A stretch of 57,669 bases of DNA from Synergistaceae bacterium (GTDB lineage: Bacteria > Synergistota > Synergistia > Synergistales > Synergistaceae). The notes under the pieces were generated by a model. The model was not told the origin of the DNA, did no database searches, and saw only the letters and a program-made list of their open reading frames with translations. Location of the stretch: contig JAIRNC010000121.1 in NCBI GenBank assembly GCA_031258255.1, positions 1-57,669 of the forward strand, read 5' to 3'. Positions 1 through 57,669 of this stretch are shown in pieces (positions within the stretch are counted from its first letter, which is position 1; each line of letters opens with the position of its first letter). Made by a program: the position numbers and the translations under genes.

Positions 1-23
1 CTCAAGGCCTCATCCCCCCTCGC

Positions 24-494
24 TCACGAAGCGCGGCGGCAGAGAGCGTCGCCGCATTCCCACTCGGAAACCCTACTTTCAAGCCAGCCGGACATCGGGT
101 GATGGCCGAGCGCCATAAATGAAGCCGCTTGAAGGTGCAGGCACTTGACGGCTATCGGATCGCGGGAGTACGCGGCACCTCCCGCCCCACGCGCGCAGAC
201 CGCGCGGTAAATCGGCCTCCTCCTGCTCCGCAGGTATGCCCGCTGAGAGGTTGGCAGCATCGAAAGCCTCAAGAGCGCGTGAAGCAGGTGATACTCCCTC
301 CACTCGCGGGCAGATCCGAGCGATTCTCTTTTCAGCTCCGCGACGCCGCCGCAGGACTCGACCGTCCCGACCGAGCGGAGAAGGAAAGGGCATACGAGCC
401 AGAAAGAAGTCGGGAAGGGCTTCATGCGCCGCAGGGGTTGGCATACCAGGACCTGCGGAAATCCCCAGCAGCAGCGGCGCGCCACCCCGCTCAT
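24..494 (-). CDS. DUF501-like conserved protein
   Basis: 156 aa; ATGA overlap with stop of the S1-domain gene; N-terminus VARRCCWGFPQVLVCQPL..KPFPTSFWLVCPFLLRSVGTVES resembles DUF501 proteins from memory. Confidence 0.7.
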   Translation of the reverse strand: MSGVARRCCWGFPQVLVCQPLRRMKPFPTSFWLVCPFLLRSVGTVESCGGVAELKRESLGSAREWREYHLLHALLRLSMLPTSQRAYLRSRRRPIYRAVCARGAGGAAYSRDPIAVKCLHLQAASFMALGHHPMSGWLESRVSEWECGDALCRRAS

Positions 495-892
495 TTTTTG
501 CCCGGCCGTCTCTTGACCCCCCTGGAGTCCTTCACCTTGTTGTTCAGATCAGCGATTCTTTCATCGCTCTGCTTCATAAAGGAGGTCAGCTTCTTTTCGA
601 AGTCCTCTTCCCTGCGAACCGGCCGCTGCTCCCTCATCTGCAAAGCCTTTATCGAAAGGTCGATCCGCCCCTTCTCGTCGATCTTGATGACCTTCGCAGT
701 TATCTCCTGGGACGGGGCCAGGACATCCTCGACCTTCTTGACGAAGTTATAGGACAGCTCCGATATGTGAATCATCGCCTTCTGTCCGCCCTCCAGCCTT
801 ATGAAGGCACCATAAGGGGCGATATGCTCCACTGTCCCGGTGAGAACGTCGCCCACCCCTACGACGGGCGCCGCCGTCTTTTCATCTGCCAT
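491..892 (-). CDS. S1 RNA-binding domain protein
   Basis: 133 aa, VGDVLTGTVEHIAPYGAFIRLEGGQKAMIHISELSYNFV... is a classic S1 fold motif. Confidence 0.92.
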   Translation of the reverse strand: MADEKTAAPVVGVGDVLTGTVEHIAPYGAFIRLEGGQKAMIHISELSYNFVKKVEDVLAPSQEITAKVIKIDEKGRIDLSIKALQMREQRPVRREEDFEKKLTSFMKQSDERIADLNNKVKDSRGVKRRPGKK

Positions 893-928
893 TGGTACTT
901 AATACCTCCAGTTGTTTTTTTAAAATCC

Positions 929-1549
929 TCAATTGCTCTTATTGACAGGCAGCCAGACCCACTTTAACGGCTCATCCCCCCCAAAGACCCTCAAGAGCAG
1001 CAAGTGAAACCTCTCCCCCGCTCTCCTGCGGTCATTATCATACCAAAAAAGCAAGTTTCCGCTACCCTTATCCAGCGCGCTTTTCACGACTTTTTCCTGA
1101 AAAATGGGAGAATACAGCGCAAGGGCGCTGGCGCGCTCAAATTTTGGAAGGGATTTGACGAAATGGATCCTGTTCTGCCTGGTGGCCGGGATGCGGGCGA
1201 TCCCTTTCACGCCGCGCCGCGCCGCCGCCCTGTCGCTTATGTTGAACCTGTATCTCCGGACGTCCTTCTTGCGGGAGATCGCCAGGCGCACGGACCTGAC
1301 CCTGGATTTTTTCCCCTGCGGGCTTCCCAGGAGGCTGCCAGCGCTCACGGCCCTCGAACTCCTCCACTTGACGAAGAGCGCAGCGCGAACCCTGGGCTCT
1401 GCCCTCATGGGGTTTATCCTGACCTCGTGAGAGTGCGTCATTATCCTGACTGGTTCGGACCTGCGCATCTCGCCCAGGCCGCGCACGACGATGCGGCCCA
1501 AGAACAATCGCGACAGCTTCCTGCCTATCTCGGAGAGGATATCGGCCAT
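929..1549 (-). CDS. hypothetical basic protein
   Basis: 206 aa, sits 10 bp from the upstream ORF in the same direction; Arg/Lys rich; no family recognised. Confidence 0.6.
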   Translation of the reverse strand: MADILSEIGRKLSRLFLGRIVVRGLGEMRRSEPVRIMTHSHEVRINPMRAEPRVRAALFVKWRSSRAVSAGSLLGSPQGKKSRVRSVRLAISRKKDVRRYRFNISDRAAARRGVKGIARIPATRQNRIHFVKSLPKFERASALALYSPIFQEKVVKSALDKGSGNLLFWYDNDRRRAGERFHLLLLRVFGGDEPLKWVWLPVNKSN

Positions 1550-1559
1550 GTGCGCCTCA

Positions 1560-2105
1560 TTACTCTGACTCTGACACCGCCTCGAAAGCCTTGGCGATGC
1601 GGGCGAAGGGTTCCATCAGCTCCATGTCCTGAGCGGCTGTGGCCAGGGACTCGGCGATCTGCGCTATCTTGGAGACGTTCTCCTGCGACACGGACAGCCT
1701 GAGCGGCGAGCTTATGTTGTCAGCCTGAAATATGAAGCCCCCGTCCGGCGCCGGCTCGCACTTGCCGCTCGTCTCCAGCGGCTGCCTCCCGGTCGTCTCT
1801 ATGGCCACAGCCTGGAGCTTTGTGAGCTTCTGGACGGGCCCTATCAGCTCGTCGCTGTCCACGAGCCACAGGGACGGGCTCACCTCCACCGCGCCCAGGA
1901 GGTTGCCCATGATCACTTCCTCCCGCAGGTATATGTCGAGGGCGCCGCCGTAAAGTATGCGCTCCAGCTTAGTCGGCCTGACCGGCTCCGTATACCGGAA
2001 GTCGAGCGGTATGCCACGCGCGTCTGTGACGAGGGCTGCCCCCCTGAAAAAATTCTCCCGCGCCTCAATAGTCAGATACCCCAAAAGGAGCTTTTTCTCA
2101 GCCAC
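1560..2105 (-). CDS. hypothetical protein downstream of fapA
   Basis: 181 aa ORF with protein-like composition, co-directional with tight spacing. Confidence 0.7.
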   Translation of the reverse strand: MAEKKLLLGYLTIEARENFFRGAALVTDARGIPLDFRYTEPVRPTKLERILYGGALDIYLREEVIMGNLLGAVEVSPSLWLVDSDELIGPVQKLTKLQAVAIETTGRQPLETSGKCEPAPDGGFIFQADNISSPLRLSVSQENVSKIAQIAESLATAAQDMELMEPFARIAKAFEAVSESE

Positions 2106-2134
2106 TTCCCATCATCTCCGCTGCTTTTTACGAT

Positions 2135-2452
2135 TCACGCCAAAAAATCCAGCCTGCCCGAAGGCGCGGCCTCCGCTCCCCCGTCGTCTTCCGGCGCGCC
2201 TGACGAGGGCCTGGGGTTTCGCTTTTTCCCGCCCCGTTCCTCCTGCTTCCTTCTCTCATCCTTGCGATCCCGGACCCTCACGTCCTCGTCCGATCTGTCC
2301 GCAGGCAGCACGGACTGTCTCTCGTGCTCTATCCTCTTCGATATTTCGGTCTGCTGGAGTGTCTGAACGTGATGCGCGCTAGGATCCTTTGGCTGCACGG
2401 CCCTCTGCTCGCTGTTCAGGACAGAGATGTTGGAATCTATCGGCCTCAACAC
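2135..2452 (-). CDS. small highly charged protein of flagellar locus
   Basis: 105 aa, ordered N-terminus MLRPIDSNISVLN, charged middle, hydrophobic terminus RLDFLA. Confidence 0.6.
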   Translation of the reverse strand: MLRPIDSNISVLNSEQRAVQPKDPSAHHVQTLQQTEISKRIEHERQSVLPADRSDEDVRVRDRKDERRKQEERGGKKRNPRPSSGAPEDDGGAEAAPSGRLDFLA

Positions 2453-2538
2453 GAAAATCGCCCCCTTTCAAAACAGCGGTCCCGCATGACCCCTATGACG
2501 GAGCGAGGCTCAAGCCCGGAGACAGTGCCGGCGCGCCG

Positions 2539-3963
2539 TCATTCGAAGGATTTTATCTTTATCTCCCCGTCCTCATACACGAACTTCACAAACCGCAGCT
2601 TCTCCTTGACCATGTACCGTATGCCCCTTATCGTGATCAGCACGCCGGGGTAGCAGACGTTCTTCACGCGCACACAGCCGTCCAGCCGGCTCTCGTTCGC
2701 GTCCTTCTCCAGCTGTTCCATGCGGTCGCGCTGGTTGGTGTACTGGGCCTTGATCTGGAACTTGGCCTTAGTTATCTTGGCTAAGAGCGCCTGCTTGTCC
2801 GGCTTGAGGTCGCCGTTTTTCTGGAGGTCCTTCAGAAAATCGATGTTAGCGTCTATCTTCTCTATCTGATCCTCGTACTGCTTCAGGCTCTCCTGAATCT
2901 GTCTGCGCTCCTCTATGATCTCAGGCAGCTGACCCACGGTCACGTCGGTCTTCGGCTCCATCTCGCTCCCAAGTATCTCGCAGACGACCTCGCTCCCGGC
3001 GACGATCTTCCCCCCGACGATCTGCCCCTTCTTTCCGCCGCCCACAACGACGTCAAACCTGGCGCCCACGTCGCTGTTCAAGATAACGTCGGCCACCTTC
3101 ACGCTGCGCCCGGCGCGCACGAAAGCCTGGTCGATGTAGCTGATTATCACGTTGCCGGCCTTTGACTCGAGCCGCGCCTTCCCATTGCCCCGGACGCCGG
3201 TCCTTATCACCATGTCGTCCTCGGAGAGGAGCGTGGCCCCCTCCACGACGCCGTTTATGTGAAGCTCGTTCCCTGATGCCACCTCGAAGCCGTCCCGGAC
3301 GCTGCCCATCACGGTGACAGGGCCGATGAAATCGATGTTGCCGACGCTGTAGTCCACGTCTCCGTTCACCTCGAACGTGGGGTTGACCGCCAGCTTCTGG
3401 TCCTTTATGTACAGGTTTCCGTCGCAGTCCGCGAAGAGCTGCATCTTGTCCTCTGAGAGGAGCGTGCCCTTGCCGGCAGGCAGGTTCTTGTCCTTGCCCG
3501 TGTACACGTTTATCTTCCTGCCCAGGACGCTGGTGCCCTCCTTGCCCTTGAAGGCCGGTATCTTCTCCGCCACGAGCTGCCCCTTCGTGACGTTGATCAC
3601 GGCGCCCAGCTCCTTCATGTCAACCTTGTCGCCGACTGCCTTGGGTTTCAGTATGTTGAGGTCTACCTTGTAGTCAATCTTCGCGTCCCTGCCGTTTTCA
3701 GGCGGTTCGCCCTTTGCCGTGACCACCCACTGCCTGGCGATCGGGGTTTCGATCATTTTCTTTATCGCTTCCTCGTCATGGCCGAATACTACGCCCTTGG
3801 AATTCATCTCCCCCTTTACGCGCTCGATCGTCGGGACGGGGGCATCGCCCTCCGGGGGGATGTATAGCATCTCGCACGCCAAGGCGTCGTCCGATATTTT
3901 CAAGCGGAATACAGCCTCTTTCGATTCGCTTTGTTCATCGTTTGTCTCTGAACTTTGATCCAT
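2539..3963 (-). CDS. FapA / DUF342 family protein
   Basis: 474 aa, DUF342-like beta repeats (GDVDYSVGNIDFIGPVTVMGSVRDGFEVASGNELHINGVVEGATL). Confidence 0.88.
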   Translation of the reverse strand: MDQSSETNDEQSESKEAVFRLKISDDALACEMLYIPPEGDAPVPTIERVKGEMNSKGVVFGHDEEAIKKMIETPIARQWVVTAKGEPPENGRDAKIDYKVDLNILKPKAVGDKVDMKELGAVINVTKGQLVAEKIPAFKGKEGTSVLGRKINVYTGKDKNLPAGKGTLLSEDKMQLFADCDGNLYIKDQKLAVNPTFEVNGDVDYSVGNIDFIGPVTVMGSVRDGFEVASGNELHINGVVEGATLLSEDDMVIRTGVRGNGKARLESKAGNVIISYIDQAFVRAGRSVKVADVILNSDVGARFDVVVGGGKKGQIVGGKIVAGSEVVCEILGSEMEPKTDVTVGQLPEIIEERRQIQESLKQYEDQIEKIDANIDFLKDLQKNGDLKPDKQALLAKITKAKFQIKAQYTNQRDRMEQLEKDANESRLDGCVRVKNVCYPGVLITIRGIRYMVKEKLRFVKFVYEDGEIKIKSFE

Positions 3964-4016
3964 GCCGCGTCCTTCTTTCTTCTGAATAATATCTAATATT
4001 ATCTAATATCGAAATT

Positions 4017-4769
4017 TTATTCGCACGCAAGGGCCTTCATCTGCGCCCTCAGCAGCGAGATCGCCCTGCCGTGCAGCTGCGACACCCGTGACTCCGTCAC
4101 CCCCAGGACCTGCCCTATCTCCTTCAATGTCAGCCCCTCGTAATAGTAGAGCGACAGCAACAGCCGCTCCCTCTCAGGAAGCCGCTTCAGCGAGGAGGCG
4201 ACCTGTTCTGCCTCCTCGGTCTGCTCCATGAGGTCGAGCGCGCTCGGGCTCTCGTCCTCCAGCGTGTCCTCGCGCTGCATGTCGCTGTCTCCCAGCGCCA
4301 GGACGTCGTCCAAGGAGACGACGTAGGAACGGCTCGCTATTTCGAGCAGGTCCTTATATGACTTTTCGTCCATATCCATCGCCTTCATGAGCGACGCGTC
4401 GTCGGCGCTGCCCCGGGTCTTCGCCACGTTTTCGAGCGTCCGCTCGAATTTTTGCAGCTTCTCCCTGCCGCTCCGCGAAATCCAGTCGAAGCGGCGGAGC
4501 TCGTCCAATATCGCGCCTCTTATCCTGGGCACGGCGAACGTCTGGAAGCAGAAGCCGCGGTCTGGCTCGAAGCGCTCGATAGCGTCCAGCAGCCCTAGCG
4601 CGCCGAAGCTCAGGATATCCTCGAAATCAAGGCCCGAGGGGAACTTGACGGACATCCTGGACGCGACGTAACGCACGAGAGGGAGGAAACGCTTTACTAT
4701 TTCGTCTTTCAGGCGTGGTTCCGGAGAGCGTATATATGCTTCCCACAATTTGTCATTCTCCAGCTCCAC
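4017..4769 (-). CDS. fliA: RNA polymerase sigma factor FliA/SigD (sigma-28)
   Basis: 250 aa, FEDILSFGALGLLDAIERF, DELRRFDWISRS, LTLKEIGQVLGVTESRVSQLHGRAI. Confidence 0.93.
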   Translation of the reverse strand: MELENDKLWEAYIRSPEPRLKDEIVKRFLPLVRYVASRMSVKFPSGLDFEDILSFGALGLLDAIERFEPDRGFCFQTFAVPRIRGAILDELRRFDWISRSGREKLQKFERTLENVAKTRGSADDASLMKAMDMDEKSYKDLLEIASRSYVVSLDDVLALGDSDMQREDTLEDESPSALDLMEQTEEAEQVASSLKRLPERERLLLSLYYYEGLTLKEIGQVLGVTESRVSQLHGRAISLLRAQMKALACE

Positions 4770-4810
4770 AAAGCTACCCCCATTCGAAAAGGCTTCGCCC
4801 GGTCTTCCGC

Positions 4811-5305
4811 CTAAAGCTCCTTAGTGCCTGACCCCAGCGTCTTCACGGTAAACTTCATCGTCTCCGAGTCGAACTCGACGCTGCGCCCCTTGCTGCCGCC
4901 GGTGTCCTGGGCCACTAGGCGCACGTTCTCAGACGCGAGCATCTTGAGCGTGGCCTCCACGTTGCGGGCGCCCACCGCGAAAATCGCGCTGGTCTTTCCA
5001 GGCATCGAGAACATCTGGGCGCCGCCCGCCATCTTCGCCCGCAGCTGTGACCTGTTCACCCCTAGCTTTATCAGCTCGTCGACGAGAAGGGGTACGGCCG
5101 TGTCGGCGAATTTCCCCGGCTTCGGGATATCCTTGGCCTCCCTGCTGTCCGGCAGCATGATGTGCACCATCCCCACCGTTTTGGAGAGTTGATCGTAAAT
5201 CACGAGGCCGATGCAGGAGCCCAGCCCCAGCGTCACGAGGTGCGCGGGGTGCTTCGAGACCACCAAGTCGGCCATCCCTACATGAACTGGCTGAGGCAAC
5301 GTCAA
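4811..5305 (-). CDS. cheD: chemoreceptor glutamine deamidase CheD
   Basis: 164 aa, TLGLGSCIGLVIYD and GMVHIMLP catalytic Cys/His motifs; 4-bp overlap with cheC. Confidence 0.93.
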   Translation of the reverse strand: MTLPQPVHVGMADLVVSKHPAHLVTLGLGSCIGLVIYDQLSKTVGMVHIMLPDSREAKDIPKPGKFADTAVPLLVDELIKLGVNRSQLRAKMAGGAQMFSMPGKTSAIFAVGARNVEATLKMLASENVRLVAQDTGGSKGRSVEFDSETMKFTVKTLGSGTKEL

Positions 5306-5937
5306 AGCACCCCCAATTTAGAGAGCAGCGTCTCCAGCGACCCTGGGTCCGGTATCATGATGACCGTGCCGCCCAGATCCTGGCCCAGGTCCTTCACGAT
5401 GAGGTTCGTCCGGACAAGCAGCGCCGATTCGCCTATGACGCCGAACATCGACGCTGCCAAGTCCATGATGGAGCCGAGCATGTCCCTCGCGACGGCCGGG
5501 GTAGTCGTGGGCAGCACCCAGCCCGTTATCATCGAAAGGGCGTTCAGAAAGGCGCCCAGGATTATGTTGCCCTGCTCCGAGAGGGCGCTGTCCCGTATCT
5601 GCCGCCTGGTTTCCAGATCCATGCCGGACAGATCCATCGGGATGATGAGGTCTGCCAGCGTCTCGGCCTTGTCCTCCTCTATCATGAAGATGAGGCTGCA
5701 AGAAAAGTTCTCTTCGGCGCGGACCAGCACGGCGCACACAGGCGTCTCGGGAGAGCCGTAGCGCGCCGGGACCTCATATATAGGGACGAGCTCGGCCACA
5801 GGCACATCCATCTCCACGACGCGTCCTATGAGGCGGGACAGGGCGGTCGCGGCGTTGCCGGTCCCGATATTCCCGACCTCTTTTATAGCGTCCATGTGAA
5901 TACTCGTAAACCCAGAAACGGGATCCATGGCATCCAA
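5302..5937 (-). CDS. cheC: CheY-P phosphatase CheC
   Basis: 211 aa, two ExxN motifs (KEVGNIGTGNAATALS; SEQGNIILGAFLNALS). Confidence 0.93.
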   Translation of the reverse strand: MDAMDPVSGFTSIHMDAIKEVGNIGTGNAATALSRLIGRVVEMDVPVAELVPIYEVPARYGSPETPVCAVLVRAEENFSCSLIFMIEEDKAETLADLIIPMDLSGMDLETRRQIRDSALSEQGNIILGAFLNALSMITGWVLPTTTPAVARDMLGSIMDLAASMFGVIGESALLVRTNLIVKDLGQDLGGTVIMIPDPGSLETLLSKLGVL

Positions 5938-5968
5938 CAGCCTTTCGTATTTAATTTGAGAAGTAACC

Positions 5969-8062
5969 TTAAAGCGACGCGGCGTCCAAAATCAAAGCGA
6001 CGTTGCCGTCACCCAGTATCGTCGCGCCCGCTATCCCCTTCACCTTCAACAGGAGCTTGCCAAGTGGCTTGATGACTATTTCCTGCTGCCCGACGAAGGC
6101 GTCGACCATAAAGCCGACCCTGGAGCGGTCGCGCCCGACCCTCACCACCACTACCGGGTTTTCGTCCACGTCTGGCCTCTCGCCCGGCGTCCCGATGATC
6201 GCCGAGAGGTCCGACAGCGGGAGTATCTCGCCCCGGACCGTCGTCACAGGCGTCCCGTGAACGTACTTGATGTCCTTTTTGTGCACGAGGAGCGTCTCCT
6301 CCACGTTTTCAAGCGAGACGGCGTAGGTCTCGTCCCCGACCTTTATGAGCAGGGCGAGCACTATCGCCAGCGTGAGCGGCAGCCTGATTACGACGCGCGT
6401 CCCGCCGCCAAACTTCGAGTACATCATGAACTGCCCGCCCAAGGACTCCACCTTATTCTTTACCGCGTCGGTGCCCACCCCGCGCCCCGATATCTCGGTG
6501 ATGCTGTCGTTAGTGCTGAAACCGGGCAGCATGACCAGCTGGACGGCCTCGTTCTCCGTCATGACGGCTGCCTGCTCGTGGGTTATGAGGTCGCGCTCCA
6601 GCGCCTTTCGCTTGACCTTTTCCGTGTCGACCCCGGCGCCGTCGTCGCGGACCTCTATGATAACGCCGTTGCCCTCCTGATAGGCCGCGACCGTTATGGT
6701 CCCCTGGCGTGGCTTTCCGGCCCGCTCCCTCTCGTCCGGCGACTCTATCCCATGGTCGAGCGAGTTCCGAAGTATGTGGACCATCGGGTCTCCTATCTCG
6801 TCTATCACGGTGCGGTCGAGTTCCGTCTCAGCGCCCTCGACCATGAGCTGGATGTCCTTGCCCATCTGGCGCGAAAGATCCCTGACCAGCCTCGGGAGCC
6901 TGTCAAAGACCATCGAAACCGGAACCATGCGCAGCTTGGTCACGAGCTCCTGAATGTCGCCGGAGATCCTGCCCAGCTGTGACAGCGGCTCCTGGAAAGC
7001 CTTGAGCCTGGATTCCTGGACGAGCCTCTCTATGCGCGCCCGGCCTATCACCAGCTCACCGACCAAATTCATCAGCTTGTCGAGCCGCCCTATGTCGACC
7101 CTCACCGTCCTGCTCCCCACCTGGTGCCCCTGCTGCTTGTGATCGGCGGTCTGCATCTGCTTCGTAGCTTCCTTGGGCGCCTTCGGCCCCGCCTCCGCCG
7201 CGCCCTTCTCCTGCGTCTGGCTCGCCCCCGCCGGAGAAGCCCCCGCCTGGGCCGTCTCTTCCGGGAGGTTGATCTCGGCCGCCGTGACCTCCGCGACCTC
7301 CCCTATCTTCAATATCTGCTCGGTGAAGGTCTCGATGGGGTTGCTGGAGGCGACGTAAAGCACAAACGTCCTCTCGAAGGCTTCCTTCTCAAGGTCCTCC
7401 ACGCTCGGCTCCGATTTGATGATGTCTCCGTTATCCCCCACCGCAGTGACGACCATGAAGGCCCTGGCGGCGCGCAGCATACAGCTCTCGTCTAGCGTGA
7501 CCTTCAGCTCGTAGACCTGCATCCCCGCGTCGTTAGCGGAGGTTATCCAGTCTCGCTCCTGATCCGTGAGGTTCGCTATGTAATCGCCCGCGTCGCCAGG
7601 CACCTGCCCTGTGGCGGGAACGCCGTCGCCAGCGATGGACAGGGCCTTCTCGGAGACAGGCTCCTCGTTGGGGTTGTCCCTCCGCGCGTGAAGGATCCCG
7701 ATCAGCTCGTCGGACGGGACGTCCTGGTCCGCGCCGCCGCGCCTGATGGAGTCCACCATCGCCGTCAGCGTGTCCAGGCACTTGAACAGCACGTCCACGT
7801 CGTCAGACGTGAGGCGCAGCGTCCCGGACCGGACGAGCCCAAGGAGGTCCTCCATCGAGTGCGTGAGGGTAGCCATGGTCTGGAAACCCATGGTGGCAGA
7901 CATCCCCTTGAACGTATGCGCCACCCGGAATATCTCGTTGATTATGTCCATGTCGCTCTGGTTCTGCTCCGCCGAAAGGAGCAGCTCGTTCAGGTGCGCG
8001 AGGTTGTCACCGGCCTCGTCCAAAAAAGCACCCATGTACTGGTTCATATCCATATCGGCCAT
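5969..8062 (-). CDS. cheA: chemotaxis histidine kinase CheA
   Basis: 697 aa, HPt RVAHTFKGMSATMGF, P3/P4 HILRNSLDHGIE, C-terminal CheW-like P5 domain. Confidence 0.96.
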   Translation of the reverse strand: MADMDMNQYMGAFLDEAGDNLAHLNELLLSAEQNQSDMDIINEIFRVAHTFKGMSATMGFQTMATLTHSMEDLLGLVRSGTLRLTSDDVDVLFKCLDTLTAMVDSIRRGGADQDVPSDELIGILHARRDNPNEEPVSEKALSIAGDGVPATGQVPGDAGDYIANLTDQERDWITSANDAGMQVYELKVTLDESCMLRAARAFMVVTAVGDNGDIIKSEPSVEDLEKEAFERTFVLYVASSNPIETFTEQILKIGEVAEVTAAEINLPEETAQAGASPAGASQTQEKGAAEAGPKAPKEATKQMQTADHKQQGHQVGSRTVRVDIGRLDKLMNLVGELVIGRARIERLVQESRLKAFQEPLSQLGRISGDIQELVTKLRMVPVSMVFDRLPRLVRDLSRQMGKDIQLMVEGAETELDRTVIDEIGDPMVHILRNSLDHGIESPDERERAGKPRQGTITVAAYQEGNGVIIEVRDDGAGVDTEKVKRKALERDLITHEQAAVMTENEAVQLVMLPGFSTNDSITEISGRGVGTDAVKNKVESLGGQFMMYSKFGGGTRVVIRLPLTLAIVLALLIKVGDETYAVSLENVEETLLVHKKDIKYVHGTPVTTVRGEILPLSDLSAIIGTPGERPDVDENPVVVVRVGRDRSRVGFMVDAFVGQQEIVIKPLGKLLLKVKGIAGATILGDGNVALILDAASL

Positions 8063-8151
8063 CTTGCATACCTCCTTGCCCAGGCATATCTATAGTTCAA
8101 CCAAAAGAGGATTTCGATGATAAAGTCGAGAGAGACTGACCCAGCGCTCTC

Positions 8152-9243
8152 TCAATTTTTAATGAAACGCTCCACACCGGCCGCTATCGAGTACAGCGGC
8201 AGCACCTCGTCGGCCAGGCCCGCTTCCGCAATCGCGCCTGGCATCCCGTATATCACGCAGGTCTCCCTCGACTCGGCTATCACGTAAGCGCCCTTGGCCC
8301 GGAGCAGACGCGTCCCGTCGAGGCCGTCCTTGCCCATGCCAGTCAGGACGACCACCACCACCGGCGCGCCCACCACGTCCGCCACGCTCGCGAAGAGCAC
8401 GTCCGCCGCCGGGCGGACGGAGCGCACGGGCGGGGTCTCCGACAGACGGCAGACCAATTCAGCGCCCCTGCGGTCGACGAGCATGTGGTAGCCGCCCGGC
8501 GCCACGACCGCGACGCCCTTCCTGACCGGCATCCCGTCGCAGCCCTCCATCACAGCGAGCTGGCTCCGCTCGTTGAGCCGGAGCGCGAACGACGACGTAA
8601 AGCCCGGCGGCATGTGCTGGACGATCAGCACCGGCAAGGGGAAATCCTTCCGCAGGGCAGGTATGAACTCCTGCAGGGCGTTAGGGCCGCCCGTCGACGC
8701 CGCTACCACCAGCAGCTCCGGCCTGCGCGCCGGCCCGGACGGCATACAAGCAGCCGGCCTCCTTTGCGCTGGCGCCTGCGCGTGGAATCTCCCATGCCCC
8801 GTCGTGACGCCGCGCAAGGACGCGTTGTGGACGGACGCGCGGCTGGCCGCCAGAACCTTCTGCAGGAGCTCGCCGCCGACTTTCTCCATATCCAGCGGCA
8901 CCGCGCCGGACGGCTTCGTCACAAAGTCCACCGCGCCAGCGTCCAAGGCCTGCATCGTGATGTCTGCCCCGTCCTTCGTGAGGCTGCTGACCATGACGAC
9001 CGGGACTGGCTTTATGGCGATTATCTCCTTCAGCACCTCCAGCCCGTTCTTGCCTGGCATCTCCACGTCAAGGGTGATTACGTCCGGATCCGTTTCCGCT
9101 AGGCGCCGCAGCGCGTCATCGCCGTTCTTGGCCTTCCCGACCACCTCTACGGCCGGGGCGCTTGACAGTATATCGCCAATCACCTTACGCATAAACGCTG
9201 AATCATCTACGATCAGTACGCGTATTTTCTTATTTTTTATCAT
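8152..9243 (-). CDS. cheB: protein-glutamate methylesterase CheB
   Basis: 363 aa, receiver domain VLIVDDSAFMRKVI plus methylesterase domain AASTGGPNALQEF, QHMPPGFT. Confidence 0.95.
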   Translation of the reverse strand: MIKNKKIRVLIVDDSAFMRKVIGDILSSAPAVEVVGKAKNGDDALRRLAETDPDVITLDVEMPGKNGLEVLKEIIAIKPVPVVMVSSLTKDGADITMQALDAGAVDFVTKPSGAVPLDMEKVGGELLQKVLAASRASVHNASLRGVTTGHGRFHAQAPAQRRPAACMPSGPARRPELLVVAASTGGPNALQEFIPALRKDFPLPVLIVQHMPPGFTSSFALRLNERSQLAVMEGCDGMPVRKGVAVVAPGGYHMLVDRRGAELVCRLSETPPVRSVRPAADVLFASVADVVGAPVVVVVLTGMGKDGLDGTRLLRAKGAYVIAESRETCVIYGMPGAIAEAGLADEVLPLYSIAAGVERFIKN

Positions 9244-9248
9244 CTGCG

Positions 9249-9938
9249 CTACTCCCGGAACATAACTTCCTGCTGCCGTATGTACTCGAACAGCTTTTTT
9301 TCAACGCTCGCAGGAAGGGCGTCGAAACCGACGCCTATCTCCAGGTTGTCACCCCTGCGGACTATCCTCGTTATCCTCCCGGTCTGCATCTGCTCGGCGG
9401 ACGCGAGGTCGAACCGCACCAACATGCTGTCGCCCAGCTCGAAGATGCTGTTGCCCACAAGACCGCGATTGACGACGAACCTGTAGCCACCGATGCTGAT
9501 ATCTATGGCCTTCGCCGGGAGCCAGGCGGTGGACATCGGACACATCCCCTCGCTTTCAAGGTGAAAGACCGTTATGTCCCACAGGCATGAGATCCTGAGG
9601 AACTGCCTGCGCTGTATCCTCTCCGGGGGGCCTTTCACATTGGCCCACATCGTAGGCGGCCCCGATTGCGTCTCCACCCTGCGGACAGACATGTCGAAAA
9701 CGTAGAGCGCGCCTCCGTCCTCCAGCGTGAGCTTGAAGTTCATTTCCCGGTAGGCCGGCAGGAGCGCGCCCTTCATGATCGGGTGGGCCAGGGCCACGGC
9801 GTCTTGCGTCACGTCCTCCACATGGGTGGAGTAGCGGCCCTTGTAAATGCCGGCGTTGATCGCTATTTCGCCTTTTTTCCCTATTTGGAGCTTTGAAAGG
9901 TAATCGAGGGCAGCGGCGTCCATATCGTCTCCCTGCAC
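9249..9938 (-). CDS. PilZ-domain flagellar brake protein (YcgR-like)
   Basis: 229 aa, RRQFLR and DISIGGYRF c-di-GMP-binding signatures. Confidence 0.85.
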   Translation of the reverse strand: MQGDDMDAAALDYLSKLQIGKKGEIAINAGIYKGRYSTHVEDVTQDAVALAHPIMKGALLPAYREMNFKLTLEDGGALYVFDMSVRRVETQSGPPTMWANVKGPPERIQRRQFLRISCLWDITVFHLESEGMCPMSTAWLPAKAIDISIGGYRFVVNRGLVGNSIFELGDSMLVRFDLASAEQMQTGRITRIVRRGDNLEIGVGFDALPASVEKKLFEYIRQQEVMFRE

Positions 9939-9939
9939 G

Positions 9940-10875
9940 TCAATCAGCCTTCTTTCTCGTCATCTGGTTTATCAGCCGCCGCAGGAAGGAGGTCCCGCCT
10001 ACCTCAAGCGGCGCCTCTACGGCCTCCGGCCGCGGCTCGAAGACCTTGCCGGCCAGATCCTTGAAGCACTGCACCGAAACGGCGCGCTCATTGCTCAAAA
10101 GCAACGGACGCCTCTTCTTCACGGAATCCCTGATCGCCGCGTCCCACAGTATGCAGCCGAGATAACGCGCCCTGCATCCAAGGAACTGCTCCGCCGCCGA
10201 AAGTATCCTGTACGACACCGACTCGGCCTCGTCCTTGTCCTGCGCCATGTTGACGACGAGCCCGATGTTGGCGTTCCCCCCCGTCGACTGCCAGAGCGAC
10301 TTGAGCACGCTGTACGAATCCCGGATCGCCGTGGGCTCTGGCGTCGTCACCAGCACGGAAAGGTCTGACGCCATCGCGAACGCGAGCACGTTCCTGTGCA
10401 AGCCGGCGCTGGTGTCGAAGATTAGGACGTCCGTGTCGTTCTCCAGGAAGGACAGCCTGTCGATCATCCACGCCTGTCTCTCGCTGTCGATGTCCGCGAG
10501 CTCCCTGAGCCCTGAGCCTCCGGGCACGATGGTCAGCCGCTCGCCCACTCGGAAGAGGATGTCCGAAAGCTCCTTTTCACCGCGCAGCACGTGCCCCAGG
10601 TTGAACTTCGGCACCACGCCAAAGAGGATGTCTATGTTGGCGAGCCCCAGGTCGGCGTCAAGCAGCGTCACGTTCATGCCCTGGTTCGCTATGGCAAGGG
10701 CCATGTTCACGGCGAGATTGCTCTTGCCGACCCCGCCCTTGCCGCTCAGTATCGACACGGAGCGCACGCCGGTTATCTTGCTTCTGCCGGCGGACGCGTC
10801 CTTCCTGTCGAGCACGAGCTCGCGGAGCCTCGTGGCCTGGTCGATCGCAGGGGGGGGCATAATAACCGGATTCAT
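9940..10875 (-). CDS. flhG: flagellar number regulator FlhG (MinD-like ATPase)
   Basis: 311 aa, Walker A SGKGGVGKSNLAVN, N-terminal DQATRLREL motif, adjacent to flhF. Confidence 0.93.
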   Translation of the reverse strand: MNPVIMPPPAIDQATRLRELVLDRKDASAGRSKITGVRSVSILSGKGGVGKSNLAVNMALAIANQGMNVTLLDADLGLANIDILFGVVPKFNLGHVLRGEKELSDILFRVGERLTIVPGGSGLRELADIDSERQAWMIDRLSFLENDTDVLIFDTSAGLHRNVLAFAMASDLSVLVTTPEPTAIRDSYSVLKSLWQSTGGNANIGLVVNMAQDKDEAESVSYRILSAAEQFLGCRARYLGCILWDAAIRDSVKKRRPLLLSNERAVSVQCFKDLAGKVFEPRPEAVEAPLEVGGTSFLRRLINQMTRKKAD

Positions 10876-12170
10876 CTTTCTGGCTTCCTAAACGACGGCC
10901 TGTTGCCGAACAAAAGATCCACAAATTTATCCCCTTGCGCGATCTCGATGTCGTTAGGGACGTTTTGCCCCACGGTAAAAAACGACACCGGAAGATCCAA
11001 GTCATGCAAAACATTGAAGATTGTACCATAACTCGCGGTCTCATCCAGCTTTGTGAATAAAAGCGCCGAAAGCGGCACCACGCCCATGCGCTCTATCACG
11101 TCGAGCATGTCACGGTAGTTGATGTTGGCGGCCATGACGAGGTGCACGGAGTCCGGCGCGTAAGCGTCGTAAAGCGCGCGGAGCTCGTCGATCCTCGTCC
11201 CGTCATAGTGGCTGCGACCCGCCGTGTCCAGCAGTATGAGATCCGCGTCCTTGTGCTTTTTTACGGCCGATTGCGTCTCCTTCGGATCCGACGCTATCTC
11301 TATCGGGATGCCCAAAATCTTCGCGTAGGTGCGGAGCTGCTCAACTGCCGCGATCCTGTAGGTGTCCGACGTCATGAGGACTACCTTCTTGTTCCCCCAC
11401 AGTGACTGGATCGCCGCTATCTTCGCGATGGTCGTCGTCTTGCCTACCCCGGTCGGGCCGGCGAACAGGACCCTGCGGCCGCCAAGCGCCGTATAGCCGT
11501 CCAGCCCCATCACAGGTATCCTGTCCGCCAGCCACTTCTCGAACTCCCGCGCCTGGCCGGAGGCGCGGAACTCCATGGCCGTGTAGTTCGCGATCTCCAC
11601 GTTGACGCCGACGTTGACCAGCATCCTCGAATACTCGTCCGTGGACTGGGAGGCCGCGTCGTCCTCCGTGCCGCCGAGCCTCTCCAGGACGCCGGCGAGT
11701 ATGCGCTTTATCTCGTCCACGTCCTTGGACTGAGAGCCCGTCTCAATGCCCTTTACGGAGATGACGGCCCTCGGAGAGGAGTTGGCCTCGTATGCCTGGG
11801 CCACGGCCGCCGTCGGCACAGGGCCTCCGGCTGGGGATGAGAACGCTGTGGTGACCATCGGCTCGTCCGCGGGCAGCGCGCAGACGGCTTGCGCCACCTC
11901 GGCCACGCCCCCGACTGCCTTTCTCACGTCCAGCAAGTGCTGGAACGCCACCATCCGCTCCTTAGACTCGCGGAGAAGGTCGTCCTGATCCGGGACAAGG
12001 ATGCCTGCCGTCACCCAGAGCGCGTCCCTCTTGAAGAGGCCCAGGACGCCGCCCAGCTTCACGGGCCGCGAGGACAGTATCACCGCTTCCCTCCCCAGGC
12101 GGTCTCTGGCCACCTGGATCGCTTCGGCGTCGCTTTTGGCTTCATACTCTATCTGCTGTTCAACCCTCAC
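10872..12170 (-). CDS. flhF: flagellar SRP-like GTPase FlhF
   Basis: 432 aa, FAGPTGVGKTTTIAKIAA, LLDTAGRSHYD, TKLDETASYG. Confidence 0.95.
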   Translation of the reverse strand: MRVEQQIEYEAKSDAEAIQVARDRLGREAVILSSRPVKLGGVLGLFKRDALWVTAGILVPDQDDLLRESKERMVAFQHLLDVRKAVGGVAEVAQAVCALPADEPMVTTAFSSPAGGPVPTAAVAQAYEANSSPRAVISVKGIETGSQSKDVDEIKRILAGVLERLGGTEDDAASQSTDEYSRMLVNVGVNVEIANYTAMEFRASGQAREFEKWLADRIPVMGLDGYTALGGRRVLFAGPTGVGKTTTIAKIAAIQSLWGNKKVVLMTSDTYRIAAVEQLRTYAKILGIPIEIASDPKETQSAVKKHKDADLILLDTAGRSHYDGTRIDELRALYDAYAPDSVHLVMAANINYRDMLDVIERMGVVPLSALLFTKLDETASYGTIFNVLHDLDLPVSFFTVGQNVPNDIEIAQGDKFVDLLFGNRPSFRKPER

Positions 12171-14288
12171 CTATTCCACCGTCCCCAAAGATTTAAGCTG
12201 CGCGCCAGGAGCTATCTCATTATAGGATATGACGTAAAGTTGCGGTAGACTCCCCTCTAAAATTTTTCTGACTATGAGCCGCAAATCAGGGTGGACGAGC
12301 AGGATGGGCGTGAGCCCCGCCATAGCCATCTGCTCCGCCGCAGTGGCGGCGGACTTTATTACCTGCTGGACGTCAGAAGGCGACAGGCCGAGCTGCCAGC
12401 CCTGGTTCAGATCGCCGGTCACTGACTCCTTTATCTTCTGTTCGAGGCGCGGGGACATGGCAAACACCGAAATCACCCCTGTGTCGTCCTGTAGGCGGAC
12501 GGTTATCACCCGCGACAGCGCCTCGCGCACGCGCTCCGTGAGATAGTCGACGCCCTTGGTGAAGCGTCCGTAATCCGAGAGGGTCTCGAAGATCGTCACG
12601 AGGTCGCGGATGGGGACCTGCTCCTTCGCCAGGTTCTGGAGCACCTTCTGCACGTCGCCCAGGCTCAGGGCGGACGTGAGCTCCCCCGTGACAGCCGGGT
12701 TGTTCTCGCCCACCATGTCCACGAGTTTCTGGATCTCCTGCCTGGTCAGAAGGTCGGCGCCGTACCGCTTGATCACCTCGGAGAGGTGCGTCGCCAGGAC
12801 GGAGGGGCAGTCGACCACGGTGTACCCCATCGCCTCCGCCTGGTCGCGGACCTCCGGCGATATCCAGACGGCCGGGAGACCGAAGGACGGCTCCGTGGTA
12901 GGGATGCCCACCAGCGTGTCGTCGCTCTGATCCACGCTCATGCTGAGGTAGTGATCCGGGAGCAGCTCGCCACGGCCAACCTCCGCGCCCTTCACCCGTA
13001 TCACGTACTCCGTGGGCTTGAGCTGGATGTTGTCACGGATCCTGATCGGCGGCACCACTAGGCCGAGATCCATCGCCATCTGGCGGCGTATCGTCCCGAT
13101 CCGGTCCAGCATGTCGCCGCCCTGGCCGGGATCCACCATCGATATGAGCGCGTACCCTATCTCCACCTCCATCGGATCCACCGTCAGAAGGGGCAGGACG
13201 TTCTCCGGGCTGCCCGGCGCGGCGCCCCCGCCGTGGGCCCCTGTCACAGTGGTGCCGCCGGATTGCTGCGTCGGAGCGCCGCCCTGACGCTTGCTGTCGA
13301 GCTGGGCGAGCTGAGAGGCGCCCTCCCTTGCGACGCTCCGGGCCAGGAACGCCATCACGAACCCCAGGACGCCGAAGGGCACCGTTGGCAGCCCGGGGAT
13401 GAGCGCCAGGGCAAACAGCAGCCCCGCGCCGATGTAAAGAGGCCTGTGATTGCCGGTGAGGGAGGAGACTATGTCGACGCCCATGTTGCCCTCCCCGGCG
13501 GATCTCGTCACTATGATGCCCGTGGCCGTCGAGAAGAGCAGGGCCGGTATCTGCGAGACGAGCCCGTCGCCGATCGTGAGCAGGCTGTAAGTCTGGAGCG
13601 CCCCCCAGACATCCATTCCCTTTTGCAGGATGCCGATGGAGAGCCCGCCGATGATGTTGAGGAGCGTGATGATGAGGCCGGCCACGGCGTCCCCCTTGAC
13701 GAATTTCGATGCGCCGTCCATCGCCCCGTAGAAGTCTGCCTCGCGTTGGATGTCACGCCTCCTCTTGCGGGCCTCTGCCTCGTCGATCATGCCGGCGTTC
13801 AGGTCCGCGTCTATGGCCATCTGCTTGCCGGGCATGGCGTCAAGGGTGAACCTGGCCGCTACCTCCGCAACCCGCTCAGAGCCCTTGGTTATGACCATGA
13901 ACTGTATGACCACCAGGATGAGGAATATGACGGCGCCGACCACGTAGTTCCCTCCGACGACGAAGTAGCCGAACGCCTGTATGACCTCGCCCCCGAACGC
14001 GTTCAGCAGGATCTGCCTCGTCGTGGATATGTTGAGGGCGAGCCTGAACAGGGTCGCGATGAGTATTATCGTCGGGAACGCCGCTATCTCAAGGGCGCTC
14101 GTCACGTAGAACGTGGCTAGCAGCACCACCACGCCGCTGGTCACGTTGATCGCCAGCAGCAGGTCCAGCGCGGGGGTGGGGACGGGGATGACCATCATGA
14201 CGACGATCAGGACGAGCAGGATGGCCAGGGCCACGTCCGCGTATTTCGTTATGAAACTGCCTTCGACGGAAACAGCGTTTTCTGCCAT
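12171..14288 (-). CDS. flhA: flagellar export protein FlhA
   Basis: 705 aa, membrane N-terminus with GVVVLLATFYVTSALEIAAFPTIILIATLFRLALNISTTRQIL. Confidence 0.97.
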   Translation of the reverse strand: MAENAVSVEGSFITKYADVALAILLVLIVVMMVIPVPTPALDLLLAINVTSGVVVLLATFYVTSALEIAAFPTIILIATLFRLALNISTTRQILLNAFGGEVIQAFGYFVVGGNYVVGAVIFLILVVIQFMVITKGSERVAEVAARFTLDAMPGKQMAIDADLNAGMIDEAEARKRRRDIQREADFYGAMDGASKFVKGDAVAGLIITLLNIIGGLSIGILQKGMDVWGALQTYSLLTIGDGLVSQIPALLFSTATGIIVTRSAGEGNMGVDIVSSLTGNHRPLYIGAGLLFALALIPGLPTVPFGVLGFVMAFLARSVAREGASQLAQLDSKRQGGAPTQQSGGTTVTGAHGGGAAPGSPENVLPLLTVDPMEVEIGYALISMVDPGQGGDMLDRIGTIRRQMAMDLGLVVPPIRIRDNIQLKPTEYVIRVKGAEVGRGELLPDHYLSMSVDQSDDTLVGIPTTEPSFGLPAVWISPEVRDQAEAMGYTVVDCPSVLATHLSEVIKRYGADLLTRQEIQKLVDMVGENNPAVTGELTSALSLGDVQKVLQNLAKEQVPIRDLVTIFETLSDYGRFTKGVDYLTERVREALSRVITVRLQDDTGVISVFAMSPRLEQKIKESVTGDLNQGWQLGLSPSDVQQVIKSAATAAEQMAMAGLTPILLVHPDLRLIVRKILEGSLPQLYVISYNEIAPGAQLKSLGTVE

Positions 14289-14394
14289 GGCTCACTCTCC
14301 TGGACGATGCTGTGATAGTTGATAGCGATTACCGTGATACGGGCATAATTTTTATCGCCATTTTTATTATACGCCATATTCGCCCAGCGCGCGA

Positions 14395-15555
14395 CTACGG
14401 GCGGGCGACGGGAACGCCTGCCGGGCGCGAGGCGCCCTTTGCCTGCCTGTTCTCCTTTAGCCGGTAGATGAACGCCAGCACCTCCGCCACGGACCTGTAG
14501 AGCTCCTGCGGCACCGTCTCGCCGACCTCGACCTGCGCCATGAGCGCCCTCGCCAGCGGCTTGTTCTCGATCACGGGGATCTTGTTCTCCTCCGCCAGGT
14601 CCCGGATCCTCTGCGCGATGAGCCCCTGCCCCTTGGCTATGACCACGGGCGCTATCATGCTCTTTTGGTCATACTGGACAGCCACGGCGATATGGGTGGG
14701 GTTCGTCACGACCACGTCCGCCTTCGGCACGTCGGACATCATCCGGCCCCTGGCGAGCTCCCTCTGCTTCTGCCTGATGCGGCGCTTTATCGCCGGATCC
14801 CCTTCCATCTGCTTGTACTCGTCCTTTATCTCTTGCTTGCTCATGCGTATCGACTTTTCGAAGGACCATCTCTGGTACGCGTGGTCTATCAAGCCGATGA
14901 GCAGGAGGAAGAGCGACATCTTGAGCGCGAGCCACCAGATCTTCCCCATGACAGCCGCGGCGCCATGGGCGAGATCGTAGTTCATGAGCGCGAGGAAGAA
15001 GTCCCGTTCGTCCCGTATGGCAGCGTACAACACCCACAGCAGGACGAGGGCCTTTGATAACCCCTTTCCCAGCTCCACCAAGGACCTGGGTGAAATGATC
15101 TTTTTAAGCCCGGAGACGGGGTTGAACCTGTCGAATTTCGGCACGAAGGGCTTTGTGATGACCTTGAGGCCGACCTGGCGCACGAGGATGATGACAGCCG
15201 CCGCCGCGCAGATCAGACCGATAGGCAGCCACGCTGAGAAAAACGCCCTCATGGCGGCGTACAGCGGGACGCGCCACCAGTCGTCCCCGGCCATCGTCTC
15301 CGACGACAGGTGCGAGAGCGTGTCGCGGAGCATGGAGGCCACGCTTTCGTAAAAGAAGCCGGACAGCAGGTAAAGGCTCAGGAGGCCGGAGATGATCACC
15401 GTAGCGGCGGTGAGGTCCTGGCTTTTGGCCATCTGTCCCTCCTCGCGCGCCTTTCCGCGCCGCCTGGGCGTGGCCGGCTCCGTGCGCTCGCCGGCGAAAA
15501 ATTGCAGATCGAACGCCCGGACGGATCCCGCTCCCCTGATCGCCGCCCCGCTCAT
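14395..15555 (-). CDS. flhB: flagellar export switch protein FlhB
   Basis: Start trimmed from ORF-track 15843 to the ATG at 15555 (MSGAAIRGAGSVRAFDLQFFAGERTEPATPRR), which overlaps the fliR stop as ATGA; NPTH autocleavage motif VVTNPTHIAVAV. Confidence 0.94.
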   Translation of the reverse strand: MSGAAIRGAGSVRAFDLQFFAGERTEPATPRRRGKAREEGQMAKSQDLTAATVIISGLLSLYLLSGFFYESVASMLRDTLSHLSSETMAGDDWWRVPLYAAMRAFFSAWLPIGLICAAAAVIILVRQVGLKVITKPFVPKFDRFNPVSGLKKIISPRSLVELGKGLSKALVLLWVLYAAIRDERDFFLALMNYDLAHGAAAVMGKIWWLALKMSLFLLLIGLIDHAYQRWSFEKSIRMSKQEIKDEYKQMEGDPAIKRRIRQKQRELARGRMMSDVPKADVVVTNPTHIAVAVQYDQKSMIAPVVIAKGQGLIAQRIRDLAEENKIPVIENKPLARALMAQVEVGETVPQELYRSVAEVLAFIYRLKENRQAKGASRPAGVPVARP

Positions 15556-16352
15556 CGCCAGTAATAGATGCCAGACAGGGCGTACTCCACAGCCCGCTCC
15601 ACCTCGGCGTGCATCACGTCTACGGCTGACGGGATGATCGCCAGGAGGACCAGGAACCCGACGCATATCTTGAGCGGGATCCCCAGCACGAAGACGTTCA
15701 TCTGAGGGACAGTCCTCGCCACGAAGCCGAGCCCCACGTCTGCCAGTATGACAGCGCCCAGCACGGGGAGGCTGAGGCTCATGGCCATGAGGAAGAGGCG
15801 CTGGAGCCAGTCCAGCCACGGGACGCCCCCAGCCCCAGGCCACGCGCCCGGCCCGGGCGGCACCAGCGTCAGGCTCTCCGCCAGCGCCCGCACGAGTAGG
15901 ATGTGTCCGTTCCAGCGCATGAAAAACCAGATCGCCAGGAAGTACTTGACCTGGGCCAAGACCGACGACTGCTGCGAGGAGAGCGGGTCGAACATGTTCA
16001 TCATGTTGAACCCCATGACCATGCCCTCCACGTAGCCGGACGCCTGGAGGGCGTAAAGCGGCAGGCTCGATATGAAGCCGATGGACGCGCCGATCAAAAA
16101 TTCCCTCGCCGTCATGAGCAAAACGTAAACCCAGTCGCCCAGAAGTGCGGTCGGGATCGAGACATCGGCCAGGGGCGTGACTATGACCGACAGCATGACG
16201 GACACCCAGAGCTTCGCCTGGTTGGGGAACGAGGGCAGCATGAATACCGACGCGGTGAAGATGAGCGCCAGGAACCTCACGCTGACCATAAAATATATCA
16301 CCATCAGGCTCACGAGCGCCTGGTCACCCGCTAACGGGAGTACCTGTGGCAT
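15552..16352 (-). CDS. fliR: flagellar export protein FliR
   Basis: Membrane protein; start trimmed to MPQVLPLAGDQALVSLM just after the fliQ stop. Confidence 0.9.
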   Translation of the reverse strand: MPQVLPLAGDQALVSLMVIYFMVSVRFLALIFTASVFMLPSFPNQAKLWVSVMLSVIVTPLADVSIPTALLGDWVYVLLMTAREFLIGASIGFISSLPLYALQASGYVEGMVMGFNMMNMFDPLSSQQSSVLAQVKYFLAIWFFMRWNGHILLVRALAESLTLVPPGPGAWPGAGGVPWLDWLQRLFLMAMSLSLPVLGAVILADVGLGFVARTVPQMNVFVLGIPLKICVGFLVLLAIIPSAVDVMHAEVERAVEYALSGIYYWR

Positions 16353-16357
16353 CTCGC

Positions 16358-16627
16358 CTACCCGACGTACTTGTACATGTTCGTGAAGAGGTTGACCGCG
16401 AGATCCCGCACGAGGGAGAAGATCCACGGGCCGAGCAGCACCAGCGCCAGGAGGACTGCCAATATCTTAGGGATGAAGGCGAGCGTCTGCTCCTGAATCG
16501 ACGTCGCCGTCTGCAGTATGCCAACGATCAGCCCCACCGCCATTGCGATCAGGAGGATCGGCATACCGGCCAGCACCGTCACCATCATTGCGCTCGTCAT
16601 CGCGTCCGCTATGCTCAGGGATTCCAT
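16358..16627 (-). CDS. fliQ: flagellar export protein FliQ
   Basis: 89 aa, two-TM protein, GLIVGILQTATSIQEQTLAFIPKI. Confidence 0.95.
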   Translation of the reverse strand: MESLSIADAMTSAMMVTVLAGMPILLIAMAVGLIVGILQTATSIQEQTLAFIPKILAVLLALVLLGPWIFSLVRDLAVNLFTNMYKYVG

Positions 16628-16651
16628 GGCGCCCCCAGCTCCATCGCGGCG

Positions 16652-17440
16652 TCAGTTGAAGCTCGTCACAAGGCTAGCGACGACCAGGTTCCAGCCGTCG
16701 GCCATCACGAAGAGCAGTATTTTGAAGGGCAGCGATATCATCGACGGCGGCAGCATCATCATCCCCATGCTCATGAGGATGCTGGCCACCACCATGTCCA
16801 CCACGATGAACGGTATGTAGATGACTATTCCCATCTGAAAGGCGGTCTTGAGCTCGCTCAGTACGAACGCCGGTATCAGCGTCATCGAAGGGACGTCGTC
16901 CTGGTTTGCCGGCTGCCCGCCGCCCGAAAGGCGGACCATGAGCGAGAGCTCCCTCTCCCTCGTCTGCTTGAACATGAACTGGCGGATAGGGGCCATAGCG
17001 CGCTCAAGCGCCGTCTGAACCGGTATCTCCTCCTGCATGTACGGCGTCACCGCGCCCGTGTACACCTCGTTCCAGACAGGGGTCATCGTGAAAACCGTGA
17101 GGAAGAGCGCCACAGACGCCACCACCTGGTTCGGAGGGGTCTGCTGGAGCCCTATGGCGCTCCTGATAAAGCCCAGCACTATCAGTATCCTCGTGAAGCT
17201 CGTCATCATCAGGAGTATGGCCGGCGCCATGCTCAGTACGGTGATGAGGGCGACGATCTGGATCGTGAGGGCCACGTCCTGCGGCCCCTCCGCTGCGCCA
17301 ACGGCGAAGTTCAGGGCCGGTATGGGCAGCGTCGGCTGGTTAGGCGCTGGCGCCGCCGCCGCGCTCGATGCCCAGAGGGACGCCACGATCAAGGCCACCA
17401 GCGTGATATGCGTTTTAAAAAAACGCGAGACGCTTCTCAC
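16652..17440 (-). CDS. fliP: flagellar export protein FliP
   Basis: 262 aa, MTSFTRILIVLGFIRSAIGLQQTPPNQVV, signal-like N-terminus. Confidence 0.96.
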   Translation of the reverse strand: MRSVSRFFKTHITLVALIVASLWASSAAAAPAPNQPTLPIPALNFAVGAAEGPQDVALTIQIVALITVLSMAPAILLMMTSFTRILIVLGFIRSAIGLQQTPPNQVVASVALFLTVFTMTPVWNEVYTGAVTPYMQEEIPVQTALERAMAPIRQFMFKQTRERELSLMVRLSGGGQPANQDDVPSMTLIPAFVLSELKTAFQMGIVIYIPFIVVDMVVASILMSMGMMMLPPSMISLPFKILLFVMADGWNLVVASLVTSFN

Positions 17441-17446
17441 AGGGGA

Positions 17447-17902
17447 TCAGCCTCCGTCCTTAGCCCGCGTGTCGGCGCGCTGGGGCGAGAGCGAGGCCTC
17501 GTAGTCCTCCCACTCGTCCAGGGGCCACCTGCCCAGCAGCGTAGCGCCGCCCTTGCCCACGAAGAGGGCTATCACGTCCGGGCCGGCCTGAAAGACGTAC
17601 ACAGCGTCACGCCCCAGGGAGAGGGCGCTTATCACGCGCAGGGCGCCCGAGTTCCCCGCCCGGAAGAACCTGGGCAGGTACTTGGCGGCAGCGTATCCCG
17701 CAACGCCAAAGAGCAGCAGCGCGAGCGACATCTTCCCCACGTACCCTGCCAGCGTATCCCCCATGCCCGGCACCGGCACGTCCACGTCTGCCGCTAATGC
17801 GGCGCAACCGGCGCGCTCACAAAAAAAGAGCGCCAAGGCAAACATCGAAATAAGCCTCAACGCCAGTTTTTTCACCAGTTGCCTCGTTATGTCCCTCATC
17901 AA
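17447..17902 (-). CDS. fliO: flagellar biosynthesis protein FliO
   Basis: 151 aa, TM plus basic/ALSLGRDAVYVFQAGPDVIALFVGKGGATLLG; position between cheY and fliP. Confidence 0.85.
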   Translation of the reverse strand: MMRDITRQLVKKLALRLISMFALALFFCERAGCAALAADVDVPVPGMGDTLAGYVGKMSLALLLFGVAGYAAAKYLPRFFRAGNSGALRVISALSLGRDAVYVFQAGPDVIALFVGKGGATLLGRWPLDEWEDYEASLSPQRADTRAKDGG

Positions 17903-17924
17903 GCCTGAAGCGTTAACGGGCGTT

Positions 17925-18287
17925 CTACAACAGCGCCTTGCCGAGTGCCTCCAGCACCCTGTCGGGTTGAAAGGGTTTTACGATAAAATCGGCGGCGCCG
18001 GAGCGTATCGCCTCTATGACCATGGCCTGCTGCCCCATGGCGCTCACCATCACGACCTTGGCGGCCGGGTCGGCCTCCTTGATCTTCTTGACCGCCGCGA
18101 TCCCATCCATCTCCGGCATCGTGATGTCCATCGTAACCACGTCCGGCTTCAGCTCAGAGTACATCTGAACGGCGACCTTGCCATTGTCGGCCTCGCCTAC
18201 AACCTCAAACCCGTTTTTTGCCAGGATGTCACGCAGCATCATCCTCATAAACGCCGCGTCGTCAACTATCAAAACCTTTGTTCCCAT
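17925..18287 (-). CDS. cheY: chemotaxis response regulator CheY
   Basis: 120 aa receiver, VLIVDDAAFMRMMLRDIL, VTMDITMPEMDG, VKPF. Confidence 0.95.
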   Translation of the reverse strand: MGTKVLIVDDAAFMRMMLRDILAKNGFEVVGEADNGKVAVQMYSELKPDVVTMDITMPEMDGIAAVKKIKEADPAAKVVMVSAMGQQAMVIEAIRSGAADFIVKPFQPDRVLEALGKALL

Positions 18288-18428
18288 TTGAGTACCCTCC
18301 TTGGACGGCTATCGATTCAAAACCTAAAAGGTGAAGACTGAAACCCTTGCGGCGCCAGCCTCCCAAAACGGCGAAATGCAGTTCAGGCGAAATGACCAGC
18401 GACCTTTAAGCGAACCGCAGACACGGCC

Positions 18429-19547
18429 TCAAACACCCATGGAGCGTATCCGTTCCGCCTTGCTCACGACCTCTGTGACCCTTATGCCAAAACTTTCATC
18501 TATTACGACCACCTCGCCGCGAGCTATCAGCTTTCCATTGACCAATACGTCAACAGGCTCCCCTGCCATCTTGTTCAATTCTACCACAGATCCCGGCCCT
18601 AACGCCAACACTTCCCCGATTGTTTTTCGAGTCCTGCCCAATTCTACAGTAATTCGTACCGGGATGTCGACTATCAAATCGATATTTCCAGGAGAGCCAG
18701 CAAATTCTGAACCGCCGAGCTGCGCAAATTCCACAGGCCGCACGTCCACAGGCGGGGATTGCGGACGCGGCGGAAGCGATACGGGCTGAGCCGGCCTTGC
18801 GGCAGCGGCTGGCGCCTGTGGCCTCGGCGCCGCGGCCTGTGGCGCCGCCGCGGCTGGCGCGGGCTCCTCCGGCGTCATGGCCTCCCTCACTCTGGCGGCG
18901 AGGTCGGCCGCGTTCGCGCTGGGCATGACGATGCTGAGTGAAAAGGGCTCCACGCCGTCGACGGTGAGATCGACCCTGCCCGTCCACACGGGAGCGTCCT
19001 CCGCTTCGTCCGGGAACGGGCGCCAGCTATCGGTCTCGTCCAGGCTCGACGAGGTCGAATCCGCTGAAAGCCGCGCGCCGCCCATGATGCCGCTGAGGTT
19101 CGTCAGCACCGACCCGACCAGCTGGCTCAGGCCCTCCTGGGCGGCCGACAGGTACAGGTCGTTCGCCTCCGCCGGCAGCTCTTTGGCGTCGCCGCCCATC
19201 ATCAAGTCCGCCAGGGCGAGCGCCCCGCTCTCGGTCGTGACGAGCCGCGCCGGCGCGGAGTCAAGCCCTGACAGCGAGAGCGAGTATGAGAAGACCTTCG
19301 ATCCCGCGATCTTGCCCCCCACGGTGTTTTGCGGCAACTCCGCCTGTTCGCCTATGTTAGTCGTCACATCGCGACCCGCGAGCATACCTATGACGTTGCT
19401 CGCGGCGTTCGCCACTATGCCTGTGACCTCGTTCAGCACCGAGAAGTCATCCTGCGCCAGCGACGAGCCGCCAGTGCCTCCGTCTGAGCCCGGAGTCCCG
19501 GAGAGAAGGGCGTCTATCTCGTCCTGGTTAAGAAACTCGTCGACCAT
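18429..19547 (-). CDS. fliY: flagellar motor switch protein FliY/FliN
   Basis: 372 aa, N-terminal QDEIDALLSG, CheC-like middle, Ala/Pro linker, C-terminal SpoA domain IDLIVDIPVRITVELGRTRKTIGEVLALGPGSVVELNK. Confidence 0.92.
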   Translation of the reverse strand: MVDEFLNQDEIDALLSGTPGSDGGTGGSSLAQDDFSVLNEVTGIVANAASNVIGMLAGRDVTTNIGEQAELPQNTVGGKIAGSKVFSYSLSLSGLDSAPARLVTTESGALALADLMMGGDAKELPAEANDLYLSAAQEGLSQLVGSVLTNLSGIMGGARLSADSTSSSLDETDSWRPFPDEAEDAPVWTGRVDLTVDGVEPFSLSIVMPSANAADLAARVREAMTPEEPAPAAAAPQAAAPRPQAPAAAARPAQPVSLPPRPQSPPVDVRPVEFAQLGGSEFAGSPGNIDLIVDIPVRITVELGRTRKTIGEVLALGPGSVVELNKMAGEPVDVLVNGKLIARGEVVVIDESFGIRVTEVVSKAERIRSMGV

Positions 19548-19549
19548 CG

Positions 19550-20551
19550 TTATTCCTCTCCTTCAGGTGTTGCGTCTTCCCCAAGTATTTCAGTGACCTG
19601 GGCGGCATAGTTCTTATCTCGGACGCCTGGGACGCACATAAACTTGACCCTATTGCCGACCCTCATGCCGAGGGGGTCCTTCGCCGTCCCGTCCAGCCTT
19701 ATGACGTCCCCCGTCTGCAGCTGTATTACGTCGCCTAAGCTCACTATGCTGTGCCCGAGCTCGAGCGCCAGCGGGACGGACACGTCCTGGAGCCTGCCAG
19801 TCAGGGCCTCCAGCGCGCCCTCCGTGTCCTTGCGGCTCGTCGATGAGAACCACTGCTGTGAGCTGAGTTTGTCTATCAGAGGCTCTATCACGAAGTACGG
19901 GATGCAAAAGTTCATGATCCCCTGGATTTCGCCTATCTGTGTCTTCATGGTGACCAAGAGCACCATGTCGCTGCCGGGGCAGACCTGGACGAAGAAGGGG
20001 TTGTTCTCCATTGTCTCGAAGCGGAACCTGATGTCCACCACGGTGCTCCAGCTCTCCTCCAGGTGCTCCAGTATCTTCATCATAACGCGCTCCATCACCG
20101 TGCGCTCTATGTCCGTGAGGTCGCGCGGCTTGCGCAGCGGCTCGCCCTTGCCGCCCAAGAGGCGGTCGATGATGGCGAAGGTAAGCTGGTTGTTTACCTC
20201 CAGCAGGGCGTTGCCGCTCAAGGGGTACATCTCAAGGACGCCGATCACGGTAGGCTGCACGAGGGAGTTTATGAACTCATCGTAGGCGAGCTGGTCGACG
20301 GCCACGACCTCCACCGAGACCATGGAGCGGACCATAGTGGACAAGGACGTGGTCAGGCTGCGGCAGAAGGACTCGTGTATCATCTGGATGGCCCGCATCT
20401 GGTCTTTGCTGAACTTGTCGGGCCTTCTGAAGTCGTAGAGCTTTAGCGGCTTCTCCTCCGTGCCCTGCATCTTGGAGATGTCGTCGCCGCCGGATATAGC
20501 CTGCAACAGGGAATCTATTTCGTTTTGGGACATTACCTCTGGCGGAACCAT
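19550..20551 (-). CDS. fliM: flagellar motor switch protein FliM
   Basis: 333 aa, MSQNEIDSLLQAI, YDFRRPDKFSKDQMRAIQMIHE. Confidence 0.97.
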   Translation of the reverse strand: MVPPEVMSQNEIDSLLQAISGGDDISKMQGTEEKPLKLYDFRRPDKFSKDQMRAIQMIHESFCRSLTTSLSTMVRSMVSVEVVAVDQLAYDEFINSLVQPTVIGVLEMYPLSGNALLEVNNQLTFAIIDRLLGGKGEPLRKPRDLTDIERTVMERVMMKILEHLEESWSTVVDIRFRFETMENNPFFVQVCPGSDMVLLVTMKTQIGEIQGIMNFCIPYFVIEPLIDKLSSQQWFSSTSRKDTEGALEALTGRLQDVSVPLALELGHSIVSLGDVIQLQTGDVIRLDGTAKDPLGMRVGNRVKFMCVPGVRDKNYAAQVTEILGEDATPEGEE

Positions 20552-20571
20552 CTTGAAACCCCCTTGTCAGG

Positions 20572-21030
20572 CTACTGCGTCATGTACTCGTCGAAGAGCA
20601 CCTTTTTTATGAAGGCCTCCCCGTTTTCCCTCGGCAAAATAGCGTTGAGCCTCGCCTTCAGGTCCAGCTTCAGCTTTTCCATGCCCTCGGTGAAGCGCAC
20701 CACGTCGTATCGCTGGTCCTTCAACGTCTTTATAACCTCGTCCTTTATCGTCACCGTCCAGCCGTCACCAGACGCGTCGATCCGCGCGAAAGCGGTCGGG
20801 CTGACCAGTTCCAGCGTTATTTTCAGCCTGATCACGTGTATCTCCTTGTCGGCCAGCGTCGAGGTGAACTGCCCCAACTCCAGCATTGGGCCGGGGTCCG
20901 GCACAAAGTCGACGGCCACGTCGTCGCCGCCAAAGTACCTGAGGCCCACGACCGCCCCGCCGATCACCCCCACTATGAGAACTACGACACCCACAATAGC
21001 GAAAATTAAAGTCTTCCTGGCCAATGCCAT
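20572..21030 (-). CDS. fliL: flagellar basal body protein FliL
   Basis: 152 aa, single N-terminal TM plus FliL-like periplasmic domain. Confidence 0.9.
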   Translation of the reverse strand: MALARKTLIFAIVGVVVLIVGVIGGAVVGLRYFGGDDVAVDFVPDPGPMLELGQFTSTLADKEIHVIRLKITLELVSPTAFARIDASGDGWTVTIKDEVIKTLKDQRYDVVRFTEGMEKLKLDLKARLNAILPRENGEAFIKKVLFDEYMTQ

Positions 21031-21067
21031 CCGGAACCGCCTCCTTGCGTCGTCCTTGATTCAGGCT

Positions 21068-21808
21068 TTATTGTATGCTGTGCTGGGACAGTATAACCAT
21101 GTCCACCCTTCTGTTGAGCGCCATGTTCTTTTCGGAGTTGTTTGGCACCTCCGGCCTCGACGGCCCGAACCCGACCGCCTTGAGCCTCTTCTCCGAGATG
21201 CCCACCTCGCCGTTCAGGTACGAGACTACGGCCGCGGCCCTTGCCGATGAGAGCCCCCAGTTGTCGATGTAGATGCTGTCCCGCAGGATCGCCGAGTCCG
21301 TGTGTCCGCCCAGCTCGACCTCGTTTGGAACGGAGTTTATGATCGACCCGATCTTGTAAAGCATCCGGAGCGACACAGGCCGCAGCCGGGCGGAACCCTC
21401 CGCGAACAGGAGCTTTTCGGAGAACGAGATCACGATCCCCCGCTCGTCGATCTCTACTCTTATATCGTCACCCAGACCCTCCTGCTTTATAGCCTCCTGC
21501 ACGAGGGCCAGGACGCGGTTCGCGTTGTTGACCTGATCGGACTGCGTGGGCCTGGCCGCGTCACCCGCGCCCTGGCCCAGCGAGCCTTCCATCACGGCCT
21601 GGGTGCTGGACGCGGCAGGGCCGCCCTGGAGGATGTTGAAGGCCTGCTGCATTGATTCGGCCATCGCGGTAAATTTTTGCTGGTCGAGGGTGGAAAACGC
21701 GTACAGCAGGACGAAAAAACAGAGGACCAATGTCACCATGTCACCGTAGGTCGCCAGCCATAGCGGCGCGCCCGGAGTGGATGCCGGCGCTTTTTTCTTC
21801 CTGGCCAC
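21068..21808 (-). CDS. motB: flagellar stator protein MotB
   Basis: 246 aa, WLATYGDMVTLVLCFFVLLYAFS with proton-binding Asp, OmpA-like ELGGHTDS. Confidence 0.96.
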   Translation of the reverse strand: MARKKKAPASTPGAPLWLATYGDMVTLVLCFFVLLYAFSTLDQQKFTAMAESMQQAFNILQGGPAASSTQAVMEGSLGQGAGDAARPTQSDQVNNANRVLALVQEAIKQEGLGDDIRVEIDERGIVISFSEKLLFAEGSARLRPVSLRMLYKIGSIINSVPNEVELGGHTDSAILRDSIYIDNWGLSSARAAAVVSYLNGEVGISEKRLKAVGFGPSRPEVPNNSEKNMALNRRVDMVILSQHSIQ

Positions 21809-21816
21809 GGCCCGGC

Positions 21817-22599
21817 CTACCTCTCTTCCTCTTTGCCGGCGTCAAGCTGCTTGCGCAGCTTCGGGGGCAGGAATACCTTCAGCTTTTCCTCCACGATGCG
21901 CGGGTTCTCCCCCGCCTGTATGGAGAGGATGCCCTCCACCATCAGCTCCCTGGATAGCACCTCGCGGCTCGAGTTCTGCGCCAGCTTCTTGCCGAGCGGG
22001 ATTGCGAACATGTTGGCCAGGAGCGAGCCGTAGAACGTAGTCACGAGGGCCACCGCCATGCCGGGCCCCAGTGCGCTGGGGTCGTTCAGGTTGCCGAGCA
22101 TCTGGATGAGGCCGATGAGCGTCCCGAGCATCCCGAAAGCCGGGCCCAGCTCCGCGACGGAATCGATGAACCCCTTGTTGTCGCTGTGGCGCTCCTCCAG
22201 GAGGCCGATATCCGTGTCGAGGATGGATTTCACCAGCTCCGGATCCGTGCCGTCCACCACGAGCTGGATCGACTTTCTCATAAATTCGTCGTCGAGCTGG
22301 CCCGCGTCCTCCTCCAGCGCCAAGAGGCCCTCCCTCCGTGCCTTCTCGGCGAAGCTCACGAGTGTCTGGATGAGGCCTATCATGTCTATCTGCTCGCTGA
22401 AGAACGCCGATTTGAGTATCTTGCCCACCATCTTGCTGCGCTCGAGCGGGTTCGCGACCATCGCCGCGCCGAACGTCCCTCCGACGACTATGAAAATGGA
22501 CGGTATGTCGACGAAAGACGCGAGGCTCCCGCCCATGAACATACCCGCGATCACGACTATTATAGAAAGAGACAAACCAACGACAGTCGCTAAATCCAC
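21817..22599 (-). CDS. motA: flagellar stator protein MotA
   Basis: 260 aa, four-TM MotA pattern, GPAFGMLGTLIGLIQML. Confidence 0.96.
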   Translation of the reverse strand: MDLATVVGLSLSIIVVIAGMFMGGSLASFVDIPSIFIVVGGTFGAAMVANPLERSKMVGKILKSAFFSEQIDMIGLIQTLVSFAEKARREGLLALEEDAGQLDDEFMRKSIQLVVDGTDPELVKSILDTDIGLLEERHSDNKGFIDSVAELGPAFGMLGTLIGLIQMLGNLNDPSALGPGMAVALVTTFYGSLLANMFAIPLGKKLAQNSSREVLSRELMVEGILSIQAGENPRIVEEKLKVFLPPKLRKQLDAGKEEER

Positions 22600-22647
22600 T
22601 TCCCGATCACCCCGTCCCAGCCCCGCAAGCCAGAGAACAGAAAAAAC

Positions 22648-22854
22648 TCACAACGCTGCTGGCTTAGAAGAATTCCTGCGGAAGTATTCAATTTTATCGA
22701 TAATTTCGCCGATCGTTTCCCTCACCAGGTACTTATGGCCGTTGAGCATGGTCACGACCGTGTCCGGCGTCTGCTCCATCATCTCTATCTGATCCGAGTT
22801 CAGGGCGAATTTCTCGCCTTTGATCCTTGTCAGCTCAATCATGAGAAAAAACAC
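22648..22854 (-). CDS. flbD: flagellar protein FlbD
   Basis: 68 aa, IELTRIKGEKFALNSDQIEMMEQTPDTVVTMLNGHKYLVRET. Confidence 0.93.
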   Translation of the reverse strand: MFFLMIELTRIKGEKFALNSDQIEMMEQTPDTVVTMLNGHKYLVRETIGEIIDKIEYFRRNSSKPAAL

Positions 22855-22911
22855 GCCCTTTTCTGACGGCAGCCGCTAATTTACGTTGCGATTATAATAC
22901 AAAACACCACA

Positions 22912-22946
22912 TAAAAACAGCGGAGGATGACGAGATGCCATCCTCC
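22912..22946 (-). terminator. probable rho-independent terminator of flgE
   Basis: Perfect 8-bp stem GGAGGATG (22922-22929) / CATCCTCC (22939-22946), 9-nt loop, followed on minus strand by GCTGTTTTTAT. Confidence 0.7.
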
Positions 22947-22964
22947 ACGGTCAGGCCATAGCGC

Positions 22965-24653
22965 CTAACGCTTCATGTTGATCAGTTCTTCCAGCACCTG
23001 GTCGGATGTGGTGACCACCCTCGTGTTCGCCTGGAAGCCCCTCTGGGCGCGGATCAGGCTCACGAACTCCTCCGAGAGGTCAACGTTCGACATCTCTATC
23101 GTGTTGCCCGCGATGCTGCCCGCGCCACCCTGCATCGGGACGTCTATCTGAGCCATGCCCGAGTTGACCGTCTCGGCGAAGCACGTCTCGCCCACCTTGA
23201 GCAGCCCCCCTGAGTTGGCGAACATCGCCAGCGCCACCTGTCCGATGGGCAGACTCCGCCCGTTCGTATACGAACCCGTTATTATGCCTGTCTGCGAGAC
23301 GGACCAGTTGTCCAGCGTACCCATCGCGTAGCCGTCCTGATAATAACCCTTCGTCGTCGACTGCGACGTAAACTGAGTGACGCCGTCGATGGGCTCCTTC
23401 TCTACCCCTACCTGCCTGCCCGTGCTGTAGCCCAAGAAGTCCAGCTCGATGGTATTGGACACGTAATCCGGAGGCGTCCCCGTCACCGAACCCGCCGCAC
23501 CCTCGGTGTTGAAGTCCGCGCCGACCCGGCCCGTCACGTCAAGGCCTCCGTTCAGGAGCGGCTGGCCGTCCTCGCTAATGGTAACCTCTTGCAACGTAGG
23601 GGCAGTGCCACCAGCCCGCAAAGCGGCCAGCCCCGCTGGATCGTAGTAATACGACCTTTTCAGGAGGCCGTCGTCGCCGAAGACCAGCGTCCCTGCGCCT
23701 TCACCGCCGATCAGCGTCGGCGGGGTCGTGGCAGGGGTCGCTTCAAGCCTCTTGCCATCCTCGTCGACGTAGTACGAGTACCAGTCCCACTCGGTCTCAG
23801 CGGAAGTGGGGGGACTGGCGCTAGGGTTGGCCGGCTTCGTGACGACCTTGCGCCAGACCGTCTCCAGGGTGTACTGCTTGCCCAGCGAGTCGTACACGTC
23901 GATCTTCGTGGAGTGGTCGTTCGTCTTCATGATGCTCTGGGTGAAATCTTCCAGTGCAATATTGCTAGTAAAAGTTCTGGTTCCGCTGGCTAAGAAATCA
24001 ACGGCGGTATCATTATGAGAAAACGCGCGCAGTATACCGGTTTGTAACGGATCGCCGCTTGTCGGGTCTAACTGCGTCATTGGCGTGCTGCCGCAGTCGA
24101 GGTTGCAGCGGAAGGCCAGAAGCGACGTGGCCTTGGCCGGTATCTTCTCGCCGATCGGTATGTTTATCGTGGAAAGCCTGCTGTCCCTTACCCGCTCGAC
24201 AGTCCCGGTAGCCTGGATCTCCTCCTTGTACGCGTAACCCTGCACCAGGTAGCCGTTGCCCTGCATGACCAGGTTTCCATCCTTGTCGAGGGAGAAGTTC
24301 CCGGCGCGGGTGTAGAGGGTCTGCCCGCCGTTTTTGACGACGAAAAAGCCCTCCCCGCTTATCGCCATGTCCGTCGGGATGCCGGTTGACTGGAAGCTGC
24401 CCTGGGTGAAGACGTGCTCGATGGAGCCGACCTGGGTGCCCAGGCCGACCTGTGCCGGGTTGACGCCGCCGATGGGTATGGCGTTGTCAGGCGCGCTCGG
24501 GTTCTTCGAGTTCTGATAGATCATGTCCCTGAAGTGAAGGACGTCGCGCTTGTAGCCCACGGTGTTGACGTTGGCTATGTTGTTGCCCGTCACGTCGAGG
24601 TATGTCTGATGGCCTTTCACGCCGCTGACGGCTGAATAAAGCGAACGCAGCAT
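22965..24653 (-). CDS. flgE: flagellar hook protein FlgE
   Basis: 562 aa, MLRSLYSAVSGVKGHQTYLDVTGNNIANVNTVGYK and C-terminal VDLSEEFVSLIRAQRGFQANTRVVTTSDQVLEELINMKR. Confidence 0.95.
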   Translation of the reverse strand: MLRSLYSAVSGVKGHQTYLDVTGNNIANVNTVGYKRDVLHFRDMIYQNSKNPSAPDNAIPIGGVNPAQVGLGTQVGSIEHVFTQGSFQSTGIPTDMAISGEGFFVVKNGGQTLYTRAGNFSLDKDGNLVMQGNGYLVQGYAYKEEIQATGTVERVRDSRLSTINIPIGEKIPAKATSLLAFRCNLDCGSTPMTQLDPTSGDPLQTGILRAFSHNDTAVDFLASGTRTFTSNIALEDFTQSIMKTNDHSTKIDVYDSLGKQYTLETVWRKVVTKPANPSASPPTSAETEWDWYSYYVDEDGKRLEATPATTPPTLIGGEGAGTLVFGDDGLLKRSYYYDPAGLAALRAGGTAPTLQEVTISEDGQPLLNGGLDVTGRVGADFNTEGAAGSVTGTPPDYVSNTIELDFLGYSTGRQVGVEKEPIDGVTQFTSQSTTKGYYQDGYAMGTLDNWSVSQTGIITGSYTNGRSLPIGQVALAMFANSGGLLKVGETCFAETVNSGMAQIDVPMQGGAGSIAGNTIEMSNVDLSEEFVSLIRAQRGFQANTRVVTTSDQVLEELINMKR

Positions 24654-24734
24654 TTATTACTCCTCCTGTTTTTTCGCAGTCCGTTGCCGTCATTTTTTCC
24701 AACTTCCTGGTCGGAGTTTCATTAAAAAGCAGTG

Positions 24735-24740
24735 ATTATA
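24735..24740 (-). promoter_or_regulatory. candidate -10 element upstream of flgE
   Basis: TATAAT on minus strand inside the 190-bp flgD-flgE gap; no convincing -35. Confidence 0.3.
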
Positions 24741-24843
24741 AGAAACCGCTGATTAAATAGCCTTTGGCCGCAGTGCCTTGCCCGCTCTCTTCATGCCAGC
24801 CGGGGAAATGGCCCTCACAACGGCTCTATTCCGGCGCTTCGGT

Positions 24844-25350
24844 TTAAGCCGAGCCGCCGCCAGCCTCAGTTTTTGTTTCAGTCTCCGTCGACGACGGCTT
24901 GTAAGTTGGTGTGCCGATCTGCTCCACGCTGCTGAACGGTATGTAGGTGCCGTCCGTGAGGTAGAGGTTGACCTGCCCGTCCACTATGTCCAGGAACGAC
25001 ACCTGCCCTGCCTTCACGGTCCCGTCCTCCCCGAGGTAGCCCACGACCGTGCCGATCAAGGACACGGCGGAAGCAGCGGTGGTGGCCGTGTTCGCGGCGA
25101 TCAGCGTCTCGAGGTTCTTGTTCATGGTCATCTGCTGCTCGAGGCCGGAGTAGGTGGCGAGCTGCGTCACGAACTCGGTGTCCTTCATGGGGTTCGTCGG
25201 ATCCTGATGGGTGAGCTGCGTCACCAGTAGCTTCAGGAAGTCCTCCTTGCCCAGGGTATCCCCCTTGTTCTCCCTCGTTATGGTATCCTCGTATTTCACG
25301 TAGCTGTACGTGCCGACCTTGCCGTAGAGATCGGATGCGCTGTCTGCCAT
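24844..25350 (-). CDS. flgD: flagellar hook capping protein FlgD
   Basis: 168 aa, LGKEDFLKLLVTQLTHQDPTNPMKDTEFVTQLATYSGLEQ. Confidence 0.95.
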   Translation of the reverse strand: MADSASDLYGKVGTYSYVKYEDTITRENKGDTLGKEDFLKLLVTQLTHQDPTNPMKDTEFVTQLATYSGLEQQMTMNKNLETLIAANTATTAASAVSLIGTVVGYLGEDGTVKAGQVSFLDIVDGQVNLYLTDGTYIPFSSVEQIGTPTYKPSSTETETKTEAGGGSA

Positions 25351-25368
25351 TTACTTCTCCCCCTCCCG

Positions 25369-26916
25369 TCAGGCGACCCAGTGAAGGAGGCCGCGCTCGA
25401 GGTCTATCCGGGCGGACCTGGGCTCGTCATCGCCGTCGCCGTCTGAGATCCCGCCAGCCCTGCGGGCCTTCCCCCTGCCGCCATCAAGATCGGGACGGCC
25501 TTTCTGGTCTTCCCTGTTCTTAATATCGACCGCCAGGCTAGAAACATGAATACCTTGCGCCTCCAGGGACGTCTTGAGGATGTCCAGCTGCTGCTGGAGG
25601 AGCTGTTTCAGCGCCTCGTTGTCGACCTTGAACACCGCCTCCACGCCCGTGCCGCTGGCCTGCAGGGATACGTCCACCCTGCCGAGGGACGGCGGCGCCA
25701 CGACTATCCTGGCCTCGTTTATGCCGTCGTTTTTCATGAACTCCAGGACGGATCTCACCCCGTCCCCCAGGGGGTTATCCCCCCGGAGCTCGTATGTGGC
25801 GTCAGGCATAGCCGCCGCCGGAAGCGCGGTCTCCTGTCCGCCGACGGCGCGCCCAGCGCGCGCGGCAGACGCTAGCTCGCCCGCGAATCCGCCGAGAGAC
25901 GCCGCTTTATTCAGGGCGTCGTCATCTTTTAGGACACCGGGAGCCTGCGGATCCAATTCCCGCCCCTTCGAAACCGACGCGGCGTTAGCCCTCCTGGGCG
26001 TCAGGCCCAGGCCGTCAGACTTTTGGGCAAGGTCCGGCTTCGCTGGGCCGGGCTCCGTCGTCCGTTCATCTGCCGCGACAGGAGACGCGGCGCGCTGCGT
26101 TTCCGCCTGTACCGCGTTCAAGGCGGCCTCCGGGACGACGCTCTCTTCTGTCTTCGCCTCCGCGTCAGTTTCAGCCTCGGCAACGTCCTCTTCCTCTTCC
26201 TCTTCCTCTTCCGTCTTTACGCCTTCGAGGACATCATCCGCCAGAGCCGGCAAAGCGGGCGTCTCTCCCTCTGTCGGCAGACCGTCCTCCGTCTCCAGAG
26301 TCAAAGCCTCCGCTGGCACTGGAACGGTGTCCTCAGCGGGATCTTGGGGCAGAACGCCCTTTCCGTCTGAAAGCGTCTCCGCGGGAATTTCTGGCTGAGC
26401 GGTCTTTGCGGCGGGGCCGCTGTCTTGCTTTGCCGCCTGACAGGCGCCGAACTTCTTCAGGAACTCCTCAACCAGCTTGTGGAGCGAGCCGCCGCCTAAG
26501 ACGATATCCGGGTCAAACCGGCTCACGCTTCCGGCGGCCTTTGCCGCGAGAACTATGGCGCCCCGCACGTCGCCCTCCGACAGCTCGGCGTCAAGCGCGT
26601 CGGCAAAATCCCTCATCCGCGCGGCGCCGTTTGAAATGGGCGCGGTCAGGAGGGAGAGATCATCGTCGGAGAGACCGCTGGCGAAACTTTCTATTTTCCC
26701 CGCCGCAGCCCGCGCTTCGTCAGACATGCCGTACCTCGCAGCGTACATGGACTTCGCGAGCTTCGCCCCGGCCAGGATGCCGTCGAAGCTCTCGCGCGCG
26801 GACTGCGTACCTCCCGCTGGTTTCCCGGCGGGCTGTTGCGACCCGCCGTCTGCCGGCAAAACATCTATGAAATCGCGCGCCTGCGCTGGAGCAACCTGAA
26901 CAGCCATACTTCCCAC
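25369..26916 (-). CDS. fliK: flagellar hook-length control protein FliK
   Basis: 515 aa, acidic low-complexity centre, C-terminal VAPPSLGRVDVSLQASGTGVEAVFKVDNEALKQLLQQQLDILKTSLEAQGI. Confidence 0.9.
   Translation of the reverse strand: MGSMAVQVAPAQARDFIDVLPADGGSQQPAGKPAGGTQSARESFDGILAGAKLAKSMYAARYGMSDEARAAAGKIESFASGLSDDDLSLLTAPISNGAARMRDFADALDAELSEGDVRGAIVLAAKAAGSVSRFDPDIVLGGGSLHKLVEEFLKKFGACQAAKQDSGPAAKTAQPEIPAETLSDGKGVLPQDPAEDTVPVPAEALTLETEDGLPTEGETPALPALADDVLEGVKTEEEEEEEEDVAEAETDAEAKTEESVVPEAALNAVQAETQRAASPVAADERTTEPGPAKPDLAQKSDGLGLTPRRANAASVSKGRELDPQAPGVLKDDDALNKAASLGGFAGELASAARAGRAVGGQETALPAAAMPDATYELRGDNPLGDGVRSVLEFMKNDGINEARIVVAPPSLGRVDVSLQASGTGVEAVFKVDNEALKQLLQQQLDILKTSLEAQGIHVSSLAVDIKNREDQKGRPDLDGGRGKARRAGGISDGDGDDEPRSARIDLERGLLHWVA
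26186..26212. repeat. short TCCTCT hexanucleotide repeat encoding Glu tract in fliK
   Basis: tcctcttcctcttcctcttcctcttcc on plus strand; in-frame EEEEEE. Confidence 0.8.
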
Positions 26917-26926
26917 CCCTTTGATT

Positions 26927-27646
26927 TTATTGGTTCCTGCCCCTGTAGACCTCCGTCAGCCTCTCCGTGAGGACGGCCGCTGTCGCGGCCTCGATCTTCC
27001 CTAGGATGCTGGCCCTCGTGTCCTCCGGCAGACCATCGAGGATCGCCACGGCCAGGCTGGGGTTCAGCTTTTCGACTATCGCCGCCGCGTTCCTGACGGA
27101 CATCTGCCCGAACGTCCCGATGATATCCCTTATCTCGTCTCCCTGCGCCTCGCTCACGTTTGCGCCCGCGCTGCTGGCCATGTCGTTCGACAGCGCCTCC
27201 AACCGCGCGGCCAGATCCTCCCTCTCGTAGACGAGATCCCGCTCCCTGGCGGAGATGTCGCCCGACAGATCATCTAGCGCAGCGAGCCTCGCGTCCATCG
27301 ACCGCACGGACTCCGAGATGACGGCCTCCCACTCCTCCAGCTCCTGCCTCCTGCGCTCGATGACCGAGAGGGAGTAGGAGTCGGGGATGCCCAGGATTTC
27401 CTTTAGCGACTCGCCAACCTTCGGTATCCTCGGTATGACTGTGTAGACGAACGGCCTCAGATCCACGCTGCCGCTCGCCTGCAGCCCCGCCGAGACGCCA
27501 GCCGCGAGCAGTATGAGGAGAATAAAAAAACCGCAACCTCTCTTTTTTTTCTTCTTTTTCTTCCGCTTGCTGTCTTGAGCGGGAGATTCAGGGGTTGCGG
27601 ATTCTGCGGTGAACGGTTCTCTCTCTTGCGGATCTGCCATCGTCAA
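26927..27646 (-). CDS. MotE-like flagellar protein (TM, coiled coil, MgtE_N-like C-terminus)
   Basis: 239 aa, KRKKKKKKKRGCGFFILLILLAAG TM start, IRDIIGTFGQMSVRNAAAIVEKLNPSLAVAILDGLPEDTRASILGKI. Confidence 0.82.
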   Translation of the reverse strand: MTMADPQEREPFTAESATPESPAQDSKRKKKKKKKRGCGFFILLILLAAGVSAGLQASGSVDLRPFVYTVIPRIPKVGESLKEILGIPDSYSLSVIERRRQELEEWEAVISESVRSMDARLAALDDLSGDISARERDLVYEREDLAARLEALSNDMASSAGANVSEAQGDEIRDIIGTFGQMSVRNAAAIVEKLNPSLAVAILDGLPEDTRASILGKIEAATAAVLTERLTEVYRGRNQ

Positions 27647-28227
27647 TCGCCCCTGGAATATTTTCGGTAAAGAGCCAGCACGTTCTTAACATAGCGCTCC
27701 GTCTCCGGGAAGGGAGGGACGCCACCGTAGGAGTCCACCCGGCCGGACCCGGCGTTGTACGCCGCGAGCGTCTTGACATAGTCACCATCATATTTATCGG
27801 CCAGCTGGGCGAGGTATTTGATACCCCCCTCCAGATTTCTTTTGGGATCCTTCGGGTTCACGCCGAGGCCCTTGGCCGTCCCGGGCATGAGCTGCATCAG
27901 GCCGATCGCGCCAGCGCTGGAGACGGCGTTCGGGTTGCCGCCGGACTCCATGCGCATCACGGCCCTGGCGAGGTCAGGGTCGACGCCGTACTTGCCGCTC
28001 AACTCCTGCAGATCCGGCTCCCACATCGCCAGGCGCTCCGCCACGGACTCGGGGATCGCGATATCCTCAACGGCGAAGCCCCCCTCCTCGGCGTAAGGGT
28101 CGTCCAGCTTCTCCTCCAACACGTCCTCGAACCTGGCGGCAGGCTCTTCGCGCGGGGGCGCGGGATTTATCAGCGCCTCTATCTCCCTCATCCTCCCAAG
28201 GACCTTCGATATGTTGCTCATCCTCAT
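27643..28227 (-). CDS. lytic transglycosylase (SLT domain)
   Basis: 194 aa, AVMRMESGGNPNAVSSAGAIGLMQLMPGTAKGLGV, TLAAYNAGSGRV. Confidence 0.92.
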   Translation of the reverse strand: MRMSNISKVLGRMREIEALINPAPPREEPAARFEDVLEEKLDDPYAEEGGFAVEDIAIPESVAERLAMWEPDLQELSGKYGVDPDLARAVMRMESGGNPNAVSSAGAIGLMQLMPGTAKGLGVNPKDPKRNLEGGIKYLAQLADKYDGDYVKTLAAYNAGSGRVDSYGGVPPFPETERYVKNVLALYRKYSRGD

Positions 28228-28694
28228 CAGACATCAGCCCCCCCGGTAAAGCCCCTCTGGAACCTCATCGTGTTTATGTCGTCCAGGTTGTTCTGCTCGG
28301 CGTCCAGGACTTTTTTGTCCTCGCGCTCCTTCAGTTTGCCCACGTATCGCTCCATCAGCTGCACGTTGCGGTGCTTTTCCAGCAGCTCCGCCTTCGTCTC
28401 CTCTATCTTGACCCTGCAACACTCCAGCTCCTGTTTGTTCAGGTCCAGCTTTTTCTCCATGACATCCAGGCTCTGCCTCTCGAACCAGAGCTGCTGGGGG
28501 GAGACTATGCCCTTTTCGGAGCAAAAGTCGGCCAGGGCGCCGTCGCGCATGGCCTCGATCTCGCAGAGCTTCGCCTGGATGGACTCCTCCTCTCGCATCC
28601 TGGAGGAGAGCTCCCACTGGGTGAGCTCCCTCTCCTCCTCGCGTATGTGCAGGACCCTCTTGAAGCGCTTCAACTCGCCCGCCACGCTGAACAC
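28227..28694 (-). CDS. fliJ: flagellar export chaperone FliJ
   Basis: 155 aa coiled-coil, FKRVLHIREEERELTQWELSSRMREEE, position next to fliI. Confidence 0.88.
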   Translation of the reverse strand: MFSVAGELKRFKRVLHIREEERELTQWELSSRMREEESIQAKLCEIEAMRDGALADFCSEKGIVSPQQLWFERQSLDVMEKKLDLNKQELECCRVKIEETKAELLEKHRNVQLMERYVGKLKEREDKKVLDAEQNNLDDINTMRFQRGFTGGADV

Positions 28695-28700
28695 CTGCCC

Positions 28701-30059
28701 TTACTTCGGCGCCAGCTTCAAAAGCTGGTCCTCTGTATCGCCAAACAGCACGTTCTCCGTCATCCCCTGCTTCAAAAACGCGTCCACGGACTCGATGTGC
28801 CCCAGCGCCCAGTCAACCTTGGGGTTGCTCCCCGCCTTGTAAGCGCCGATGTTGATGAGATCCTGCGCCCCCTCGAAGACGGACAGCAGCTCGCGCACCC
28901 TCCCCGCCGCCTCGTACTGGGCCTCCGAGACGACAGAGGGCATCACGCGGCTGATGCTGCGCTGGACGTCCACCGACGGGTAGTGGTACTTCGCGGCGAG
29001 ATCCCTGCTCAACACGAAGTGTCCGTCCAGTATGCCCCGCACGGCGTCCGCGATGGGCTCGTTCATGTCGTCGCCCTCCACAAGGACGGAGTATATCGCC
29101 GTGATGCTCCCGCGCTCGCCCGCGCCGGAGCGCTCGAGCAGCCTCGGCAGCAGGGCGAATACGGACGGCGTGTAGCCCCTGGTGGCGGGCGGCTCCCCTA
29201 TCGCCAGGCCCACGTCCCGCTGCGCCATCGCGACCCTTGTCACCGAGTCCATCAACATGAGGACGTTTTTCCCCTGATCCCTGAAGTACTCGGCAATGGC
29301 AGTCGCCGTGAAGGCCGCCTTGAGACGGACGAGGGGGGGCTGGTCGGAGGTGGCCACCACCACGACGGAGCGCGCCAGGCCGGAATCGCCCAGATCGCGC
29401 TCCAAAAATTCCTTCACCTCTCTGCCGCGCTCGCCCACGAGGGCGATAACGTTCACGTCCGCCTCGGTGTTCCGCGCCATCATCCCCAGAAGGACGCTCT
29501 TGCCCACGCCGGAGCCGGCGAATATCCCGACGCGCTGCCCCTGCCCCAGGGTGAGCAATCCGTCTATGACCTTCACGCCTACGGAGAGGGGCTTTTCAAT
29601 CATCTGACGCCTGAGCGGGTGCGGCGGCGCCGACGTGAGAGGGTAATAATCGATGGCCGGCACCGGCCCCAGCGAATCCAGCGGGTTCCCCAGGCCGTCG
29701 AGGATGCGGCCCAAAAGCGCCTCCGAGACGTTGACGCCTATGGGGCGGCCCATGGAGAGGACGTCGCACCCCGGCCCTATGTCCGAGAGCTCGCCCAATG
29801 GCATCAAGAGGACGCGATCCGTCTTGAAGCCGACCACCTCCGCGCGGAGTATCGTGTCGCGGTTGCGGAAACGCACCTCGCAGAGGTCGCCTATCTGGAC
29901 GTCCGGCCCCTGGGACTCTATCACAAGCCCCACCACCTGGACGACCCTCCCGTTTATGCGGATCAGCTCCATCTGTGAGAGACGCCCCTCGAGGGCCGTG
30001 AACATGCTGTCCACCGCCCTCGATGCGGTATCGCGCTCAAGCTGCGCCGTCTGCGTCAT
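28701..30059 (-). CDS. fliI: flagellum-specific ATPase FliI
   Basis: IFAGSGVGKSVLLGMMARN, VALVGERGREVKEFLE; start trimmed to MTQTAQLER at 30059 (ATGA overlap with fliH stop). Confidence 0.96.
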   Translation of the reverse strand: MTQTAQLERDTASRAVDSMFTALEGRLSQMELIRINGRVVQVVGLVIESQGPDVQIGDLCEVRFRNRDTILRAEVVGFKTDRVLLMPLGELSDIGPGCDVLSMGRPIGVNVSEALLGRILDGLGNPLDSLGPVPAIDYYPLTSAPPHPLRRQMIEKPLSVGVKVIDGLLTLGQGQRVGIFAGSGVGKSVLLGMMARNTEADVNVIALVGERGREVKEFLERDLGDSGLARSVVVVATSDQPPLVRLKAAFTATAIAEYFRDQGKNVLMLMDSVTRVAMAQRDVGLAIGEPPATRGYTPSVFALLPRLLERSGAGERGSITAIYSVLVEGDDMNEPIADAVRGILDGHFVLSRDLAAKYHYPSVDVQRSISRVMPSVVSEAQYEAAGRVRELLSVFEGAQDLINIGAYKAGSNPKVDWALGHIESVDAFLKQGMTENVLFGDTEDQLLKLAPK

Positions 30060-30943
30060 TTCGCCATGCCCTCCATGAGCAGGCCCTGAACCTCCGCCGA
30101 TATCTGCTCGATCTGCGTCCGCCATCTGGCGTCATATATGCCCAGGTTCGTCTCCACGAGACAGCTGCCCCTGTCGACGTGGGTGTCCGAGAGGATTTCG
30201 AGCGATTTCACCCCCCGGATGGATTCCATGAGGTCGTCCCTGTCGCCCTCGACCGCCGCGATGTCGGCGGGGTTGAGGTATATGATTATCTTCTCCCTGT
30301 CGCTCACGCGCTTTAAGATATACTCCAAGACGCGCTTCGCCGCGCCTGTGTCCAGTTCGACGCTCGTCTGTAGCATCCTCCCCAGCATGGCCTCCCACAG
30401 ACGGACCATCTGCGGCGCGTGGGCCAGCGCGAGCTCCTCCCTAGAAGCGGCCAGGGCCTCGCTCACCTCCGACAACAGGGAGAGCGCGTTCGAGAACTTA
30501 CCCTCGTATTCGGCGCGGACGAGCGTCTCAGCTTTGACCAGCCCCTCCGAGTGTCCGCTCGCGAACCCCTCATCGTGCCCCTCCTTCGCGGAGGCCGCCT
30601 TCTGTTCTGCCGCCTCAGCCGCGGCTTTGTCGTAGAAGGATGCCTTTTCCGCCTCCAGATCGGCTTTGAGCGCCGCCATGCCAGATTCTGCCCTGAGGGC
30701 AACGGAACGCGACTCAGCGAGCTCCGCCTCACGCGCTCGCAGTTCCGACCTCAGCATACGAATTTCCGCTTCGGCGGAGGCCAAAGCGGATTCCTCGTTT
30801 GTCACTTCCTGGCCGCCGGGCCCTGTCCGGTCCAGCGACTCGCCCCCGGGGCCGATCTCCTCCAGCGTCCCGCGGCCGACCCGGACCGTCCCCGGGAGGA
30901 GGCGCACCGCCCTGATGAGACGCTGGCGTGACGCGTCAGACAA
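30056..30943 (-). CDS. fliH: flagellar assembly protein FliH
   Basis: 295 aa, coiled coil plus C-terminal LEILSDTHVDRGSCLVETNLGIYDARWRTQIEQI. Confidence 0.9.
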   Translation of the reverse strand: MSDASRQRLIRAVRLLPGTVRVGRGTLEEIGPGGESLDRTGPGGQEVTNEESALASAEAEIRMLRSELRAREAELAESRSVALRAESGMAALKADLEAEKASFYDKAAAEAAEQKAASAKEGHDEGFASGHSEGLVKAETLVRAEYEGKFSNALSLLSEVSEALAASREELALAHAPQMVRLWEAMLGRMLQTSVELDTGAAKRVLEYILKRVSDREKIIIYLNPADIAAVEGDRDDLMESIRGVKSLEILSDTHVDRGSCLVETNLGIYDARWRTQIEQISAEVQGLLMEGMAK

Positions 30944-31949
30944 CTATCTCTTCCTCTCCTCCGCGGGCTATGACGATCTCTCCCGCCTCTTCCAGCGCGC
31001 GCACCGTGTTCACTATCTTCTGCTGGGCTTCCTCCACCATGCGCACACGCACCGGGCCCATGAAGTCCATGTCCTCCTTCAGCATGTCCGCCGCGCGCTT
31101 CGACATGTTCTTGAAGAACTTCTGCCTCAGATCCTCGGAAGCGCCTTTGAGCGCGAGCCCGAGATCCTTCAGATCCACCTCGCGCAATACCCTCTGCAGC
31201 GAGCGGTCGTCTATGCCGCTTATGTCGTCGAACATGAAGAGGCGCTTCTTTATCTCCTCCGCCAGCTCCGGGTCCTGTTCCTCCAGTGACTCTATGATGT
31301 TCCTCTCCGTGCCGCGGTCCACGCGGTTTATGAGGTTCACAACCGCGTCTATGCCGCCAGCTATCGTGAAGTCTTGCCCCATCACCGTGGAGAGCTTCCG
31401 CTCCAGCACACGCTCCACCTCCCTCAGGACCTCGGGCGTAATGCGGTCCATCTTCGCTATGCGCCTCGCCACGTCCCACTGTGCCGCCGGCGCGAGCCCC
31501 CCCAGGACGAGCGCGGACTGTTCGGGGGCGAGGTAGGATAATATGAGGGCTATCGTCTGAGGGTGTTCGTTCTGGATGAAGCTCAACAGCTGCTGCGGGT
31601 CCGTGTGCCTCACGAAGTCGAACGGGCGCACCTGGAGGCTCGCCGTGATGCGGCGCAGTATATCCTGCGCCTTGTCAGCCCCTAGCGCCTGCTCCAGCAG
31701 CTTGCGGGCGTACTCCACGCCGCCCTGGGTCATGAACTCGTGAGCCATTATCAGCTCCTGGGCCTCTTTCAGGACCTCGAGCTTCACGTCCGGCGTGACC
31801 TTTCTCAGGTTCGCTATCTCAAGGGTCAGAAGCTCTATGGTCGTGTCGTCGATGTGACGGTAGGCGCGCGCCACGGCCTCCGGCCCGAGCGCGACCATCA
31901 GTATCGCCGCTTTTTCACGGCCCTTCAGATCCTTGCCGGATTTACTCAT
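30936..31949 (-). CDS. fliG: flagellar motor switch protein FliG
   Basis: 337 aa, LKGREKAAILMVALGPE, FMFDDISGIDDRSLQRVLREVDLKDL. Confidence 0.97.
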   Translation of the reverse strand: MSKSGKDLKGREKAAILMVALGPEAVARAYRHIDDTTIELLTLEIANLRKVTPDVKLEVLKEAQELIMAHEFMTQGGVEYARKLLEQALGADKAQDILRRITASLQVRPFDFVRHTDPQQLLSFIQNEHPQTIALILSYLAPEQSALVLGGLAPAAQWDVARRIAKMDRITPEVLREVERVLERKLSTVMGQDFTIAGGIDAVVNLINRVDRGTERNIIESLEEQDPELAEEIKKRLFMFDDISGIDDRSLQRVLREVDLKDLGLALKGASEDLRQKFFKNMSKRAADMLKEDMDFMGPVRVRMVEEAQQKIVNTVRALEEAGEIVIARGGEEEIVV

Positions 31950-33520
31950 ACATCGTCTACCACCCAGTTTTTAATCAGGTTGGCAAGCTCCTCCGGGTTG
32001 TTCATGGCATAGTTCCTGAGCTGCTCCTCGAGGACTGACAGTTCGCCCTGGGATGTCATGAGATCAGGGTTCTCCAGCAGTTCCCGGAGCGACGGCGTTT
32101 CGTCCACTTCCTTCGCGCCCCTCCCCATCTGGGCGCTCTGCTGCCTGCGCCTCCTGATCCACAGGGCGAGCGCGGTCATGACTCCCAGGAGGAATATCAC
32201 GAACGAGCTGATCCCGAGGATCATGCGGTTTCTGCGCTCCTGCGCCACCCTGGCCGCCAGCGCGTCCGCGACGGTCGTGTCGAACGCCGTGGCCATGACG
32301 GTGAGCCTGTCGCCCCTGACCTCGTCCGTCCCGATGGCAGTGGCGACGGCGCCAAGCATTTGATCCTGCTGCTGCTGGTCGAGCTGGCCGTCTATGAAGA
32401 CGGTGGCGGTGATCCTCTTTATCTTTCCCTGCGTCTCGATCTCCTGGGACTCCTGGGTGGAGTTGTCGTAGTTATTGATGGTCTCGCTCAGGCTGTACTC
32501 GGCCGGCACGTTGGTCTGGCCCGTGTTGACCGGGTAGCCCGGTATGTTGGTCGTCGTGCCGGGCGGGCCTCCATAGGCGCCGGCGGGGCCGCTGTAGTTT
32601 TCGTCCCTTACCTGCGTGCTCTGCAGGGTGCCGTGGAGTTTGTCCGGGAGCGGGGAGACGAGCCGTCTGCTCACCTGGCGTTTGTCGAAGTCCAGCTCCA
32701 CGCGGACCGCCGCCTTCACCCTCCCCGGGCCGTATATCCTCTTGAGCGTGTCCTCTATCTTCCGCTCGAACTCCTGCTCGTAATCCCTCTCAAACTGCCT
32801 CTGCCTCAGCACGAGCTTGTTGCCGTTCTGGACGGTGAGGGAGTCGTCCAGTATGTCCTCGAAATTTATAAGGCCGTCGGCGTCAACGAGCGTTACGTTC
32901 TCGGGGAGCAAACCCTCGACGCTGTGGGAGACGAGGTGGACGACAGCCTTGGCCTGATCCTGCCCGAACTGCGCCCCGGGACGGAGCTTGAGCAGGATCG
33001 CCGCAGTGGACGGCTGCTGCTGCTCCAGGAAGAGGCGCGACTCCGGCACGACGATGCTCACCTTTGCGGAGGCCACCGCGTTCATCTCTCGGATCGTGCG
33101 CGACAGCTCCCCCTCCAGCGCCCTGTAATAGGCGACCTTCTTCTGGAAGTCATCGAAATTCATCGGCAGCTTGTCCATTATCTCAAAGCCGACGAGCCCG
33201 CCGGCCGGCACACCCTTGGCCGCCAGCGCGATGCGCGCCTCGTAGACGTTCTGCGTCGGGACGAGGATGGCGTCAGCCATGGAATCCGTCTTGTACGGTA
33301 TGCCCTCGGCCTTGAGGTATGTGATCACGGCCTCCTGGTCTCGCGGCTCCAGCCTTGAAAATATGGGTTCGTAGCTCTGACGGCCGACGATGAAAGCCAT
33401 CAGCAGGATGCCCCCGAGCACCACCACCGCAGCGGCCGCTATGGAGACCTGCTGCCACCCGCGGAGCGCCCCCCAGAACGATCGTAAGCGCTCTCTTAAC
33501 TCTGCCAGTTTTCCATTCAT
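31946..33520 (-). CDS. fliF: flagellar MS-ring protein FliF
   Basis: 524 aa, two TMs, YEPIFSRLEPRDQEAVITYLKAEGIPYK. Confidence 0.97.
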   Translation of the reverse strand: MNGKLAELRERLRSFWGALRGWQQVSIAAAAVVVLGGILLMAFIVGRQSYEPIFSRLEPRDQEAVITYLKAEGIPYKTDSMADAILVPTQNVYEARIALAAKGVPAGGLVGFEIMDKLPMNFDDFQKKVAYYRALEGELSRTIREMNAVASAKVSIVVPESRLFLEQQQPSTAAILLKLRPGAQFGQDQAKAVVHLVSHSVEGLLPENVTLVDADGLINFEDILDDSLTVQNGNKLVLRQRQFERDYEQEFERKIEDTLKRIYGPGRVKAAVRVELDFDKRQVSRRLVSPLPDKLHGTLQSTQVRDENYSGPAGAYGGPPGTTTNIPGYPVNTGQTNVPAEYSLSETINNYDNSTQESQEIETQGKIKRITATVFIDGQLDQQQQDQMLGAVATAIGTDEVRGDRLTVMATAFDTTVADALAARVAQERRNRMILGISSFVIFLLGVMTALALWIRRRRQQSAQMGRGAKEVDETPSLRELLENPDLMTSQGELSVLEEQLRNYAMNNPEELANLIKNWVVDDV

Positions 33521-33539
33521 CTTAGACTAGGCCCGGCGG

Positions 33540-33851
33540 TTAAACCGACATGCGCCCGATCTGCTGATAAGCGTCCAGCAGCTTATCGCGGATCTGTATC
33601 ATCAAACGAAGGGCAAGCTCCGCCTTCTCCACCGCGATCGAGACCTCAGACACGTCCTCGACCTCTCCAAGGGACATCTTTTCGATCATCCTGTCCGACT
33701 CTCCCTGTAATTCGTTCACGTTGCTGATGCTCGCTTTGAGGACTTCTGAGAACGGACGGGCTTCCTTCTGCCTGGCCTTTAAATTTTTTTGCGGGACAGT
33801 CCAAGCGCCCTCTTCCAATTTGAAAGGCTCTACGCGTATTTGGTTGAGCAT
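33540..33851 (-). CDS. fliE: flagellar hook-basal body protein FliE
   Basis: Start trimmed to MLNQIRVEPFK; C-terminal ALRLMIQIRDKLLDAYQQIGRMSV. Confidence 0.93.
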   Translation of the reverse strand: MLNQIRVEPFKLEEGAWTVPQKNLKARQKEARPFSEVLKASISNVNELQGESDRMIEKMSLGEVEDVSEVSIAVEKAELALRLMIQIRDKLLDAYQQIGRMSV

Positions 33852-33988
33852 AAGATCAATCCTCCGTTCCCTGTTTCCGGGCATGACACGACGCCGCACG
33901 GCAATCTTTTGGCGCTACGCTCCTAAATTCTAAAAAAACATAAAGATCATAAAAACGACGCAAAACATGCTGTTTCTCACGCACCAGC

Positions 33989-34027
33989 ACTATACCCTTA
34001 TTTTCCGCTTCTTCTTCAATATGTCAA
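33989..34027 (-). promoter_or_regulatory. candidate sigma-A-type promoter of the flagellar operon
   Basis: AT-rich region; TTGACA (34022-34027) with 17-bp spacer to AAAATA, or TTGAAG (34014-34019) with 19-bp spacer to TATAGT (33989-33994). Confidence 0.4.
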
Positions 34028-34111
34028 TATGTAAATGTGAAAATATCTCTATTTGTGTGCTTTGAATTACACCCTCGATTTACTTTATTACCATCCTACT
34101 GGGAATTGCTG

Positions 34112-34117
34112 TATAAT
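34112..34117 (+). promoter_or_regulatory. candidate -10 element upstream of nifS-like gene
   Basis: TATAAT 37 bp before the GTG start; no clear -35. Confidence 0.35.
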
Positions 34118-34153
34118 AAGCCAGGTCGTGAATCTCGCATAGAGGTGATTGAG

Positions 34154-35317
34154 GTGGAAACGCGCAAGGTATATCTTGACAACTCGGCCACCACTTCGGT
34201 GGCCGAAGAAGTTTTAAACGCGATGTTGCCCTATTTCAGAGAACACATGGGCAACCCGAACAGCCTCCACGCGTGGGGCCGCGAAGCGCGGAGGGCCGTG
34301 GACGAGGCTAGGGAGAGCGTAGCGGCGCTCGTGGGCGCCTCTCCCAACGAGATAGTATTCACCGGCGGCGGCAGCGTATCCGACAACCTCGCCATCAAGG
34401 GCGCGGTCTGGAGCGCGCCAGAGGGCAAGAGGCACATCATAACGTCCGCGGTGGAGCACCACGCCGTGTTGGACACGTTCAAATGGCTGGGCAAGAGGGG
34501 CTGCAGTGTGACGATCCTGCCGGTGGACGAATATGGCATGGTAAGCCCCGAGTCCCTGGCCTCCGCCATAAGGGACGACACGCTGCTCGTGAGCGTCATG
34601 TACGCCAACAACGAGGTCGGCACCATAAACCCCGTCGAGGAGCTGGGCGGCATATGCCGCGAGAGGGGCGTGCTGTTCCACACGGACGCCGTCCAGGCCA
34701 CAGGGCACATACCCATAGACGTGCACAAGCTACCGGTGGACATGCTGACGATGTCCTCGCACAAGATGTACGGCCCAAAGGGCGTGGGGGCGCTCTATAT
34801 CCGCAAGGGCATAAAGCTCACGCCCTTGATTCACGGCGGCGGGCAGGAGTTCGGCCTGTACTCCGGCACAGAGAACGTGCCGTGCGTAGTGGGCATGGGG
34901 ACTGGCGCGCGTGTCGCGCTCAGGCTCCACGAGGCGGGGGAGGCCGGGCGCGTCTCCGAGCTGCGTGATCAGCTCCTTGACGGGATAACGAGCAGCATCC
35001 CGGACTCGTTCGTGACGGGGCACAGGACCCAGCGCCTGCCGTACCACGCCAGCGTCTGCGTGAGGCGCATAGAGGGCGAGGGCATACTCCTTCGGATGGA
35101 CTTCGCCGGCATAGGCGTGTCCAGCGGCAGCGCCTGCACGTCTGGCAGCCTGGAGCCGAGCCACGTGCTATTGGCAATGGGCCTGGATCACGCCACCGCC
35201 CACGGGTCCGTGCGCCTGACGCTGGGCATCGACACGACCAGGGAGGACATAGGCTACGTTTTGGAAAAATTCCCGCCGATAGTGGAGACGCTACGTAAAA
35301 TGTCCCCTTATAAATGA
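34154..35317 (+). CDS. cysteine desulfurase (NifS/IscS family)
   Basis: GTG start preceded by gaggtgatt; VYLDNSATT, SSHKMYGPKGVGALYIRKG, SGSACTSGSLEPSHVLLAMG. Confidence 0.94.
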   Translation: METRKVYLDNSATTSVAEEVLNAMLPYFREHMGNPNSLHAWGREARRAVDEARESVAALVGASPNEIVFTGGGSVSDNLAIKGAVWSAPEGKRHIITSAVEHHAVLDTFKWLGKRGCSVTILPVDEYGMVSPESLASAIRDDTLLVSVMYANNEVGTINPVEELGGICRERGVLFHTDAVQATGHIPIDVHKLPVDMLTMSSHKMYGPKGVGALYIRKGIKLTPLIHGGGQEFGLYSGTENVPCVVGMGTGARVALRLHEAGEAGRVSELRDQLLDGITSSIPDSFVTGHRTQRLPYHASVCVRRIEGEGILLRMDFAGIGVSSGSACTSGSLEPSHVLLAMGLDHATAHGSVRLTLGIDTTREDIGYVLEKFPPIVETLRKMSPYK

Positions 35318-35380
35318 TGGCAAGGAAGGATATAATAGGTCGGTCATTATTAAAATCCCCTTAATGGGAGGGATAGAAGG

Positions 35381-35848
35381 ATGTACAACGAGAAAGTAGT
35401 GGATTATTTCATGAACCCGCGCAACGCCGGCTCTCTCAAGGACGCCAGCGGCGTCGGGGAGGTCGGCAACCCGAGGTGCGGGGACGTGATGAAGATTTAT
35501 CTCGACGTGGACGAAAACGAGGTCATCAGGGACGTCAAGTTCGAGACGTTCGGGTGCGCCGCCGCGATAGCGACGAGCTCGATGGCCACAGAGATGGTCA
35601 AGGGCATGACGATAGACGAGGCGCTCAGGATAACGAACAAGGACGTAGCCAACGAGCTGGGCGGGCTGCCCCCGCAGAAGCTGCACTGCTCGCTCTTGGC
35701 GGAAGAGGCGCTGCGCGCCGCGATACTGGACTACCGCAACCACAGGGACGGCACGCCGCCCGAGAGGGTCTGTGCCGGCTGCTGCAACGCATGCAACGAG
35801 TACGAGGAGGAACACTATGTCTCCGAGACCTCCAGGGCCGCGGACTGA
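35381..35848 (+). CDS. Fe-S scaffold NifU/IscU family with extra C-terminal Cys cluster
   Basis: 155 aa, GNPRCGDVMKIYL, FGCAAAIATSS, LHCSLLAEEALRAAI, tail VCAGCCNAC. Confidence 0.93.
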   Translation: MYNEKVVDYFMNPRNAGSLKDASGVGEVGNPRCGDVMKIYLDVDENEVIRDVKFETFGCAAAIATSSMATEMVKGMTIDEALRITNKDVANELGGLPPQKLHCSLLAEEALRAAILDYRNHRDGTPPERVCAGCCNACNEYEEEHYVSETSRAAD

Positions 35849-36293
35849 CAGCGGCATGACGCCGGGCAGGGTGATAGCCGTCTGCGTCTCCCCCACGAAG
35901 GGGACCGTCAAGGACGACGTCGGGATCGGCAAGCTCATAGAGGAGTACGGGATCGAGGGGGACGCCCACGGCGGTTTCGCGCATCGGCAGGTGAGCCTCA
36001 TAGCGTCCGAGGACATAGAGACGATGAAGGACCGTCTGCCAGACCTGGGGCCGGGCAGCTTCGCCGAGAACATCACGACGGAGGGGTTCGACCTCTCCGC
36101 GCTTGTGATCGGCGACAGGGTTTCCGTCGGCGGCTGTCTGCTTGAGGTGAGCCAGATAGGCAAGGAGTGCCACACGAAGTGCGAGGTCTTCCACAAGACC
36201 GGCGACTGCATAATGCCGCAGAAGGGGATATTCTGCCGCGTCATCAAGGGTGGCACCGTGCGTAGCGGAGACGCCATATCGCTTTGCCGTTAA
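35817..36293 (+). CDS. MOSC-domain protein
   Basis: Start set at 35817 (gaggaggaacactATG); GIEGDAHGGFAHRQVSL, GSFAENITTEG, GKECHTKCEVFHKTGDCIMPQKGIFCRV. Confidence 0.9.
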   Translation: MSPRPPGPRTDSGMTPGRVIAVCVSPTKGTVKDDVGIGKLIEEYGIEGDAHGGFAHRQVSLIASEDIETMKDRLPDLGPGSFAENITTEGFDLSALVIGDRVSVGGCLLEVSQIGKECHTKCEVFHKTGDCIMPQKGIFCRVIKGGTVRSGDAISLCR

Positions 36294-36366
36294 GGCGCGT
36301 CCCAATCCGCGGCGATTTGCCGTGGCTGCGGGCGGTTTCCGGTATCGGGGCGAGGTTTTCCCATAG

Positions 36367-37440
36367 ATGATACGGCTTGACGGCGTAAGCAAAGTATACA
36401 GGGTCAGCGATCCCGGGGGGACGGCTAAAAAGAACTTCCACGCCCTCCGGGACGTCTCCCTTGAGATAGAGAACGGCGCCATATACGGCATAATCGGCCG
36501 CAGCGGCGCTGGCAAGAGCACATTGATCAGGTGCGTCAACCTCCTGGAGCGCCCGTCGTCGGGCAGGGTGTTCGTGAACGGCGTGGAGATGACCGCGCTG
36601 GGCGACGGGCAGCTCCGCGCCGCGCGGAAGAAGATAGGCATGATCTTCCAGTCCTTCAACCTCCTGGCGAACAGGACCGTTTACGGCAACATAGCGTTCC
36701 CCCTCGAACTGGACCGCTGGCGGGAGCGCGAGATAAAGGACAGGGTGAAGGAGATAGCCCAGCTGGTAGGCATAGAGGACAAGCTGGCCCAGTACCCGTC
36801 ACAGCTTTCGGGCGGGCAGAAGCAGAGGGTGGGGATAGCGCGCGCCCTGGCAAACCGGCCGGACGTGCTGCTCTCCGACGAGGCCACGTCGGCCCTGGAC
36901 CCCCAGACCACCAAGTCGGTCTTAGGCCTTCTCAGGGACATAAACGACAAGCTGGGGCTCACCGTCGTGCTGATCACCCATGAGATGGAAGTGATAAAGG
37001 AGATATGCGACTCCGTGGCCGTGCTCGACGCGGGCGAGGTCGTGGAGGAGGGGCCTGTCCTCAATGTGTTCACGTCCCCGCTCAAAGGCGTCACGAAGGA
37101 ACTTTTGGCCCAGGTGACCAAGACACAGCTCCCGGACTCCTTCGCGGACCTCAAGTTCCTGCGCGAACGGGACAGCCGCCAGGCGGACGTCCTGCTCCAG
37201 CTCTCGTTCTTCGGCAGCGCGGCCGCGCGCCCCATGATCTCCGACCTGGTGCGTAAATTCGACGTGGACGTGAACATCCTTGTCGCCCACATCGACCATA
37301 TCAGGGCCACGCCCTACGGCACGCTCGTAATACAGATCTCCGGAGATGAACGCGAGGACGCGCTGGACTATCTGCTGGACATGAATCTCAAGGTCAAGGT
37401 GATCGGATATGTCGCAAGATCTAACGATACTGCTCACTAG
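36367..37440 (+). CDS. metN: methionine-type ABC transporter ATP-binding protein with NIL domain (MetN)
   Basis: 357 aa, GRSGAGKSTLIR, LSGGQKQRVGIARAL, C-terminal NIL domain LSFFGSAAARPMISDLVRKF. Confidence 0.92.
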   Translation: MIRLDGVSKVYRVSDPGGTAKKNFHALRDVSLEIENGAIYGIIGRSGAGKSTLIRCVNLLERPSSGRVFVNGVEMTALGDGQLRAARKKIGMIFQSFNLLANRTVYGNIAFPLELDRWREREIKDRVKEIAQLVGIEDKLAQYPSQLSGGQKQRVGIARALANRPDVLLSDEATSALDPQTTKSVLGLLRDINDKLGLTVVLITHEMEVIKEICDSVAVLDAGEVVEEGPVLNVFTSPLKGVTKELLAQVTKTQLPDSFADLKFLRERDSRQADVLLQLSFFGSAAARPMISDLVRKFDVDVNILVAHIDHIRATPYGTLVIQISGDEREDALDYLLDMNLKVKVIGYVARSNDTAH

Positions 37441-38071
37441 GGGGCTCGTCGACACAGCCTATATGGTCGGCGCTTCCTCGGCCATATCATTTTTGGCGGG
37501 GCTGCCCCTGGGCGTGATCCTCTCCATAACTGCCCCGGGCGGCATCCTCCCCAACAGGCCGGTCTACGGCGCCCTTTCCCTGCTGGTCAACGTCGGCAGG
37601 TCGATACCGTTCATCATCCTGATGGTGGCGATAATCCCGCTCACGAGGATCTTGGTCGGCACGTCCATCGGGACGGAGGCGGCCATAGTGCCGCTGTCTG
37701 TTTCCGCCATCCCGTTCGTCGGCAGGGTGGTGGAGTCGGCCCTGCGCGAGATAGACGACGGGATAATCGAGGCAGCGCTCTCCATGGGCGCGACGCCGCT
37801 TGAGATAATACGCAAGGTCCTGCTGCCGGAAGCCCTGCCAGCCATAATCTCCGGCCTCACGCTGACCGTCATAAGCCTGATAGGGTACTCTGCCATGGCT
37901 GGCGCGATCGGCGGCGGCGGGCTGGGCGACATAGCCATCCGCTACGGCTATCAGCGCTTCATGCCGGACGTCATGCTGGCGACGGTCATAGCGCTGGTGC
38001 TGATGGTACAGTTCTTCCAATTCGCCGGGGACAGCCTGTCCGCCAAGACGAGGCACGACAAAAAAGGGTGA
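37409..38071 (+). CDS. metI: methionine-type ABC transporter permease (MetI)
   Basis: 220 aa, GRSIPFIILMVAIIPLTR, EAALSMGATPLEIIRKVLLPEALPAIISGLTLT. Confidence 0.92.
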   Translation: MSQDLTILLTRGLVDTAYMVGASSAISFLAGLPLGVILSITAPGGILPNRPVYGALSLLVNVGRSIPFIILMVAIIPLTRILVGTSIGTEAAIVPLSVSAIPFVGRVVESALREIDDGIIEAALSMGATPLEIIRKVLLPEALPAIISGLTLTVISLIGYSAMAGAIGGGGLGDIAIRYGYQRFMPDVMLATVIALVLMVQFFQFAGDSLSAKTRHDKKG

Positions 38072-38107
38072 AAGTGATATGATACGCTCCGCGTTGGGAG
38101 TGACGTC

Positions 38108-39502
38108 ATGAAGAACACGCAGGACAAAGCCTTTATGGAGAAGGAGGCGATCTTCCGCCTCCTCGTTCGTTTCGCCGGCCCGTCCCTGGCGGGCATGGTG
38201 GCAAACGCTCTTTACAATATAGTTGACAGGATCTTCGTGGGGCAGGTCGTCGGTTCTGACGGCATCGCCGCTATCGCGCTTGCCTTCCCCTGTATGCTCT
38301 TTTTCGTCTCAGCCGCGACCCTGATCGGGGTCGGCGCGGCTTCCCGGATATCCATCCAGCTCGGGGAGAAAAAAAGAGAACTCGCCGAGCAGACGCTGGG
38401 GAACGCGTTCAGCCTGGCTTTCGCGCTGTCTGCCGTCTTCATGCTAGCCGGCTGGCTCTCCTTCGGGAAAATACTGCGCCTTTCCGGGGCGAGCGACGCC
38501 ACCCTCCCTATGGCGTCGGAGTATCTTTCGATAATACTCTGGGGCGTCCCGTGCGGCATGATCGGCTTCTCGCTCTCAAACCAGATAAGGGCCTGCGGCA
38601 GCCCTCTTTACGCCATGGGCAGCCAGATGTTCGGCGCGGCTGCGAACGTCGCCCTGGATGCCTGGTTCGTCGTAGGCCTCGACATGGGCGTCAAGGGCGC
38701 CGCCGTAGCCACGGTCATCAGCCAGTGCGTGTCGATGCTGTGGGCCTTGTCGTACTTCCTGACCGGCAAAGCGGAGATAAAACTCAGGCCGCCCCTCATG
38801 CTACGCCCGGATCCCGCTACAATTGCCAGGATCTTCGCGGTAGGGACTCCCGCGTGTCTCGTCACCCTCAACTTCGTCCTGGTACACGGGTTCATCAATA
38901 ACGCGTCGAGCTCTTACGGCGGCGACCTGGCAGTGTCGGCCACGGGCATATTCATGAGCATGGACTCGCTCTTGTTCATGCCCGGCGTCGCCATCGCGGA
39001 CGCATGTCAGCCGATAGTCGGCTTCAATTACGGGGCGGGCAGGATCCGCAGGGTGATAGGGACGGCCAAGACCGCGGTGCTGGCATCCTCGTTCTTTTAC
39101 ATAATCAGCTTTGTGGCCGTCATGCTCTTCGCCGACAAGATGGCGATGCTCTTCAACTCCCACGACGAGGAGCTGATAAGCCTGGCGGCCTCCGCGCTGC
39201 GCGTTTCTTATATAGGGGTGCCGCTGATGGGGATTTCCGTCGTCACGTCCTCGTTCCTGCAAGGCCTTGGCAGGGGCAGGGAGGGGCTCATGCTCTCGCT
39301 GGCCCGCTTTGGGGTATTCCTCTGGGCGCCCCTCATGATACTGCCAAAACGCTTCGGCGTTTACGGCGCCTGGGGCAGCTTCCCGGTATCTGATATCTGC
39401 GGCTCGATCACATGCCTCTTTTTCCTCGTCCGCGCGGTGATGGCGCTCAAGGACGAGGACGGCGCGGTATTCCCGATTTCAGAGCCGGACAGGGTCGTAT
39501 GA
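38108..39502 (+). CDS. MATE family efflux transporter
   Basis: 464 aa, FAGPSLAGMVANALYNIVDRIFVGQVVGSDGIAAIALAFP, 12-TM pattern. Confidence 0.93.
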   Translation: MKNTQDKAFMEKEAIFRLLVRFAGPSLAGMVANALYNIVDRIFVGQVVGSDGIAAIALAFPCMLFFVSAATLIGVGAASRISIQLGEKKRELAEQTLGNAFSLAFALSAVFMLAGWLSFGKILRLSGASDATLPMASEYLSIILWGVPCGMIGFSLSNQIRACGSPLYAMGSQMFGAAANVALDAWFVVGLDMGVKGAAVATVISQCVSMLWALSYFLTGKAEIKLRPPLMLRPDPATIARIFAVGTPACLVTLNFVLVHGFINNASSSYGGDLAVSATGIFMSMDSLLFMPGVAIADACQPIVGFNYGAGRIRRVIGTAKTAVLASSFFYIISFVAVMLFADKMAMLFNSHDEELISLAASALRVSYIGVPLMGISVVTSSFLQGLGRGREGLMLSLARFGVFLWAPLMILPKRFGVYGAWGSFPVSDICGSITCLFFLVRAVMALKDEDGAVFPISEPDRVV

Positions 39503-39602
39503 GCGGCGTGATCCGTACCACGCGCAACCGTCGGCTCTGAGTAATTTATAATTACATTAGGCAATCATATTATTTAATTCAATACAAATAGGAGGAGAAC
39601 CA

Positions 39603-41243
39603 TTGCTTATTACAGACCTACTGAAGGAGAACGCCGCGTCGAGAGGCCAGGACATCGCGATTGTCGAGATAAACCCCAAGGCAGCCAGTGACAGATCAGT
39701 CTCGTGGCGGGAGTACGAGGAGGGCCTAAGCTATCCGGACAGCGCGCGCCGCCGTGAGATGACGTGGCAGTATTTCGACGACCAGGCTAACCGCGTGGCC
39801 AACTTCTGCTTAAGCCGCGGGATAGGGCGCGGCAACAAGGCCGCGATGCTCATGATGAACGCGCTGGAGTGGTTCCCGATATACTTCGGGATACTGAGGA
39901 GCGGGGCCATGGTCGTGCCGATGAGCTTCAGGAACACGGCGGACGAGGCGCAGAGCTGCCTCGCGCTGACGGACGCCGACGCTATATTCTTCGGCCCGGA
40001 GTTCACCGGCATGATCCGCGACATACACGGCGACATACCGAGCTTGGCCACACGCGTGCTCGTCGGGCCAGACACCGGCGACGCTGATTTCGCCCTGAAC
40101 TACAGCCGCATAGGCTCTTTCCCCTGCGACGACCCGGGCATCGACATAGCGCCGGAGGACGCGGCGGCGATATACTTCACCTCCGGGACGATGGGCAAGC
40201 CGAAAGCCATACTCCAGACCCACGAAAGCATCCTCTCCGTCTGCCGCACGGAGCGGAAACACCACGGGCAGACAAGGGACGACGTGTTCCTGTGCATGGC
40301 CCCGCTATTCCACACCGGCTCCATGATGCACTGGCTGGGGAGCCTCATATCCGCCGGCGGGGCGGTGCTCCTGCGTGAGCCCAAGCCGGAATCAATCCTG
40401 AAAACCGTATCCGAGGAGGGCGTGACCATAGCCTTCATGCTCGTCCCGTGGGCGCAGGACGTCCTGCAGGCGCTCGAAAACGACACGCTGAGCCTGTCAG
40501 ATTACGAGCTGGGGCAGTGGAGACTCATGCACATCGGCGCCCAGCCAGTGCCGGTGGAGCTGATATCAAGGTGGAAGAAATTCTTCCCGAGCCAGCAGTA
40601 CGACACCAACTATGGGTTGAGCGAGGCCATGGGGCCGGGCTGCGTCCACCTCGGCGTCGACAACTCGCATAAGATAGGCGCGATAGGGCTGCCGGGCGAG
40701 GGCTGGCAGGCGCGGATCGTGGACGACGACGGAAACCCTGTCCCCCAGGGGCAGATCGGCGAACTCACGGTGCGGGGGCCGAGCGTCATGAAATGCTACT
40801 ACAACGACCCGGAGGCGACCGAGGCGGCACTCCGCGACGGCTGGCTCTTTACCGGGGACATGGGTTACGTGGACCCTGACGGCTTCACCTTCCTGGTTGA
40901 CAGGAAGAAGGACATCATCATCAGCGGCGGGGAGAACATCTATCCGATACAGATCGAGGATCACATCCGCAAACTGAGCCAGGTGCTGGACGTGGCCGTA
41001 ATAGGGGCGAACCACAAGAGGCTGGGCGAGGTGCCGATAGCGATAGTCTCGGTCAAGCCTGGCTGCGACTGCGACGAAGAGGACATCATGGCGCACTGCG
41101 AGGACCTGCCGCGCTACAAACGCCCCAGGCGCTGCGTCTTCGGCGACGTGCCGCGCAACCCGACCGGCAAGATAGAAAAACCGCGCCTCCGCGCCACATA
41201 CGCCGACATGCTGCTGTCCAGGGAGCCAGTGGCCGTAAAATAA
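39603..41243 (+). CDS. AMP-dependent acyl-CoA synthetase/ligase
   Basis: TTG start after aggaggagaacca; IYFTSGTMGKPKAILQTHES, GWLFTGDMGYVDPDGFTFLVDRKKDIIISGGENIYPIQIEDHI. Confidence 0.92.
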   Translation: MLITDLLKENAASRGQDIAIVEINPKAASDRSVSWREYEEGLSYPDSARRREMTWQYFDDQANRVANFCLSRGIGRGNKAAMLMMNALEWFPIYFGILRSGAMVVPMSFRNTADEAQSCLALTDADAIFFGPEFTGMIRDIHGDIPSLATRVLVGPDTGDADFALNYSRIGSFPCDDPGIDIAPEDAAAIYFTSGTMGKPKAILQTHESILSVCRTERKHHGQTRDDVFLCMAPLFHTGSMMHWLGSLISAGGAVLLREPKPESILKTVSEEGVTIAFMLVPWAQDVLQALENDTLSLSDYELGQWRLMHIGAQPVPVELISRWKKFFPSQQYDTNYGLSEAMGPGCVHLGVDNSHKIGAIGLPGEGWQARIVDDDGNPVPQGQIGELTVRGPSVMKCYYNDPEATEAALRDGWLFTGDMGYVDPDGFTFLVDRKKDIIISGGENIYPIQIEDHIRKLSQVLDVAVIGANHKRLGEVPIAIVSVKPGCDCDEEDIMAHCEDLPRYKRPRRCVFGDVPRNPTGKIEKPRLRATYADMLLSREPVAVK

Positions 41244-41252
41244 TTCCGAAAG

Positions 41253-41278
41253 AGGTGCCGGCTTACAGCCGGCGCCTT
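41253..41278. terminator. candidate bidirectional terminator between convergent genes
   Basis: AGGTGCCGGC-ttaca-GCCGGCGCCTT hairpin with one G:U pair, located between converging stops; weak T-tracts. Confidence 0.55.
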
Positions 41279-41281
41279 GGG

Positions 41282-43027
41282 TTATCTTTTAGCGCCCTGC
41301 TGCGGTTTCCCATCGCTCAGGACTCCGGATTTCTGCTTGAAGAAGGTCTTGAACCACTTCGACACCTCGCGGGGAAGCACCTTGTATCCCTTGCGCTCCT
41401 TCGAGATCCACAGGAAATAGTCGTTGAAAAAGGACTCCTGCAGCGCACGGATCCCCTTGCCCTTGTTGGCCTTCAACAGCGAGTACGTGTCCTTGAGCGT
41501 CCTGTCCTCGTCGTTGTCCCACCTGAAAGCGGCCAGGGCGAAGCAGAAGTCCTTAACGTCCGACGCTGCCGGAAAGATCGGTATTATGAGGCTGTTGTCC
41601 TCCCAGTCGTACACGCCCAGCCCCTGGCCTGGCACCAGTATCACCCTCGGTATGCCGTACATCCTTATCCTGGACGCGCGCAGCATGTCTGGGTCCAGCG
41701 GGGTCAGGTCCATCATTATCTCGCCAGCCCTCTTCATGGAGACGGGGAGGCCCCTGTTCTGGCACAGAGGGGACTCGTCCAGCCTCGCGGTGTGCGCCGC
41801 CAGCGCCATGAACTCCTTCTTGTGGTTGAGGCCCTCCCTCAGCTCCAGCTTCATGGCCGGGAGACCCTGCCCCTTAAATTTTTTCCTGGACATCTCGCAG
41901 CGGGTCTTCCAGCGCTCGGCCTCGTTCGTCACGTGCACGATCAAGCCGGCCAGGAACTTTGTCCGGTCGTGCAGGGAGAGGACGTTCTGTATTATCTTGA
42001 GGGACTGGTCCAGCGCCTCGTCCTGCTCTTTTTTGTCCTGGGCGGCCGGCGCCGGCTGATCGTCAGCCGTGCCCTCGAAGCACCCCTCCTCCGCCTGCCC
42101 CTCTTCTATCACAGCAGGAGCGGGCGCCGCCTTGGCGGATGGCTCGCCTATCTCAGCGAACGGGTCGAACGATGCGAGCGGGTCCGTGGAGGCTTCCGGT
42201 TCGGGAGCGGCAGTCTCCGCGTGGGGCGCTTCCTGTTCACCCGCCTTCGTCAGCTTCCTTTCGAGGCTGTCCACCAAGTACCAGAACGTGCGCTCGGCGG
42301 TCTCGTAATTTTTGCAGTTCTCCTTAATTTTGGCCCTCTCCTGGTTGTCGGCCTCGCGGATCCTCTTCGTCCTCATGTCGGACTCCGTGGCGTCGCACAG
42401 CCCCTCCTCGAGGCTGCGGAGGATCGTGTCGAGTTCCTTCCCCTCAATAAGGTCCGTCCCGCGGAGCAGCGTGTTCATCGCAAGACGCCGCCTGGTCTGG
42501 GCCGCCTTGAGCTCGCCGTCGAAGCGCTTCAGCTTCTCCTGCAGCGGGACGCCGCCGGACGGCCCGCCATATCGCTTGTCGAAAATGAGCGCGTAGTTCT
42601 CTTTCAGATAGTCCGTAAGGCGGTTGTACTGGTACATGTCCACAGCAGACGGCTGGCCTATCTGCTCCGCGAAGGCGGGGTTAGCTGTGGTGTACTCGGA
42701 GTAAAGGTGGCCGAAGTCGATAAAGAGGCGCTCATGCGCGTCGAACTCCAGTTCGTCTGGCGGGCCTGAGTCTATCTTGGCCTCCACTATCGCCCAGAGC
42801 AGCTCCCAGAAGTGGGAGGCCGCCTTCTGCCACACGATGCGCGCCTTCTTGCGGGTCTCCGAGTCAGAGGCGCCGCGCAGTTTTGCCATGTTCCGGCCCA
42901 GCGTCTGCATCTGGGACGCCAGGGAGGCGATCGTCTTGTTCTCTTTCCAGTGCGACGCCACCCAGCCGATTGCGTCGTCTATCTTCGTAAAATCCCCTGA
43001 ATTATCAGGGACTGCGGCGGCTGTCAT
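41282..43027 (-). CDS. protein of unknown function, two domains joined by a Pro/Ala/Glu linker
   Basis: 581 aa; helical N-terminal half; C-terminal VILVPGQGLGVYDWEDNSLIIPIFP..FALAAFRWDNDEDRTLKDTYSLLKANKG. Confidence 0.85.
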   Translation of the reverse strand: MTAAAVPDNSGDFTKIDDAIGWVASHWKENKTIASLASQMQTLGRNMAKLRGASDSETRKKARIVWQKAASHFWELLWAIVEAKIDSGPPDELEFDAHERLFIDFGHLYSEYTTANPAFAEQIGQPSAVDMYQYNRLTDYLKENYALIFDKRYGGPSGGVPLQEKLKRFDGELKAAQTRRRLAMNTLLRGTDLIEGKELDTILRSLEEGLCDATESDMRTKRIREADNQERAKIKENCKNYETAERTFWYLVDSLERKLTKAGEQEAPHAETAAPEPEASTDPLASFDPFAEIGEPSAKAAPAPAVIEEGQAEEGCFEGTADDQPAPAAQDKKEQDEALDQSLKIIQNVLSLHDRTKFLAGLIVHVTNEAERWKTRCEMSRKKFKGQGLPAMKLELREGLNHKKEFMALAAHTARLDESPLCQNRGLPVSMKRAGEIMMDLTPLDPDMLRASRIRMYGIPRVILVPGQGLGVYDWEDNSLIIPIFPAASDVKDFCFALAAFRWDNDEDRTLKDTYSLLKANKGKGIRALQESFFNDYFLWISKERKGYKVLPREVSKWFKTFFKQKSGVLSDGKPQQGAKR

Positions 43028-43049
43028 ACTACCCCTCCCTTAGAAAAGC

Positions 43050-44198
43050 CTAAAGCCCCAGACAGTGACGGATGCGGGCGTACCAATCCCTCACATCCAC
43101 CGCGCCTATCACTGAGCTGACGGTGTACTGGGGATCCTTGTCGCCTCCTAACGAACAAGTTTCGAGGCATATCTCCCAGTCGTCCCCGCTGAGGAAGAGA
43201 ACCCTGTCGCTCTCCCCCGGCAGCCGCGTGTCCGGCACCAGCCCGAACGCTACCTGCCCGTCGTCGCTCACGAACCTCGTCACCTTGAAGCGCCGGTCGC
43301 CGTGACCCGTCATCTCGAAGCGCTCCCGCTTCTTGAGCTGCTGCTCCTCGGCCAGCTTTGCGGAGTCCTGGACGAACTCTATCCGCGTCCTCTCAAGCAT
43401 GGGCCAGAGCCGGAGGTAGGCGATCAGCCTGGCGACGAAGGGACGTCCAGCGGAGATCATGGAGTTTACGCTTTCCTCAGAACGGTACGCGTTGCCGGGC
43501 AGCGTTTTCCAGAACGCCTCGCCGAACGTGTGCTCGCCCGCCAGCGACCAGTCGCTGAAACCGAACAGCAGGCCCTTCGAGACGGGCAGCAGGAACTCGC
43601 TCCAGCGCTTCGGGTTTGAGTTGATGACCTCCTTCGCCACGGGGGCGTTTCTCATCGTGAAGGGCAGACAGCCCTCTTGCAGGAGGAATCCGGGCCACGG
43701 CCCGCCCTCCTGCATGTTTTGATCGAGGATCGCGGCTTCGGATTCGGTGGGCACGAAACAGGGGCGCATGTACCACTTGCCCTTTTTGGGGGTATAGGCG
43801 TACCAGAGCGTTTCGCGCTTGTTTTCGGCTATCAGGCCCAAGTCCGCCTCGCTACGCGCCGCCTTCGTCGTATGCAGGATGTCGCACAGGAGCTGAACGC
43901 CCCGCCATTCGAGGGATCTCAGCGACAGGGCCTCCTCTCCCTTGGATATGAGGGAGGTGATGCTTTCGATTATGCTCTCCATGGGGTATTCCTTGACCGA
44001 CCGGCCCACCTTTATCTTGAGGCTGCGCTCAGCGCCCTCCGCCCAGGAGAGGTGGACGTATTTCTTCTTGTTCGTGTTGGTGTTGAAAATACCCAGCCTG
44101 GGAAGGTTGTCACTCCTCACAAGCAGCAGCGTGAGGTCGTCATCCATGACCTCCTCGGCGATTACCGACAAATCAGCTCCCGCAGCCAACAAAATCAC
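43050..44198 (-). CDS. protein of unknown function
   Basis: 382 aa, 22 bp upstream of the 581-aa gene; no family recognised. Confidence 0.85.
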   Translation of the reverse strand: MILLAAGADLSVIAEEVMDDDLTLLLVRSDNLPRLGIFNTNTNKKKYVHLSWAEGAERSLKIKVGRSVKEYPMESIIESITSLISKGEEALSLRSLEWRGVQLLCDILHTTKAARSEADLGLIAENKRETLWYAYTPKKGKWYMRPCFVPTESEAAILDQNMQEGGPWPGFLLQEGCLPFTMRNAPVAKEVINSNPKRWSEFLLPVSKGLLFGFSDWSLAGEHTFGEAFWKTLPGNAYRSEESVNSMISAGRPFVARLIAYLRLWPMLERTRIEFVQDSAKLAEEQQLKKRERFEMTGHGDRRFKVTRFVSDDGQVAFGLVPDTRLPGESDRVLFLSGDDWEICLETCSLGGDKDPQYTVSSVIGAVDVRDWYARIRHCLGL

Positions 44199-44305
44199 CT
44201 CGATGCAATGCCATTGTCGATTATAATACTCGCGCAGGCAATACGCCCATCGCGCATAAACGCCGCATGGCGAAACGGAGTGCGAACGTGCGAAGTACGT
44301 GTGGA

Positions 44306-44335
44306 ATTATATACCTTCCAGCCGAGAGCCAACAA
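44306..44335 (-). promoter_or_regulatory. candidate promoter of the 382-aa/581-aa gene pair
   Basis: TTGTTG (44330-44335) N18 TATAAT (44306-44311) on minus strand. Confidence 0.35.
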
Positions 44336-44364
44336 CAAATATTATTTTGATAGTTAAAATTACG

Positions 44365-44396
44365 CGAAGAGCCGGACTCTCGCGTCCGGCTCTTCG
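44365..44396. terminator. strong hairpin downstream of rpsU
   Basis: Perfect 13-bp stem CGAAGAGCCGGAC / GTCCGGCTCTTCG, 6-nt loop; T-rich (GCGTAATTTTAAC) on minus side. Confidence 0.75.
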
Positions 44397-44420
44397 AAGG
44401 CTATCAAAAAAGGGATCGCG

Positions 44421-44606
44421 TTAATCCGCCTTCTTGTGCTTGTTGCGAACCGAAGCCGCTTTCTTGCGCTTCTTTATTTCGCTCGGTTTTTCGTAATGCT
44501 CGTGCTTGCGGGCCTCTCGAAGCACTCCTACCTTTCGAAGCTCGCGCTTGAACCGCTTAAGGGCATCCTCTATCGTCTCGTTTTCCCGTCTGACAACGCT
44601 AGTCAT
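44421..44606 (-). CDS. rpsU: 30S ribosomal protein S21
   Basis: 61 aa, [44 protein letters not shown]. Confidence 0.96.
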
Positions 44607-44837
44607 CTCATGTCCCCCCCTCCCGTTTGTACCGGTCGAGAATAAAGGAAACGCTGACCCATTCGATTAAACGGCGCTTTGCCGCTCTGGGGCGCTTGTA
44701 CGCCAAGGGTTTAAACCGCAACCCCTCACGCCCCTGGATAAACCAGCCTTTCCTAAAAACAGCACGAAACCCCTGACTGACTGCCCACCTGGAGACGGTA
44801 TCGCCCTGCCCGGGGACGCGCCATTCGCGCCCTTATT

Positions 44838-45860
44838 TTAACTCAGCTTTCGATCCCGCACAATAGCGGATGCCCACACCCTTACCACCGGCGACCTGTG
44901 CTCCGTCATTATCTTGTTGATCGAGGGCAAAAGCCACATGGGGACCTTCTCCCTCCGGAGCAGCCTCAAAAGCGGCGTCAGTATAGACTCCTCGTCCCTC
45001 TTGAGGAGCCCCAGCATATCGACGGACTCCGGCAGGCTCTGGTCCTGCGGCCACCCGTTGAGAGTGGCGGACACCACCGTGGCGAGCGGGTGGGAGAGGA
45101 ACGGCGCAAAGCATTCCTTTGGCGCGTTTTGCCGCCTAAGCCACCTGAGCGCCATCATCGATTCGGAGGCTGAAAAATGCGCCGCGTGCGACGCCAGCAC
45201 ACGGGCGAGATCGGCTGACATGTCCGAAGCGGAGAAGAGCGACAGCAGGCTCTCCAGTATCTCAGCGGATGGGGCGTGCCTCGCGAAGTGGTCGATCACG
45301 GCCCTGCGTATGTCGTTAGTCGCCTCCCTGCCGGATATGCCCCGCAGGGCTAGCATGACGACGCCAGGGTGTCCGCTCCTGAGCCTCCGCAGTATGGCCT
45401 CAGCCCTGCTTTTGGCATGGACCTCCCCGCACCGGGAGAGGAGCGTCCGCATGTCGGACTCGGCCCTCGATATGGCGCTGCCGATGAAGCGCAGCCTGGC
45501 TGGCGGGATGTCGTGGTCTGACGCCTCGCTCTCGTGCCTTCCCGTCTTAGCGCCGCCGAAGAGCTTGTCCCAGAAGGACTTGAATATCGATTCTCCCTTC
45601 TCTTCGGGCGTGGCCTGCCTGGGCTGCCGCCAGTCGCGCTCGGCGCGCTCGCGGGCCGCCCTCTTGCCGGGGTACCCCCCGGCGACGGTCTCCTTCAGCG
45701 TCATATAGGCCTCCGTTATCTCGGAGAATTTCCTCGTCCCCTCCGGCCCGGCCACGTCCGGGTGATACTTACGGGCGAGGTGCCTGAACGCGCGTTTCAC
45801 CTCGTCCCAGCTCGCGTCGGACGATAGGCCCAGGACCTTAAAGTTGGCGTTTGAGTTCAC
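44838..45860 (-). CDS. J-domain protein with C-terminal HEAT-like helical repeats
   Basis: GTG start at 45860 overlapping the Hsp70-like stop (GTGA); FKVLGLSSDASWDEVKRAFRHLARKYHPDVAGPEG with HPD; no DnaJ zinc fingers. Confidence 0.88.
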   Translation of the reverse strand: MNSNANFKVLGLSSDASWDEVKRAFRHLARKYHPDVAGPEGTRKFSEITEAYMTLKETVAGGYPGKRAARERAERDWRQPRQATPEEKGESIFKSFWDKLFGGAKTGRHESEASDHDIPPARLRFIGSAISRAESDMRTLLSRCGEVHAKSRAEAILRRLRSGHPGVVMLALRGISGREATNDIRRAVIDHFARHAPSAEILESLLSLFSASDMSADLARVLASHAAHFSASESMMALRWLRRQNAPKECFAPFLSHPLATVVSATLNGWPQDQSLPESVDMLGLLKRDEESILTPLLRLLRREKVPMWLLPSINKIMTEHRSPVVRVWASAIVRDRKLS

Positions 45861-47431
45861 GGGGAGACCACCTGCTCTATCTCGGCGACCAGGCGGTCTA
45901 TCACTTCGAGCGCCTGCCACCGCAGCGCGCTGTCCTCGTTCCTGAGCGACCTGGCCTCAGCCATCACGGCAGTCAGGCGCTGCTGGAAGTTGTCCGGGAA
46001 CGCGATGGAGAGCCTGGCAAGGCGGTCCTCCCTCACGCGCAGCTCCGTCAGGATGTCGCAGGGGGGCATGCCGGACTCGTCCGACTCCAGTGATATCGTC
46101 TTCCTGCTGGTCTTTTTCTTCCTCTTCACCTCGACATGAAGGAGCCCGCCGCCGTCCACGCGAAAGAAGATGTCAACGATCTCGCCGTCCTTCACGTTTT
46201 CGACGAGTATGGTCTGCAAAACCCTGTTGAGCTTTTTGACCTTCCCCTCCCCCTGCACTATCGTGACCTCGAGGCTGCCATTGCCGTAAGCCGTAAAGCC
46301 CCTCTTCGCCTCAGCAGGGAGGGGCGTCCCCCTGCCCAATATCTGGACGACGCCGCCGTCAACGTCCAACACGCCGAGACTCCGGCTCAACACGTCGATC
46401 AGGAGCCGCTCGCTCCCCTGGTTAGCGTAAAGCGCGGTGCCGGTGACCACTGCGTCCTCAGGGGATGAGCGGAGGCGTTCCGGCGCCGTGACCTTAGCCG
46501 CCAGGGAGGAGCGGAGCAGCGGTATCCGCCCGCTGCCACCGACCAAGAGCAGTTTTTGTGGCTTGTGCTTCTTCCACATGCGGGAGACCATGCCCGTCAC
46601 CTCGTCGATCACCGGGCGTATCAGCGCCTCAAAATCCTGCCGGGACACCTCTTGCGACCTGTCGCGGGAGAGCATCCCGGAGGGGACGCGCCACGTGACG
46701 CTCCCTGCGGCGCTCAGGGCTATCTTTACCGCTTCGGCCTCCGTCATCATGAGCGAACCCCTGGGATCCTCGGCCCTGGAAAACGGCACCCCTGCCCTCC
46801 GGCACATCCAGTCCGCCAGGAGCCTGTCGAGGTCGTAGCCGCCGATGTCCTTCCTGCCCTTGCTCTCTATCACCTGAAAGACGCCGCGCTCCCCCTCCAC
46901 GAGGGATAGGTCCAGCGTCCCCGCGCCAAAGTCGATGATCAAGAACCTGCCGTCCATGCCGATGGAGAGGGCGGCAGCCGTGGGCTCGTTCACTATCCTG
47001 ACCCGCTCGAACCCGGCGCTCTGCGCCGCCCGCGCCAACGCGCCGCGCTCCGGGAAGCTGAAGTGGGCTGGGACGGCGAGGACGCAGGACGAGACGAACA
47101 TCCGGAGGTGCGCCTCGGCGTCCTCGCGCAGCAGACAGAGCAAAGGGACTAAGAGCTCCTCTGGCGTGTAGCTCCTCCCGCCCAGGCGGGCCACCCAGTC
47201 CGTGCCGAGGCGACGCTTTATGTCCCACCACGCCAACTGGGGATCTCTCGCCGCGAGCTTGGCCGCGTCCACGCCAGCCACCAGCCCGTCGCTTGAGACC
47301 GCGACCATCGAGGGCGTCCGCGTCTCGCCCCACCTGTTAGGTATGAGCGAGACGCCCCGCCCCGGCAGGTCGACAGCCAGCTGGGCGTATCTAGTACCTA
47401 GATCTATTCCGATAACGACGTTGTCCTTCAA
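45857..47431 (-). CDS. divergent Hsp70/DnaK-like protein
   Basis: 524 aa, [46 protein letters not shown], linker-like LIDVLSRSLGVLD. Confidence 0.93.
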   Translation of the reverse strand: MKDNVVIGIDLGTRYAQLAVDLPGRGVSLIPNRWGETRTPSMVAVSSDGLVAGVDAAKLAARDPQLAWWDIKRRLGTDWVARLGGRSYTPEELLVPLLCLLREDAEAHLRMFVSSCVLAVPAHFSFPERGALARAAQSAGFERVRIVNEPTAAALSIGMDGRFLIIDFGAGTLDLSLVEGERGVFQVIESKGRKDIGGYDLDRLLADWMCRRAGVPFSRAEDPRGSLMMTEAEAVKIALSAAGSVTWRVPSGMLSRDRSQEVSRQDFEALIRPVIDEVTGMVSRMWKKHKPQKLLLVGGSGRIPLLRSSLAAKVTAPERLRSSPEDAVVTGTALYANQGSERLLIDVLSRSLGVLDVDGGVVQILGRGTPLPAEAKRGFTAYGNGSLEVTIVQGEGKVKKLNRVLQTILVENVKDGEIVDIFFRVDGGGLLHVEVKRKKKTSRKTISLESDESGMPPCDILTELRVREDRLARLSIAFPDNFQQRLTAVMAEARSLRNEDSALRWQALEVIDRLVAEIEQVVSP

Positions 47432-47459
47432 GGCAGAACCCCTTCAAACCTCTCAAACC

Positions 47460-48926
47460 TCAAAATAACGTATTTTGCTCGACCGCTGAAACGCTGAGGT
47501 CGCAGCGGGATATCCCGTCCCCCAAAAGTATACCGTCTATTTCGGATTTAGGTGAAATGGCAATTTCCCTGCCATTTAAATCACGGCCCGGCGACAGCGC
47601 GTACGCCTTCAGGTAACGGCGCGTCCAGCCTGAGACCAGCGACAGGGCGCCCCTGCCTTCCGGCGGGCCGGATTCCACTGGCTTGCGCCGCTCAAACGCC
47701 TCGGACGACTCGCAGAGGATCTCCTCTGAGAGGCCGACGCGGCGGGCCGCGAAGCGCGACAATAGACGACCAGACAGATCCACGGCACGTGAAACCCTCT
47801 CCTTTACCAGATCCGGCCTCACCCTGCCGTCCATAGCCGCGGCGTCCGTCCCCTCTCGCGGCGAAAACGGAAACACGTGAACCTTCCCGACGCCTAGGTC
47901 CTCCAGCAGACCGAGGCTCCGCTCGAAGGCGTCGTCCGTCTCGCCGGGGAAGCCGACGATCAGGTCAGTGGAGATGTGGACGTCGTCCCCCAGCGCCGCG
48001 CGTACCCTGCCGATCATCCCCCTGAACCAGTCCGCGCCATAGCCGCGCCTCATCCTGGACAGGATCCCGTCGTCACCGCTCTGCAGCGGCAGATGAAGGT
48101 GAGGGCAGAAGACCGGCGAACCCTTGAGCGCGCCGAGCAGCTCCTCGCTCACCGCGAAGGGTTCAAGCGAGCCCATCCGCAGACGGCTTAGGCCCGTTAT
48201 CCGAGAGAGCGATTCGATGAGCGCCGAAAGCCCCCTGCCGCCGGATCCGTACGCCCCTACGTGGACGCCGGTGAGCACCACCTCGCGGCACCCTGACCCC
48301 ACGATGCCCGATACCTCCCTGACGACGTCTGGCAGGGGGCGCGAGACCTCCGCGCCTCTGACGAATGGCACTACGCAGTAGCTGCAACGCCTGTCGCAGC
48401 CGTCCTGCACCTTGACAAATGCCCGTTCGCGCAGGCGCGGGCGATCCATGGAGAGACCGTCCCATTCCCTGTTTTTCCCAATGCCCAGGTCGCGCAACAC
48501 GATCACTTCCCCGTCGCCGCTTACGTCTCCTTCGCAGGGCGCATGGCTGAACCACTCCTCCAGCACATCCGGCAGCGCGCCCTTCATCCGGCTGCCGATC
48601 AGGATATCGGCCCCGAGATCTGCGGCCTCATCTGACGAGAGATGCTGAACGGAGCAGCCGCAGGCGGCGATGACGGCCGATCCGTTGGCCCTGCGCGCCC
48701 TGCGGATGAATTTTCTCGTCTTGGCATCCGCGACGGACGTAACGGAACAGGTGAGGATTATCACGATGTCAGCGGCGCGAGACGGCCCTTTAATGAAGGA
48801 CGCCCCTTTGAGCTCCAGCATGGACGTGAGCGCCTCGGCCTCGTAAAAATTCGTCCTGCACCCGAGGACGAGGACGGAGAAGGTTTTCCCCGCTAGACCG
48901 CGAACGACAGGCAAAACCAGCCGCAC
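47460..48926 (-). CDS. mtaB: tRNA (N6-threonylcarbamoyladenosine) methylthiotransferase MtaB
   Basis: 488 aa, GCRTNFYEAE, radical SAM CDRRCSYC, GFPGETDDAFERSL; GTG start overlapping rsmE. Confidence 0.88.
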   Translation of the reverse strand: MRLVLPVVRGLAGKTFSVLVLGCRTNFYEAEALTSMLELKGASFIKGPSRAADIVIILTCSVTSVADAKTRKFIRRARRANGSAVIAACGCSVQHLSSDEAADLGADILIGSRMKGALPDVLEEWFSHAPCEGDVSGDGEVIVLRDLGIGKNREWDGLSMDRPRLRERAFVKVQDGCDRRCSYCVVPFVRGAEVSRPLPDVVREVSGIVGSGCREVVLTGVHVGAYGSGGRGLSALIESLSRITGLSRLRMGSLEPFAVSEELLGALKGSPVFCPHLHLPLQSGDDGILSRMRRGYGADWFRGMIGRVRAALGDDVHISTDLIVGFPGETDDAFERSLGLLEDLGVGKVHVFPFSPREGTDAAAMDGRVRPDLVKERVSRAVDLSGRLLSRFAARRVGLSEEILCESSEAFERRKPVESGPPEGRGALSLVSGWTRRYLKAYALSPGRDLNGREIAISPKSEIDGILLGDGISRCDLSVSAVEQNTLF

Positions 48927-49621
48927 CCCACTATGGCGGCGGTGGACGAGCGGAGGATCCCCGCGCCCAGGCTCACCGGCACGAAACCTCTCTGGATGAG
49001 CGCGTCGGCCTCGCCCTGCGTCCAGTCGCCCTCCGGACCGACGGCGAACGCCGCCTCCGTCTGAGACGAGACCGAGGAGATGGGGACCGCCTCTGGCGAC
49101 AGGACAGCGGCGTACCTGGCCTCGGGGATCATGTGCCAGGAGAGATCGCCTAAGGCCGCCGGCGGATATATCGTCGCGGGACAGGCGAATCCGGATATTT
49201 TAGAACCCTCGTCCAGTATCTTTTGCCACCTCGTCATCTTCTTTGGCAGGTCGGAAGGGGCGATCCTCGGCACAGACCTCTCGCACAGCGCGGGGTGGAC
49301 GGCCCTTACACCGAGCTCGGAGGCGGCGCGGAGGACGGCGTCGAACTGTTCGGATTTCAGGAGGCCAATGACGAGCGACAAGCTCGCCCCTGGCCGCGCC
49401 GCCTCCTCCTGCGCGACCTCGCGGAGGAAGCCTTCCCCGCCTGTCTTCGTAAAGCGCATCTTCATCTTGGCACCGCCGCAGTCGGGGAGCAGGCCTTCGA
49501 CCATCGCGCCCTCGTAGGAGCGCAGCGACTTCGCCAAGTGGGCGTACTGGCCCGGGTCGAGCCGCCACAGGCCGTCGTCTATTTTCTGGCAGCGCTCAAG
49601 CCTGATTTTTGGCAGAGACAC
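48893..49621 (-). CDS. rsmE: 16S rRNA m3U1498 methyltransferase RsmE
   Basis: 242 aa, AFAVGPEGDWTQGEADALIQRGFVPVSLGAGILRSSTAAI. Confidence 0.93.
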   Translation of the reverse strand: MSLPKIRLERCQKIDDGLWRLDPGQYAHLAKSLRSYEGAMVEGLLPDCGGAKMKMRFTKTGGEGFLREVAQEEAARPGASLSLVIGLLKSEQFDAVLRAASELGVRAVHPALCERSVPRIAPSDLPKKMTRWQKILDEGSKISGFACPATIYPPAALGDLSWHMIPEARYAAVLSPEAVPISSVSSQTEAAFAVGPEGDWTQGEADALIQRGFVPVSLGAGILRSSTAAIVGCGWFCLSFAV

Positions 49622-50492
49622 CCCACCAGTCCTCCACCTGAAGCTCGTCGACGGCCTCCAGGCCGGCGGCCCCCATGGCTTCGAGGAACCCCTCCCGTTC
49701 CCTCTCTATCATGCCGGAAAAGATCGCCAGGCCATCTGGCTTCATCACCCTTCTCACGTCATGCAGCATCTGAACGAGGGGATCCGCCAGTATGTTTGCA
49801 AGCACCAGGTCGAAAGCCCCCCCGACGCCTTCCAGGAGGTCTCCCGCTTCGAGCGTCACCCTGTCCATGTCCACGCCGTTGAGCTCCAGATTGTTCCGGG
49901 CCTCCCCTATCACGGCCGGGTCGAGGTCGCGGGAGACGGCCCGATTTGCGCCGAGTTTGAGCGCCGCTATGGTAAGTATGCCGGACCCGGTGCCCACGTC
50001 AATCACATCGCCCACCCGCGCCCCATGGCGCGACCTGTCGGCGAAATACCGCTCCATCAGGCGCAGCACGACCTGAGTGCTCTCGTGGTACCCGGTGCCA
50101 AAAGCGCTTGCGGGGTTGATGTAAAGCGGGATCCTGTCACCCGGCGCATTGTCCCTGTGCCACGGCGCCAAGACCACCAAACTATCCCCCACGTCGAGGG
50201 GAGGAAACGCTTCCTCGCTCTGGACGGCCCAGGGCTGGTTCTCGACCTTGCCAATGTCCTCGATCCTTATGCCAGGCCACGGATCCAACGCCGCCAGCAG
50301 ACGGTTCCTCCATATCGGGAGTTCCTGGTCGCCGCGATAGTAGATGCGCATCCTGACCCCGTCCGGCAATTCCTGGACCTCTGTGCCGATGCTGCCGGAA
50401 ATCTCCGCGGCTGAGTACAAAATTTCCTCGCACTCCTCTGAGGGGACGCTCCCGCGATCCAAGACCGTTATATACCACCAATAGTTTCCCAT
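49596..50492 (-). CDS. prmA: ribosomal protein L11 methyltransferase PrmA
   Basis: Start trimmed to MGNYWWYITV; YINPASAFGTGYHESTQVVLRLM, DVGTGSGILTIAALKLGA. Confidence 0.93.
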   Translation of the reverse strand: MGNYWWYITVLDRGSVPSEECEEILYSAAEISGSIGTEVQELPDGVRMRIYYRGDQELPIWRNRLLAALDPWPGIRIEDIGKVENQPWAVQSEEAFPPLDVGDSLVVLAPWHRDNAPGDRIPLYINPASAFGTGYHESTQVVLRLMERYFADRSRHGARVGDVIDVGTGSGILTIAALKLGANRAVSRDLDPAVIGEARNNLELNGVDMDRVTLEAGDLLEGVGGAFDLVLANILADPLVQMLHDVRRVMKPDGLAIFSGMIEREREGFLEAMGAAGLEAVDELQVEDWWGVSAKNQA

Positions 50493-50520
50493 CCAGCGAC
50501 ACCTCCCGAGAAAAGTATGC

Positions 50521-50561
50521 AAAAATATGGAGAGAGGGCATGACTCTCGCCCTCCCTCCAT
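50521..50561 (-). terminator. probable rho-independent terminator after dnaJ
   Basis: ATGGAGAGAGGGC (50527-50539) / GCCCTCCCTCCAT (50549-50561), 12/13 stem pairs, followed on minus strand by ATTTTT. Confidence 0.75.
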
Positions 50562-50584
50562 TCTACATCATAGCCGGTCAAAAG

Positions 50585-51736
50585 CTATCCGGCAAATTTG
50601 TCGCGCAGTTTGCTGAAAAGCCCCTTGTCCTCGGAGACCTCGACGTTCATCTCGGCCGCGAGTTCTGTCAGCAGCTTCCTCGCCGTCTCGGACAGGGATT
50701 TTGGAACGCTGACCCGGACGTGTATGTGCATGTCCCCGTTGCCGGTGCCCCTGAGCCTGGGCATGCCCCGGTTCTTTATCCTCAGCACCGAGCCAGGCTG
50801 GGTGCCGGAGGGGATCTCCAGCTTCTCCACCCCGTCAAACGTCGGTATGGAGACGGTCGTGCCCAGCGCGGCCTGCGGCATCGCAATGTCCACCTTGGCG
50901 TGTAGGTCGGCCCCGTCGCGCTGGAAACGGCTGTCCGGCGTCACGTCCAGCAGTATGAAGAGATCGCCGGGCGGCCCGCCGTTCCTGCCGCCCTCGCCCT
51001 CCCCGCTAATGCGGAGCCTCGTGCCGGTATCGACGCCGGGCGGTATCCTCACGTCGAGCTTGCGGTTGCGCCGCACCCTGCCATGTCCGCCGCACTCCGT
51101 GCAGCGCGTCTTTATGATCTTGCCTGCGCCCCTGCACTGTACGCACGCGACGACCTGTACCATCTGCCCGAAGGGCGTGTTGGTCACGCGCTCCACCTGA
51201 CCGCTGCCGCCGCACGCCGAGCATGTCTCCACCTGAGTGCCAGGCTCCGCGCCGCTCCCAGAGCAGCGGTGGCAGTTCTCCTCGCGCGGCACCTCGACCT
51301 CGCGCGTGGCGCCCTTGTAGGCCGTCTCCAGCGTTATCCTCATGGACATCTCCAGGTCGGAACCCCTGCGGGGGGCGTTGGGGGCCGTTCGGCTCCGCCC
51401 CATCCCCCCAAAAAAGTTGTCGAAGATATCCCCGAATATGTCGCCGCCCATGCCGCCGAACGGATCCCTGCCGCCGTAGCCGCCGCCGGGCGGGGCGTCC
51501 CCTACGAAGCCGAACTGGTCGTACTGAGCCTTCTTCTGGGCGTCGCTCAAGACATCGTTCGCCTCGTTGATCTCCTTGAACTTCTTCTCGGCGTCCGCGT
51601 TGCCCGGGTTCGCGTCAGGGTGGTACTTCCGCGTTAGCTTCCTGTATGCCTTCTTGATGTCGTCAGGCGAAGCGTTCCGAGGCACTCCCAGGATTTCGTA
51701 ATAATCTTTCTTGCCCGGCGCTGCCACGGCACTCAC
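50585..51736 (-). CDS. dnaJ: chaperone DnaJ
   Basis: 383 aa, J domain [13 protein letters not shown] region, four CxxCxGxG-type zinc motifs. Confidence 0.97.
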
Positions 51737-51747
51737 CCCTCAGCCCC

Positions 51748-53598
51748 TTAATTATTCCCAGACTCCGTGAAATCAGCGTCCACAGTGGTCCCGCCGTCGG
51801 GCGACGACCCGTCGGTTGACGGCTGGCCCGCGTCAGGCGCCGAGGCCTGCTCCTGTTGGGTCTGCGCGTACAGCTTTTCAGCGATCGGGTGCATGGCTGT
51901 GGCCAGCTCGTCCCTGGCGCTGTTGATCCTCGCCACGTCGTCGGACGCTATGGCCTCGCGCAGCGCCGATATCTTCGCCTCCACCGCGCCCCGCTCGCTA
52001 TCCGTCACCTTGTCGCCCAGATCCCGGAGCGACTTCTCCGCGTTGTAGACGAAGGAGTCGGCCTCGTTGCGCGCCTCGACCAGTTCCTTCTTGCGCTTGT
52101 CCTCGCCCTCGTGGCTCTCCGCGTCCCTGCGCATCTTCTCTATGTCGGACTCGGACAGGCGCGATGACTGTATGGTGATGTGCTGCGCCTTGCCGGTCCC
52201 CTTGTCCTTGGCGGTCACGTTGACTATGCCGTTCGCGTCTATGTCGAACGTCACCTCTATCTGTGGTATGCCCCTGGGCGCCGGCGGGATCCCGTCGAGG
52301 TTGAACTTGCCCAGCGTCACGTTGTCGGACGCCATCGCGCGCTCGCCCTGGAGGACGTGCACCTCCACCTGCGGCTGGTTGTCCGCCGCAGTCGTGAAGA
52401 CCTGGCTGCGCGAGGCCGGTATCGCCGTGTTGCGGTCGATTATCTTCGTGAAAACCCCGCCCATGGTCTCCAACCCCAAGGAAAGCGGCGTCACGTCCAC
52501 CAGCACTATGTCCTTGTGCTCGCCGGACAGAACAGCGCCCTGGAGCGCCGCGCCGATGGCCACGCACTCGTCGGGGTTGATGCCCTTCGTTGGATCCTTG
52601 CCCAGCAGGTCGCGCACCTTCTTCTGCACCATCGGCATACGTGTCGAGCCACCCACCAATAGTATCTTGTCAACCTCTGCCGCCTTCAGGCCAGCGTCAG
52701 AGAGGGCGGACTGGGTGGGCTTCACCACGCGGTCGAGCAGGTCGCGCGTCAGGTCCTCGAACTTGGCCCTCGTGAGGGTCAGCTCCAGATGCCTCGGGCC
52801 GTTCTGATCGGCCGTGATGAAGGGCAGCGATATGGTCGTCTCGGCCATGGACGAAAGCTCCACCTTCGCCTTCTCGCCAGCCTCGCGGAGACGCTGGACG
52901 GCCATCCTGTCCTTCTTGAGATCCACGCCGTCGCTCTTCTTGAACTCATCCGCCATCCAGTCCACGATACGGTTGTCCCAGTCATCGCCACCAAGCATGT
53001 TGTCACCCGATGTGGCCAGCACCTCGAAAACGCCGTCGCCAACGTCCAGGATCGAGACGTCGAACGTGCCGCCGCCCAGGTCGAACACGAGGATCTTGTG
53101 CTCGCCCTCCTTGTCGGCCCCGTAAGCGAGACACGCCGCCGTCGGCTCGTTTATGACGCGGAGGACCTCCAACCCTGCTATCGTCCCGGCGTCCTTCGTG
53201 GCCTGCCTCTGCGCGTCCGTGAAGTACGCGGGGCACGTGATGACGGCCTGTGAGACCTGCGTCCCGAGGTACTCCTCCGCGTCCCTCTTGAGCTTCTGGA
53301 GGATCATCGCGGAGATCTCCTGGGGGCTGTACCCCTTGTCGTCTATCTTCACCTTGTGATCCGTCCCCATCTTCCTCTTTATGGATATGACGGTCCTGTC
53401 GGTGTTCACTATCGCCTGGCGCTTGGCGAGCTGCCCAACGAGGCGCTCGCCCTCCTTCGTGAACGCCACCACGGACGGCGTAGTGCGGTTCCCCTCAGCG
53501 TTTGGAATAACCGTTATGTTGTCGCCTTCCTTGACCGCGACGCAGCTATTGGTCGTGCCGAGGTCTATTCCTATTACTTTTCCAGTTGTTTTAGCCAT
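51748..53598 (-). CDS. dnaK: chaperone DnaK (canonical Hsp70)
   Basis: 616 aa, [45 protein letters not shown]. Confidence 0.98.
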
Positions 53599-53645
53599 TC
53601 AGACTACCTTCCTTCCAAAATGTCAGAGAATTTTCTTCTATAAAA

Positions 53646-54233
53646 TTAGCGTTTTCGCCCTATCTTCACCTGAGCCGCCCGCAACACCTTGTCGCCGAGC
53701 TTGTAGCCTCTGTGCAGCTCTTCCAGTATCTTTTCGTCGTCCGAGTCCTCCTCCACGTCCGCTACCATGACGGCTTCGTGGAGCGAGGGGTCGAACCGGC
53801 AGTCCGTCCCGATGACCTCAAGGCCGAGACCCTGGAGGGCGGCCGAGAACTGCCGCTCGACCATCGACACGCCCTTGTATAGTTGAGAGTCCTTGTCCGG
53901 CACGGCCTGGAGCGTCCTCGCCAGGTTGTCCAGCACCGGGATGAGCGCGCCTACCGCGCCCTCCGCCGCCAGCGTCCTGTCCCTGGCGCGGTCACGCTCC
54001 ACCCTGGTCCTGTAGTTGTAAAAATCGGCCTTGGCTCTTGCCGCCTCGTCCTTATAGTCCAGAGCCTCTGCCTTCGCCTCTTCCAAGAGCTTCCTCAGCC
54101 CGTCCAGCTCCCCATCGGCCTTCGCGGCGACCTCGGCCTCGCTTGGGGCTGGCGCTGTTTTTTCCTCCTGCTCCGGCGTTTCTTTAGCCTGAGCGTGGCG
54201 CTCTGCGCGCGGAACGTTCTTTCCAGACGGCAT
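53646..54233 (-). CDS. grpE: nucleotide exchange factor GrpE
   Basis: 195 aa, coiled coil then DFYNYRTRVERDRA, FDPSLHEAVMVADVEEDSDDEKILEELHRGYKLGDKVLRAAQVKIGR. Confidence 0.96.
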   Translation of the reverse strand: MPSGKNVPRAERHAQAKETPEQEEKTAPAPSEAEVAAKADGELDGLRKLLEEAKAEALDYKDEAARAKADFYNYRTRVERDRARDRTLAAEGAVGALIPVLDNLARTLQAVPDKDSQLYKGVSMVERQFSAALQGLGLEVIGTDCRFDPSLHEAVMVADVEEDSDDEKILEELHRGYKLGDKVLRAAQVKIGRKR

Positions 54234-54235
54234 TC

Positions 54236-55270
54236 CTATCCATCTCCTTCGCTTTCGCCTGGGCTGTCGATAAGATCCAGCAAGACCTTATCCAGCACTG
54301 ATATCACTTTTTCGTAGTTCATCCTCTTGGGGCCGATCACCCCGAGGGTGGTCTTCTGTCCCTCCGAACTGGACTGCGAGAGCACGACGGCGCAGTTTTC
54401 CATCTCCGGCATGTCGTTCTCCTCGCCGATCATCACCCCTATGCCGTCGGTGGTGTCACACTTCTTCAATAGCTCCACCAGCCCGTCCTCCTGCTCCAGG
54501 ATCGAGAAGAGCGCACGGAAGCGCCCGATGTCCTGAAAATCGGGGATGTAGAAGAGGTTTGCGAGAGACCCGGTAAAGAGCGTCGTGTGTTCGCCCGCCA
54601 GGAGCTCGTCCAGGTCGTCGAGGGCCTTGCGGCACGACTCGGCGTACCGCCCCAGCTCCCCCATTATGTAATTTTGCAGCACGACCCTCACCTCGCCCCA
54701 CTCGTGCCCCGCAAGGGTGTTTATCCTGCGGGCCAGATCCTGGAGTGTGTCCTGGGAGAGGTCATAGGGCATCCCGATGAGCTTGTGGTGGACGATCCCG
54801 CCCTCCAGTATGACGAGCAGCAGCACGTTCGACGTATCGACCCTTATGAAGTCTATCTTGGCGAGCCGCGCCTGCTTGAGTTGCGTTACGGCCGCCACGC
54901 CAACGTAGTGCGAAAGCTGGGTCAGGAGATCCGAAGCGAACGTCAGGGCACCCTCGACGCCGTTCCTGTGCGCCTTCAGGTTGTCGAGCAGCTCGCGGCT
55001 GCCCTGCTCTTTCGTCCGCCTCCGCTGGAGGACTGTATCGACGAAGAGGCGATACGCCCTGGTCGTCGGCACCCGCCCTGCTGAGGTGTGAGGCTGCATG
55101 AGGTATCCCATCTCCTCGAGATCCGCCATCTCGTTCCTTATGGTGGCGGCGCTCCGGCCGGTCAGATAACGCTTAGAGAGCGTGCGCGAACCGACGTGCT
55201 CGCCGCTTTCGATAAACTCGTAGACCACGGAGAGCAGCACCTCCAACTGGCGCTCTGTCAGCATCCTCAT
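54236..55270 (-). CDS. hrcA: heat-inducible transcription repressor HrcA
   Basis: 344 aa, GRSAATIRNEMADLEEMGYLMQPHTSAGRVPTTRAYRLFVD. Confidence 0.97.
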   Translation of the reverse strand: MRMLTERQLEVLLSVVYEFIESGEHVGSRTLSKRYLTGRSAATIRNEMADLEEMGYLMQPHTSAGRVPTTRAYRLFVDTVLQRRRTKEQGSRELLDNLKAHRNGVEGALTFASDLLTQLSHYVGVAAVTQLKQARLAKIDFIRVDTSNVLLLVILEGGIVHHKLIGMPYDLSQDTLQDLARRINTLAGHEWGEVRVVLQNYIMGELGRYAESCRKALDDLDELLAGEHTTLFTGSLANLFYIPDFQDIGRFRALFSILEQEDGLVELLKKCDTTDGIGVMIGEENDMPEMENCAVVLSQSSSEGQKTTLGVIGPKRMNYEKVISVLDKVLLDLIDSPGESEGDG

Positions 55271-55301
55271 TGGCTCCCTTCCTCAACCCTTCGGCACGTT
55301 A

Positions 55302-55328
55302 TTAGCACTCACGCATATCGAGTGCTAA
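55302..55328. promoter_or_regulatory. CIRCE operator
   Basis: Perfect TTAGCACTC-N9-GAGTGCTAA upstream of hrcA. Confidence 0.97.
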
Positions 55329-55347
55329 GTGGCCCTTCAACAGGACA

Positions 55348-55376
55348 AGATTATCAGGCTATCGCATTATTGTCAA
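55348..55376 (-). promoter_or_regulatory. sigma-A-type promoter of hrcA-grpE-dnaK-dnaJ
   Basis: TTGACA (55371-55376) N17 TAATCT (55348-55353) on minus strand, with CIRCE immediately downstream. Confidence 0.8.
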
Positions 55377-55387
55377 GACAAGTCAAA

Positions 55388-56506
55388 TTATTTTGGCAGC
55401 AGTTTTTCCGTCCAAGAAATTTCCTCCACGAAATTCTTTACGCCTTCGCGGTACGCCGAGAGGCTCCGCTGGCTGCTGTCTATCTCGAGCGTCGAGGGGC
55501 TGCCGTCCTGGCGGCGTTTTTTGTCCCACCACGCGACAGCTTTAAGACGCGGATAGCGCCCCGAGGCTACGGTCGCCATCGCGTCCCTTATCCAGGCCGG
55601 CTTGTCGCCGTGCGAGGTGGATTCGGAGACGCCCATCTCGAGGACGGCGATGGGATTTAGAGGGGAGAGCGCCGCGAGACCGGGGTAGACCTTATCCATT
55701 ATATCGCTGAACGAAATCGCGGGCCCGTCCCCCCGGAGCCTGCCGTAGACGCTCGCGCCGAGCCAGTCTATCCATTCGTCCCCCGGGTAGTAGAACCTGG
55801 CGGCGTTCCAGAGGTCTTTCGGCCTTCCGTCCGAGGCGATATGAAAGACCCACGTTATGTCGAGCGCGCCGGCCTCGCGGAAAATTTCGACTACGTGCCT
55901 GTACGCGTCCCTGAACCGCTCAGGGCCGTCCGGCCAGCCCTTTTCGCCATACGTGTCACTGTCTCGCCCGTTCCACGCGCCGTTCCATGGGAACCACGAT
56001 CCGTTAGCCTCCGGCCCGAACTCCATCATTATCGGGAACCCGAGCGACTTCACGTCCAAGGCGCACCGCCGCAGACCGCCGTCGAAGTAACCTGACGCGA
56101 TGCGCTCCATCGTGTACCAACTTTCAGCCGCGTTCTGCACGGGCAAGCGCCACGGCATCATGCCGACCAGGGGCACGACGCCCTCACGCCACAGCGCGCG
56201 GCAGGTCTCGACGGGAAATCGCATGTCATCTCCCCAGTGGAAGCCGACGAAGGCCCAGGCTATTTTCTTTCCGGAAAGCCCTATAAAGGAGCTGAGGCCC
56301 TCCGCGGTCACCAGGTCGTCCAGCGGCCCGGAGTCCGGGTGGGCAGAGTGGTACACGCCGCCGGCGGCGGGAGGCCCTGCCTTGATCGCCGCTGACGCCC
56401 ACGTCGGCGAAAAAGCGCAAAAAACCAGAAACGCAGCGCAGACCGCGAGGAGCGGAAGCCCGCGCCGGGAAGCCGCGCTAGCCGCGCTCGCGCTTTTTCC
56501 TGACAC
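55388..56506 (-). CDS. GH26-like glycoside hydrolase, secreted or membrane anchored
   Basis: 372 aa, hydrophobic N-terminal signal, MMEFGPEANGSWFPWNGAWNG and IAVLEMGVSES candidate catalytic Glu. Confidence 0.75.
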   Translation of the reverse strand: MSGKSASAASAASRRGLPLLAVCAAFLVFCAFSPTWASAAIKAGPPAAGGVYHSAHPDSGPLDDLVTAEGLSSFIGLSGKKIAWAFVGFHWGDDMRFPVETCRALWREGVVPLVGMMPWRLPVQNAAESWYTMERIASGYFDGGLRRCALDVKSLGFPIMMEFGPEANGSWFPWNGAWNGRDSDTYGEKGWPDGPERFRDAYRHVVEIFREAGALDITWVFHIASDGRPKDLWNAARFYYPGDEWIDWLGASVYGRLRGDGPAISFSDIMDKVYPGLAALSPLNPIAVLEMGVSESTSHGDKPAWIRDAMATVASGRYPRLKAVAWWDKKRRQDGSPSTLEIDSSQRSLSAYREGVKNFVEEISWTEKLLPK

Positions 56507-57128
56507 GGGCTGCGTAAAGGGCGACCAGCATGACGCAGCAGATCACGAGCACGACGGTGACGCGGTGAAGCACCGCCTGTACGTCGTCCCCGCCGGCGCC
56601 GACCCAGTAGCCGACGAGCGCCAGAACCACGACCCAGATCCCGCTGCCCAAGGCCGTGTAGAGGCAGAATTTGAACATGTCCATCCGCGCGAGACCGGCC
56701 GGAAGGGACACGTACTGCCGTATCACCGGCAGGAGGCGCGCCGTGAACGTGCTGATGTGGCCGTGCGCCGCAAAAAAGGCCTCAGCCCTGTCGAGGGCCT
56801 CCGGCGATACGAAAAAGTACTTCCCGAAGCGGTCGAAGAACTTCCTTCCCCACTTTACCGCTATATAGTAATTGAACAACGCCCCCAACATGCTCCCTGC
56901 CACCCCGCAGACGACGACCAAGGCGATGTTCATCTGCCCCCTGCTGGCCAGGTACCCTGCGGGCGGGATCACGACCTCGCTAGGGAATGGGAAGAAGGAC
57001 GACTCCAAGAACATCAGGGCGATGATACCCGGATACCCCAGCGCCCCCACCACCTGGACCAGCCACTCTATCAACTGGTGAAAGCACACCGCGCACCAGT
57101 GCAGGAAACCGGCAAAACTATCGATCAT
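56478..57128 (-). CDS. DedA-family membrane protein
   Basis: Start trimmed to MIDSFAGF; LGYPGIIALMFLESSFFPFPSEVVIPPAGYLA, TARLLPVIRQYVSLPAGLARM. Confidence 0.92.
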   Translation of the reverse strand: MIDSFAGFLHWCAVCFHQLIEWLVQVVGALGYPGIIALMFLESSFFPFPSEVVIPPAGYLASRGQMNIALVVVCGVAGSMLGALFNYYIAVKWGRKFFDRFGKYFFVSPEALDRAEAFFAAHGHISTFTARLLPVIRQYVSLPAGLARMDMFKFCLYTALGSGIWVVVLALVGYWVGAGGDDVQAVLHRVTVVLVICCVMLVALYAARVRKKRERG

Positions 57129-57217
57129 TGAAAAAGACAACCCCCCAGGTCGTTCGAGCTAACGTCCGCGCGCCGACCGCTACCTACGGATTATACCTTA
57201 TCGTATCGTCCACGTTT

Positions 57218-57306
57218 GGCGCGTCTTCGCCGACACTGCTTCACGCTTGCCTCGCTCGCTGTCTTTCGTAGGGGCGCGCATTGCGCGTTCGGGCCGAAGA
57301 CGCGCC
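57218..57306. repeat. inverted repeat, possible mobile remnant or regulatory hairpin
   Basis: Perfect 12-bp arms GGCGCGTCTTCG (57218-57229) / CGAAGACGCGCC (57295-57306). Confidence 0.6.
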
Positions 57307-57391
57307 GAACGGGCAACCACCCTGCATTCCCGCAGCCTGTGCCGGAATACAGGAAATGCCCTCTGTCAGTGCCGGTCCGGGCAAAAGGTCG

Positions 57392-57669
57392 TCAGATCAT
57401 GAGCTCGCGTATCTTCTCGACGGGCAAATTCGCGCTCTTCGCGATTATATCCGGCGAAACTCCGTTAGCCAGCAGATTGCGGGCGACTTCAAGCTTGCCT
57501 TTTTCAATGCCTTTTTCGATGCCTTGTTCGATGCCTTGCTCAATGCCTTGCTCGATGCCTTGCTCGATGCCTTGCTCGATGCCCCTCTCAATCCCAACCT
57601 TGGTGAAATATTCCTCCGCTATGGATACGTACACGATCTTCCCCTCCCTGTCGAGCTGCCCCTGATATT
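57392..57669 (-). CDS. C-terminal fragment of Rpn-/PD-(D/E)XK-transposase-type protein (truncated by window edge)
   Basis: Frame stays open past the ORF-track GTG start to the window end (YQGQLDREGKIVYVSIAEEYFTKVGIERGIEQGIEQ...); GIEQG tail typical of this family. Confidence 0.7.
   Translation of the reverse strand, partial: YQGQLDREGKIVYVSIAEEYFTKVGIERGIEQGIEQGIEQGIEQGIEQGIEKGIEKGKLEVARNLLANGVSPDIIAKSANLPVEKIRELMI
57497..57597. repeat. 12-bp tandem repeats encoding (GIEQ/GIEK)n
   Basis: Repeated gatgccttgctc on plus strand. Confidence 0.9.

Follow-up and report, generated by a model that had tools for sequence, protein, structure and literature searches.

The question raised by this locus is what function is served by two large proteins, of 382 and 581 amino acids, which are encoded side by side near rpsU and which an earlier note, made from the sequence alone, could assign to no recognisable family. 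The window, that is the whole stretch of DNA analysed, comprises positions 1 to 57,669 of contig JAIRNC010000121.1 (assembly GCA_031258255.1) from a Synergistaceae bacterium. The two proteins are referred to as A2 and A1, respectively, and the features of the window that concern them are as follows.

2539-33520, minus strand: main flagellar and chemotaxis cluster, given as context and lying outside the pair
41252-41278, no strand assigned: hairpin where the 3' ends of A1 and an AMP-ligase gene converge, folding z -2.8
41282-43027, minus strand: A1 gene (581-aa protein, family A1)
41330-41992, minus strand: C-terminal domain of A1, its best conserved part (residues 346-566), in which the motifs PG-G...Y-W and RWD-D-DR..K are invariant
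42047-42235, minus strand: Pro/Ala/Glu low-complexity linker of A1 (residues about 265-327)
43050-44198, minus strand: A2 gene (382-aa protein, family A2), GTG start
about 44306-44335, minus strand: candidate promoter TTGTTG-N18-TATAAT, with a perfect -10 and a weak -35 element
44365-44396, minus strand: strong terminator-like hairpin after rpsU, folding z -5.8
about 44421-44606, minus strand: rpsU (61 aa), upstream of the pair and in the same direction

The gene pair, its borders and its predicted architecture

Both reading frames proposed in the earlier note were recovered, on the same strand and separated by 22 bp. The two proteins are conserved over their full length in relatives, and dN/dS values of 0.08-0.12 against congeners indicate strong purifying selection; given this end-to-end conservation and constraint, A1 and A2 are far more than chance open reading frames, as had been supposed when the pair was described as maintained. 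The hairpin that follows rpsU sets this gene apart from the A2/A1 pair, and the hairpin reported at the convergent 3' end was also found to be real. The promoter claim stood in part, in that the element is present and its -10 hexamer is kept in most congeners, but the -35 hexamer fits the consensus at only three of six positions, for which reason a consensus scan made no call. At this candidate promoter, TATATAAT is kept in three genomes (G000, G001 and G003) and is less exact in two (G002 and G015). No sigma-28-type promoter was found in a search upstream of the pair.

The layout of A1 consists of a helical N-terminal region, a disordered acidic linker, a long helical hairpin and a conserved C-terminal alpha/beta domain. 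The linker, which the earlier note had correctly described as rich in Pro, Ala and Glu, is mostly of low confidence in the AlphaFold model, is the fastest evolving part of the protein (the C-terminal domain being the slowest) and is missing from homologues outside the window's own lineage. Elsewhere the A1 model is good (mean pLDDT 82.4). That of A2 is confident throughout (mean pLDDT 91.1, pTM 0.90) and globular, with a beta-rich N-terminal part, a central helical part and a C-terminal part of beta structure plus a helix. No signal peptide was seen in either protein by inspection, and both are predicted to be cytoplasmic. In genus g43 the C-terminal domain of A1 occurs in a second, divergent copy (G074:C77:3552-3899, G075:C52:13597-13941, G076:C102:71631-72029 and G077:C88:104863-105231).

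Searches of Pfam, NCBIfam, PHROGs, PADLOC and PDB sequences, conducted with single proteins or with alignments and profiles, returned no significant match for A1 or A2, and Pfam matched no member of either family. Similarities to KELK, gamma/tau and PD-T4-6 were dismissed as low-complexity or coiled-coil noise. When the AlphaFold models of both proteins were compared with solved structures in the PDB using Foldseek, nothing was retrieved at E < 0.001, and the A2 model likewise retrieved nothing below E 0.001 among viral structures. A PUR/Whirly-like repeat in A2, suspected from its strand-helix order, was backed by no search. Neither protein showed a response-regulator, PilZ, CheW or receptor domain in the family searches, and no fold or motif found in the family searches or by Foldseek against the PDB points to an activity. 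The initial impression of proteins without a recognisable family has therefore persisted through profile searches and Foldseek on AlphaFold models: no characterised family was matched, and homologues exist that are under constraint. Toxin-antitoxin, phage and defence genes were rejected on the grounds that neither PHROGs nor PADLOC gave a significant match and that A1, judged by its tree, has been inherited largely vertically in the window's family; family, fold and selection tests agree with the early view that the pair is unlike transposon, phage or toxin-antitoxin genes.

Among the weak Foldseek neighbours of A1 were PprI/IrrE, an insulin-cleaving protease and an M61 aminopeptidase (E values of 4.5-7.4 and probabilities of at most 0.11), and in A1 a pair of strands precedes a helix, which is the right order for a zincin. 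A1 could accordingly be a degenerate metalloprotease-like protein whose C-terminal domain, devoid of a metal site, now binds a partner or substrate. All of these scores are, however, insignificant and HExxH is absent from the conserved columns of A1, such that we regard this as very unlikely. It concerns the fold of A1 and would not conflict with a role in the flagellum.

Distribution across the Synergistota and association with flagella

Two conserved A1 motifs were utilised to scan about 85,000 species genomes, and A1 relatives were identified exclusively in Synergistota (79 loci); all homologues of A1 and A2 found lie within this phylum. The named records among these relatives were Synergistota metagenome assemblies, many with gut or rumen labels, and one complete genome (strain L-13). 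Thermanaerovibrio acidaminovorans (G005) and T. velox (G178) carry both proteins. Across 188 Synergistota genomes, A1 was present in 112 and A2 in 116, with 111 genomes encoding both proteins, six only one and 71 neither. The corresponding numbers for a good-quality subset (completeness of at least 90%, contamination of no more than 5%) were 70, 2 and 44. Adjacency of A1 and A2 was restricted to part of f1, the window's family, and the tandem arrangement is thus lineage-specific; elsewhere, including f3-f6 and Thermanaerovibrio, the two genes are unlinked, often lying hundreds of kilobases apart, and their co-occurrence is therefore not explained by linkage alone. That the two proteins go together even where their genes are unlinked is the strongest indication of a joint function. 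A mirror-tree comparison of the two families given rpoB yielded a partial correlation of 0.45 (14 genomes), which was not counted as evidence. A2 has undergone an old duplication, both copies of which are retained in G008.

The presence of a flagellum was scored by the export protein FlhA (PF00771), which was found in 130 of the 188 genomes and in 110 of the 117 carriers of the pair; 20 genomes encoded FlhA without the pair and 51 had neither. In the good-quality genomes, 70 harboured the pair and FlhA, two the pair without FlhA (G078 and G166, both fragmented assemblies), 12 FlhA without the pair and 32 neither. Flagellin was also absent from all six FlhA-negative genomes checked. Fisher values for the association are tiny, though they ignore kinship. 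Mapped on an rpoB tree covering 98 genomes, the pair had changed at least nine times and FlhA at least 14 times; over eight independent contrasts the two changed in the same direction in 5.3 cases on average, with essentially no case of opposite change. The phylogenetic sign test was borderline (median p 0.06, range 0.016-0.5), and the link between the pair and flagella is, after phylogenetic correction, suggestive but not decisive.

Two observations were made on the rpoB genes themselves. That of G132 (G132:C78:24665-33577) is a single frame of 3122 codons that contains large insertions kept in frame, as would be expected of inteins, and a further RpoB-like frame, divergent and 1546-1726 codons long, was seen at G139:C1:506929-507903, G142:C37:18010-18984, G056:C1:2858099-2859022 and G028:C48:3259-4518.

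There were also instances of flagella without the pair, namely in genomes of f2, f7, f8, f9, f10, f11 and f12 and in G135, and the pair is consequently not an essential or core part of flagella. That flagellated early branches live without it, and that the tree offers only about eight independent contrasts, would also suit a pair of unrelated function, for example in RNA or stress biology, which was retained in the clades that keep flagella since the loss of flagella accompanied a broader loss of genes. Simple genome reduction is not enough to account for the pattern, however, as two large aflagellate genomes (G018 and G159, 3.5-3.6 Mb) also lack the pair, and genome size was on this basis ruled out as its driver. 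A further argument comes from G063, a single-contig closed genome without flagella and with no detectable A2, in which the loss of A2 left its neighbours intact: BipA, a redoxin gene and other genes that surround A2 in the relative G065 are retained, most at 65-90% identity, and G065 retains A2 between them. With the gene neighbourhoods described below also taken into account, we hold an unrelated function to be improbable.

Gene neighbourhoods

In the window, the pair is situated among rpsU, dnaK-like and dnaJ-like genes, which would fit a function in RNA or stress biology, and the earlier note had placed the pair beside rpsU and proposed to look for a phenotype under heat or proteotoxic stress. 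Only close relatives (L022-L024 and L026) share this neighbourhood, which is absent in G014, G020, G024 and the unlinked lineages. Since its conservation is only local, neither a tie to rpsU/dnaK nor a proteotoxic role is supported, and a chaperone (DnaK/DnaJ) partner was rejected on synteny; the flagellum is suggested instead by the distribution of the pair and by an independent operon. Within the window itself, a divergent Hsp70 (524 aa) adjoins a J-domain protein (360 aa) at 44838-47431, and an ordinary DnaJ gene is located separately at 50585-51736.

The main flagellar and chemotaxis cluster of the window, whose nearer end is about 8 kb away from the pair, includes genes for FapA, a FliA-type sigma factor, CheA, CheB, YcgR, a MinD/FleN-type ATPase, an FlhF-type GTPase, FlhA, FlhB, FliM, a FliN-type protein, MotB, FlgE, FliK, FliI, FliG and FliF. 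A1 and A2 are usually not beside core flagellar genes. The independent operon was found in 41 genomes of genus g24, where A2 is the leading gene and is followed on the same strand, after about 9-50 bp (112 bp in one genome), by a gene for an FlgT-like protein; this arrangement is known from that one genus only. It is this g24 gene downstream of A2 that matches FlgT_C (PF16538); A1 and A2 do not. All 16 scanned members of the FlgT-like family match FlgT_C, the protein of G035 doing so above the curated cut-off. In three g24 loci read in detail, the FlgT-like gene is succeeded by a TPR protein and then by two unknown secreted proteins. The proteins encoded after the FlgT-like gene in the A2 operon look secreted, whilst A2 itself appears cytoplasmic.

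Outside g24, the FlgT-like operon stands apart from both A1 and A2. It occurs across flagellated Synergistota families, usually with TPR and secreted-protein genes and away from the main cluster, as at the following loci.

L301:6758-10764: FlgT-like operon
L328:7425-10669: FlgT-like operon
L331:7233-10141: FlgT-like operon
L334:6448-9211: FlgT-like operon
L327:2048-4313: FlgT-like operon

A broad model detected the FlgT-like protein in 126 genomes, among them 112 of the 117 carriers and also flagellated members of f2, f9 and f11 that lack the pair. A proposal from a three-sequence model, that the FlgT-like protein tracks the pair more tightly than flagella do, was dropped because the broad model finds it in these three families.

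These neighbourhoods also bear on whether the pair belongs to chemotaxis or other motility-linked signalling, and is lost with flagella because swimming is lost. An identical distribution would result, A1 and A2 both appear cytoplasmic, cheA and cheB lie in the same region of the window, and a chemoreceptor-like gene was seen, by inspection only, two genes downstream of A1 in 13 g24 loci. Set against this, the family searches revealed none of the signalling domains named above (response-regulator, PilZ, CheW or receptor) in A1 or A2, and the operon that A2 shares with the FlgT-like gene and two secreted-protein genes in g24 points towards the envelope part of the flagellum. We therefore consider a chemotactic role unlikely. 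The same A2-FlgT-like operon, and the failure of the rpsU/dnaK neighbourhood to extend beyond close relatives, also argue against the unrelated function considered above.

A candidate accessory module of the flagellum

The reading that we favour, with a probability of roughly 0.6, is that the pair constitutes a Synergistota-specific cytoplasmic accessory module of the flagellum. What the analysis shows is that the genes are constrained, that the two proteins almost always occur together, that they are nearly absent from genomes without flagella and that A2 shares an operon with an FlgT-like gene in one genus. Against this reading stand the flagellated branches that lack the pair, the borderline phylogenetic test, the usual distance of A1 and A2 from core flagellar genes, the restriction of the A2-FlgT-like operon to g24, the failure to find a sigma-28-type promoter upstream and the contrast in that operon between secreted-looking products and a cytoplasmic-looking A2. 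A1 may have the shape of a scaffold, in which a helical region, a flexible linker and a long helical hairpin end in the highly conserved alpha/beta domain, and A2 would be its compact globular partner. We infer that A1 and A2 bind each other, that their target is the flagellum and not chemotaxis or another motility-linked process, and a biochemical role in which the two proteins, located in the cell interior, would probably help to assemble, place or regulate the FlgT-bearing flagellum.

In Vibrio, FlgT belongs to the H-ring, which surrounds the L-ring of the flagellum (PMC6375700). This FlgT/FlgO/FlgP H-ring of Vibrio-type flagella resembles the present system in that an FlgT_C protein co-occurs with the pair and shares the A2 operon in 41 genomes, but the H-ring proteins are periplasmic or of the outer membrane, whereas A1 and A2 appear cytoplasmic and do not match FlgT. 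FlhF and FlhG (FleN), which regulate flagellar placement and number, offer a likeness of another kind, since in our working model A1 and A2 are also a cytoplasmic protein pair tied to flagella; the GTPase and ATPase domains of these regulators are, however, absent from A1 and A2, and FlhF- and FleN-type genes occur separately in the window. Other clade-specific flagellar accessory proteins without relatives elsewhere exist, and these are comparable to the pair in that they do not extend beyond a single phylum and that some flagellated relatives manage without them, although no relation in sequence or fold to A1 or A2 was found.

When large conserved proteins of no known family accompany one cellular machine across much of a phylum, they make good candidates for components of it that have yet to be described. 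The flagella of Synergistota are little studied, and the pair, along with the FlgT-like operon outside the main cluster, provides concrete genes to test, whilst the confident A2 model without a PDB match represents a target for structural work. Some members of the phylum bear their flagella as a lateral tuft at the concave face of a curved cell, and T. acidaminovorans and T. velox, which carry the pair, are described as swimming with flagella of this concave-side, lateral type (PMC3035242, PMC3910556). A more specific scenario, in which the pair is a novel module of two cytoplasmic proteins, of which at least A2 has a new fold, and controls where or how FlgT-bearing lateral flagella are built, for instance as a concave-side tuft of a curved cell, is conceivable but a long shot. 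Giant flagellins, of a kind reported for Aminomonas paucivorans (PMC6248924), also seem to be present in two of the Synergistota genomes, with flagellin N-terminal domains situated in open frames of 897-1006 codons (G031:C4:160765-161175 and 220146-220553; G033:C1:77872-78285 and 139462-139872).
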